From an uncultured Candidatus Saccharibacteria bacterium (GTDB taxonomy: Bacteria; Patescibacteriota; Saccharimonadia; Saccharimonadales; Saccharimonadaceae), in contig CAMUBZ010000011.1 of assembly GCA_947087275.1 (NCBI GenBank), forward strand, positions 1-34,718: 34,718 bases of DNA. The letters are read 5' to 3'. The position numbers and the translations under genes were made by a program. Position 1 is the first letter of the stretch. Each line of letters starts with the position of its first letter. Below the pieces are notes generated by a model. It was not told where the DNA came from and did no database searches. It saw only the letters and a list, made by a program, of their open reading frames with translations. This document shows, in pieces, positions 1-34,718 of the stretch.

Positions 1-443
1 GCGTTCATTACATCATATACAATATTTGCCGCCTCAACTACCAAGCATTTTGGTAACCGTAATACAAGATGCTTACCGAAGTGCCCTTCATTTGTCGGCT
101 CACAGTGGCAAAATTCCACTTTGGCCTGTGGCTCCAATTGCTGTACTGTCTTCATAATCAAATCTTCATGTTCGTATTTCGTATTTAAGCAACAATCCAT
201 AAAAATCGTACCACGCTTGTCAAAACTATGACATGTCACATGGCTGTTCAATCCAATTCCAACCACACTAATCCCCGTATCCGCAATTGGCACCTGCTCT
301 ACACACAAAATTTCGCGATAATCTTCAATCCTAATCGCCAGAGCATTTTGCAAACTTGTCAACAGTTGTAACATCCAAGTCTCGTTATGCAATTTCTCCG
401 CTGGAACATCATACACATCAAAATAATACCGTTTTAAAGCCAT
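1..443 (-). CDS. S-adenosylmethionine decarboxylase-like protein (C-terminus beyond window)
   Basis: The minus-strand frame begins at ATG 441-443 behind a good Shine-Dalgarno (GGGAGG) and stays open for 147 codons to the window edge. The central block GLNSHVTCHSFDKRGTIF followed by MDCC resembles the prokaryotic AdoMet decarboxylase core, where a Ser in an E-S-H context becomes the pyruvoyl group and a later His and Cys assist catalysis. Here the equivalent is N-S-H, then C-H-S-F, then D-C-C, so the Glu before the Ser is replaced. If the call is right, the enzyme would make decarboxylated AdoMet for polyamine synthesis. The family call rests on this motif pattern only. The gene has its own consensus promoter and a long leader, unlike most neighbours. 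Confidence 0.5.
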   Translation of the reverse strand, partial: MALKRYYFDVYDVPAEKLHNETWMLQLLTSLQNALAIRIEDYREILCVEQVPIADTGISVVGIGLNSHVTCHSFDKRGTIFMDCCLNTKYEHEDLIMKTVQQLEPQAKVEFCHCEPTNEGHFGKHLVLRLPKCLVVEAANIVYDVMN

Positions 444-506
444 CCTTATTCCTCCCTGTTTTGTAAAGAACTTCATTTTCTGCAATAAATTACACTCTAT
501 ACCTCC

Positions 507-535
507 ATTATATCACACATTATGAAAAATGTCAA
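507..535 (-). promoter_or_regulatory. Consensus sigma70-type promoter for the AdoMetDC-like gene
   Basis: On the minus strand TTGACA (535-530) and TATAAT (512-507) are separated by exactly 17 bp. The -10 is followed by GGA. The predicted leader is about 60 nt with a Shine-Dalgarno. It belongs to the TATTG...TAYAATGGA promoter group seen at three other units in this window. Confidence 0.8.
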
Positions 536-543
536 TATATTAG

Positions 544-1734
544 CTAATCCCCGTGCTCAATCTTAGTCCAACCCACATGTTTCTTCAAAAGCGCTTTAAT
601 CGCACAGGGGATATACGTCACCAGATAAAGCGGGTTGAATAATATCGCCTTGATTTTCGTTTCAGTAGTCAAATCTAATTTCTCTCGTTTAATCATTTCT
701 ACAGTCACCAACATCAAAATCACATACACTCCCGCCAAGATTACTGGAATCGCAGCCAAAATATCCAAGGCTTTACCCATCATGCACAGTTCAATCACCG
801 TTCCAATCATAATTGCCACCACTCCCAAAATTGCAAAAATCGCTGGGCGCACGCCAATCTTCTCTTTCACTAAACTACCATAATTATCACCATGCTTTTT
901 GACTCGAATGAGTGGAATATACTTTTTGCGCGCCGAAAAGTAACCCTTAATCCACCGCACGCGTTGTGCGACTGTTTGACGATACCGCGTAGGCTGCTCA
1001 TCAAAGAACACAGCCTCCTCATTATAATATGTCGATAGACCATGCAAAGTAGCATAAAGTGATAGTTCATAATCCTCGGTCAAACTCACAAACGGCCAAC
1101 CCTGCCATTCTTCAATCAAATCACCAGCTATATAATAGCCCGTCCCCGAAAATATAATATTTGCCCCATGCGCCGCACGCTTACGGTTACTCATCACATT
1201 TATCATCGAAAACGTCAGGCTCGACACCGCCGCAATCACATTTGCATTGCCATTCTTTGAGTTACGATAACCAGTAGCAATTTCATACCCCTCAGCATAA
1301 ATTTTTAGCATTTCTGCCAAATAGTTTTTTGTCAAAATATTATCCGCATCAAAGACAAAATAGGCATTATAATGCTCACCTTTAGCCAAAATCTGACGCA
1401 CCGCCTCGTCCAAAGCGTAACCCTTGCGCTGTTTACTCACGTCTTCACGCAGAATCACGCTGTGTTGGTGCTGTTTGCAAATCTTGACCGTCGGATCATC
1501 CATTGCTTCTACAATCACATATACGTCTTGTGGTTTTACCTTCACCGTTTGCTGACGAATACTTTTGAGTAAATCACCAATCACCTTGCTTTCGTCGCGC
1601 GCCGCAATCAAAATTGCCACCCGTGGCACCCGATCACGCGGTTTCAGATTAACCTTATTCTGACGCAGAGCCGCACCCCCTTTGAGCCACAAGAACCCAG
1701 CATAAAACAGCAACAACAAACCTAGAATACTCAT
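544..1734 (-). CDS. Membrane glycosyltransferase, family 2
   Basis: This is a 396-residue processive-type GT2 enzyme. An N-terminal membrane segment (about 1-17) precedes a GT-A domain with the nucleotide-binding start RVAILIAARDES (about 38-49), the metal-binding DAD (129-131), the acceptor/base motif LTEDYEL (218-224) and QRVRW (257-261), the Q/RxxRW signature of hyaluronan and cellulose synthase-like enzymes. About three C-terminal membrane helices follow (about 295-390). It probably polymerises or transfers sugars at the cytoplasmic membrane for a surface polysaccharide; the substrate cannot be read from sequence. Its ATG overlaps the stop of the PF06541 gene (ATGA at 1731-1734), so the two are translationally coupled. 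Confidence 0.85.
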   Translation of the reverse strand: MSILGLLLLFYAGFLWLKGGAALRQNKVNLKPRDRVPRVAILIAARDESKVIGDLLKSIRQQTVKVKPQDVYVIVEAMDDPTVKICKQHQHSVILREDVSKQRKGYALDEAVRQILAKGEHYNAYFVFDADNILTKNYLAEMLKIYAEGYEIATGYRNSKNGNANVIAAVSSLTFSMINVMSNRKRAAHGANIIFSGTGYYIAGDLIEEWQGWPFVSLTEDYELSLYATLHGLSTYYNEEAVFFDEQPTRYRQTVAQRVRWIKGYFSARKKYIPLIRVKKHGDNYGSLVKEKIGVRPAIFAILGVVAIMIGTVIELCMMGKALDILAAIPVILAGVYVILMLVTVEMIKREKLDLTTETKIKAILFNPLYLVTYIPCAIKALLKKHVGWTKIEHGD

Positions 1735-2435
1735 GGCTGCTTGTCTGGATGCTCCATATTTGGGAAATAGTGTCGCAAGAAATCGTCGTTATAATAACTA
1801 TCACAAAACTCTCCCACCGGCGTAAACGGCGGAATATTATTGTGACGCAAGGTTTGACGAATAATCGCCGTCCACGATACTAGCATGTCTACCGCCATCA
1901 ACACCACCAGAATCACATAAATCCGATCACCAATCTTTACTGGAATTTGTTCAATCAAATTCGATACAGGCGGATATACCACCTTTACCAATAACCAACC
2001 CAGCACGCCCCACACCAACATAATCGGGATTGTTGTCCGACCGTTAATGTTCAAAAACAACTGACTATAATCCCATGACGTCGTATGTGTAAACACTTCT
2101 TGCAGCCAACTCACCAAATATTCTACCGCCCCTCCCAACACCGCCGCATAGACAAAAATCTGCCAATTCTTGAGCGGTTTACGCAACAAAAGATACACCA
2201 GCACCACCGCACCAAAACCATAAATTACATTAAACGGCCCATAAATCACCCCACGCCGCAATGCATGTTCCAATTGCCCTGTGGCCATATAATGTTGTAC
2301 CATAAACAGAATTTCTTCATAAATCGTGCCAATTACCGACCCCACCAAGAACACAAAAAACAGTTTTTTAAAGCATAAGCCCTCTGCAAATCTAGGTTCT
2401 TTTGCCGCAACCGGTTTCGTTTTTTGCTTTGCCAT
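1731..2435 (-). CDS. PF06541-type integral membrane protein (putative ABC transporter type IV)
   Basis: This 234-residue protein has a basic N-terminus and about five membrane helices. Motifs such as VGSVIGTIYEEILF, RRGVIYGPFNVIYGFGAV and EYLVSWLQE match the DUF1113/PF06541 family, annotated as a putative ABC-transporter permease with no firm function. It is first in a two-gene unit with the GT2 enzyme, so a role in export or envelope assembly is reasonable but inferred. A paralogue lies at 30101-30688 and shares the GxxYE, G.L.GP...YG and EY..GW motifs. A minus-strand TATAAT at 2452-2447 lies 11 nt from the ATG, so the leader would be only about 5 nt. Confidence 0.75.
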   Translation of the reverse strand: MAKQKTKPVAAKEPRFAEGLCFKKLFFVFLVGSVIGTIYEEILFMVQHYMATGQLEHALRRGVIYGPFNVIYGFGAVVLVYLLLRKPLKNWQIFVYAAVLGGAVEYLVSWLQEVFTHTTSWDYSQLFLNINGRTTIPIMLVWGVLGWLLVKVVYPPVSNLIEQIPVKIGDRIYVILVVLMAVDMLVSWTAIIRQTLRHNNIPPFTPVGEFCDSYYNDDFLRHYFPNMEHPDKQP

Positions 2436-2446
2436 ATTTAGACTCT

Positions 2447-2475
2447 ATTATAACATATTATGATTATGCTATAAT
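2447..2475. promoter_or_regulatory. Divergent -10 elements between PF06541 and C45 genes
   Basis: TATAAT occurs on the minus strand (2452-2447) toward the PF06541 gene and on the plus strand (2470-2475, extended as TGCTATAAT) toward the C45 gene. On the plus strand the ATG at 2482 starts exactly 6 nt after the -10, so the predicted transcript is leaderless. Confidence 0.65.
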
Positions 2476-2481
2476 AAGAAT

Positions 2482-3501
2482 ATGATTCAGTTTCGCGGTA
2501 CCAGGCAAGAGTTCGGCCAGTATTATGGCCTCCGACTAAAAGAATTTCATCACAATTTCTTTCGTCACACCAACGCCGAAACTTTGCGCAAACAACTCAA
2601 AATTTACGAGAAATTTTATCCCGAATTAGTCCAAGAAAAACTTGCTGCCGCCGAGATCCTCCATCAAGACCCGCAATATTTACTGTATGAAGATTTTGCC
2701 GCACCCGTCGATTCGCAGCGTCGTCGCGCCAAGCAAAACCGGCATATCGATGTCGACGCCTGCACGATTTTTGCCATCCGCGAAAATGGCAAAGTTTTTG
2801 TCGGGCGTAATTATGATTGGCTCCCCGAGGCCCGCGAGTTCTTTGAGTGCTACGATATCAGCATCGAGGGCGCCAACCGTTATTTTGCCTTCTCCGATGA
2901 ATCTACTTGGGGTCGCCACGTCGGCCGTCGTAGCCGCAAAGTTTATGCCGAAGATGCCATCAACGAATACGGACTTTATATTGGTCTCACCGCTTCCAAA
3001 ATTGCTAAGTGGAATTATGGACTCACACCCTCACATCTCATCCGTTACATCGCCGAGCATTGCAAAACCACGCGCCAGGCTCTCAACGTCTTTGCTAAAA
3101 TGCCCTGCGCCGTGCCCAAAAACTTTTTAATTGCTGACGCCACCGGCAACCTTGCCGTAGTTGAACATGCCAGCCGTAATTACGAAGTCCTTCGTCCCGA
3201 CCCAACCGGCGTCATTATCCAGACCAACCACTGCCTCGCGCCCAAACTCCAACATATCGACCAAGCCGGCAAAGTCAACCCGCGCACCGATTCTTTCTTG
3301 CGTTATCAAGAAGCCAGCTATCTCATCCGTGAACAAATGCCTAATTTCCAGTTCACCGACCTCTGGCGGATTTTGCGCCAATCCCACTACGTATATAATG
3401 AAGATACCATCTGGTCACTTGCTCTCGAACTCAGTGAGCAACGCTTCAACATCTATTACGACACCGCCATGGGCCAAAAGCACACCAAGTTCGGCTTTTG
3501 A
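2482..3501 (+). CDS. C45-family Ntn hydrolase (acyl-transferase/penicillin-acylase-like)
   Basis: This 339-residue protein has the pattern of the peptidase C45 / acyl-CoA:6-APA acyltransferase (PF03417) and choloylglycine-hydrolase-like Ntn hydrolases. DACTIFAIRENGKVFVGRNYDW (about 92-113) contains the candidate nucleophile Cys94, followed by the family G-R-N-Y-D-W segment. Members autoprocess so that Cys becomes the N-terminus; here about 93 residues would be removed. The likely reaction is amide-bond hydrolysis or acyl transfer on a small substrate, which cannot be named. No signal peptide is visible. The start follows TGCTATAAT by 6 nt without a Shine-Dalgarno. The stop codon abuts the extended -10 of the next gene. 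Confidence 0.7.
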   Translation: MIQFRGTRQEFGQYYGLRLKEFHHNFFRHTNAETLRKQLKIYEKFYPELVQEKLAAAEILHQDPQYLLYEDFAAPVDSQRRRAKQNRHIDVDACTIFAIRENGKVFVGRNYDWLPEAREFFECYDISIEGANRYFAFSDESTWGRHVGRRSRKVYAEDAINEYGLYIGLTASKIAKWNYGLTPSHLIRYIAEHCKTTRQALNVFAKMPCAVPKNFLIADATGNLAVVEHASRNYEVLRPDPTGVIIQTNHCLAPKLQHIDQAGKVNPRTDSFLRYQEASYLIREQMPNFQFTDLWRILRQSHYVYNEDTIWSLALELSEQRFNIYYDTAMGQKHTKFGF

Positions 3502-3510
3502 TGCTATAAT
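3502..3510 (+). promoter_or_regulatory. Extended -10 (TGCTATAAT) for the FabG-like gene
   Basis: TGCTATAAT begins immediately after the C45 stop codon. The predicted transcript has a leader of about 28 nt carrying GGAGG at 3534-3538, 6 nt before ATG 3545. No convincing -35 is seen. Confidence 0.6.
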
Positions 3511-3544
3511 AGATACAGATTTATTAGACAGTTGGAGGCACAAT

Positions 3545-4303
3545 ATGACTATTGAAGGCTTATTAGAAAATAAAGTCGCCGTTGTTACTGGTGGCACCCG
3601 GGGGATCGGCCTCGCTATCGTACGCAAATTCTTAGAGCAAGGTGCAACCGTCGTCTTATTTGGCTCACGCCAAGAAACCGCTGACGCTGCCGTCACTAAA
3701 TTACATGAAGAAAACTCCGCGTGGCCGGTTTTTGGCCTCGCTCCAAATCTCAGCGATTATACTAGCGTCGAGCAGGCGTTTCAGCAGATTTTGCAAGACC
3801 ATGGCAAGATCGACATCCTTGCCAATAACGCCGGCATCTCCGCACGTGAGTCTTTATATGATTATAAGCCTGAAGATTTTGACAAAATCATGGACCTGAA
3901 CGTTAAGGCCTTGTTCAACTGTAGTAAAGCCGTAGCACCATCCATGCGCGACCAAGGTGGCGGCTGCATTATCAATACCAGTTCGATGGTCAGCATTTAT
4001 GGCCAAGCCGCCGGTTGTGGCTACCCAGCCTCCAAATTTGCTGTTAATGGCCTTACCAAATCCCTGGCTAGGGAATTAGGCAAAGACGGTATTCGCGTCA
4101 ACGCTGTTGCCCCCGGCGTTACTAAGACCGACATGCTCGCAAATCTCCCCACAGAAATGGCTGCCCGAGTTTCTGCCGGCATCCCTCTCGGTCGCCCTGG
4201 TGAGCCCGAAGAAATCGCCAACGTCTTTCTCTTCCTTGCCAGCAACCTCGCTAGCTACGTCACGGGGGCAGTCGTCTCCGTGGATGGCGCCACGCAAGTC
4301 TAG
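3545..4303 (+). CDS. fabG: SDR-family oxidoreductase, FabG-like 3-oxoacyl-ACP reductase
   Basis: This is a 252-residue classical short-chain dehydrogenase with the cofactor motif TGGTRGIG (15-22), NNAG (94-97), a catalytic Ser (about 146-147), Tyr160 and Lys164 in YPASK, and the PG-x-(V/T)-x-T-x-M segment after the active site. It would reduce a keto group with NAD(P)H. Length and motifs match FabG, but no other fatty-acid gene is nearby, so the substrate is open. The ATG at 3545 is chosen because GGAGG lies 6 nt upstream; the frame is open further upstream, but that part overlaps the C45 gene and has no start signals. Confidence 0.85.
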   Translation: MTIEGLLENKVAVVTGGTRGIGLAIVRKFLEQGATVVLFGSRQETADAAVTKLHEENSAWPVFGLAPNLSDYTSVEQAFQQILQDHGKIDILANNAGISARESLYDYKPEDFDKIMDLNVKALFNCSKAVAPSMRDQGGGCIINTSSMVSIYGQAAGCGYPASKFAVNGLTKSLARELGKDGIRVNAVAPGVTKTDMLANLPTEMAARVSAGIPLGRPGEPEEIANVFLFLASNLASYVTGAVVSVDGATQV

Positions 4304-4311
4304 GCTAAGTA

Positions 4312-4340
4312 TTGACAAATTTCAACTTTCGTGATACAAT
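4312..4340 (+). promoter_or_regulatory. Promoter of the ubiquitin-like operon
   Basis: TTGACA (4312-4317) and TACAAT (4335-4340) have 17-bp spacing, and the -10 is followed by GGAGG. The leader of about 90 nt contains a small hairpin (GAGGG...CCCTC) and AAGAAGG before the TTG start of the first gene. A 13-codon reading frame (ATG 4347) lies in the leader but its GGAGG is too close to the ATG to be convincing. Confidence 0.8.
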
Positions 4341-4436
4341 GGAGGCATGAGGGTAGTTTTTGTCGCCCTCAAGCGGAACTATAGCTAAAATGCTATGATT
4401 CCTTAAAAATTCAGTTGAAGAAAGAAGGTGTTTTAT

Positions 4437-5735
4437 TTGAAACGACGTTCCAAAACCGACTACTCTGATATTAGCTTTCGCTACTTGAGTGGCCCTCTTG
4501 CTTCGGTCACACTTGTGGTGGCTTTTTTCAGCGCAGTGGTCCTTTTGTTGGGCACCACTGTGGTAAGCGGAAACTATGATGCGAGCATCGAGCATAATCA
4601 AACCGCCCAAAAATTCAATCAGTTATCGCTGACAGAGCGTCAACTAATAACTGAGTGGTCTGAATTAGAAGTGGATGCAGGAACCTATTTAATGACCTTG
4701 AAGGACGACCCACTACGCGTTGGTGAGTTTGTCCCCCGATGCTTACTGGTCGCTATTGGGGTTCTTATCGTCGTACTCTCCGCAACACTGTTCCTCTATT
4801 ATTGGGACGAGAAGCGCTCAGACCATTTTTTGGCCGATTTGCCTTTAGGCACCGCATACGGTTGGTTCCTATTCTTTGGCATGTTTGTTGCCTGGCCAAT
4901 CCTAATAGTCAGTGCACTACGCATGTGGCGATATTTTCGCCCTCAGCACAAAGCTGAAAAGGCAATCGTGGAGCAACAGGCCGAGGCTGAACTGTCCGAT
5001 GAGCAAGTTTATCAGCTAGCACAATCACCCAAAATCCGCAAAATGCGCGTAGCACGTCAAGTCTACGTTAATTATCGCGCTCGCGGTATGACACAAACTC
5101 AGCAAAAACTGATCGAGGCCGCCGAAGGGCGAGTTGAAGAACTTAAGCACGACATTCGCGACTATGGCCAAAAAATCCAGCGCAAGCAACGTGAGCTCGG
5201 TGAGGCGAAGGCTGAGTTGCAAAACTTAACTACCGTCAAAATCTCTGCCCAAGCTACTCGCTCTCAAGCAAAAACCGAATGGAAATTGCTGAGCGAAATG
5301 CGTGGCGTGGCAAACATTACTGCTCAAAAGGGCCGAGGTAAACGACCAGACAAAATCTTTATTTTGGTCAAAGTACGTGTGCCGTATCGTAACCATGTTT
5401 ATGATTTTGGCGACTATCGTATTATGCTTTGCGGAACCACATTCGAATGCAAGCGCGTGCGTTCTGGAGTTAAAGTCGACCATACCAGCACATATCCAGA
5501 CTATAACGAGTCTAGAGGATTTTGCTTTGGTAGTCGGCGAGAAACAATTCTGGACTACTTAGGACAAGGCAAAATCATTGAGGCAGTTACACTAATGATT
5601 GATTGCTTGCATTCTGTTAATGACGGAGTAGAAAGTTACATTCCGGAGTGTTTTCGTAAAGTTGCAACCGTTGAACGTGCAAAACGGCGCCTGAGGCGCC
5701 AAGCCAAAGACAAAGGAGGGAAATCAAATGGCTAA
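4437..5735 (+). CDS. Membrane-anchored coiled-coil protein with E2/UBC-like C-terminal domain
   Basis: This 432-residue protein is the first gene of the Ubl operon. Three membrane helices (about 22-44, 101-122, 140-163) are followed by a charged coiled coil (about 172-290) and a C-terminal domain (about 300-405). The latter resembles E2 conjugating folds: beta strands (IFILVKVRVPY), an H-x-S-T-Y-P-D-Y segment, a Cys in RGFCFGSR (Cys363), then two helices ending MIDCLHSVND, comparable to the HP-N-x-G-x-(I/C)-C...L...NP path of E2s and of bacterial E2-like proteins in JAMM/E1/Ubl operons. Cys363 is the candidate active site. The E2 call is a pattern inference, not proven homology. Start TTG 4437 is chosen because AAGAAGG lies 8 nt upstream; an in-frame GTG at 4428 overlaps that site. 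It overlaps the JAMM gene by 8 nt. Confidence 0.6.
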   Translation: MKRRSKTDYSDISFRYLSGPLASVTLVVAFFSAVVLLLGTTVVSGNYDASIEHNQTAQKFNQLSLTERQLITEWSELEVDAGTYLMTLKDDPLRVGEFVPRCLLVAIGVLIVVLSATLFLYYWDEKRSDHFLADLPLGTAYGWFLFFGMFVAWPILIVSALRMWRYFRPQHKAEKAIVEQQAEAELSDEQVYQLAQSPKIRKMRVARQVYVNYRARGMTQTQQKLIEAAEGRVEELKHDIRDYGQKIQRKQRELGEAKAELQNLTTVKISAQATRSQAKTEWKLLSEMRGVANITAQKGRGKRPDKIFILVKVRVPYRNHVYDFGDYRIMLCGTTFECKRVRSGVKVDHTSTYPDYNESRGFCFGSRRETILDYLGQGKIIEAVTLMIDCLHSVNDGVESYIPECFRKVATVERAKRRLRRQAKDKGGKSNG

Positions 5736-6282
5736 AATTATTTTGCATATTCCAATTCAAATTTGGCAGCGCATTCGGTATTACATCGATGCCTGCGCAC
5801 CACGCGAGGTTACCGGCATCGGCACAATTGAAGTCGTTACTTCCACGGAACTCTGCGTCACCGAAATCTTTCTCCCCAATCAATGCTCGAACGCTGGCTA
5901 TTGCGAGTGTGACGACGAAGCACTGAATGGGATTATCTTCAATCTTGTTGAAGATAATCCAGCCGAGGCTGGCAAATTGCGTTTTCGTTGGCACTCTCAT
6001 GCCAACGGGCAGTGTTTTTGGTCTACCACAGATCAAAACGACATCAATAATTGGCAATCCGAGTGGGTAGTAAATTTAGTTTCCAATGTGAAAGGCGACA
6101 TCTTGGCGAGATTAGACATTTTCGAGCCATTTCGTGTCGCAAACATACCGCTGGAAACCATAATTGAATTTCCGGAGAGCGAAGAATTACGCGCGCAATG
6201 TTTTGCCGAAGCCAAACAAAAGGTGCGCGCCATACCGAATCCGTCAGTTTTGCCGGATGGGAAAGGAGGCATTTTAGCATGA
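5728..6282 (+). CDS. JAMM/MPN-domain metalloprotease (deubiquitinase-like)
   Basis: This 184-residue protein carries a complete JAMM zinc site: Glu27 (REVTG), then His89-Ser-His91, seven residues, Ser99, two residues, Asp102, in WHSHANGQCFWSTTD. In bacterial Ubl operons such enzymes trim the Ubl tail or cleave Ubl-target isopeptide bonds. The gene sits between the E2-like and E1-like genes, overlaps the former, and its TGA overlaps the next ATG (6279-6282). AAAGGAGG precedes the start. It is probably cytoplasmic; no signal peptide or membrane segment is visible. The motif is decisive for the family; the substrate role is inferred from context. Confidence 0.88.
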   Translation: MAKIILHIPIQIWQRIRYYIDACAPREVTGIGTIEVVTSTELCVTEIFLPNQCSNAGYCECDDEALNGIIFNLVEDNPAEAGKLRFRWHSHANGQCFWSTTDQNDINNWQSEWVVNLVSNVKGDILARLDIFEPFRVANIPLETIIEFPESEELRAQCFAEAKQKVRAIPNPSVLPDGKGGILA

Positions 6283-6938
6283 GCCAAACTTTTGACTATT
6301 CTGACCAGCATAAAATCTTTGACACCGAAACTTGGGGTTGGCCGATACATTTAATTGGCGCTGGTGGCATCAATAATTTAGTTGGGCCAACTCTGGCCAA
6401 AATGGGCATCAACGAAATCCACATCTGGGATGATGACATTCTGGAAGTGCGTAATTATCCTACTGAAGTAGCTTACAGCTACAAAATGGTTGGACGTCCT
6501 AAAGTTGCCGCCATGGCCGACACAATCTACTACTTGCGCCCTGATGTCAATGTTTATCAGCATCAAGAACGTATTACCGCCGAAACACAGCTTAACGGAA
6601 TTGTGATTTCGGGCGTTGATTCCATGGCAAGTCGCCAGACGATCTGGCAATGCATCCAAAACAACTTTTTGGAAATCCCGTTTTTCATTGACGGCCGCAG
6701 TGCTGGCGAAGAGACTGCAATTTTTGCTTTCTCGCCCAGCGATATGGACTCCGCCGAAATCTATAGCGAAGACTGGCTGTTCGACGATGGCGAAGTACTA
6801 GAACTGGAATGCGGCGCACGCAACATTGGCTATATTGCCGATTATATGGCAGCTGAAATCTGCCGTTTAATCACCAGATTTCATCGGAATCTTCCGGTGG
6901 AATTCTATAGACACAGAAATTTTGCCAACGAAAATTAA
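6279..6938 (+). CDS. ThiF/E1-like adenylating enzyme
   Basis: This 219-residue protein has the E1/ThiF/MoeB Rossmann core: GAGGINN (27-33) for ATP, the acidic run DDD (51-53) leading to EVRN (56-59), Lys75 in GRPK, and Asp114...Arg119 (VDSMASR). A later segment, IDGRSAGEE then LECGARNIGYIA, resembles E1 variants of bacterial Ubl/JAMM operons, and Cys178 is the candidate thioester cysteine. It would adenylate the Ubl C-terminus and pass it to the E2-like protein. The ATG at 6279 overlaps the JAMM stop and has AAAGGAGG 9-10 nt upstream. No moeA, moaE, thiG or other cofactor genes accompany it, arguing against a thiamine or molybdopterin role. Confidence 0.87.
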   Translation: MSQTFDYSDQHKIFDTETWGWPIHLIGAGGINNLVGPTLAKMGINEIHIWDDDILEVRNYPTEVAYSYKMVGRPKVAAMADTIYYLRPDVNVYQHQERITAETQLNGIVISGVDSMASRQTIWQCIQNNFLEIPFFIDGRSAGEETAIFAFSPSDMDSAEIYSEDWLFDDGEVLELECGARNIGYIADYMAAEICRLITRFHRNLPVEFYRHRNFANEN

Positions 6939-6951
6939 AGGAGGAAAAATC

Positions 6952-7191
6952 ATGGCAGAAAACAAAGCACAGGGAACTGTAAACGTAGCAAATGGTGCCG
7001 GCAATGTACCGACGGCAATCGACTGGTACCCCGGCGATACCGTTGCCAGTATTCTGGAACGCGCAAATATCACCATTGAACATGGACAGGCCGCCACACT
7101 TGGCAAAAGACGGGTGAAACGCCCCGCAAAGACGCCTGTAGAATCAGGTGCAACCATCGTAATTGCCGGCAAGATCAGCAACGGACGCTAA
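6952..7191 (+). CDS. Beta-grasp ubiquitin-like protein (candidate Ubl modifier)
   Basis: This is a 79-residue protein and the last gene of the operon. The pattern WYPGDTVASILERANI (25-40), then TPVESGATIVIAGKI (61-75), follows the ThiS/MoaD/ubiquitin beta-grasp layout with a C-terminal strand ending in a flexible tail. The tail is SNGR rather than GG, so a JAMM cut that removes Arg79 would expose Gly78 for adenylation. That is inference. AAAGGAGG lies 6-7 nt before ATG 6952. The first 20 residues are Gly/Ala/Asn-rich and probably flexible. Position next to E1, JAMM and E2-like genes supports the modifier role more than the sequence alone. Confidence 0.7.
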   Translation: MAENKAQGTVNVANGAGNVPTAIDWYPGDTVASILERANITIEHGQAATLGKRRVKRPAKTPVESGATIVIAGKISNGR

Positions 7192-7222
7192 ACCAATTTC
7201 TTACAACTGAATATCGCATTAA

Positions 7223-7248
7223 GGGCAGACTACGGTCTGTCCTTTTTT
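7223..7248 (+). terminator. Rho-independent terminator of the Ubl operon
   Basis: An 8-bp stem, GGGCAGAC / GTCTGTCC with loop TACG, is followed by TTTTTT. Confidence 0.9.
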
Positions 7249-7262
7249 ACACAAACTAGTCT

Positions 7263-7290
7263 TGTAGGGAAACTGCAAGCGTGATATAAT
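7263..7290 (+). promoter_or_regulatory. Promoter of tRNA-Ala
   Basis: TTGTAG (7263-7268) and TATAAT (7285-7290) have 16-bp spacing and lie 10 bp upstream of the mature tRNA. Confidence 0.6.
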
Positions 7291-7299
7291 AATAGCAAC

Positions 7300-7376
7300 G
7301 GGGTATTAGCTCAGTTGGCTAGAGCGCTTCAATGGCATTGAAGAGGTCATGAGTTCGAGTCTCATATACTCCACCA
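7300..7376 (+). tRNA. tRNA-Ala (GGC)
   Basis: Acceptor arms GGGGTAT / ATACTCC pair and include the G3:U70 wobble that is the identity element of tRNA-Ala. The anticodon loop reads A-T-GGC-A-T on a CTTCA/TGAAG stem. The T-arm has GTTCGAGTC, and CCA is encoded at 7374-7376. Confidence 0.95.
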
Positions 7377-7392
7377 CAGTTTAGAATTAGAA

Positions 7393-7551
7393 TCAAAGTA
7401 ATCTTCTAACCCATATAAAAGCCTTCATAACATCACGCATCTGCTTAGAATTTTCACTGTCAAAGTCCTCCTTAACATAGCGAGCAAACATAAAGGCTTG
7501 GTCGGTATGTGAACTAAAACAATAAACAACTTCCGAGTCGCCACAAAAAGA
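7393..7551 (-). pseudogene. Gene fragment (C-terminal 52 codons, no start)
   Basis: The minus-strand frame from just after a TAA (7554-7552) to a TGA (7395-7393) has protein-like composition (it contains YVKEDFDSENSKQMRDVMKA) and no upstream start codon; the first ATG would leave only 34 residues. It reads like the 3' end of a lost gene downstream of tRNA-Ala. The family is not recognised. Confidence 0.35.
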
Positions 7552-7561
7552 TTAACAAAAT

Positions 7562-7828
7562 ATGTCAAGCAACCCTTTCATTCCTTGGTGGTATTACGAG
7601 ATGGGACGGATGAGTGCCGAACACTCATCTAGTCCACGCAAAAAGCCTACAACCTCGCAAAAAGTGAGCAAGTGGGTCGTATTGGCTGTGTTTTGGGCGA
7701 TTACTACACTAGCGCTTGCTATCGTGCTTTGGATTATAGCGACAATCTTTGGCGGCTTGGACTTTTGGCTTTGTTTGGTAATTTGCGGGTTCTTCTCGTT
7801 TTGGCTATGCTCGCTCATGGCTCATTAG
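7562..7828 (+). CDS. Small two-helix membrane protein
   Basis: This 88-residue protein has a polar N-terminus containing FIPWWYYEMG and two hydrophobic helices (about 38-63 and 66-87). No family is recognised. It has no Shine-Dalgarno and no obvious -10 upstream, so expression is uncertain. It ends convergently over the last 24 bp of the HTH gene on the other strand. It lies in the accessory stretch after tRNA-Ala. Confidence 0.45.
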   Translation: MSSNPFIPWWYYEMGRMSAEHSSSPRKKPTTSQKVSKWVVLAVFWAITTLALAIVLWIIATIFGGLDFWLCLVICGFFSFWLCSLMAH

Positions 7829-8044
7829 CTCTTGCCACTTGTCTAAGCCAGCGCTACTCCAACATTGGGCGTCGGTTACTTCTTGCACTAGTTTGGCAAA
7901 CTCAGGTTTTTCTCTGCGCCAACGACAAAAGATGTCTTCTGATATATTCACTCCATAACAAGCATCACGCACAGTCAGCCCATCGGAGATATATTGCTTG
8001 ATGCGTCTTACGAGTTCGGGAGTATATTTGCTGGGTCTAATCAT
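7805..8044 (-). CDS. Terminase-small-subunit-like / HTH protein
   Basis: This 79-residue protein has a helix-turn-helix layout: YTPELVRRIKQYISDGLTVR followed by DACYGVNISEDIFCRWRRE and KPEFAKLVQEVTDAQ. This matches the N-terminal DNA-binding region common in phage terminase small subunits and in transposon-type HTH proteins. It is short for a full terminase subunit, so it may be a remnant or a stand-alone DNA-binding protein. A -10-like TATAGT lies 9 nt before the ATG. Together with the neighbouring gene fragment it suggests decayed phage-like DNA next to tRNA-Ala. Confidence 0.55.
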   Translation of the reverse strand: MIRPSKYTPELVRRIKQYISDGLTVRDACYGVNISEDIFCRWRREKPEFAKLVQEVTDAQCWSSAGLDKWQELMSHERA

Positions 8045-8244
8045 AATGATTACACTATATCACCAAAAACCAAAAGCATTTTTGACAAAACTCGAACTCA
8101 CCAAATATTAGCTCAGCAAAAGACACACTTCACCCCAGTATTTCCTATACTTATGCTACAAATCAGCAAAGAGGGTTTTCCTAGGCAGAAAGCCTGAATG
8201 TTTAAGAAAACACACGGTTTCCATATAAGCATTTTACCCAAAAT

Positions 8245-8424
8245 ATTCTACAAAGTTCGCATTGCCAAAAAAGGATATACATCCTTATCATAGAATACTA
8301 GATAATAAGCACTAGGAATATTAGCCTCTCCACTGAGCATAGAGGATGCGTAAGTCGTCCATAACAGTCCCCATATACCAGCATTACTTAGACCTTTTGA
8401 TAGTAGGATATATCCGCTGCGCAC
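8245..8424 (-). pseudogene. Degenerate FISUMP-like tip cassette (cassette 6)
   Basis: Reading the minus strand from GTGCGCAGCGG (8424-8414) gives VRSGYILLSKG, NAGIWGLLWTTYASS and AYYLVFYD, clearly the same fold as the intact cassettes. The frame is then lost at a run of six T and stops; one extra T would restore NANFVEYFG. The 38-bp conserved end is absent; a sequence at about 8181-8194 (minus strand GGCTTTCTGCCTAG) may be its decayed relic. It is a dead cassette. Confidence 0.7.
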
Positions 8425-8427
8425 AAC

Positions 8428-8458
8428 AACTGAATAAAAAGAGCAGTTTTATTCAGTT
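8428..8458 (-). repeat. Perfect hairpin at the 5' boundary of cassette 6
   Basis: The 12-bp arms AACTGAATAAAA / TTTTATTCAGTT have a 7-nt loop and lie a few bases from the GTGCGCAGCGG start. Hairpins in the same position precede other cassettes, with unrelated arm sequences. Confidence 0.75.
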
Positions 8459-8639
8459 ACTACTTTAAGGTTACAGAGATTAAATGTATAATCAAGTGAA
8501 TAAAAACACTAAAATAGTTCAGTTTTAGAATGTATTATACTGATACACTTTTTAACTTTTGTACCAGTATAATTTGTCTTTTATCCCCATTATAGCCCGT
8601 GGCTAAGTGGTACAGTTTTGCATTTTTGTACCAGTTTTC

Positions 8640-8969
8640 TCATCTATTCTTTTCCCATCTCTCATGCACAATCTCTATCGACTTGCGCACCGGCTTACGG
8701 CAAATGCAATACACGCCTATCCCAAACAGTACCGCTGCAACACATAACGAAATCCCATCGCCATTTGAAAGCGCCATAAACCCAAAATAGAAGAAACCGA
8801 CTGCATAAATTGCTGAGGATATTATACCCATTACAAAGCGCGACGTCTTTGTGCGCGCAATCAAACTCTGTTCCTTCTTACGCAACTCTTCATCGCTATA
8901 ATGTCGACTACGACGTGTCGCTTCTATAGCCGCAATTATCACAGCTAACTCATCGTCATTCTTGCTCAT
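8640..8969 (-). CDS. Small membrane protein with two helices
   Basis: This 109-residue protein has a charged N-terminal helix (about 1-40) and two membrane helices (about 44-64 and 68-88), then a basic C-terminus. No family is recognised. The start is set at ATG 8969 (MSKNDDE) rather than an in-frame ATG 18 bp upstream, because a minus-strand TATAAT (8981-8976) lies exactly 6 nt before it and overlaps the longer reading. The gene is divergent from trpS. Confidence 0.6.
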   Translation of the reverse strand: MSKNDDELAVIIAAIEATRRSRHYSDEELRKKEQSLIARTKTSRFVMGIISSAIYAVGFFYFGFMALSNGDGISLCVAAVLFGIGVYCICRKPVRKSIEIVHERWEKNR

Positions 8970-8975
8970 ACTTAC

Positions 8976-8999
8976 ATTATACTTCATCCATGCTATAAT
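8976..8999. promoter_or_regulatory. Divergent leaderless promoters (8969 gene and trpS leader)
   Basis: Minus-strand TATAAT (8981-8976) points at ATG 8969, and plus-strand TGCTATAAT (8991-8999) points at ATG 9006. In both cases 6 nt separate -10 and ATG. Confidence 0.65.
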
Positions 9000-9005
9000 A
9001 TATTT

Positions 9006-9038
9006 ATGAGATATAAACTTCGTTGGCGTCTGTCCTAA
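9006..9038 (+). CDS. 10-codon leader ORF upstream of trpS (contains Trp)
   Basis: ATG 9006 begins exactly 6 nt after TGCTATAAT, in the leaderless position, and encodes MRYKLRWRLS then TAA. It has a single Trp codon between two Arg codons and ends 35 nt before the trpS ATG. It may be a leader peptide that senses charged tRNA-Trp. No terminator hairpin is obvious after it, so the mechanism and even translation are uncertain. Confidence 0.4.
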   Translation: MRYKLRWRLS

Positions 9039-9073
9039 TCTCCATCAATCAATCTAATCTATAAAGGATAATT

Positions 9074-10093
9074 ATGACAACTTCACCAACCATTCTCACC
9101 GGCATGCGCGTCAACAGCCAAATGACCCTTGGCAATTTTTTGGGTGCTTTACTCCCCATGGTGCGCCTCGCCAACACTCATAGTCAAAATTCGCATATTA
9201 ACATCTTTGTACCAGATCTTCATTCCATGATCGACACTGTCGACGGGGAACTACAACAAAACCTCATTCAATCCCTCAAATATTATCTTGCCGCCGGCCT
9301 CGAACTCAACCAAAATGTCCATCTCTACCGTCAATCACGCGTGCCCGCCCATTCTGAACTCTGCTGGATTCTCAACTGCGTCGCCACTATGGGCGAACTT
9401 GGTCGCATGACTCAATACAAAGACAAAAGTGAAGGTAAAGATAGCGTCGGTGTAGGTATTTTCGACTATCCTGTGCTCATGGCCGCCGACATCTTACTCT
9501 ACGACGCCACCTACATCCCCGTGGGCGAAGATCAATTCCAACATATCGAGCTCACCCGGCGCCTTGCCGAGCGTTTCAACCATCGCTTTGGCGAAATTTT
9601 CGTCATCCCCGCCAAACCCGAGGAGCAGGTCAAATTCATGAATGTCGAGAACGGCATCCGCATCCGCGATTTACAAAACCCCGAGAAAAAGATGAGCAAA
9701 TCTAATCATGCCGAGAACAGCAAAATTATGCTTTCTGATGCTCCTGTCGCTGCTGCCAAAAAGATTATGTCTGCCACCACTGACTCAGTTGGCAAAATTC
9801 AATACGATATGTTTAACCAACCCGGTATTAGTAATCTCCTGCAAATCGAAGCCCTAGTGAATGATATTCCACTCCAGGACGTCATTTCTACTTGGGCCGG
9901 CGAAACCCGCTATGGTGACCTCAAGCAAAAGGTCGCCGCCAGTGTCCAAACTTTCCTTGAGACTTTCCAAAGCCGCCTTGCCACCATTAGCGATGAACAA
10001 ATCCTAAACCTCCTGGCCGAAGGCGAAATTTATGCCAATCAAGTCGCCAACACCAAACTGCACGCCGTACAAACCGCATTTCATTTGAGGTAA
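9074..10093 (+). CDS. trpS: Tryptophanyl-tRNA synthetase
   Basis: This 339-residue class I synthetase charges tRNA-Trp. MTLGNFLGA (17-25) is the HIGH-equivalent in the TLGN form also seen in Bacillus TrpRS. GELGRMTQYKDKS (108-119) and VGEDQFQHIELTR (150-162) are typical Trp/ATP-site segments, and KMSKS is at 206-210. Length is normal. AAAGGA lies 7 nt upstream of ATG 9074. The transcript probably starts at 9006 and carries the 10-codon ORF. The matching tRNA-Trp lies at 33533-33607. Confidence 0.97.
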   Translation: MTTSPTILTGMRVNSQMTLGNFLGALLPMVRLANTHSQNSHINIFVPDLHSMIDTVDGELQQNLIQSLKYYLAAGLELNQNVHLYRQSRVPAHSELCWILNCVATMGELGRMTQYKDKSEGKDSVGVGIFDYPVLMAADILLYDATYIPVGEDQFQHIELTRRLAERFNHRFGEIFVIPAKPEEQVKFMNVENGIRIRDLQNPEKKMSKSNHAENSKIMLSDAPVAAAKKIMSATTDSVGKIQYDMFNQPGISNLLQIEALVNDIPLQDVISTWAGETRYGDLKQKVAASVQTFLETFQSRLATISDEQILNLLAEGEIYANQVANTKLHAVQTAFHLR

Positions 10094-10097
10094 TCTC

Positions 10098-10982
10098 ATG
10101 ATTGTCACTGGCAAAAAATTCAGCAAACCCGAACTCTCTCGAGTCATCAACGGCGATACACAACTTGTCGCCGAGGAATCTGCTCCGGAAAAATTCCGCC
10201 TTGACCATCTACTCGTTGAGCAACATCCTGAATACAATCGTTCCAGTCTGCAAACTTTTATCAAATCTGGATTCGTCACCGTCGACGGAATAGCCGTCAC
10301 CAAGCCGAATAGCAAATTTGGGGCAAATGCCAAAATCGAGCTCAATGTCCCGTCTACAGCCAAACTTCCTCCTCGCCCACCAGTGATTTATGAAGATGAA
10401 CACGTTCTAGTGCTAAACAAACCGGCCGGATTACTTAGTATGGCTAAAGGCGAATATTGTCCTGAGCCCACACTAGAAGATTATGGCCTACTTGTACACC
10501 GTCTTGACCGTGATACTAGCGGCGTCGTAATTCTTGCCAAAGACCCAGCCACGCAAAAAATGCTCCGCAAGCAATTTCAAGATCGCAAAACCCACAAAAC
10601 TTACTACGCTGTCATTGAAGGTCATCCCAAACTCTCCGAAGCCATGATCGACCTCCCGATTGCGCGCAACCTCAAGCGCCCTACCACTTTCCAAGTTGAC
10701 CAAAATGGCAAAGCCTCGCAAACTTACTACAAAGTAATACAGCAAAACGATAAATACTCCCTGGTAGAACTCAAGCCAACCACTGGTCGCACTCATCAAC
10801 TCCGTGTGCATCTTAAATATCTTGGGACGCCCATTGTAGGCGATGTCGTTTATGGTACACCCGATCAACGGCTATTTTTGCATGCCAAAGATCTAGAAAT
10901 CACTATTCCTGGCACAGATGGCGGGGAACGTAAAATCTTTACCGCCGACTTACCGCCTGAATTTGCAGAAAAGGTAAAATAG
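10098..10982 (+). CDS. RluA-family RNA pseudouridine synthase
   Basis: This 294-residue protein has an N-terminal S4-like domain (about 32-85) and a pseudouridine synthase domain with LVHRLDRDTSGVV (132-144; catalytic Asp137), then KTYYAVIEG and KPTTGRTHQLRVHL. It isomerises uridine in rRNA or tRNA; RluD-type rRNA sites are likely but not provable here. It follows trpS by 4 bp, so the two are cotranscribed. The first 30 residues are an extension before the S4 domain. Confidence 0.92.
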   Translation: MIVTGKKFSKPELSRVINGDTQLVAEESAPEKFRLDHLLVEQHPEYNRSSLQTFIKSGFVTVDGIAVTKPNSKFGANAKIELNVPSTAKLPPRPPVIYEDEHVLVLNKPAGLLSMAKGEYCPEPTLEDYGLLVHRLDRDTSGVVILAKDPATQKMLRKQFQDRKTHKTYYAVIEGHPKLSEAMIDLPIARNLKRPTTFQVDQNGKASQTYYKVIQQNDKYSLVELKPTTGRTHQLRVHLKYLGTPIVGDVVYGTPDQRLFLHAKDLEITIPGTDGGERKIFTADLPPEFAEKVK

Positions 10983-10988
10983 AACGCT

Positions 10989-11660
10989 GTGTTTTTTGAC
11001 GATATCAAACAACTGCCAAACATTGCCAACAAAACCAGTTGTGCGATCTTTGTCGTTCCGCCCGATACCGATTTGAGCTTACCCACCGCACTCAAACTCA
11101 CTCCAGCCGACGACAAAAAGACCAACCTCATCACCGTCGAGCAAGTCCGCGAATTCATTGCCCTATCTAGTAACAAAGAAGTGCGTGATCGTTATTTCAT
11201 CATCGCTCCAGCTGACGCCATGAACGAAGCCGCCCAAAACGCTTTCCTCAAAACCCTCGAAGAACCCAAGCCCTTCTGCCACTTTATCTTGTTGACCGAG
11301 CAACCCTCCGCCCTTTTGTCCACCATTCTCTCACGTTCCCAAGTTTTTTCGCCAAAAGTCACCAATATTCTAGATCGCGCGCCAAGCAGCGATGCTAAAA
11401 TTATCAACTTCGCCAAACAACTCATTTCTGCCAACCCTCAAGACCTTCCCGCAATTGCTATTGAAATCACCAAAACCAAGACAAAACCCCGCGAGCAGGC
11501 GCTCGACATTGCCGCTACCGCCATTGAATTGCTCTATAAATCCTATTTCAAGACCAAAAACCCCAAGTTTCTCGCCAAACTTCCCAATTTCATTACTTTA
11601 CACAAAAATCTCTCCAGCAACGGGCACATCAAACTCCATCTCGTTGCCGATCTAATTTAG
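10989..11660 (+). CDS. holB: DNA polymerase III delta-prime-like subunit
   Basis: This 223-residue protein starts at GTG 10989. It has the clamp-loader pattern: VEQVREFIALSS, YFIIAPADAMNEAAQNAFLKTLEEP (about 69-93) and a sensor-like LLSTILSRSQVF (about 108-119). It lacks a Walker A, as expected of delta-prime, and is shorter than typical HolB (about 300+ residues), missing most of the N-terminal nucleotide-binding part. It would serve in the clamp loader. It sits 6 bp after the pseudouridine synthase gene, and its stop overlaps that of the convergent CAP gene by 4 bp. Confidence 0.75.
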   Translation: MFFDDIKQLPNIANKTSCAIFVVPPDTDLSLPTALKLTPADDKKTNLITVEQVREFIALSSNKEVRDRYFIIAPADAMNEAAQNAFLKTLEEPKPFCHFILLTEQPSALLSTILSRSQVFSPKVTNILDRAPSSDAKIINFAKQLISANPQDLPAIAIEITKTKTKPREQALDIAATAIELLYKSYFKTKNPKFLAKLPNFITLHKNLSSNGHIKLHLVADLI

Positions 11661-12655
11661 TAGGTCGAGAAAATCTGCGACCAATAAGTCTTGTATTGTG
11701 AATTCGGGTCAAACACAAACCCAACCGACAAGTATTTGAAATCTTTGTTTAAAATATTGGCCCGGTGTTCCGGAGAGTTCATCCATGACGCCACCACTGT
11801 TTCTGGAGACACGGCAGCGTTACCCGCGTTCAAGTTCTCACCACTCATCCCGCCTGTTTGCGGAATCGGACACGCCGTTGACCAACTTGAACCATCTGGA
11901 CGCGTATGCGAATATGATTGCATCAACTCTTTTGCCCGAGTATTAGCTGCACCCTCACATGTCGTACCCCAGCTCAGGGCGCTAAGGCCTTGCTTAGCCC
12001 GCTCTTTGTTTACCAAAGTCAAGACATCACGCTTCCACTGTTCCACCGGTGGCGCGATCACCGTCACCGTCAATTTATCATGGCGTTTACCATCATATGT
12101 ACCAGCCGTAATCGTAGTAGTACCAGTCCCCACAATCGACGGATAACGGCAAGTCTCCGCACTGTAGCCCAACCAAGTCCGTGCTGTATTATAAAATCCC
12201 GCAATCACCGACGGATTACTCGACTGCCAATACATATCACCAAGGCCAGATAATCCGCCACCCACGCAAATATCAAAGTTTGCTGTCTGGTAAATCGTAA
12301 TCGAATCTTCACTCCAGAGTTCTCCTGACGGTACCGAGCCACCACTAATACCCGAACCAGTAGATGTGCTCGTATTTGAGCTACTCGCACTACCACTATT
12401 ATTAGTTGGCAAAGTTACAGTATTGCCGCCCACGCTCACCACCGGAGCATCTAGTTCATCATTTACCGGGTCAATCAATCCTAATTCTTCCAAATGCCCA
12501 TTCACGACGTCATTGCGTTCTGCCACCACTTGGAACTCAATGCCACCGTTCAAGTTAATTGCACTAAAAATCATCACCCCCACAATCAAGATCGCCACTG
12601 CATTGAGCGACAACAAGATTGTCATCTTGGTCTGGCGAAGAAGTTTAGCCGTCAT
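11657..12655 (-). CDS. CAP/SCP-domain extracellular protein
   Basis: This 332-residue protein has an N-terminal membrane anchor or signal (about 11-34), a Ser/Thr/Gly-rich linker (about 82-112), a Big-like beta domain (about 113-202) and a C-terminal CAP domain (about 207-330) with LVNKERAKQGLSAL, AKELMQSYSHTRPDG and MSPEHRANI-like SWMNSPEHRANILN. Such proteins act outside the cell in adhesion or wall-associated roles; activity is unknown. It follows the 7TM-GAF gene by 20 bp on the same strand. GAGGTGATT before the ATG serves as Shine-Dalgarno. Confidence 0.88.
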   Translation of the reverse strand: MTAKLLRQTKMTILLSLNAVAILIVGVMIFSAINLNGGIEFQVVAERNDVVNGHLEELGLIDPVNDELDAPVVSVGGNTVTLPTNNSGSASSSNTSTSTGSGISGGSVPSGELWSEDSITIYQTANFDICVGGGLSGLGDMYWQSSNPSVIAGFYNTARTWLGYSAETCRYPSIVGTGTTTITAGTYDGKRHDKLTVTVIAPPVEQWKRDVLTLVNKERAKQGLSALSWGTTCEGAANTRAKELMQSYSHTRPDGSSWSTACPIPQTGGMSGENLNAGNAAVSPETVVASWMNSPEHRANILNKDFKYLSVGFVFDPNSQYKTYWSQIFSTY

Positions 12656-12675
12656 ATCTAATCACCTCGCCCCCA

Positions 12676-14019
12676 CTAGGCCCGAATATGTTTTTCCGAA
12701 TCGATGACCGTAGCCACCAAATTAATCATCATCTCAAGCTGAATCAAGTCGCGACGTTCAAAACTTGACTTACCGAGCGGCTTGCCTACCACGATTTGCC
12801 CAAAAGCCTTACCCTTGGCATTGCGCAATTCTGCCACTGCCTTCAAATCTAAATCGTCTAGGATTTTCTTCACCTCTGCGTTTGGCTCCTGCCAGACCTC
12901 ACCCCGCGCTGTTGATTTCATATGCGTAATCTGCAAAATCTCATCTGCTGACATCGCCAAAGACTTAGAACCATACAACTTCCCGTTAATAATAAACCCA
13001 ATATAGGCAAAGTGTAGGTGGTCCGCCAAGAACCCAGCCAACTCACGCAAGTCAACATTACGCGTAGCCAACTTGTTTAACTTTTTAATTACGTAGGCGA
13101 TGTCTACTTGCCCAACCATAATCATAGATCTTAGTGCTGCGCTCACCTCACGTACTACTGGCATTAACAAAACTACAATCACGATCATCAAAAAGTTCAG
13201 GACGAGTACTGATGCTGATGGATTTGGAATCTTAAACAACGTCGTAAAGATAATATAGAACAATACCATATAAATCGCCACACCAGCCAAACCCACTACG
13301 GCATAAGTAGCCATTTGCAGCCACCGCGATGCCACTGAAATCATATGATATTTCAAAACCGCATAAAAATACACCGCAATCGTCACACTAATAAACAACG
13401 GTCCAATCCAAATCAAACTATAATTGCCAAACAGCGGCAAAAATAAATCCGTCACTAAGGTAACTACACCCGTAATTGCAAAGCCAATCATCAACATCAG
13501 GTTGCCGTTACGTATACTTTTGTTACGCGTATGTCGAACTGTATATAACGAATAAAGCAAGAAAGCCGTATCTGACACCACATAGAATATCATATATACA
13601 GCATAGAATGCACCTTTCACCAAAGTCACAGTATTGCCAGTATAGGAAATTTCATACGACTCATACAATAAATTGTGATCATATATCATCAACACTGCGA
13701 GTACTAGCATAAACAATAGATCAAGAATCGTAAGAACCTTGCCACCCTTACGCCGCCAAGAAGCATAGCCAAGCATCCCAACCATCATAAACATCGGCGG
13801 GATATAAATACCATAAATACACCAAGTCGGGTCCGCTTCTGCATTAGTAAGTGCCAAAAAAACCGCAATCGAAACTGACCAAATTGCTGCGCCGAGCGTC
13901 GCGAAACAAAACCATGCCGAACGCATCCGGTCACTTTTCGATGCACCAATCAACGTTAAAAGTCCAAAAGAAAACGACAATATTGCTACTGTTATCAACA
14001 AAATTGAAATTAAACTCAC
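12676..14019 (-). CDS. 7TM sensor protein with C-terminal GAF-like domain, no kinase
   Basis: This 447-residue protein has seven to eight membrane helices in the first ~300 residues, like the N-terminal 7TM region found on some histidine kinases (PF16927), then a soluble domain (about 310-447) that looks GAF-like. No histidine-kinase H-box or ATPase motifs follow, so it cannot be a kinase itself. It may be a ligand receptor working with another partner. The start is GTG 14019, chosen for AGGAGG about 6 nt upstream. It is cotranscribed with the CAP-domain gene. Confidence 0.7.
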   Translation of the reverse strand: MSLISILLITVAILSFSFGLLTLIGASKSDRMRSAWFCFATLGAAIWSVSIAVFLALTNAEADPTWCIYGIYIPPMFMMVGMLGYASWRRKGGKVLTILDLLFMLVLAVLMIYDHNLLYESYEISYTGNTVTLVKGAFYAVYMIFYVVSDTAFLLYSLYTVRHTRNKSIRNGNLMLMIGFAITGVVTLVTDLFLPLFGNYSLIWIGPLFISVTIAVYFYAVLKYHMISVASRWLQMATYAVVGLAGVAIYMVLFYIIFTTLFKIPNPSASVLVLNFLMIVIVVLLMPVVREVSAALRSMIMVGQVDIAYVIKKLNKLATRNVDLRELAGFLADHLHFAYIGFIINGKLYGSKSLAMSADEILQITHMKSTARGEVWQEPNAEVKKILDDLDLKAVAELRNAKGKAFGQIVVGKPLGKSSFERRDLIQLEMMINLVATVIDSEKHIRA

Positions 14020-14084
14020 AATAACCTCCTACAATGCTTATCCTCAGTTTATCATAAACCATTTTAGTACGTCAAGTTTTTCAT

Positions 14085-14123
14085 AAAAAATCCCCCGGCC
14101 TGACGTATAGTCAAGCTGAGGGA
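14085..14123 (-). terminator. Terminator after the methyltransferase-like gene
   Basis: On the minus strand an imperfect stem (GATCCCTCAGCTTGAC against GTCAGGCCGGGGGAT) is followed by TTTTTT. Confidence 0.75.
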
Positions 14124-14155
14124 TCTTAAGGTCCTGGAAGTTCCGTTCTGGAAAT

Positions 14156-15322
14156 TTAAGTTGTTATACCCAATTCCGGCACATCATCAAACATATCCTC
14201 TGACACATTCTTTCCAATCAAGAACATCTCGCACTTGGGCGACGCTGCTGCCTGCGACAAGCATAACGGATTGCCATTGCAAAAATCTGTCCGGTGGACC
14301 ATATTCAGGCCCAAATCCCGACAAATTTCCGACATCTCCTGCGCGGCCACTTTCGGGCTTGGTGACGGTGTCAGTTTGTGTGGGTCGTTCGGGTCCATCG
14401 GCCACAAGTTAGTCAACGCTGAACGCACCAACGAACATTTTGCCGGGTCTGCGCCCATGGTCTGCAAATCACAAATAATAACACTGTTCTCGTCCGCCAA
14501 CAAATATTGTGCCCGACTGATAAACTCAGCTTTTTCCTCCGCTTTGGAATAGTAGGACAGCATGCCAGTCATACGTACTACACGAAATAGCTTACGATAT
14601 TTCCGACGGGCCATCACCTCAAGCGCATCGCCAATCTCATATTCGATGCCAATGTCATCCAAAGCACAACCGAAAACACCCGGCAGATATTCCAGCACTG
14701 ATGCGTCCGCATCACACGCCACAATCCTCTGGTCATTCTTCCCAAGCGGATAACCATAATGTCGATATGCCGGCAACAACGCCGCTCCAGCCTCGAAAAT
14801 ACTGGGCGCACGCCTCAGCAAACTCTGCACCGAACCGTCAGTAACTCTGCGCGCTACATGACTCGGTTCCTGATGCGCCACAATGTAGGCCCAATCTTCT
14901 TTCGGAATCTTTTCAAATCCCTCAAAAGATACCGGAATCGCATAACCATCCTTCATCTCTAATGCTACAAAGAACAGCTTTCTACCCGTGAAAAAAAGAT
15001 AGGAATAGAAGTAACGCGACTTGCATCCATGGTCAAGCATCATCTGTGTCAGACCGATACTGTTTTCAAAGCGCACCTTCATCTCCGGCCAAGTTTTTTC
15101 AATTCCGGCCAAGTCTTTTTCAAACTGTGCCTCATCGTCCACTGACTGACAATACTCAACCAAGTTTGTCCGTATCGCTTCCACCTGCTCCTGCGTCGGT
15201 TTCTTTCCACTTTTCGCCAAAATCGTATACGTAGTACTGTACTTCATCGGGTCAAACGGCGGAAAATCTTTGCACAACATCTCCCTGTTCAATGGATGCT
15301 GCATAAAAAACGTCTCTCTCAT
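14156..15322 (-). CDS. Class I SAM methyltransferase-like protein
   Basis: This 388-residue protein has a Rossmann-like segment: after a helix (LLPAYRHYGYPLG) comes QRIVACDADASVLEYLPG, matching the acidic end of strand 2 in class I methyltransferases, then IEYEIGDALEVMARR, KLFRVVRMTGMLSYYSK and a later NSVIICDLQTM strand. The glycine-rich motif I is weak, so activity and substrate are uncertain. About 190 residues precede this domain and match nothing I know. The start is ATG 15322, with AGGAGGTG about 10 nt upstream. Its promoter belongs to the TATTG...TAYAATGGA group, and codon choice is less C-ending than in neighbouring housekeeping genes. Confidence 0.55.
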   Translation of the reverse strand: MRETFFMQHPLNREMLCKDFPPFDPMKYSTTYTILAKSGKKPTQEQVEAIRTNLVEYCQSVDDEAQFEKDLAGIEKTWPEMKVRFENSIGLTQMMLDHGCKSRYFYSYLFFTGRKLFFVALEMKDGYAIPVSFEGFEKIPKEDWAYIVAHQEPSHVARRVTDGSVQSLLRRAPSIFEAGAALLPAYRHYGYPLGKNDQRIVACDADASVLEYLPGVFGCALDDIGIEYEIGDALEVMARRKYRKLFRVVRMTGMLSYYSKAEEKAEFISRAQYLLADENSVIICDLQTMGADPAKCSLVRSALTNLWPMDPNDPHKLTPSPSPKVAAQEMSEICRDLGLNMVHRTDFCNGNPLCLSQAAASPKCEMFLIGKNVSEDMFDDVPELGITT

Positions 15323-15403
15323 AAATGATAGACACCTCCTATTTTTGTTAAGCCACAAAGCCAAAACCACTATTAGTTTTGCCACCCATCGCTTACATCT
15401 TCC

Positions 15404-15432
15404 ATTGTACTCAATTATTTGATTTTACGCAA
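15404..15432 (-). promoter_or_regulatory. Promoter of the methyltransferase-like gene
   Basis: On the minus strand TTGCGT (15432-15427) and TACAAT (15409-15404) have 17-bp spacing and the -10 is followed by GGA. The leader is about 75 nt. Confidence 0.55.
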
Positions 15433-15450
15433 TATTGACCTCAATCCCGC

Positions 15451-15479
15451 TTGACCTTATCTTTCAAATGACTTACAAT
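15451..15479 (+). promoter_or_regulatory. Promoter of the fibro-slime gene
   Basis: TTGACC (15451-15456) and TACAAT (15474-15479) have 17-bp spacing. The leader is about 25 nt with a weak AAGGG before ATG 15511. Confidence 0.7.
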
Positions 15480-15510
15480 AAACTCAACAGATTAACGTAA
15501 GGGTTACAGT

Positions 15511-17733
15511 ATGCCGTCAAAGAAAGCCAAACAGAAACTTATGAAGCGTCGCATTGGTTCCGTCGCGCGAGTCATTGCCTGCGCTTCCTTTTTGATACTA
15601 ACCATTATCGGCGTCTCATCACTCGTTCGCGCTATGTCACTCGAAACCATCGCCAACGAGAACGGCATCCCGGCATCTTGGAAAGCTGCTTCACTAGGCA
15701 ATCCCGATACGATTACCGTGCCAATCACCTATTGGGATCAGCGCCAAGAAGATTGTAACGACCCCAATCGCCAGTTTGAATGGTCACTCTGTTCGCTCTA
15801 CGCAAAAGGCATCATTCGTAACGTCGTCAAAAGCCAACTCGGGAAAGACGGTTTACCCATCCCAACCTATACCAACAGCACCGATGCTTGGGCTGCATAC
15901 CATGACGTCTTCACCGCCAATGTTGTTGGCCATGACCCAGTCCTCCCCACTGACAACTTTTATCGCTGGTTCCACGAGGCATATGACGCCAACGGCAATC
16001 AAATCTCCAAACAATATAACCGCGAAGTTACTTTCCGACGCACCGGCAACAACTCCTATGAATACGGTAGCAAAGGGACCTTCCCACTAGACGACGTCAG
16101 TTTTTCCAATGGTGATTCAGCCACTCAGACTGGCCACAATTTCCACTTCACTGCCCACATGCGCATTCCTATGAAGATTAGCGCTGACGGTAGCGAACAA
16201 TTCTGGTTTAGCGGCGATGATGATGTTTGGGTCTTCCTCAACGGGCAACTCGTACTCGATCTCGGTGGTCTTCATATGGACACCGAAGGGAACTTCACTA
16301 TTAATGCTAATGGCAACGTCGTATCCACCGTCAATAACGTTGCCGATCAAGCCTGTCGTCAAACTATCCTTGACCCACGCCAAATCGGATACAATACCTA
16401 TAATAATCAAATCGAGAACAATTGTACTCGCAAACCAGTCACCACTACCATTAATACAGGCTTCAAACCTGGCGATGTCGTCAACCTTGACTTCTTCTAC
16501 GCCGAGCGTAGCACCTCCGAGTCTAACACTCGTATTAATATCACCAACATGAACTGGCCAATTTCCGCCGATAGCGATGTCACCGGAGAAGTACTTGGGC
16601 AAATTGGTGACACCGACAACAAACTCGTCCAGTTTAATACCAGTATTTCCAACCGCGACCCGGAGAATAAACTCAACCTTGAACGCCTTGCTGCTTATAT
16701 CGACGAAACTACTGCCGAAGGCAAAAACCAAGGTTTTATTCCACTCACCAGCGACACACTATATTACACAACCACCCCCAATGACAAAGATTCTTGGAAG
16801 CCGGTTGAAATCTCTGCGCCCAGCGGCACCACATCTGGATTCAATCTAACTACTCCGCTCACTTTAGCCCCGGCCGGTAGCGCTGGCGACACCCTCTACT
16901 TCCGTTACTTCGCCGAAACTTCTGGCCATACTGGCACCATGACTAGCACCGTCAGTTACTATACTACACTCAACGGCGCGGCTGGCGTAACCTACGATTA
17001 CGACACTGTCACTTACGAACACAAAGTTATTCCGCAAGAATATAATATTACCATCAATTATCTTTACAAAGAAGACGGTACACCTGCTGCCGATCCTTAT
17101 ACCGAAACCCTCCCTTCTGGTAGCAAATTCAGTGTAGATTCTCCAGACATTGAAGGCTATACCCCAGACTACGCCAAGGTAGAAGGTATCGTGAGCGACG
17201 GCGACTTAATCTATAACGTCTATTACAGCAAAGTCATCACCGAAGAGCCCGCTCCCGTTGAGCCGACAGATCCAATCGAACCAGTAGAGCCTGAACCCAC
17301 ACCGCCCGAACCAGAAAATCCCAACGAACCCGAAATTCCTTTGCCACCCACCTTGCCAATCTTACCAGACTTACCAAATTCCGACATTATCAATGGCGAT
17401 CTCACTTATCTTGCTCCTTTGGGCGAAGTTGCCTATGTCCCCAATACCGGTATCATCAGTGACGCCGTAGCAGCCGTCTTTGAAGTCAGTTTTGCCGAAA
17501 TCATCCTCTCTCAAGGCATGATTATGGCCGTCTTACTCATCTTCGCCGCCTCATTCGCAACTTGGTTCTCATTCCGCAAATACATGAATCTGGACTTAGC
17601 GCGTAGTTATACTACTAGCAAAAAACCACACCCCAAAATGCCTGCCAACACCAAGATTGCACGTACTCGAGCCAATGCTCGCAACGCGCATGCCGTCCGG
17701 AGTGCCAAAAGTGCTCGCAAAACCAAAAAATAA
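15511..17733 (+). CDS. Fibro-slime / MucBP cell-surface protein
   Basis: This 740-residue protein has a basic N-terminus and signal helix (about 12-36), a fibro-slime domain (about 60-350) containing WFSGDDDVWVFLNGQLVLD and DLGGLHMDTEGNF, a beta-rich middle, a MucBP-like domain (about 508-575; ITINYLYKEDGTPA...GYTPDY...VYYSK), a Pro/Glu stalk (about 577-620), one C-terminal membrane helix (about 665-685) and a basic tail. It is built to stand off the membrane and contact other surfaces, plausibly the host bacterium or mucin-like glycans. No LPXTG motif is seen; anchoring is by the C-terminal helix. It has its own promoter and terminator. Confidence 0.88.
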   Translation: MPSKKAKQKLMKRRIGSVARVIACASFLILTIIGVSSLVRAMSLETIANENGIPASWKAASLGNPDTITVPITYWDQRQEDCNDPNRQFEWSLCSLYAKGIIRNVVKSQLGKDGLPIPTYTNSTDAWAAYHDVFTANVVGHDPVLPTDNFYRWFHEAYDANGNQISKQYNREVTFRRTGNNSYEYGSKGTFPLDDVSFSNGDSATQTGHNFHFTAHMRIPMKISADGSEQFWFSGDDDVWVFLNGQLVLDLGGLHMDTEGNFTINANGNVVSTVNNVADQACRQTILDPRQIGYNTYNNQIENNCTRKPVTTTINTGFKPGDVVNLDFFYAERSTSESNTRINITNMNWPISADSDVTGEVLGQIGDTDNKLVQFNTSISNRDPENKLNLERLAAYIDETTAEGKNQGFIPLTSDTLYYTTTPNDKDSWKPVEISAPSGTTSGFNLTTPLTLAPAGSAGDTLYFRYFAETSGHTGTMTSTVSYYTTLNGAAGVTYDYDTVTYEHKVIPQEYNITINYLYKEDGTPAADPYTETLPSGSKFSVDSPDIEGYTPDYAKVEGIVSDGDLIYNVYYSKVITEEPAPVEPTDPIEPVEPEPTPPEPENPNEPEIPLPPTLPILPDLPNSDIINGDLTYLAPLGEVAYVPNTGIISDAVAAVFEVSFAEIILSQGMIMAVLLIFAASFATWFSFRKYMNLDLARSYTTSKKPHPKMPANTKIARTRANARNAHAVRSAKSARKTKK

Positions 17734-17748
17734 ATAGTCCTACATCAG

Positions 17749-17777
17749 AAATACCTTAGTTAGCGCTGAGGTATTTT
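17749..17777 (+). terminator. Terminator of the fibro-slime gene
   Basis: The 8-bp arms AAATACCT / AGGTATTT are followed by T residues. Confidence 0.8.
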
Positions 17778-17791
17778 TAACATGCTTACGC

Positions 17792-17820
17792 TTGCCGGAA
17801 ACCATAATCTTTGCTATCAT
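17792..17820 (+). promoter_or_regulatory. Promoter of the 31-codon gene
   Basis: TTGCCG (17792-17797) and TATCAT (17815-17820), the latter preceded by TGC, have 17-bp spacing. Confidence 0.65.
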
Positions 17821-17824
17821 AGAG

Positions 17825-17878
17825 AAAGTTGTCCGTGGGTTAGGTCGATACAACTTTGTCAGTTGCTGAATCCGGACA
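17825..17878 (+). promoter_or_regulatory. Structured leader with mutually exclusive hairpins
   Basis: AAAGTTGT (17825-17832) can pair with ACAACTTT (17850-17857), while the overlapping TGTCCG (17830-17835) can pair with CGGACA (17873-17878). CAACT (17851-17855) can also pair with AGTTG (17861-17865). These pairings exclude one another, as in attenuators and riboswitches. No known riboswitch class is recognised. Confidence 0.45.
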
Positions 17879-17899
17879 CAGTATTTAAACAGGAGATTT

Positions 17900-17995
17900 A
17901 TGCGTATAAAGCCCAAGCATACTCAAGCTCGTCGTGAGCCCCAGTTTCCACCGGCGCCATGGCAAGAGTTTATTGAGATTAAGCCGAATCTTTAG
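17900..17995 (+). CDS. 31-residue small protein of unknown function
   Basis: ATG 17900 has AGGAG about 5 nt upstream and encodes a 31-residue protein, basic at the start (MRIKPKHTQARREP) and ending in a Pro/Trp segment with FIEIKPNL. It is soluble with no membrane segment. It stands alone with its own promoter, a roughly 75-nt structured leader and a rho-independent terminator, which argues that it is a real gene or that the RNA itself is the product. The family is not recognised. Confidence 0.55.
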   Translation: MRIKPKHTQARREPQFPPAPWQEFIEIKPNL

Positions 17996-18004
17996 TTTCG
18001 CACT

Positions 18005-18036
18005 AGCCCTATTTCTACACGAGATAGGGCTTCTTT
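18005..18036 (+). terminator. Terminator of the 31-codon gene
   Basis: The arms AGCCCTAT / ATAGGGCT with an 11-nt loop are followed by TCTTTGTT. Confidence 0.8.
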
Positions 18037-18040
18037 GTTG

Positions 18041-18046
18041 TATAAT
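18041..18046 (+). promoter_or_regulatory. -10 element of the CBS gene, leaderless
   Basis: TATAAT ends 6 nt before ATG 18053. Confidence 0.6.
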
Positions 18047-18052
18047 ATAGTT

Positions 18053-18847
18053 ATGGATAAAACCGCTCACCCTGCCCAAACCATCTTCAAGCGTCTTCTC
18101 TCTGGAATCAAAGAATTCTGGCGCTGGCTACGTGCTGGTTTTCACGATCTCAAGGTTGCTTTTCTCACTGGTTTTACGCACTGGATTGACCCCAAACTCC
18201 AAAAATATCGTACTCAAAGACCCAGCAAACATACTCTCGCCCCAAAGCCCAAATTAACAGAGGAAGAAACCATCGCCAAGAATCATACTATCAAAGTTGA
18301 AGAACTTACTCCTCAGTCTACGACCGAATTTCTTGATTTACTAAAGCGTACTCCACGTTCGGTTTTGAGTACGCGCGAGCGCCATGTCATTGCCACAATT
18401 ATAAATTTTCCCACTGTCAAAGTCTCCGAGATTATGTTACCTAAATCCGCCATCACCTACGTCCAAGCCGACGAGGTTCTTGGCCCGCTCACGCTCGACC
18501 GACTCTATCGCTCTGGCTTCCAACACTTTCCCGTACTCGACAAATCTCGCAAAATCATCGGTCTCGTTCATACCACCTCCTTCAATAATCTCGAAATCAA
18601 AGAAACGCGTCGTGTATCCGACATCCTCGACCCCAAAATCTGCTATCTGCGCGAAGATTATACCCTCAACCAAGCCTTGGCCGCATTTCTCCGCACCAAC
18701 TCCTATTTCTTTCTCGTCATCGACCATTACGAGCGCATCGTTGGCATGCTTACATACGAAATGCTCGTCGATTATCTCCTTGGCGAGACTCCATCCGACA
18801 ACTTTGACCACGACAGTGACCGGTTGGCTGTAGCAAAACGTAAATAA
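18053..18847 (+). CDS. CBS-pair protein (CorC/hemolysin-like, no membrane domain)
   Basis: This 264-residue protein has a basic, amphipathic N-terminal region, a middle part resembling the segment before the CBS domains of CorC/CNNM proteins (TPRSVLSTRERHVIATIINF then VKVSEIMLPKSAIT), and two CBS motifs (about 113-170 and 177-235; FPVLDKSRKIIGLVH and FLVIDHYERIVGML). CBS pairs usually bind adenine nucleotides and gate a partner. The DUF21 membrane domain is missing. Start ATG 18053 is preferred over the upstream TTG at 18035 because TATAAT lies between them, 6 nt before the ATG. Confidence 0.82.
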   Translation: MDKTAHPAQTIFKRLLSGIKEFWRWLRAGFHDLKVAFLTGFTHWIDPKLQKYRTQRPSKHTLAPKPKLTEEETIAKNHTIKVEELTPQSTTEFLDLLKRTPRSVLSTRERHVIATIINFPTVKVSEIMLPKSAITYVQADEVLGPLTLDRLYRSGFQHFPVLDKSRKIIGLVHTTSFNNLEIKETRRVSDILDPKICYLREDYTLNQALAAFLRTNSYFFLVIDHYERIVGMLTYEMLVDYLLGETPSDNFDHDSDRLAVAKRK

Positions 18848-18856
18848 TGCTATAAT
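18848..18856 (+). promoter_or_regulatory. Extended -10 for radA, leaderless
   Basis: TGCTATAAT ends 6 nt before ATG 18863 and overlaps the end of the CBS gene. Confidence 0.65.
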
Positions 18857-18862
18857 TAATCC

Positions 18863-20218
18863 ATGGCTAAATCTCACGTTCAATATTCTTGCCAACAATG
18901 TGGCGCCGTCTACAAAAACTGGACCGGGCGTTGTAACAAATGCGGCGCTTGGAGTTCTCTTATCCAGCAATTTGACGAGAATAGTCGTGAGGAAAAATCC
19001 GCTGTCGGCCGTAGCCAATTGTCCGGCAAGCAACTGGATTTTGTTTCCATTAACGACCTAGAAGTTTCTGACGAAAAAGCCCGCCTCAGCACTGGCTTTC
19101 GTGATCTAGATACTGTCCTCGGCGGCGGCATTCTCCCCGGTTCTGTAGCCTTACTTGCCGGCCAACCTGGTATCGGTAAATCCACTCTGCTCATGCAAAT
19201 CTGCGCCACCGTCGCCAGCGACCGCAAAGTCCTCTATATTTCCGGTGAGGAATCCGCTAGGCAAGTCAAACTGCGCGCCATTCGCCTCGGTGCCGATTCC
19301 GACAACCTAAAATTCGCTAGCTCCACTTCCGCCAATGACATCGCCAAAACGATTGAAGAAGGGGATTTCGATCTTGTTATCGTCGATTCTATTCAAACTC
19401 TCACCATTGCCGAAATCGCCTCCGCTCCGGGTGGAATTTCTCAAGTCACCAACTGTGGCAATCTCATCATCCGCGCAGCCAAAATGTCAGACACCGCCGT
19501 TATTATCGTCGGTCATGTTACTAAAGAGGGAACTTTAGCCGGGCCCAAAGTTCTAGAACACCTTGTCGATATTGTCCTCAATTTTGAAGGCGACCGCTAC
19601 GGTGGATTCAAAATCATCCGCGCCATCAAAAACCGCTTTGGTTCCACCACCGAAGCCGCTATCTTTGAAATGAACCAATCCGGCTTAGCCGAGGTCGAGA
19701 ACCCCTCTGCTGCGCTCCTGGCCGAACGCCAAAACACCGACGGCTCGATTATCCTCGCCACACTCGAAGGCACACGCCCCATTCTGGTCGAAATCCAAGC
19801 CCTCGTCACACCCACAAATTTTGGCTATCCCAAACGTACTGCTTCTGGTTTTGACCTCAACCGGCTCAATCTCCTCATTGCTGTAATCGAACGTCGCACC
19901 AAACTCAAACTCAACGACAAGGATGTTTTCATCAACGTTGTTGGCGGCCTCAAACTCCAAGATTCTGCCGCCGACCTCGCCATTTGCCTCGCGATTGCTT
20001 CTGCCGTAGCTGGGCGCAAGTTATCCGAAGATTTCGTCGTTTTTGGCGAAGTCGGTCTTGGTGGCGAAATCCGTTCCGCTTTTCGTCCCGACCAGCGCAT
20101 TTCCGAAGCCAAAAAACTCGGTTTTGCCCATGCTATCGCTCCTGCCACCGTCAAAGACAAATTCATCATCCCCGTCCGCGATTTAAGAACCACTCTTATA
20201 GATTATGTCAATGAATAG
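18863..20218 (+). CDS. radA: DNA repair ATPase RadA/Sms
   Basis: This 451-residue protein is of normal length. It has a four-Cys zinc finger (C10-x2-C13...C24-x2-C27), Walker A GQPGIGKST (100-108), Walker B LVIVDSIQTL (171-180), the RadA-specific KNRFG (256-260) and a C-terminal Lon-like domain with VGGLKLQDSAADLAI. RadA promotes branch migration in recombinational repair. It overlaps the start of ruvC, consistent with a recombination operon. The predicted mRNA is leaderless. Confidence 0.98.
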   Translation: MAKSHVQYSCQQCGAVYKNWTGRCNKCGAWSSLIQQFDENSREEKSAVGRSQLSGKQLDFVSINDLEVSDEKARLSTGFRDLDTVLGGGILPGSVALLAGQPGIGKSTLLMQICATVASDRKVLYISGEESARQVKLRAIRLGADSDNLKFASSTSANDIAKTIEEGDFDLVIVDSIQTLTIAEIASAPGGISQVTNCGNLIIRAAKMSDTAVIIVGHVTKEGTLAGPKVLEHLVDIVLNFEGDRYGGFKIIRAIKNRFGSTTEAAIFEMNQSGLAEVENPSAALLAERQNTDGSIILATLEGTRPILVEIQALVTPTNFGYPKRTASGFDLNRLNLLIAVIERRTKLKLNDKDVFINVVGGLKLQDSAADLAICLAIASAVAGRKLSEDFVVFGEVGLGGEIRSAFRPDQRISEAKKLGFAHAIAPATVKDKFIIPVRDLRTTLIDYVNE

Positions 20219-20681
20219 AATTCTCGGCATCGATCCAGGTACCGGCATCTGCGGTTTTGGCGTGATTGAAGGGCGCAAAGCGATTGACTATGGCGTAATT
20301 TCGACTCCACCCCACACCCCACTCGCCGACCGTTTACTAGACATTTATGAGTCTCTCCATGAGATTATTAAGCAAGACCAACCCGAAGTGATGGCTATCG
20401 AGAAATTATTTTTCAAACAAAATATCACCACCGGTATTTCCGTAGCCGAAGCGCGCGGTGTATGCTTACTCGTCGCTAAACAATGTGGTTTACCCACCTT
20501 TGAATATGCGCCAAACCAAATCAAAATGGCAATTTCGGGCGACGGTCATGCCCACAAAAAGCAAATGCAAGAAATGGTGCGTCTGCATTTTGGCCTCAAA
20601 ACCGCTCCCAAGCCCGATGACGCCGCTGACGCCCTCGCTGTGGCCATTGTACACTCTTTTGTAGCCAAAACCGACATCTGA
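20205..20681 (+). CDS. ruvC: Holliday junction resolvase RuvC
   Basis: This 158-residue protein (or 156 if the in-frame ATG 20211, giving MNRILGIDPG, is used) has the RNase H-fold acidic residues: Asp10 in GIDPGTG, Glu66 in AIEKLFF and Asp139/Asp142 in KPDDAADALA. RuvC cleaves Holliday junctions with RuvAB. The gene overlaps radA by 8-14 nt. The shorter start matches the family better, but no Shine-Dalgarno decides it. ruvA follows 1.4 kb later, after a cassette pair. Confidence 0.96.
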   Translation: MSMNRILGIDPGTGICGFGVIEGRKAIDYGVISTPPHTPLADRLLDIYESLHEIIKQDQPEVMAIEKLFFKQNITTGISVAEARGVCLLVAKQCGLPTFEYAPNQIKMAISGDGHAHKKQMQEMVRLHFGLKTAPKPDDAADALAVAIVHSFVAKTDI

Positions 20682-20696
20682 AACTAACTCATCCCA

Positions 20697-20907
20697 CTCC
20701 TACATACCTAATACAGTACTAAGGCAGCGGAGGGAGAAACCGTAGTAACGACTACTACCATACGACGGAGAAACGTTAGTGTTGAATAGCAAATCATATG
20801 CGCTTGTATTATTGACATAAGTACGTGATGACCACCAGAACCCGTTTTGTCCGACGTTCCTTAATACACCAGCCGTATTAGGCGGGTGAAAATTTCCGCT
20901 GCGCACG
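20697..20907 (-). other. FISUMP-like tip cassette 1 (silent)
   Basis: From GTGCGCAGCGG it reads VRSGNFHPPNTAGVLRNVG, FWWSSRTY, AYDLLFNT, PSYGSSRYYGFS, then LRCLSTVLGM and stop. This is the C-terminal third of a FISUMP-type domain (RSG...WSS...AY.L.FN...P....R..GFSLRC). It lacks the N-terminal part of the domain, a signal peptide, a Shine-Dalgarno and a promoter. In-frame codons upstream give LLF before VRSG, as if cut from a longer gene. Confidence 0.75.
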
Positions 20908-21047
20908 AAAAGAAGCGATCTTTACCTTATCACTTTTTATTTTTCGATAAGGCAAGATGATTCAAATAACGGGGGTAAAGCAAAAATTTTACCTTATCAA
21001 ATTTTAAAAAACGATAAGGTCGCAAAATATTTAAGCAAGTAACATTC

Positions 21048-21278
21048 ATGCGCAGCGGTATCCTTGACTTAACTGTTATGCTGACCTACCGCACTGGTGG
21101 CGAATGTGGTCAAGCGTGGTCATCGCGTGGGGCTTATCCTCATATAACCGGAACGGCTACGCTCAGCGACTACATTTTATATTTCAACAGTATCCATGTG
21201 ATTCCATCGCATGGTCCGTATGAACGGTCAGCTGGCTACCCCCTCCGCTGCCTTAGTACTGTATTAGGTATGTAGGAG
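21048..21278 (+). other. FISUMP-like tip cassette 2 (silent)
   Basis: It starts ATGCGCAGCGG (ATG instead of GTG) and reads MRSGILDLTVMLTYRTGG, AWSSRGAY, SDYILYFNS, PSHGPYERSAGYP, LRCLSTVLGM and stop. The core differs almost completely from cassette 1 while both ends are conserved. No Shine-Dalgarno or -10 is apparent. Confidence 0.75.
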
Positions 21279-21300
21279 TGTATGGCTTATGGGAAAATAT

Positions 21301-21354
21301 ACAAAAACATCATGCCTATGCTTGCTAAATTTTTTCAAAGTATGCTAGTCTGAA
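21301..21354 (+). repeat. 54-bp dispersed repeat, copy 1
   Basis: This segment (from ACAAAAACATCATGCC to TATGCTAGTCTGAA) matches 32653-32706 at 47 of 54 positions. Both copies lie next to tip-cassette sequences and both contain a TGCTAG promoter-like end. Copy 2 runs directly into a nuclease gene; copy 1 does not. Confidence 0.7.
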
Positions 21355-21429
21355 TATCAGAGCAAAAGACTCTTGTGTGAACTTTTGGTCGATGACTAAT
21401 AGTAGTTTAAGAAGATAGAAAGGATAAGT

Positions 21430-21519
21430 ATGAAGAAGGCTGCTTTATCTTTGGTGTTACAGTTATCTGATAGTACTAAAATAAAAGTTGTTCTCGATCG
21501 TAAGACCGGGAACAACTAA
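21430..21519 (+). CDS. Possible 29-residue small protein
   Basis: ATG 21430 follows AGGAT by about 4 nt and encodes a 29-residue peptide starting MKKAALSLVLQL and ending DRKTGNN. The beginning resembles a truncated signal peptide. An inverted repeat (GTTGTTC 21487-21493 / GAACAAC 21510-21516) spans its end. It may be the remnant of a surface-protein gene lost beside the cassette unit. Confidence 0.3.
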   Translation: MKKAALSLVLQLSDSTKIKVVLDRKTGNN

Positions 21520-21641
21520 CCTAAATTATGCTTCCATTCTAACACTGTTTTACAAATCGCACAAGCCACTCTTCTGCTCTCTTTTTATTCTAACCAATTC
21601 CTGTTTTCATGTTACAATAGTAACAACATTCAAGGAGGTTT

Positions 21642-22076
21642 ATGAACAAAAAGGTTATTTATGGGACAATTTTCACTCTTAGCCTAGTGTTCGGTGGGTT
21701 AAATTTCACTCCCGCGCATGCAGAAGAAACTGTCACCGGGCATATCGAACTTAGTGATGACGTCAACGCTACATCCACCGAAAACACCCCAGTCGCCACC
21801 AGCGATGATATCGAAGTCACATCTGATGAATATGATATCATGCCAATTTCCGAAACCGAACTCGAAAAAGGCACTTCCGGCGAGCCCGAAGTCGTCTGTG
21901 CCGACGAGTCTGAACCAGATTGTAATACTTCTGACCCCACACCCGAAATCATCGAAGAAGACGGAGAAACAGAGGCCATCGACCCCGAACTCTGGCCCCT
22001 CATCCTTTCACTTTCCAGCCTTGGCGCCACCGTAGTTCTCGTCATCATCATTAATGTATTTGGACGCAAAAAATAA
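21642..22076 (+). CDS. Small acidic surface protein with signal peptide and C-terminal anchor
   Basis: This 144-residue protein has a signal peptide (MNKKVIYGTIFTLSLVFGG..., probable cut after AHA at about 27), a very acidic Thr/Ser/Glu/Pro-rich stalk (about 28-113), a membrane helix (about 117-138) and a basic tail GRKK. No domain is recognised. AGGAGG lies 4 nt before the ATG. Its stop directly abuts the ruvA ATG, so an extracellular protein and a recombination protein share a transcript. Confidence 0.75.
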   Translation: MNKKVIYGTIFTLSLVFGGLNFTPAHAEETVTGHIELSDDVNATSTENTPVATSDDIEVTSDEYDIMPISETELEKGTSGEPEVVCADESEPDCNTSDPTPEIIEEDGETEAIDPELWPLILSLSSLGATVVLVIIINVFGRKK

Positions 22077-22661
22077 ATGATTGCTCACCTCGCCGGCACC
22101 ATCACTGAAAAGTTTCTTACCTCCGTCATCATTGATGTCCATGGAGTCGGCTATGAGCTACTAATTGCCACCCCCGACGCCGAAAAAATCAACCTCGGCG
22201 ACGAAGTCAAGTTTTATACTTACCACGCCATCCGCGAGAATTCCGAAGAATTATTTGGTTTCTCTAGCCTAGCCGCCAAAAAACTCTTCCAAATGCTCAT
22301 CTCTGTCAATGGCGTTGGGCCCAAAGCCGCCATGGCTATTCTCAGTCTCGGCAGTACCGAAGAAGTCCGCAACGCCATCGCCAATACCGACGCTGCTTTC
22401 ATCGCCAAAGCCGCTGGTGTCGGCAAAAAATCCGCTGAACGCGTCATCGTCGACCTGCGCGACAAAGTCGGTGCCCCCAGCCACTATGGCGCCACCGACA
22501 CCAAATTCACTCTCTCATCTAGTGTTGGTCCCGAAGACGAAGCACTTGACGCCCTCATCGCCCTTGGCTTCCCTCTCAAAGAGGCTTCTGCCGCACTGGC
22601 TAATGTTGATCCCAACCTACCCACCGAAGACCGCATCAAACTCGCCCTGAAACAGCGATAA
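22077..22661 (+). CDS. ruvA: Holliday junction DNA helicase subunit RuvA
   Basis: This 194-residue protein has an N-terminal OB fold (IAHLAGTITEKF...VHGVGYEL), two helix-hairpin-helix motifs (VNGVGPKAAMAIL and AAGVGKKSAERVI) and the C-terminal UBA-like domain that contacts RuvB. It binds Holliday junctions as a tetramer. ruvB is not in the window. It begins right after the TAA of the acidic surface protein gene. Confidence 0.97.
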   Translation: MIAHLAGTITEKFLTSVIIDVHGVGYELLIATPDAEKINLGDEVKFYTYHAIRENSEELFGFSSLAAKKLFQMLISVNGVGPKAAMAILSLGSTEEVRNAIANTDAAFIAKAAGVGKKSAERVIVDLRDKVGAPSHYGATDTKFTLSSSVGPEDEALDALIALGFPLKEASAALANVDPNLPTEDRIKLALKQR

Positions 22662-22687
22662 TCCCTCTTCCCAAATCAGAAAAACTA

Positions 22688-22696
22688 TGCTAAAAT
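22688..22696 (+). promoter_or_regulatory. Extended -10 for rplS
   Basis: TGCTAAAAT is followed by a leader of about 26 nt with AAAGGT before ATG 22728. Confidence 0.55.
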
Positions 22697-22727
22697 AGAC
22701 CTCAGTTGTAATATAAAAGGTTAAAAT

Positions 22728-23264
22728 ATGAGTTTCATAAGTTTGAAGAAGATTGGTGACGCACAGAAAAAAGCCGCTGTCGTCGATGTCCGCTCCGGTG
22801 ATACCGTTCGCGTGACCCAAAAAATCAAAGAAGGCGAAAAATTCCGTTCACAGGTGTTTGAAGGCGTCGTCATTCGGACCGACCGCAAGAATTCTCACAC
22901 TGCTCGCATCACCGTGCGCAAAGTCACCTCTGGTGTTGGCGTCGAGAAATCTTTCTTGATCCATAATCCTTTGGTTGAGAAGATTGAGATCGTGCACCGT
23001 GCCAAGGTCCGCCGCAAGAATCTGAGCTTCCTCCGCGAACGCTCTGGTAAGTCTGCTCGTCTCGCCAACAAGGCTTTTGACCGCAACGCCGTCAACAATC
23101 CAGTTGCCGATGAGCCTGTCGCTGAAGTAGCCTCAGAAGCCGAAGCACCAGTTGCCGAAGAGAAGGTAGAAAAAGCTGAAGCCGTACTTGAAGCTGAAAG
23201 CCAAGACCCAGAGACTCAAGCCGAAAAGGTTAACCCTAAAGGTCCAGCCGAACCAGCGGAATAG
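22728..23264 (+). CDS. rplS: 50S ribosomal protein L19 with acidic C-terminal extension
   Basis: Residues 1-113 form L19 (VRSGDTVRVTQKIKEG, FEGVVIRT, IHNPLVEKIEIVHRAKVRR). About 65 further residues are an Ala/Glu/Pro-rich acidic tail not found in most L19 proteins (usually about 115 residues). It is followed by rnhB-yraN after 3 bp, the common rplS-rnhB-yraN order. Confidence 0.95.
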   Translation: MSFISLKKIGDAQKKAAVVDVRSGDTVRVTQKIKEGEKFRSQVFEGVVIRTDRKNSHTARITVRKVTSGVGVEKSFLIHNPLVEKIEIVHRAKVRRKNLSFLRERSGKSARLANKAFDRNAVNNPVADEPVAEVASEAEAPVAEEKVEKAEAVLEAESQDPETQAEKVNPKGPAEPAE

Positions 23265-23267
23265 GCC

Positions 23268-24383
23268 TTGGAAGATCCCATTATTCTCGGTATCGATGAA
23301 GTCGGACGCGGCCCCTGGGCGGGGCCGCTTGTCGTTGGTGCCGTAATTTTGGGACCAGATTTTTCTGCCAAACACATTACATGGTTAAAGACCGCCCAAA
23401 CTCTATCCGCCGAAGACAGTGAAAAACTTCACCTCTATCAAAACCTCGCCGATTCCAAGCAACTCAGCGCTAAGAAACGTGAATCTCTCGCGCCCCTCAT
23501 CCAGAAATATGCCGCTGCCCATGCTACCGGATGGGTCTCTGCCACCGAACTCGACCACATCGGCCTTTCCGCCGCCCTCAAACTGGCCACCCGCCGCGCC
23601 GTCAAGCAAATTCTTGCCACCAAAACCCCTTTTACCGAGATTATCATCGACGGTACTGGCAACTTTCTCCAAAATACTCCCCTTGAATCCAAAGTCACCT
23701 TACTTAAAAAAGCCGATGCACTCATCAAAGAAGTATCAGCCGCTTCTATCATCGCCAAAGTCGCTCGCGACCACTACATGGCTGAAATTGCCACCCAATA
23801 TCCCGCCTATGGCTTCGAGAAACACGTCGGCTATGGTACCGCCCTCCACCAAAAAGCCCTGCAAGCACACGGAATTTGTCCAGAACACCGCACCAGTTTT
23901 CGCCCAATTCGCGAAATTATTGCCCAAAAAGCATCAAATCCGGCTCAAAATGCCAGATCTCTATCCGATTTTACCCCAAAACCCACAAATACACCTCCAG
24001 AATCACCCCAGAGCCGCACTAAAACCACACCGCTATCCACCAGCGCCAAAGGTCAAATGGCCGAAATTGCGGTCGCTAGGCACCTTCAAGCGCAAAACCA
24101 TACCATTATCGCCCATAATTTCAAGACCAAAACCTATGAAATTGACTTAATTTCTACCAACAATCGCCAGATTTTCTTTACCGAAGTCAAATATAGTCAA
24201 AATCCTACACAAGAGGGAACCGCCCTTGTGCGCATCACCCCAGAAAAACACCATCAAATGCAATACGCTGCAAAGGCTTTTCTCGCTAGTCACCCCCGTT
24301 ACGCTGAGTTCCAACCCCTGTTAGCCGCTGCCAGCGTCAGTGGTCCCGACTATCAGGTCGAAGATTGGTTTGTCCTAGATTAA
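23268..24383 (+). CDS. rnhB: Ribonuclease HII fused to YraN-family nuclease-like domain
   Basis: This 371-residue protein starts at TTG 23268. Residues 1-213 are RNase HII: GIDEVGRGPWAGP (Asp10, Glu11), the later IIIDG, and KEVSAASIIAKVARD. It removes RNA from RNA-DNA hybrids. A Pro/Ser/Thr linker (about 214-258) leads to a YraN/UPF0102 domain (about 259-371) with AEIAVARHLQAQ, YEIDLI and FTEVKYS, the restriction-like fold core. The two are separate neighbouring genes in most bacteria. No frameshift or internal start is visible, so this is a genuine fusion. Confidence 0.93.
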   Translation: MEDPIILGIDEVGRGPWAGPLVVGAVILGPDFSAKHITWLKTAQTLSAEDSEKLHLYQNLADSKQLSAKKRESLAPLIQKYAAAHATGWVSATELDHIGLSAALKLATRRAVKQILATKTPFTEIIIDGTGNFLQNTPLESKVTLLKKADALIKEVSAASIIAKVARDHYMAEIATQYPAYGFEKHVGYGTALHQKALQAHGICPEHRTSFRPIREIIAQKASNPAQNARSLSDFTPKPTNTPPESPQSRTKTTPLSTSAKGQMAEIAVARHLQAQNHTIIAHNFKTKTYEIDLISTNNRQIFFTEVKYSQNPTQEGTALVRITPEKHHQMQYAAKAFLASHPRYAEFQPLLAAASVSGPDYQVEDWFVLD

Positions 24384-24444
24384 CTCTGCTTAGACCACTC
24401 AACCCAGCAAAAACCAATTTCCGCAACAAATTCTGTTATTACTA

Positions 24445-24473
24445 TTGACATTTCTAACATTGTGTGCTACAAT
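24445..24473 (+). promoter_or_regulatory. Promoter P1 of the 393-residue unknown gene
   Basis: TTGACA and TACAAT have 17-bp spacing, preceded by TA and followed by GGA, in the same group as the Ubl operon promoter. The predicted leader is about 190 nt. Confidence 0.75.
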
Positions 24474-24510
24474 GGAAATATAACCATTGGGATTTTTATG
24501 TCATAATATC

Positions 24511-24539
24511 TTGACACCCAACGCACATTGACATACTAT
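24511..24539 (+). promoter_or_regulatory. Possible second promoter P2
   Basis: TTGACA (24511-24516) and TACTAT (24534-24539) have 17-bp spacing. Confidence 0.5.
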
Positions 24540-24578
24540 CAGGAACTCTCCTTCTTTGAAATAGTTTTTTGGAGTTAG

Positions 24579-24624
24579 CATTGCTAATTTCGTCCAAAAT
24601 TATTTTGTGGACGATGCGGCAATG
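24579..24624 (+). promoter_or_regulatory. Leader hairpin before the 393-residue gene
   Basis: Nested stems CATTGC / GCAATG and TCGTCCA / TGGACGA form a two-step hairpin about 45 nt upstream of the ATG. There is no U-run after it, so it is more likely an RNA stability or regulatory element than a terminator. Confidence 0.5.
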
Positions 24625-24669
24625 TTAATAAAAGAAAAACAATAAAACAAAGAAAGAGAGGTACTACTT

Positions 24670-25851
24670 ATGTACAAGGAAGTTACAAAACTCAACACTG
24701 ACGAACTGGCAGAGTTCATGCACAATTTGCTTTTCGGTACGCCCGAAGAACAGAAGGCCGCACTCGTTGGCATCAGAACAACTCTGATAATAACTGGAAA
24801 CGAGAAATGGCTGAACGCGCTGGAACGCTTACCCGATGACGCCGCCAGACTGGACTTTATGGCCGATAAAGTCATAGCGCAGCGTAAAAGCGAACATCAG
24901 GAAGAAATGGAAAACGCTGCTTATATCTTTAATGCGATTCAGAACAGCCGTGACGATTTCGAAACGGCTCTGAGCAGTATTCGGGGTATTGTGTTTGACT
25001 CCAGCAAGGTGACCGAGAGCGGAATCTGCTGTGATGCCAGTGGTAACTCAGCTGAGGATGCGTTCTATCAGTTAATGTCCGGCAAGGCTGTTGAAAAATG
25101 GAACATTACTAAATATCTCGATGCCAAGACTGGGTTGCTGAGCGACAAGGCGGCTGCCAACAGTGAGCTCGTCAGAGCGATGTATGTTATGTTACCCGCA
25201 CCCGACAATATGCAGGTTGGGATTGCCCACACGGACACTTGTAAAGTCGGTGCAGGCATCAAGCGCGACATTGAAGCGCATCCGACTATGTTGCCGCGTT
25301 ATGCCGCAGAAAGCGGGCAGGACAAGCAAACCGGCAATGATATCGGCGCAACTGGACGGTTCCGCGACATTATTGCTGAAGCCGCAGCAAACGCTCCTTA
25401 CCCAGAATATGCCGACAGCAAAATGTTGACGGAAATGATTGGTAAAGGTTACATCCAGTGCGTACAGCATCTGATGATTGGCACACTGGAAGTTTTGCGC
25501 CACTTCGATGATACTGTTTTGTTGGCATTATCGGATGAACACATTAAGCGTTATCTGGAAATCATCTACAACGCCAGCGTCGTCGACGAAAGCGAACAGA
25601 AGAAAGTGTTTTCCGACGCCTGTCTGGACAACTATCTGGATGACACCGGCGCACCGCTGAACGGTATGGATGACAACAATAATGTTATCACGGGCAACAC
25701 CAACACGCACGAAGCCAAAAGGAAATACCTTGTTTGGCTTGGACAGCAGGCTATCGCCAATCTGCACAAAGTATTGGTGGTCAACAACACTTCTGCACAT
25801 GCATTGAAGAAAGAAATCATCAATACCTATGCCAAGGCAATGAATAAGTAA
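24670..25851 (+). CDS. 393-residue soluble protein of unknown function
   Basis: No family is recognised. The protein is hydrophilic and mostly helical by eye, with no signal peptide or membrane helix. The N-terminal ~100 residues look like helical repeats (ELAEFMHNLLFGTPEEQKAA, WLNALERLPDDAARLDFM). Conserved-looking stretches for a search are SGICCDASGNSAEDAF, AHTDTCKVGAGIKRDIEAHP and SGQDKQTGNDIGATGRF. The start at ATG 24670 is supported by GAGAGG about 9 nt upstream. It is a single-gene unit with one or two consensus promoters, a long structured leader and a very strong terminator, which suggests high and regulated expression. Codon choice resembles the Ubl operon more than the flanking housekeeping genes. 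Confidence 0.8.
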   Translation: MYKEVTKLNTDELAEFMHNLLFGTPEEQKAALVGIRTTLIITGNEKWLNALERLPDDAARLDFMADKVIAQRKSEHQEEMENAAYIFNAIQNSRDDFETALSSIRGIVFDSSKVTESGICCDASGNSAEDAFYQLMSGKAVEKWNITKYLDAKTGLLSDKAAANSELVRAMYVMLPAPDNMQVGIAHTDTCKVGAGIKRDIEAHPTMLPRYAAESGQDKQTGNDIGATGRFRDIIAEAAANAPYPEYADSKMLTEMIGKGYIQCVQHLMIGTLEVLRHFDDTVLLALSDEHIKRYLEIIYNASVVDESEQKKVFSDACLDNYLDDTGAPLNGMDDNNNVITGNTNTHEAKRKYLVWLGQQAIANLHKVLVVNNTSAHALKKEIINTYAKAMNK

Positions 25852-25864
25852 TCTGAAAACACCT

Positions 25865-25921
25865 GATAGTATATACTATCCCTGGATTCTTCCTCGCAAG
25901 AGGAAGAATCCAGGGTGTTTT
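25865..25921 (+). terminator. Strong terminator with adjacent 16-bp palindrome
   Basis: A perfect 16-bp stem (25880-25895 with 25900-25915) is closed by a GCAA tetraloop and followed by TGTTTT. A perfect palindrome GATAGTATATACTATC (25865-25880) abuts it. Confidence 0.9.
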
Positions 25922-25979
25922 CGTTTCAGGCCAACTTTCAGCCTGGCATTTTGCTCAACGCAAATCCAAACCCAAGTTG

Positions 25980-26957
25980 TTATTTTGACACGTTAAACCG
26001 AAATTCCACCACGTCGCCATCTTGCATAACGTAAGTTTTACCCTCAGTCCGCAGTTTGCCTGCCGCCTTCACAGCCTGCTCACTACCCAACTCCACCAAA
26101 TCATCGTATTTCATCACTTCGGCCGCAATAAACCCACGCTGGAAATCCGTGTGAATCACCCCAGCCGCCTCTGGCGCCGTCGCGCCCTGTTTGATCGTCC
26201 AAGCCCGCACCTCTTTTTTGCCCGCGGTGAGAAAACTCTGCAAACCAAGAGTTTTATACGCTGCCTTAATCAGCTCGCTCAGCGCATCTTCCGCCACGCC
26301 GTACTCCTGCAAAAATTCCTTGCGCTCGTCCAGCGACATTCCCGACATCTCGGCCTCTAATTTAGCATTCACAAACACTGCCTGGCTCGGCGCCACACTC
26401 TCGGCCAGCGCTCGACGCAAATCAGCGTCCGTCAAGCCTTTTTCGTCCACATTAAACATATAAATCACCGGCTTCTCCGTCAAATAGGGAATTACCTCCG
26501 CCGGTTCATTAGCTTTTTTGCGCTTACTTTCTACTTTTTCGCGCGTCTCCAGATCGGCCAACTCCAGCTCGGTCTGGATCACAGCAATATCATGCGCTGG
26601 ATCCTTTGACCCTTCCGCCCGAATCACATCGCCATCTTCAAAGACGCGCACCACATGGCAAATCACCTGACATTCACGAATATGCGCCAAGAATTTATTG
26701 CCCAAACCTTCGCCCTTGGATGCCCCCTCCACCAAACCAGCAATATCCACAAACTCAACCGTCGCCGGAATCACCTTTTCTGTATCATACATCTTGGCCA
26801 AAACTTCCAAGCGCTCATCCGGCACTGGCACAATTCCCACATTTGGCTCAATCGTCGCGAACGGATAATTTGCCGCCAGCGCCCCAGCATTGGTCAAAGC
26901 ATTAAACAAAGTCGACTTCCCAACATTCGGAAGCCCAATAATTCCACATTTCAACAT
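25980..26957 (-). CDS. ychF: YchF/OBG-family GTPase (ribosome-binding ATPase)
   Basis: This 325-residue protein has Walker A GLPNVGKST (8-16), the DIAGLVEGASKGEGLGN switch region (71-87), a helical domain, the NVDE motif region replacing NKxD (YMFNVDEKG) as is normal in YchF, and a C-terminal TGS domain (WTIKQGATAPEAAG...). It is somewhat shorter than E. coli YchF (363) because the coiled-coil domain is reduced. It binds ribosomes and hydrolyses ATP. A minus-strand TATAAT (26969-26964) lies 6 nt before the ATG, predicting a leaderless mRNA. Confidence 0.97.
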   Translation of the reverse strand: MLKCGIIGLPNVGKSTLFNALTNAGALAANYPFATIEPNVGIVPVPDERLEVLAKMYDTEKVIPATVEFVDIAGLVEGASKGEGLGNKFLAHIRECQVICHVVRVFEDGDVIRAEGSKDPAHDIAVIQTELELADLETREKVESKRKKANEPAEVIPYLTEKPVIYMFNVDEKGLTDADLRRALAESVAPSQAVFVNAKLEAEMSGMSLDERKEFLQEYGVAEDALSELIKAAYKTLGLQSFLTAGKKEVRAWTIKQGATAPEAAGVIHTDFQRGFIAAEVMKYDDLVELGSEQAVKAAGKLRTEGKTYVMQDGDVVEFRFNVSK

Positions 26958-26963
26958 AATTTC

Positions 26964-26999
26964 ATTATACTACATTTTCGGCAGTTTTTATGGTAAAAT
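26964..26999. promoter_or_regulatory. Divergent leaderless promoters (ychF and TPR gene)
   Basis: Minus TATAAT (26969-26964) and plus TAAAAT (26994-26999) each sit 6 nt from their ATG, within a 48-bp intergenic region. Confidence 0.65.
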
Positions 27000-27005
27000 A
27001 AGGTT

Positions 27006-27731
27006 ATGATAGGTATTGCGGTACTTGTAGTGTTGGCGGTCTGGCTCGCCTTTTTGTATCCACTCGTCAAGCGCAAAGATACCGAGGCCCCACGTAGCGC
27101 CCGGTACGATATGCAAATGAAAAAACTCTGGAGTGCCGCCCAGACTTCGATGCGCGACCACAAGCCGCTCCGAGCCGAAAAGGCTTTGCTTACGATTCTC
27201 AAGTTCGACGAAAAAAACGCCGCCGCTTACAATCGTCTTGGAATTTTATATGCCAAAGAACAAAAATTTGACGAGGCCATTGAGTGCTTTGAGATCGCAC
27301 AGTCCCTCGACAATAACCCCTCATCTCTGCACAACGTTGGGCTCATTTACCTCGAGACCGGCGCCTACGAAAAGGCCGTCATGGCCTTTGAGCAAGCCAT
27401 CGAACTCGAAAACGACGTCCCTGCCCGCTTCATCGCGCTCGCCAAGGCCAGGGAACGTTTAGGTCAAATCAAAGGCGCCGTGGATGCACTGGAGAGCGCC
27501 TACAAACTCGACCATAGCACCAATACCCTCCGCCAAATCCTTGCCATTCACGAAGCCACCGGCGACACTGAAGCCCTAGCCGACACCACTGCTCGCATCG
27601 AAGCCCAAATTGCCGAAAACGCCATGGCCAAATCCCATGCCAAGCGCAGTCGCACCAACACCACCGTGCGTCGCCCCGCCACCAAGCGCAGCACCACTAC
27701 AAGTACTGGCGCTCGCCGCAAACAAATCTAA
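27006..27731 (+). CDS. Membrane-anchored TPR protein
   Basis: This 241-residue protein has one N-terminal membrane helix (about 1-20) followed by cytoplasmic tetratricopeptide repeats (about 50-185): AAAYNRLGILYAKEQKFDEA (72-91), then PSSLHNVGLIYLETGAYEKA (105-124) and ARFIALAKARERLGQIKGAV. The C-terminal ~40 residues are very basic with Lys/Arg/Thr/Ser. It is likely a scaffold or assembly factor at the membrane. It is convergent with the GyrI-like gene with a 1-bp gap. Confidence 0.8.
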   Translation: MIGIAVLVVLAVWLAFLYPLVKRKDTEAPRSARYDMQMKKLWSAAQTSMRDHKPLRAEKALLTILKFDEKNAAAYNRLGILYAKEQKFDEAIECFEIAQSLDNNPSSLHNVGLIYLETGAYEKAVMAFEQAIELENDVPARFIALAKARERLGQIKGAVDALESAYKLDHSTNTLRQILAIHEATGDTEALADTTARIEAQIAENAMAKSHAKRSRTNTTVRRPATKRSTTTSTGARRKQI

Positions 27732-27732
27732 G

Positions 27733-28365
27733 TCAAATTCTCTTTACTGGATGACGAATCACAGTCTTAAGTTTCTCGGGTGTTACACGCCGCGGATCGC
27801 TCAAATAAATTTCATGATGATAACGCGGATTCTGCATATCTAGTTGATAACCATTAACATCCATAAAGTCTTGCATCAACTGCACAGTCGCCGGTTCATC
27901 ATCATAACTCCCCCGATGCATGCATTGCACACAGAGCCCTTCATTATAGGGCCAAAATTCTACTTTCGCAAAATCTTGCCGCTTTTTGCGCGTTGCCTCG
28001 GCTACCGCCCACTCAAAGTCCGCCCGTGTCACAAAATCTGGCAACCGAATCGCAGAGATAAACTCCATATCCTCCTTGCGACCATAGTCCAGACTATCAG
28101 CACCATTCTGCCACCAAAATCCTTCGAGCGGCGGCACGACATAATCAAAATATCCGTCAATTTTATGATCGCCCTTTTTGCTCATCTTAATCGTAAACGC
28201 AATCGCGTATAGCAAACCAATTGACTGCTTATACTCACCGTTTTCCTGATTTGGATCACCTTTGCCCCGCACAGCCAGATAATTCATAGCCGGTACTTCA
28301 ATCAAATGCGGAATCGTTTTGGGCAAATAAAACTCTTTATATTCTTTCTTAAAATCAAATACCAT
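27733..28365 (-). CDS. GyrI-like small-molecule-binding domain protein
   Basis: This 210-residue protein belongs to the GyrI-like/SOUL-BacT fold group: FYLPKTIPHLIEVPAMNYLAVRGKGDPN, VPPLEGFWW, and late GLCVQCMHRGSYDDEPAT. Members bind hydrophobic small molecules or act as cyclopropanoid-type hydrolases; the ligand is unknown here. The start is set at ATG 28365 (MVFDFKK). A longer reading would run through tRNA-Tyr, and TATAAT (28377-28372) lies 6 nt before this ATG. Confidence 0.85.
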   Translation of the reverse strand: MVFDFKKEYKEFYLPKTIPHLIEVPAMNYLAVRGKGDPNQENGEYKQSIGLLYAIAFTIKMSKKGDHKIDGYFDYVVPPLEGFWWQNGADSLDYGRKEDMEFISAIRLPDFVTRADFEWAVAEATRKKRQDFAKVEFWPYNEGLCVQCMHRGSYDDEPATVQLMQDFMDVNGYQLDMQNPRYHHEIYLSDPRRVTPEKLKTVIRHPVKRI

Positions 28366-28371
28366 AGCTAT

Positions 28372-28377
28372 ATTATA
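28372..28377 (-). promoter_or_regulatory. -10 element of the GyrI-like gene, leaderless
   Basis: TATAAT on the minus strand ends 6 nt before ATG 28365. Confidence 0.6.
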
Positions 28378-28414
28378 GTATGAAAAAGCCGAAAATATAT
28401 GACCTCGACAAACA

Positions 28415-28446
28415 AAAATGTCCTTGACAAAATCAAGGAACATTTT
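28415..28446 (-). terminator. Terminator after tRNA-Tyr
   Basis: The stem is TCCTTGA / TCAAGGA extended by AAAATG/CATTTT with one bulge, and is T-rich on the minus strand just past the tRNA. Confidence 0.75.
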
Positions 28447-28447
28447 C

Positions 28448-28532
28448 TGGTGCTGGAAGTAGGACTCGAACCTACGAAGGCCGAAGCCGAGAGATTTACA
28501 GTCTCTTGTCATTGCCACTAGACGATTCCAGC
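28448..28532 (-). tRNA. tRNA-Tyr (GTA)
   Basis: Acceptor arms GCTGGAA / TTCCAGC pair, the anticodon loop has GTA, and the long class II variable arm contains CGGCTTCGGCC. The T-arm is GTAGG-TTCGAGT-CCTAC, and CCA is encoded (28450-28448). Confidence 0.95.
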
Positions 28533-28541
28533 AATATTTAC

Positions 28542-28570
28542 ATTATAGCAAAGGTTGCAGTTTTTGACAA
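28542..28570 (-). promoter_or_regulatory. Promoter of tRNA-Tyr
   Basis: On the minus strand TTGTCA (28570-28565) and TATAAT (28547-28542) have 17-bp spacing. A plus-strand TTGACA (28564-28569) overlaps the -35 and may serve tRNA-Thr, whose -10 is unclear. Confidence 0.75.
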
Positions 28571-28593
28571 GATTTGTTAAACTAAGAGTAGTT

Positions 28594-28669
28594 GCCGTGT
28601 TAGCTCAGTTGGTAGAGCAGCCGCCTTGTAAGCGGCAGGTCGTCAGTTCAAGTCTGACACACGGCTCCA
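28594..28669 (+). tRNA. tRNA-Thr (TGT)
   Basis: Acceptor arms GCCGTGT / ACACGGC pair, the anticodon loop is C-T-TGT-A-A on a CCGCC/GGCGG-type stem, the T-arm is GTCAG-TTCAAGT-CTGAC, and CCA is encoded at 28667-28669. Confidence 0.96.
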
Positions 28670-28679
28670 CGAGAAGAAC

Positions 28680-28754
28680 GCAAGCAAAAATGCTTGCATT
28701 TTTGGTTATGTTCGACGAGTGGAGCGTGGCTGAAAGCCACCGGCTCCATTTTTT
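28680..28754 (+). terminator. Tandem terminators after tRNA-Thr
   Basis: First hairpin: GCAAGCA / TGCTTGC followed by ATTTTT (28680-28703). Second: TGGAGC and GTGGCT pairing with AGCCAC and GCTCCA, followed by TTTTTT (28720-28754). Cassette unit B starts 10 bp later. Confidence 0.85.
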
Positions 28755-28763
28755 GTTCCGTCA

Positions 28764-28989
28764 CTCCTACATACCTAATACAGTACTAAGGCAGCGGAGG
28801 GAGTAACCGTGCCAACGGCTACCTGGGCCAGTTGAGGGCGTCGTTATAGTATTAGACGTGTTAAGATAATAGGCCGTTGGCATACTGGCGCCATCATAAC
28901 GCTCGGTGGAGCCAGTACTTGACCATACAAAGGCTTCCTCTACGTATCTCAATATTCCAGACGACAAGAATATATCCCCGCTGCGCACG
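28764..28989 (-). other. FISUMP-like tip cassette 3 (silent)
   Basis: From GTGCGCAGCGG it reads VRSGDIFLSSGILRYVEEA, FVWSSTGS, TAYYLNTSNTI, PSTGPGSRWHGYS, LRCLSTVLGM and stop. The frame continues upstream through the palindromic spacer (FFVRSG), but this part has no plausible start or homology. No promoter or Shine-Dalgarno is seen. Confidence 0.75.
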
Positions 28990-29116
28990 AAGAAGGGCTT
29001 TTTCTGATATTGTGCGACCTTATCGTTTTTTAAAAAACGATAAGGTCTATTTTGGGCTCTACCCCTGTTATTTGCATGACAAGACCTTAACAAAAATCAA
29101 AAAGTGTTAAGGTTTT

Positions 29117-29351
29117 CGTGCGCAGCGGGTGGCTTTATCCGTCAATCATGACTGGCGTATTTAGACATGCTGGTGCAGGAAGCGTGTGGTGGTCAGCACG
29201 AGGTACTGACACTCGTGCTGACGGAACGGCTGGTCCAAGTGCTTATGATTTGTATATTTATCTCAATACTATTAACCCATCACACTACAATAGCGATCGT
29301 TATGCTGCTTTCCCCCTCCGCTGCCTTAGTACTGTATTAGGTATGTAGGAG
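29117..29351 (+). other. FISUMP-like tip cassette 4 (silent)
   Basis: It reads VRSGWLYPSIMTGVFRHAG, VWWSARGT, SAYDLYIYLNT, NPSHYNSDRYAAFP, LRCLSTVLGM and stop. The hairpin CCTTAAC / GTTAAGG followed by TTTT ends directly at its 5' boundary and would terminate any incoming transcript. The -10 of the S51 peptidase gene follows 12 bp after its end. Confidence 0.75.
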
Positions 29352-29362
29352 AGGGGGTATGG

Positions 29363-29368
29363 TATAAT
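29363..29368 (+). promoter_or_regulatory. -10 element of the S51 gene, leaderless
   Basis: TATAAT (preceded by TGG) ends 6 nt before ATG 29375. Confidence 0.65.
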
Positions 29369-29374
29369 AACAAT

Positions 29375-30049
29375 ATGAAGTTAATTCTTTCTTCCTGCGG
29401 ATTCAATAGCCCAGAAACCGTCACACAATGTCAAAAGTTCGTAGGCAAACCAACTACAGAAATTAGTTTTGGAGTCATTAACGAGGCTTACATCCCATAC
29501 CATTTTGCACATGATTGGATCATCCAAGATCTCCTTTCCATCTATAACAATTTTAGCGACAACATTGAGTTCATACCTTTCACACTCCCGCTTTCCGAAA
29601 TCCTACGCCGTCTCAAAGATAAAGACGTCATCTTTGTTACCGGTGGTAATACCTCTCATCTCAAAACAACCTTTGATCAAAAAAGTTTCTCTTTGGCCTT
29701 GCCCGAACTTTTGCAAGACAAGGTATATGTTGGTAGCTCGGCTGGAGCCATGATTCTTGGGCATTGCCCCACCTATGACACTTTGCTTAAAACCAGCGGC
29801 GACGATGATGATTATTCCGCCACAGAATATCTCAATTTAGTTGACTTGGAGATTATCCCACATCTCCACGGTCGTTTCTCATTACCTAGCGCCGATCAAC
29901 AAATTTTAATTGAGTCTACGCATAAACAAATCCCAATCTATGGTTTATCAGACCATGCTGCTTTGATTATCAACGACAACAAAATTAATATAGTAGGAAA
30001 AGATTTTCGCATCGCCCAACACGGAAAGATCCTTCAACAATCCACCTAA
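29375..30049 (+). CDS. Peptidase S51 family protein (dipeptidase E-like)
   Basis: This 224-residue protein has the S51 nucleophile elbow GSSAGA (120-125, Ser122), the upstream VIFVTGGNTSHL (85-96) and a later IIPHLHGRFSL with a catalytic-type His, followed by GLSDHAALI. Members include aspartyl dipeptidase PepE and cyanophycinase. Length fits PepE. It is probably a cytoplasmic dipeptidase used in peptide scavenging. Confidence 0.88.
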   Translation: MKLILSSCGFNSPETVTQCQKFVGKPTTEISFGVINEAYIPYHFAHDWIIQDLLSIYNNFSDNIEFIPFTLPLSEILRRLKDKDVIFVTGGNTSHLKTTFDQKSFSLALPELLQDKVYVGSSAGAMILGHCPTYDTLLKTSGDDDDYSATEYLNLVDLEIIPHLHGRFSLPSADQQILIESTHKQIPIYGLSDHAALIINDNKINIVGKDFRIAQHGKILQQST

Positions 30050-30064
30050 AATCCCTGCTTTTTC

Positions 30065-30073
30065 TGCTATAAT
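30065..30073 (+). promoter_or_regulatory. Extended -10 for the second PF06541 gene
   Basis: TGCTATAAT; the leader is about 21 nt without a Shine-Dalgarno. Confidence 0.55.
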
Positions 30074-30100
30074 ATACTCAATAACTTAACCATTTTCATC

Positions 30101-30688
30101 ATGACTGCACCAAAATCACCCGAGAATCATTCCTCCGAAAACACTTTTTGCAACTACATCTTGATTTTCTTTGTCTGCGCACTCATTGGCTGGCTCTGGG
30201 AAGTTGTTCTATTTCTCTTCAAGACCGGCGGTTTTGTCAATCGTGGCGTCCTGCATGGCCCTTGGCTTCCAATCTACGGCTGCGGTGGCCTTGGCATAGT
30301 ACTCCTACTGCGCCGTTTCAAAAAACATCCCATAGTAGTTTTCTTTATTGCGGCCCTAGGTTGTGGCCTGCTCGAATATTTTACCGGCTGGTATCTCGAG
30401 ACTTTCAAACATCTCAGATGGTGGAACTACAGTGCCGAATTCCTTAATCTCCACGGGCGCATCTGCCTCGGCAGTGTCACGGCTTTCGGTCTCTGCGGAC
30501 TCGCAATGATTTATCTCCTTTATCCCAACCTCATCAAACTTTTTAATCTCCTCAAACTCCGCCCCAAAAAGATCCTCTGTTTTGCGCTCGTTGTCTTCTT
30601 CTGTGCTGACTTTATCTACTCATCCGACGTCCCCAACACCGGCGAGGGAATTACTAACGAAATCACCCACCTCCAGACCGCTGAATAG
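30101..30688 (+). CDS. PF06541-type integral membrane protein (paralogue)
   Basis: This 195-residue protein has five membrane helices and the family motifs [13 protein letters not shown] (31-43), [17 protein letters not shown] (52-68), [11 protein letters not shown] (90-100) and [10 protein letters not shown]. It is related to the protein at 1731-2435 but shorter at the C-terminus and not linked to a glycosyltransferase. The function is unknown; the family is annotated as a putative ABC transporter type IV. Confidence 0.78.
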
Positions 30689-30731
30689 GCTCAGTCAACT
30701 CAATTTCACGGTTTACAACCCAGTTTTTTTA

Positions 30732-30740
30732 TGCTAAAAT
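30732..30740 (+). promoter_or_regulatory. Extended -10 for rpmG
   Basis: TGCTAAAAT (30732-30740) lies 10 nt before ATG 30751; the leader is about 4 nt. Confidence 0.55.
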
Positions 30741-30750
30741 GGTAAACATT

Positions 30751-30960
30751 ATGGCAAAGAAGAATAATACTAAACGCAAGTTGGTTGGTTTAGTGTCCGA
30801 AGAATCTGGTATTCGTCAGTATTACACCAAGAAGAACACCATGAACACTCCGGATAAACTAACTCTTCGGAAATACGATCCAGTTTTGCGCAAACACGTT
30901 GTGTTCACCGAGACCAAGAAAAACCTCGGCCGCAACGAAGTCAAAGAGAAAAAGCGCTAA
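30751..30960 (+). CDS. rpmG: 50S ribosomal protein L33
   Basis: This 69-residue protein starts at ATG 30751 ([20 protein letters not shown]). L33 features are [20 protein letters not shown] and [12 protein letters not shown]. About 15 C-terminal basic residues extend the usual ~50-55. The zinc Cys pairs are absent, so it is the C- form. An upstream in-frame ATG at 30739 overlaps the -10 and is rejected. A terminator follows. Confidence 0.93.
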
Positions 30961-30973
30961 CCGGTCTCTCTCC

Positions 30974-31005
30974 AAAATACTCGTATCATCGGATACGAGT
31001 ATTTT
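30974..31005 (+). terminator. Terminator after rpmG
   Basis: A perfect 14-bp stem (AAAATACTCGTATC with its complement) has loop ATCG. The T-ending arm also suits the minus strand, so it may serve the GH57-like gene too. Confidence 0.85.
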
Positions 31006-31056
31006 GCTACCAACTCAGCGACAGTTCAAATCGCCACACCCGCACAATAATCACCA

Positions 31057-32565
31057 TTATTCAATCACCAACTTCCGAATCACTTTCCGAATCCCCCGTG
31101 GTTTTTCTGTGACAGTTTGCTGCTTTGCCTCCACCGGTTGCACCTCTACCTCTGCTTCTGGCACCGATTCTTGCAAATGCAAACGCTGCACCGGCACCAC
31201 CTCATCCGCCGTTTCCTGCACGGCATGTACTGCCTGACTCGCCGTGCCACCTGTGCGCTTTGCTCCAAAGTTTACTTTAATCACAGTGTTATCAACCACT
31301 GGGCGCACATCTATATTGCCTCGATCGCGCTTCTTAGTATAGGCTCGCGAAATTTCCACCGCCTGAGCCTTCTTGACTTTTTCCGCCCGCGCCTTCAAAT
31401 CCGCCAAAACCGCCTGCATGCTCTCTTGCGTTGCCTTTGGTTCACCCTGTAAATAATCTACCGCAGTCAACTTCCGCCAATCTTCGACAATTTTCTCATC
31501 CTCCGTCGCCAAGATCTCGCGCCGCAAGCCATACAAGGCCTTCGACTGCTCCGCCTGCCACGGTTGGCTCAACCATTTTGGTGGCAACATCTCCACCTCC
31601 GACTGTAACACAATCCCCGTTCCTTCAGGCGCAGTTACATCCGTCTCAATCGGCTCTTCACGCCAACTCACAGTTTCTTTGACCGATAATGCCATACTCG
31701 GCGTCTCTACCACACAAGCCTGCGCCGCCCCCACAAAATGATTACCGCGCACTTCCAACCAAGTCGCCACCAACTCATCAAAGAATGCAATGATACCTCG
31801 CTCTCGTTGCGCCCGAAATACCTCAGCATCAAGGTATAAATTCACCAAGTTCCCACGCAACATCTCTAGTTCCAAACGTTTCTGGAACTTTTGCACCGAC
31901 AGCACCAACTTCTTTGCTTCCGAATCTTCAGATACCAGCTTTTCCACCAACAATTCTGAATCTGCCCCTGCAATCGCTGTCGCTAGCATCGTATTCTGGA
32001 ACAACAATCGCAAATACCGACATTCCATTGCCTCATACACATGATTCGGGCTATGCCATCCCAAAATCGCCGGATTCCCACCAACCAACATCCCCGCAAA
32101 ACCAAACTCTTCAGCCCATTTGCCAACTTGATCATTGTAAATCATCTCTGGCAAAGCCAAAATCCGCCCTTCTACGCCAAACAATTTCTGAATCTTCTCG
32201 CGATACTGTTTAACTTGAAGTTCTAACTCGTCCCGATCATAAAAGAACGTCAGAGAATGATAATATGGCTCTGCCACCAATTCCACTTGCCCAAGTTTTA
32301 CCAACTTTTGCAAACGCTCGATCAACTTTGCGTCATATCGCTCTGCAAGTTCCAACCACGACCCAGAGATCACCAACGAAAACCGAAATCCCTTGTATTT
32401 TTGCGTCGTTCGTTCCAAAAACGCAAACAACGGCTGATAAACTTCAGCATTATCTTTTAGGAATGCGGCTTTACCTTCAAAATAGCCCTGCTCTTCACTT
32501 TCTGTTGGATTTTTCTGCAAGCCAAACGACTGGTGCAAACTGAAACACAGATGAATTACGCGCAT
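31057..32565 (-). CDS. Glycoside hydrolase family 57-like protein
   Basis: This 502-residue protein's N-terminal ~300 residues follow GH57 alpha-amylase-like enzymes: LCFSLHQSFG (His11-Gln12), FSLVISGSWLE, VELVAEPYYHSL (94-105) and ILALPEMIYND (135-145), with Glu140 as candidate nucleophile, then GMLVGGNPAILGW. The last ~190 residues are Lys/Glu/Val-rich without a recognised domain. It would act on alpha-glucans in the cytoplasm. The start ATG 32565 is supported by GAGG sites and an upstream TGCTATAAT (minus, 32602-32594). Confidence 0.75.
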   Translation of the reverse strand: MRVIHLCFSLHQSFGLQKNPTESEEQGYFEGKAAFLKDNAEVYQPLFAFLERTTQKYKGFRFSLVISGSWLELAERYDAKLIERLQKLVKLGQVELVAEPYYHSLTFFYDRDELELQVKQYREKIQKLFGVEGRILALPEMIYNDQVGKWAEEFGFAGMLVGGNPAILGWHSPNHVYEAMECRYLRLLFQNTMLATAIAGADSELLVEKLVSEDSEAKKLVLSVQKFQKRLELEMLRGNLVNLYLDAEVFRAQRERGIIAFFDELVATWLEVRGNHFVGAAQACVVETPSMALSVKETVSWREEPIETDVTAPEGTGIVLQSEVEMLPPKWLSQPWQAEQSKALYGLRREILATEDEKIVEDWRKLTAVDYLQGEPKATQESMQAVLADLKARAEKVKKAQAVEISRAYTKKRDRGNIDVRPVVDNTVIKVNFGAKRTGGTASQAVHAVQETADEVVPVQRLHLQESVPEAEVEVQPVEAKQQTVTEKPRGIRKVIRKLVIE

Positions 32566-32593
32566 GCTACCTCACTTCCTCTCATTAGTATAT

Positions 32594-32602
32594 ATTATAG
32601 CA
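32594..32602 (-). promoter_or_regulatory. Extended -10 for the GH57-like gene
   Basis: TGCTATAAT on the minus strand; the leader is about 22 nt with GAGG. Confidence 0.55.
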
Positions 32603-32610
32603 TAAACTTT

Positions 32611-32646
32611 GTGCCACGAAGTATTTTCTATATTCCCACTGCGCAC
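32611..32646 (-). pseudogene. Cassette 5' stub (cassette 7)
   Basis: The minus strand reads GTGCGCAGTGGGAATATAG (VRSGNIENTSWH), with DF before it in frame. The rest of the cassette is replaced by the GH57 gene promoter. This is a truncated cassette left at its 5' boundary. Confidence 0.5.
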
Positions 32647-32652
32647 AAAATC

Positions 32653-32706
32653 ACAAAAACATTATGTCTATGCTTGCTAATTTTTTTCGATTTATGCTAG
32701 GCTGAA
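32653..32706 (+). repeat. 54-bp dispersed repeat, copy 2
   Basis: It matches 21301-21354 at 47 of 54 positions. It starts 7 bp from the cassette 7 stub and ends 3 bp before the nuclease gene ATG, supplying TGCTAGGCT exactly 6 nt before that ATG. Confidence 0.7.
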
Positions 32707-32709
32707 GAA

Positions 32710-33102
32710 ATGAAACAATATAATCTGATTATTCCCATTGGGCTCAAACCTGAACCGGATAAATATGAGAAAACCATAGCGCGTCTTTGTGCAGAAAAGT
32801 TCCAAAGTGATATTTTGTTTGTTCTACGCGGTACCTCCACAACACCAGATATCCAGGTCGTTAAAACTAGGCAATTCTGGGAGATTAAAAACATAGAAGG
32901 GAACAGCAAGAATACTATTGAGGATAATTTGAAACGAGCGAGTAAGCAAGCCGACAATGTTATCATTAGTTTACTCAGAACCAAGATGACACCCCAACAG
33001 GCTGAAGTTCGTATCAGGTTTTATCTGAAACGTGCCCGCAAGAATCTTCGACATGTAGTCCTAATTACTAAACAAGGAAAATTTATTGATTTTGAATTTT
33101 AG
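32710..33102 (+). CDS. Orphan CdiA-CT-type tRNA nuclease domain protein
   Basis: This 130-residue protein resembles the stand-alone CdiA C-terminal tRNase fold (PD-(D/E)xK type): SDILFVLRG, TPDIQVV (Asp47), FWEIK (Glu58, Lys60), then NTIEDNLKRASKQADNVIISLL and HVVLITKQGKFIDF. In contact-dependent inhibition this domain cleaves tRNA in a target cell; free-standing forms also occur in mobile elements. No immunity gene is adjacent, no secretion signal is seen, and the neighbours are cassettes and tRNA-Trp. It could be a domesticated or captured nuclease. Confidence 0.6.
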   Translation: MKQYNLIIPIGLKPEPDKYEKTIARLCAEKFQSDILFVLRGTSTTPDIQVVKTRQFWEIKNIEGNSKNTIEDNLKRASKQADNVIISLLRTKMTPQQAEVRIRFYLKRARKNLRHVVLITKQGKFIDFEF

Positions 33103-33105
33103 ATG

Positions 33106-33171
33106 TGGTATAATGAAAGCATTGAAGATGCATGCGTACCTGAATTGGCACAATAGGGCATCTTCTTTTTT
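33106..33171 (+). ncRNA. Candidate ~50-nt RNA with own promoter and terminator
   Basis: TGGTATAAT (33106-33114) predicts a start near 33121. The stem GAAGATGC (33124-33131) / GCATCTTC (33158-33165) followed by TTTTTT (33166-33171) would end the transcript about 50 nt later, just before cassette 5. It may be a small RNA, an attenuator for cassette 5 or only the terminator of the nuclease gene plus a chance -10. Confidence 0.45.
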
Positions 33172-33176
33172 GTCCC

Positions 33177-33381
33177 CGTGCGCAGCGGATATATTTATTT
33201 ACCAAATGGTAAACTATGGTATGGCGGTATTGAAGGGGATTCTTGGTCACTATATGCTGACACCATTGGCTCATCCTATCTTCTTACATTCAACGCCAAT
33301 AATGTTATAGCTACAACTTATTATCCACGTTACGATAGCCTCCCCCTCCGCTGCCTTAGTACTGTATTAGGTATGTAGGAG
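33177..33381 (+). other. FISUMP-like tip cassette 5 (single)
   Basis: It reads VRSGYIYLPNGKLWYGGIE, DSWSLYADTIGSS, YLLTFNAN, YYPRYDSLP, LRCLSTVLGM and stop, preceded in frame by FFVP. It is the only intact cassette not in a head-to-head pair. It carries the full 38-bp end (33344-33381). A terminator and short-RNA unit abut its 5' boundary and a perfect hairpin its 3' side. Confidence 0.75.
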
Positions 33382-33387
33382 TTGAGT

Positions 33388-33423
33388 AAAGCAAAAGAAC
33401 AAGTGAACTTGTTCTTTTGCTTT
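33388..33423. terminator. Perfect 16-bp hairpin after cassette 5
   Basis: Arms AAAGCAAAAGAACAAG / CTTGTTCTTTTGCTTT have a 4-nt loop. It is T-rich at both ends and may work as a bidirectional terminator. Confidence 0.6.
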
Positions 33424-33514
33424 CGAGACGACGCTCATACCACAGAACGTAGTGATGTGGCTATGTAGGGAGTGTGGGGGTGAAGCAAAAGTCTACCTAT
33501 AACCAACTAAAGTA

Positions 33515-33523
33515 TGCTATAAT
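33515..33523 (+). promoter_or_regulatory. Extended -10 for tRNA-Trp
   Basis: TGCTATAAT lies 9 bp before the mature tRNA. Confidence 0.6.
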
Positions 33524-33532
33524 AAAAGAGTT

Positions 33533-33607
33533 AGGGGCGTAGTACAACGGTTAGTATAGCGGTCTCCAAAACCGGTGATATGGGTTCGATTCCTGTCGCC
33601 CCTGCCA
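33533..33607 (+). tRNA. tRNA-Trp (CCA)
   Basis: Acceptor arms AGGGGCG / CGCCCCT pair, the anticodon loop is C-T-CCA-A-A, a G discriminator is followed by encoded CCA (33605-33607), and the T-arm is ATGGG-TTCGATT-CCTGT. The top pair of the anticodon stem is a G-G mismatch. Confidence 0.95.
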
Positions 33608-33645
33608 ACACATATTATAATATAATCTTATATTTATAGCAAATA

Positions 33646-34200
33646 ATGTACACTTTCAACTCATCCGATATCGATGCAAAATTTACCGAACTTTTGGCCA
33701 CAGTTGAAGACACCAACTTGCGCGAAGCTATGCGCCGCCGACTCAAACGTAACTCACATTTAGTCGCAGGCGCAATTTTGGTTGACACACATCAAAGAAT
33801 CTGCCTTGTACAAGAAGCCAAAGGTCCATGGGCCGGCAAATGGAATGTTCCACTTGGTCACCTTGAACACGGCGAGGCTATGCCTGTGGGCGCCAAACGT
33901 GAAATTAAAGAGGAAACTGGCTACGACATCGAACTCACTGCGCTCTTACCTTTGCAAAACGCTTCTTGCGAAAATGTCTTCCGTATACTCTACGTAGGCA
34001 AAGTTATTGGCGGTTCACCCGACGAACGCATCAAAACTGACACCTCTGCTGTAGAATGGTTTACCTTTGACGAAATCCAGCAAAAACTCGCTAACCAAGA
34101 ACTCAGAGACATCGGTGCATGGCATGATGTATTACTATATCAAAACAGCCCACAATTACCACTAGACATCATCAAAGAGGTGGAGTATACCGAGTTATGA
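33646..34200 (+). CDS. Nudix hydrolase
   Basis: This 184-residue protein has a perfect Nudix box: Gly71, x5, Glu77, x7, Arg85-Glu86, x2, Glu89-Glu90, x, Gly92. It hydrolyses a nucleoside diphosphate linked to another group; the substrate is not predictable. The N-terminal ~38 residues are a helical extension. The TGA overlaps the next ATG, so it is coupled to the DHH phosphoesterase. No clear Shine-Dalgarno; TATAAT at 33621-33626. Confidence 0.92.
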   Translation: MYTFNSSDIDAKFTELLATVEDTNLREAMRRRLKRNSHLVAGAILVDTHQRICLVQEAKGPWAGKWNVPLGHLEHGEAMPVGAKREIKEETGYDIELTALLPLQNASCENVFRILYVGKVIGGSPDERIKTDTSAVEWFTFDEIQQKLANQELRDIGAWHDVLLYQNSPQLPLDIIKEVEYTEL

Positions 34201-34718
34201 TTTGGCTTCCCGTCGTCGGCAATTATGCCGACATTGATGTTTACGCTTCCATTATTACTTATGCTGATTTGTTAAATCAGCGCGGTAAGGCCGCGAAAAC
34301 TTACATCCCGTCCGCGCCCAATTACAGCGTGCCAGATGAACTGCGTCTCCCCGAATGGGAAAATGCAGTTTTTGACTTTCAACCCGCCGACGAGGCTATC
34401 ATTCTAGACATTTCTAACCCCGAGGCTATCGCCAAATTCGTCCCCGACCATCAAATTCTTGAGATCATCGACCACCATCCTGGCTACGAAGATTATTGGC
34501 ATGAGCGTATCGGCAACAAAGCCATCATCGAAAAAATCGGCGCCGTTGCCACCTCAATTTTTGAATGGTGGGGCGAATGTTGGGATTATAATAAAATGTC
34601 ACCCGAAATCGCCAAACTCCTACTGGGCGCCATTCTTGATAACACTCTCAATTTTAATGCCGATATTACCACCGAACGCGACCGCCAAGCCACAAACAAA
34701 TTGGCACAAATTGCAAAA
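34197..34718 (+). CDS. DHH-family phosphoesterase (C-terminus beyond window)
   Basis: 174 codons are visible. NYADIDVYASIITYADLL (9-26) and EIIDHHPGYEDY with the DHH motif (about 98-100), then GAVATSIFEWW and LLLGAILDNTLNF, match DHH phosphoesterases, most like manganese-dependent inorganic pyrophosphatase. With the Nudix partner a role in clearing nucleotide by-products or pyrophosphate is plausible. The start overlaps the Nudix stop (ATGA, 34197-34200). Confidence 0.85.
   Translation, partial: MIWLPVVGNYADIDVYASIITYADLLNQRGKAAKTYIPSAPNYSVPDELRLPEWENAVFDFQPADEAIILDISNPEAIAKFVPDHQILEIIDHHPGYEDYWHERIGNKAIIEKIGAVATSIFEWWGECWDYNKMSPEIAKLLLGAILDNTLNFNADITTERDRQATNKLAQIAK

Follow-up and report, generated by a model that had tools for sequence, protein, structure and literature searches.

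Does a four-gene unit in the genome of an uncultured Saccharibacterium encode a complete ubiquitin-like (Ubl) conjugation system, and what might such a system do there? Bacteria have few relatives of the ubiquitin system, and most of these are defence operons with soluble components. A complete set in a highly reduced, very small, parasite-like lineage, with its E2 in the membrane, would widen the known range of such systems. We analysed the locus within its window, i.e., the whole 34,718-nucleotide stretch of DNA to which the coordinates below refer unless another locus is named. Our best reading is that it is a real, conserved, membrane-linked variant of the bacterial Ubl-conjugation operons, previously unnamed as far as the searched literature shows. 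We estimate a probability of roughly 0.7 that it acts as an accessory, self-contained Ubl conjugation and deconjugation system at the cytoplasmic membrane, along the cycle proposed below.

The operon and its four proteins

Positions 4312-7248 form a single promoter-to-terminator unit, in which the open reading frames of the window define four tightly packed or overlapping genes on the plus strand:

4312-4340, + strand: sigma-70-like promoter with extended -10 (TG), TTGACA-17-TACAAT, 11/12 consensus matches
4437-5735, + strand: gene A, 432-aa membrane protein whose C-terminal domain is E2 (UBC)-like (AlphaFold, profiles, conserved Cys363)
5728-6282, + strand: gene B, 184-aa JAMM/JAB isopeptidase-like protein (invariant residues, profile matches)
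6279-6938, + strand: gene C, 219-aa minimal E1/ThiF adenylating enzyme (PF00899 above cut-off, Cys178)
6952-7191, + strand: gene D, 79-aa beta-grasp Ubl (model, profile matches, invariant Gly78)
7221-7248, + strand: intrinsic (Rho-independent) terminator, hairpin 7221-7244 (-16.3 kcal/mol, z about -6.4) followed by a U-run
7300-7376, + strand: tRNA-Ala(GGC), which bounds the operon's variable slot on the right

Promoter, four plus-strand genes and terminator thus agree with the sequence-only reading, which had proposed one operon of four genes. It had also taken the source to be a probable Saccharibacterium, in line with the presence of the operon in the same-genus genomes G197, G233 and G163. 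The likely start of gene A is the TTG at 4437, nine bases past an in-frame GTG at 4428. An RNA element search covering the leader returned only tRNA. The slot at 3554-7376, between a short-chain dehydrogenase gene and the tRNA-Ala, holds unrelated genes in another genome of the same genus (G179). Chance can be excluded because the gene set and its order recur across many independent genomes.

When the single proteins were searched against Pfam, NCBIfam, PADLOC and PHROGs, only the E1 was firmly recognised (PF00899, 6e-18, above the cut-off). Its Cys178 is invariant in 13 relatives, together with GxGG, D51/D53, E56, N59, K75 and D114...R119, and its profile matched the NEDD8 E1 first (6.9e-18), followed by UBA1, MccB and ThiF. 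The ThiF/E1-like enzyme with C178 that had been read from the sequence is therefore well founded. The Arg normally found in NLxRQ is lacking, with Thr62 at the aligned position, and hence gene C is better described as belonging to the ThiF/E1 superfamily than as an E1 that is canonical at each residue.

The JAMM protein of gene B has its domain from residue ~11. As a single sequence it matched the Pfam family Prok-JAB at 0.0043, under the cut-off. Its profile matched Rpn11 most closely (5.9e-8), as well as AMSH-LP, JAMM1 and other deubiquitinases. The motif E...HxH-x(7-10)-S-x2-D is present and aligns to HSH...S..D of Rpn11. The catalytic and zinc residues named beforehand (E27, H89, H91, S99 and D102) are indeed invariant in 13 relatives, as is S90.

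The predicted beta-grasp of the last protein is likewise seen in its AlphaFold model (pLDDT 83), with structural matches to ThiS, MoaD and ubiquitin. The Ubl profile matched PF1061 (9.5e-12) and SAMP2 (2.2e-11), and also MoaD and ThiS structures. The protein ends in ...KISNG-R, and its Gly78 is invariant in 31 proteins. Saccharibacterial Ubls end in NG plus 0-2 further residues and are often tailless; the outgroup usually ends in GG. Since the tail is often absent, the JAMM would be needed mainly for removal of the Ubl, not for its maturation.

Gene A has three hydrophobic segments (residues 21-39, 102-120 and 143-161), a helical/coiled-coil linker (residues about 165-265) and an E2 (UBC)-like domain (residues about 271-428). 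The latter contains Cys363, within ...YPDYNESRGFCFG..., which is invariant in an alignment of 24 relatives. These segments and the invariant cysteine bear out the claim of a membrane-linked, E2-like first protein. A UBC-like fold, on which the sequence-only reading had staked its case, was obtained with AlphaFold from 24 homologues: residues 271-428 are arranged as alpha-4beta-[Cys363 loop]-alpha-alpha, with pLDDT mostly >90. In a comparison with solved structures, UEV, E2 and RWD chains together with the CBASS E2 dominate the aligned list; the best Z is 8.2, and we read this list cautiously. A Z below about 8 can reflect a common arrangement. A Foldseek search with the full-length gene A model yielded nothing significant among E2 proteins (best UEV, E 0.75; none below E 0.7).

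The Saccharibacterial E2-like domain is homologous to a soluble HPH...C family of E2 proteins (hhalign E 3.6e-18). The whole E2-like family shares the motif [HY]P..-x(n)-C[FLW]G, which is clearer in the mostly soluble sister family (HPH[IV]...CLG) of Methylomirabilota, other bacteria and viral contigs. In the Saccharibacterial domain, YP[DN]Y or similar stands where HPN is expected; Tyr or another residue takes the place of the His, while the Cys is invariant. The nine best PDB matches of the joint profile are UBE2L3-type E2s (human), aligned up to the catalytic Cys but marginal (E 0.03); at this level they are no more than suggestive of an E2 identity for the domain. Each Pfam family matched at most one of 36 members, through single weak matches to families other than E2, and the E2 family described here is thus not covered by Pfam. 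Matches of gene A to MakE, TraP, BnzB and JetC were discarded as weak, low-complexity coiled-coil matches.

Charges favour a location inside the cell for both the N-terminus of gene A and the region after segment three. If both ends are inside, the third segment, which is broken by a conserved WP, must be re-entrant. Otherwise, with three segments and a positively charged N-terminus, the E2 domain would come to lie outside. An acidic loop of 60 residues is probably extracytoplasmic.

We infer the reactions, the substrates and the role of the system throughout. In the proposed cycle, the JAMM (B) would trim the one-residue tail beyond Gly78, where a tail exists. The E1 (C) would then adenylate Gly78 and form a thioester on Cys178, from which the Ubl would pass to Cys363 of the membrane-held E2 (A). 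With no need for a separate E3, this E2 may attach the Ubl to lysines of membrane or envelope proteins close by, or possibly to lipid head groups, and the JAMM would take it off again. Such a four-protein cascade could be rebuilt in the laboratory. Counting against this model are the Arg-less E1 motif, the replaced His of HPN, the Foldseek result for gene A, the marginal E2 profile matches (E 0.03), the topology of gene A unless its third segment is re-entrant, and the existence of soluble relatives. Conserved residues, predicted folds and the recurring gene order support the earlier claim of a complete E1/E2/Ubl/JAMM set.

Distribution and known systems

The JAMM is present in 16 of 393 genomes of the class, and the E2-like gene in 6 of 147 genomes of the genus and 5 of 380 of the phylum. 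Our profile scan yielded 33 loci in named genomes and 21 in viral contigs. These loci belong to Saccharibacteria, other CPR, Methylomirabilota, Rubrobacter, Ignavibacteriota, Calditrichota, Verrucomicrobia and viral contigs. To the sequence-only reading, this gene set and order, with a membrane-bound E2-like protein, were not known from a CPR genome. The gene set is not unique to this genome: other Saccharibacteria, other phyla and viral contigs carry versions of it. The same four-gene order, which it had proposed to seek in CPR genomes, recurs: most of the about 20 Saccharibacteria loci have E2-JAMM-E1-Ubl (A-B-C-D), with one genome showing B-C-D-A.

In the E1 tree (midpoint root), the Saccharibacteria cluster together with good support (23 members, SH-aLRT 99), and their E2 protein mostly has membrane segments. 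The other part of the tree contains the viral and other bacterial versions, with mostly soluble E2 proteins; two Parcubacteria-type loci in this part also have membrane segments. In Saccharibacteria, the operon is a patchily distributed accessory module; its sisters in other phyla and in viral contigs are mostly soluble. The soluble relatives show that the membrane part is not needed everywhere.

Locus L020 (5459-14608) carries two copies of the operon side by side, one of which has a soluble E2 together with an E1 doubled in tandem. In locus L026 of a same-genus genome, an orphan JAMM (9494-10132) has no A, C or D nearby. Homologues of the operon's flanking genes in L021 are found close by, which makes this an apparent case of decay. 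Because L026 keeps only the JAMM, it seems that the system can be lost.

Among described systems, CBASS Cap2/Cap3 resembles the operon in its E1, E2 and JAMM activities, which are predicted in our case. Cap2 is a fused E2 and E1 that modifies a CD-NTase (see also PMC10097602). In contrast, the operon studied here has separate E1 and E2 genes and lacks a CD-NTase, which does not fit type II CBASS. Bil (BilABCD) likewise comprises four genes for Ubl, E2, JAMM and E1. However, BilA has two Ubl domains, BilD combines an inactive and an active adenylation domain with a Cys domain, and BilB has a CEHH motif (PMC11354881), whereas our operon encodes a single 79-aa Ubl, a single-domain 219-aa E1 and a membrane-tied FCFG E2. 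Among the Bil profiles only BilD matched (E 0.007), which does not place the operon in Bil.

The PRTRC plasmid cassette shares the JAMM, ThiF and Ubl components, and our E1 profile finds PRTRC ThiF at about 1e-11. Yet, ParB and the PRTRC proteins B, E and F have no counterparts among the operon neighbours, and the NCBIfam models for PRTRC A and ThiF scored far below their cut-offs (12.9 vs 101.8 and 16.8 vs 144.75 bits, respectively). Conversely, our E2 models found no PRTRC protein in the PRTRC loci examined. The expectation that the operon is distinct from PRTRC, Bil and CBASS was thus upheld, with no model matching at cut-off.

The type 6d operons of JAB, E1, E2 and Ubl (Iyer, Burroughs and Aravind 2006; PMC1779556) are similar in having a small stand-alone Ubl with a conserved C-terminal Gly, adjacent JAB and E1 genes, and a separate Cys-bearing E2-like protein. 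Features of type 6d that are missing here are the JAB-N domain, the alpha-helical partner gene (there is no fifth gene) and the invariant His downstream of the E2 Cys, which the alignment of the gene A family lacks. Our operon differs further in its E2 with membrane segments and coiled coil, and in the order E2-JAMM-E1-Ubl. The membrane-held E2 arrangement found no match in the protein-family databases or literature searched. Nor did we find these genes described from Saccharibacteria or other CPR; this is a weak absence, given limited coverage of subscription papers and preprints.

Possible roles

A sulfur-carrier or cofactor pathway, in which a ThiS/MoaD-like Ubl works with ThiF, might be suggested by the E1 matches to ThiF and by the Ubl profile matches to SAMP2, MoaD and ThiS structures. 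Such a role is unlikely for this operon, because gene C is the only ThiF-family protein in the genome (91% complete) and no ThiS/MoaD, ThiG or MoaE was found there, while the same searches were positive in 11 to 14 control genomes. A conserved E2-like gene and a JAMM adjoin, and the neighbour families shown include no sulfur genes. We therefore consider this pathway strongly disfavoured and highly improbable. The original reading had noted no accompanying genes for thiamine, molybdopterin or cysteine biosynthesis, and the lack of a sulfur-carrier context is supported; we looked for sulfur-carrier neighbours and found none.

For the Ubl conjugation system that we favour, we regard protection against phages or other genetic conflict as the most likely role, a plausible conjecture suggested by the kind of system. 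Specifically, the Ubl might tag phage or cell proteins and thereby block infection, like Bil and CBASS Cap2. This would be in line with component classes that are the same as in Bil and type II CBASS, with the patchy distribution and the variable slot, and with weak E1-E2 and BilD profile matches of the E1. However, the 90 proteins that neighbour the operon in about 18 Saccharibacteria loci have mostly housekeeping functions and include no recurring defence family. Moreover, genes A, B and D gave no strong match to any PADLOC defence model, and phages themselves carry related genes. Anti-phage immunity can therefore be held only tentatively, with the odds somewhat against it. The sequence-only reading had suggested phage defence or host-contact regulation; neither is borne out by the mostly housekeeping neighbourhood.

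The position of the E2 in the membrane invites other explanations. The system might regulate membrane or surface proteins of the epibiont, e.g., host attachment proteins, with the acidic loop as a possible sensor of a signal. We regard this as unlikely, since most close relatives lack the operon although they presumably share the same lifestyle. In a broader form, which we consider doubtful but slightly less so, the membrane-spanning E2, possibly through an extracytoplasmic sensing loop, would respond to a signal from the envelope by tagging membrane proteins or lipids with the Ubl; this would represent a new class of bacterial Ubl pathway that shares common descent with the soluble versions in viral contigs. 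Less probable than either is conjugation of the Ubl to a phospholipid, as for Atg8, coating the inner membrane or vesicles. The fusion of the E2 domain to membrane segments and a coiled coil would suit such a reaction, as would the fact that the operon has no gene set apart for a substrate or an E3. Yet, the sister E2s are soluble, sequence evidence for lipid specificity is lacking, and among the matches listed the E2 resembles UBE2/UEV rather than Atg3.

Phage-borne relatives and other features of the window

A tblastn search with the window E1 found proteins of crAss-like Bacteroides phages (27-35% identity) that are annotated as thiamine biosynthesis proteins. In the crAss-like Kolpuevirus OQ198718, the E1 shares 35% identity over 182 residues, and a JAMM gene lies immediately upstream. 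In contrast to our operon, no membrane E2 was seen there; the gene preceding the JAMM has an HSH...PCLG motif and was missed by the E2 models. Two crAss-like phages show this arrangement, with the JAMM directly upstream of the E1 and a gene with an HSH...PCxG motif before the JAMM. The thiamine annotation of these genes is probably wrong as to function. Together with the soluble sisters in viral contigs, the crAss-like E1 and JAMM raise the question whether phages use Ubl tagging themselves.

In the crAss-like loci L102 (1394-5642) and L103 (1517-5648), a protein with a possible ubiquitin-like N-terminus and the HSH...PCxG protein lie beside the E1 and JAMM. Perhaps these genes form a phage Ubl system that has been annotated as thiamine biosynthesis.

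Elsewhere in the window, at 20695-21280 and 28764-29351, there are two pairs of short open reading frames in inverted orientation, with ends of 43-47 nt that are 94-95% complementary. The three that were checked end in ...RCLSTVLGM. They resemble silent C-terminal cassettes of surface proteins, which possibly serve variation.
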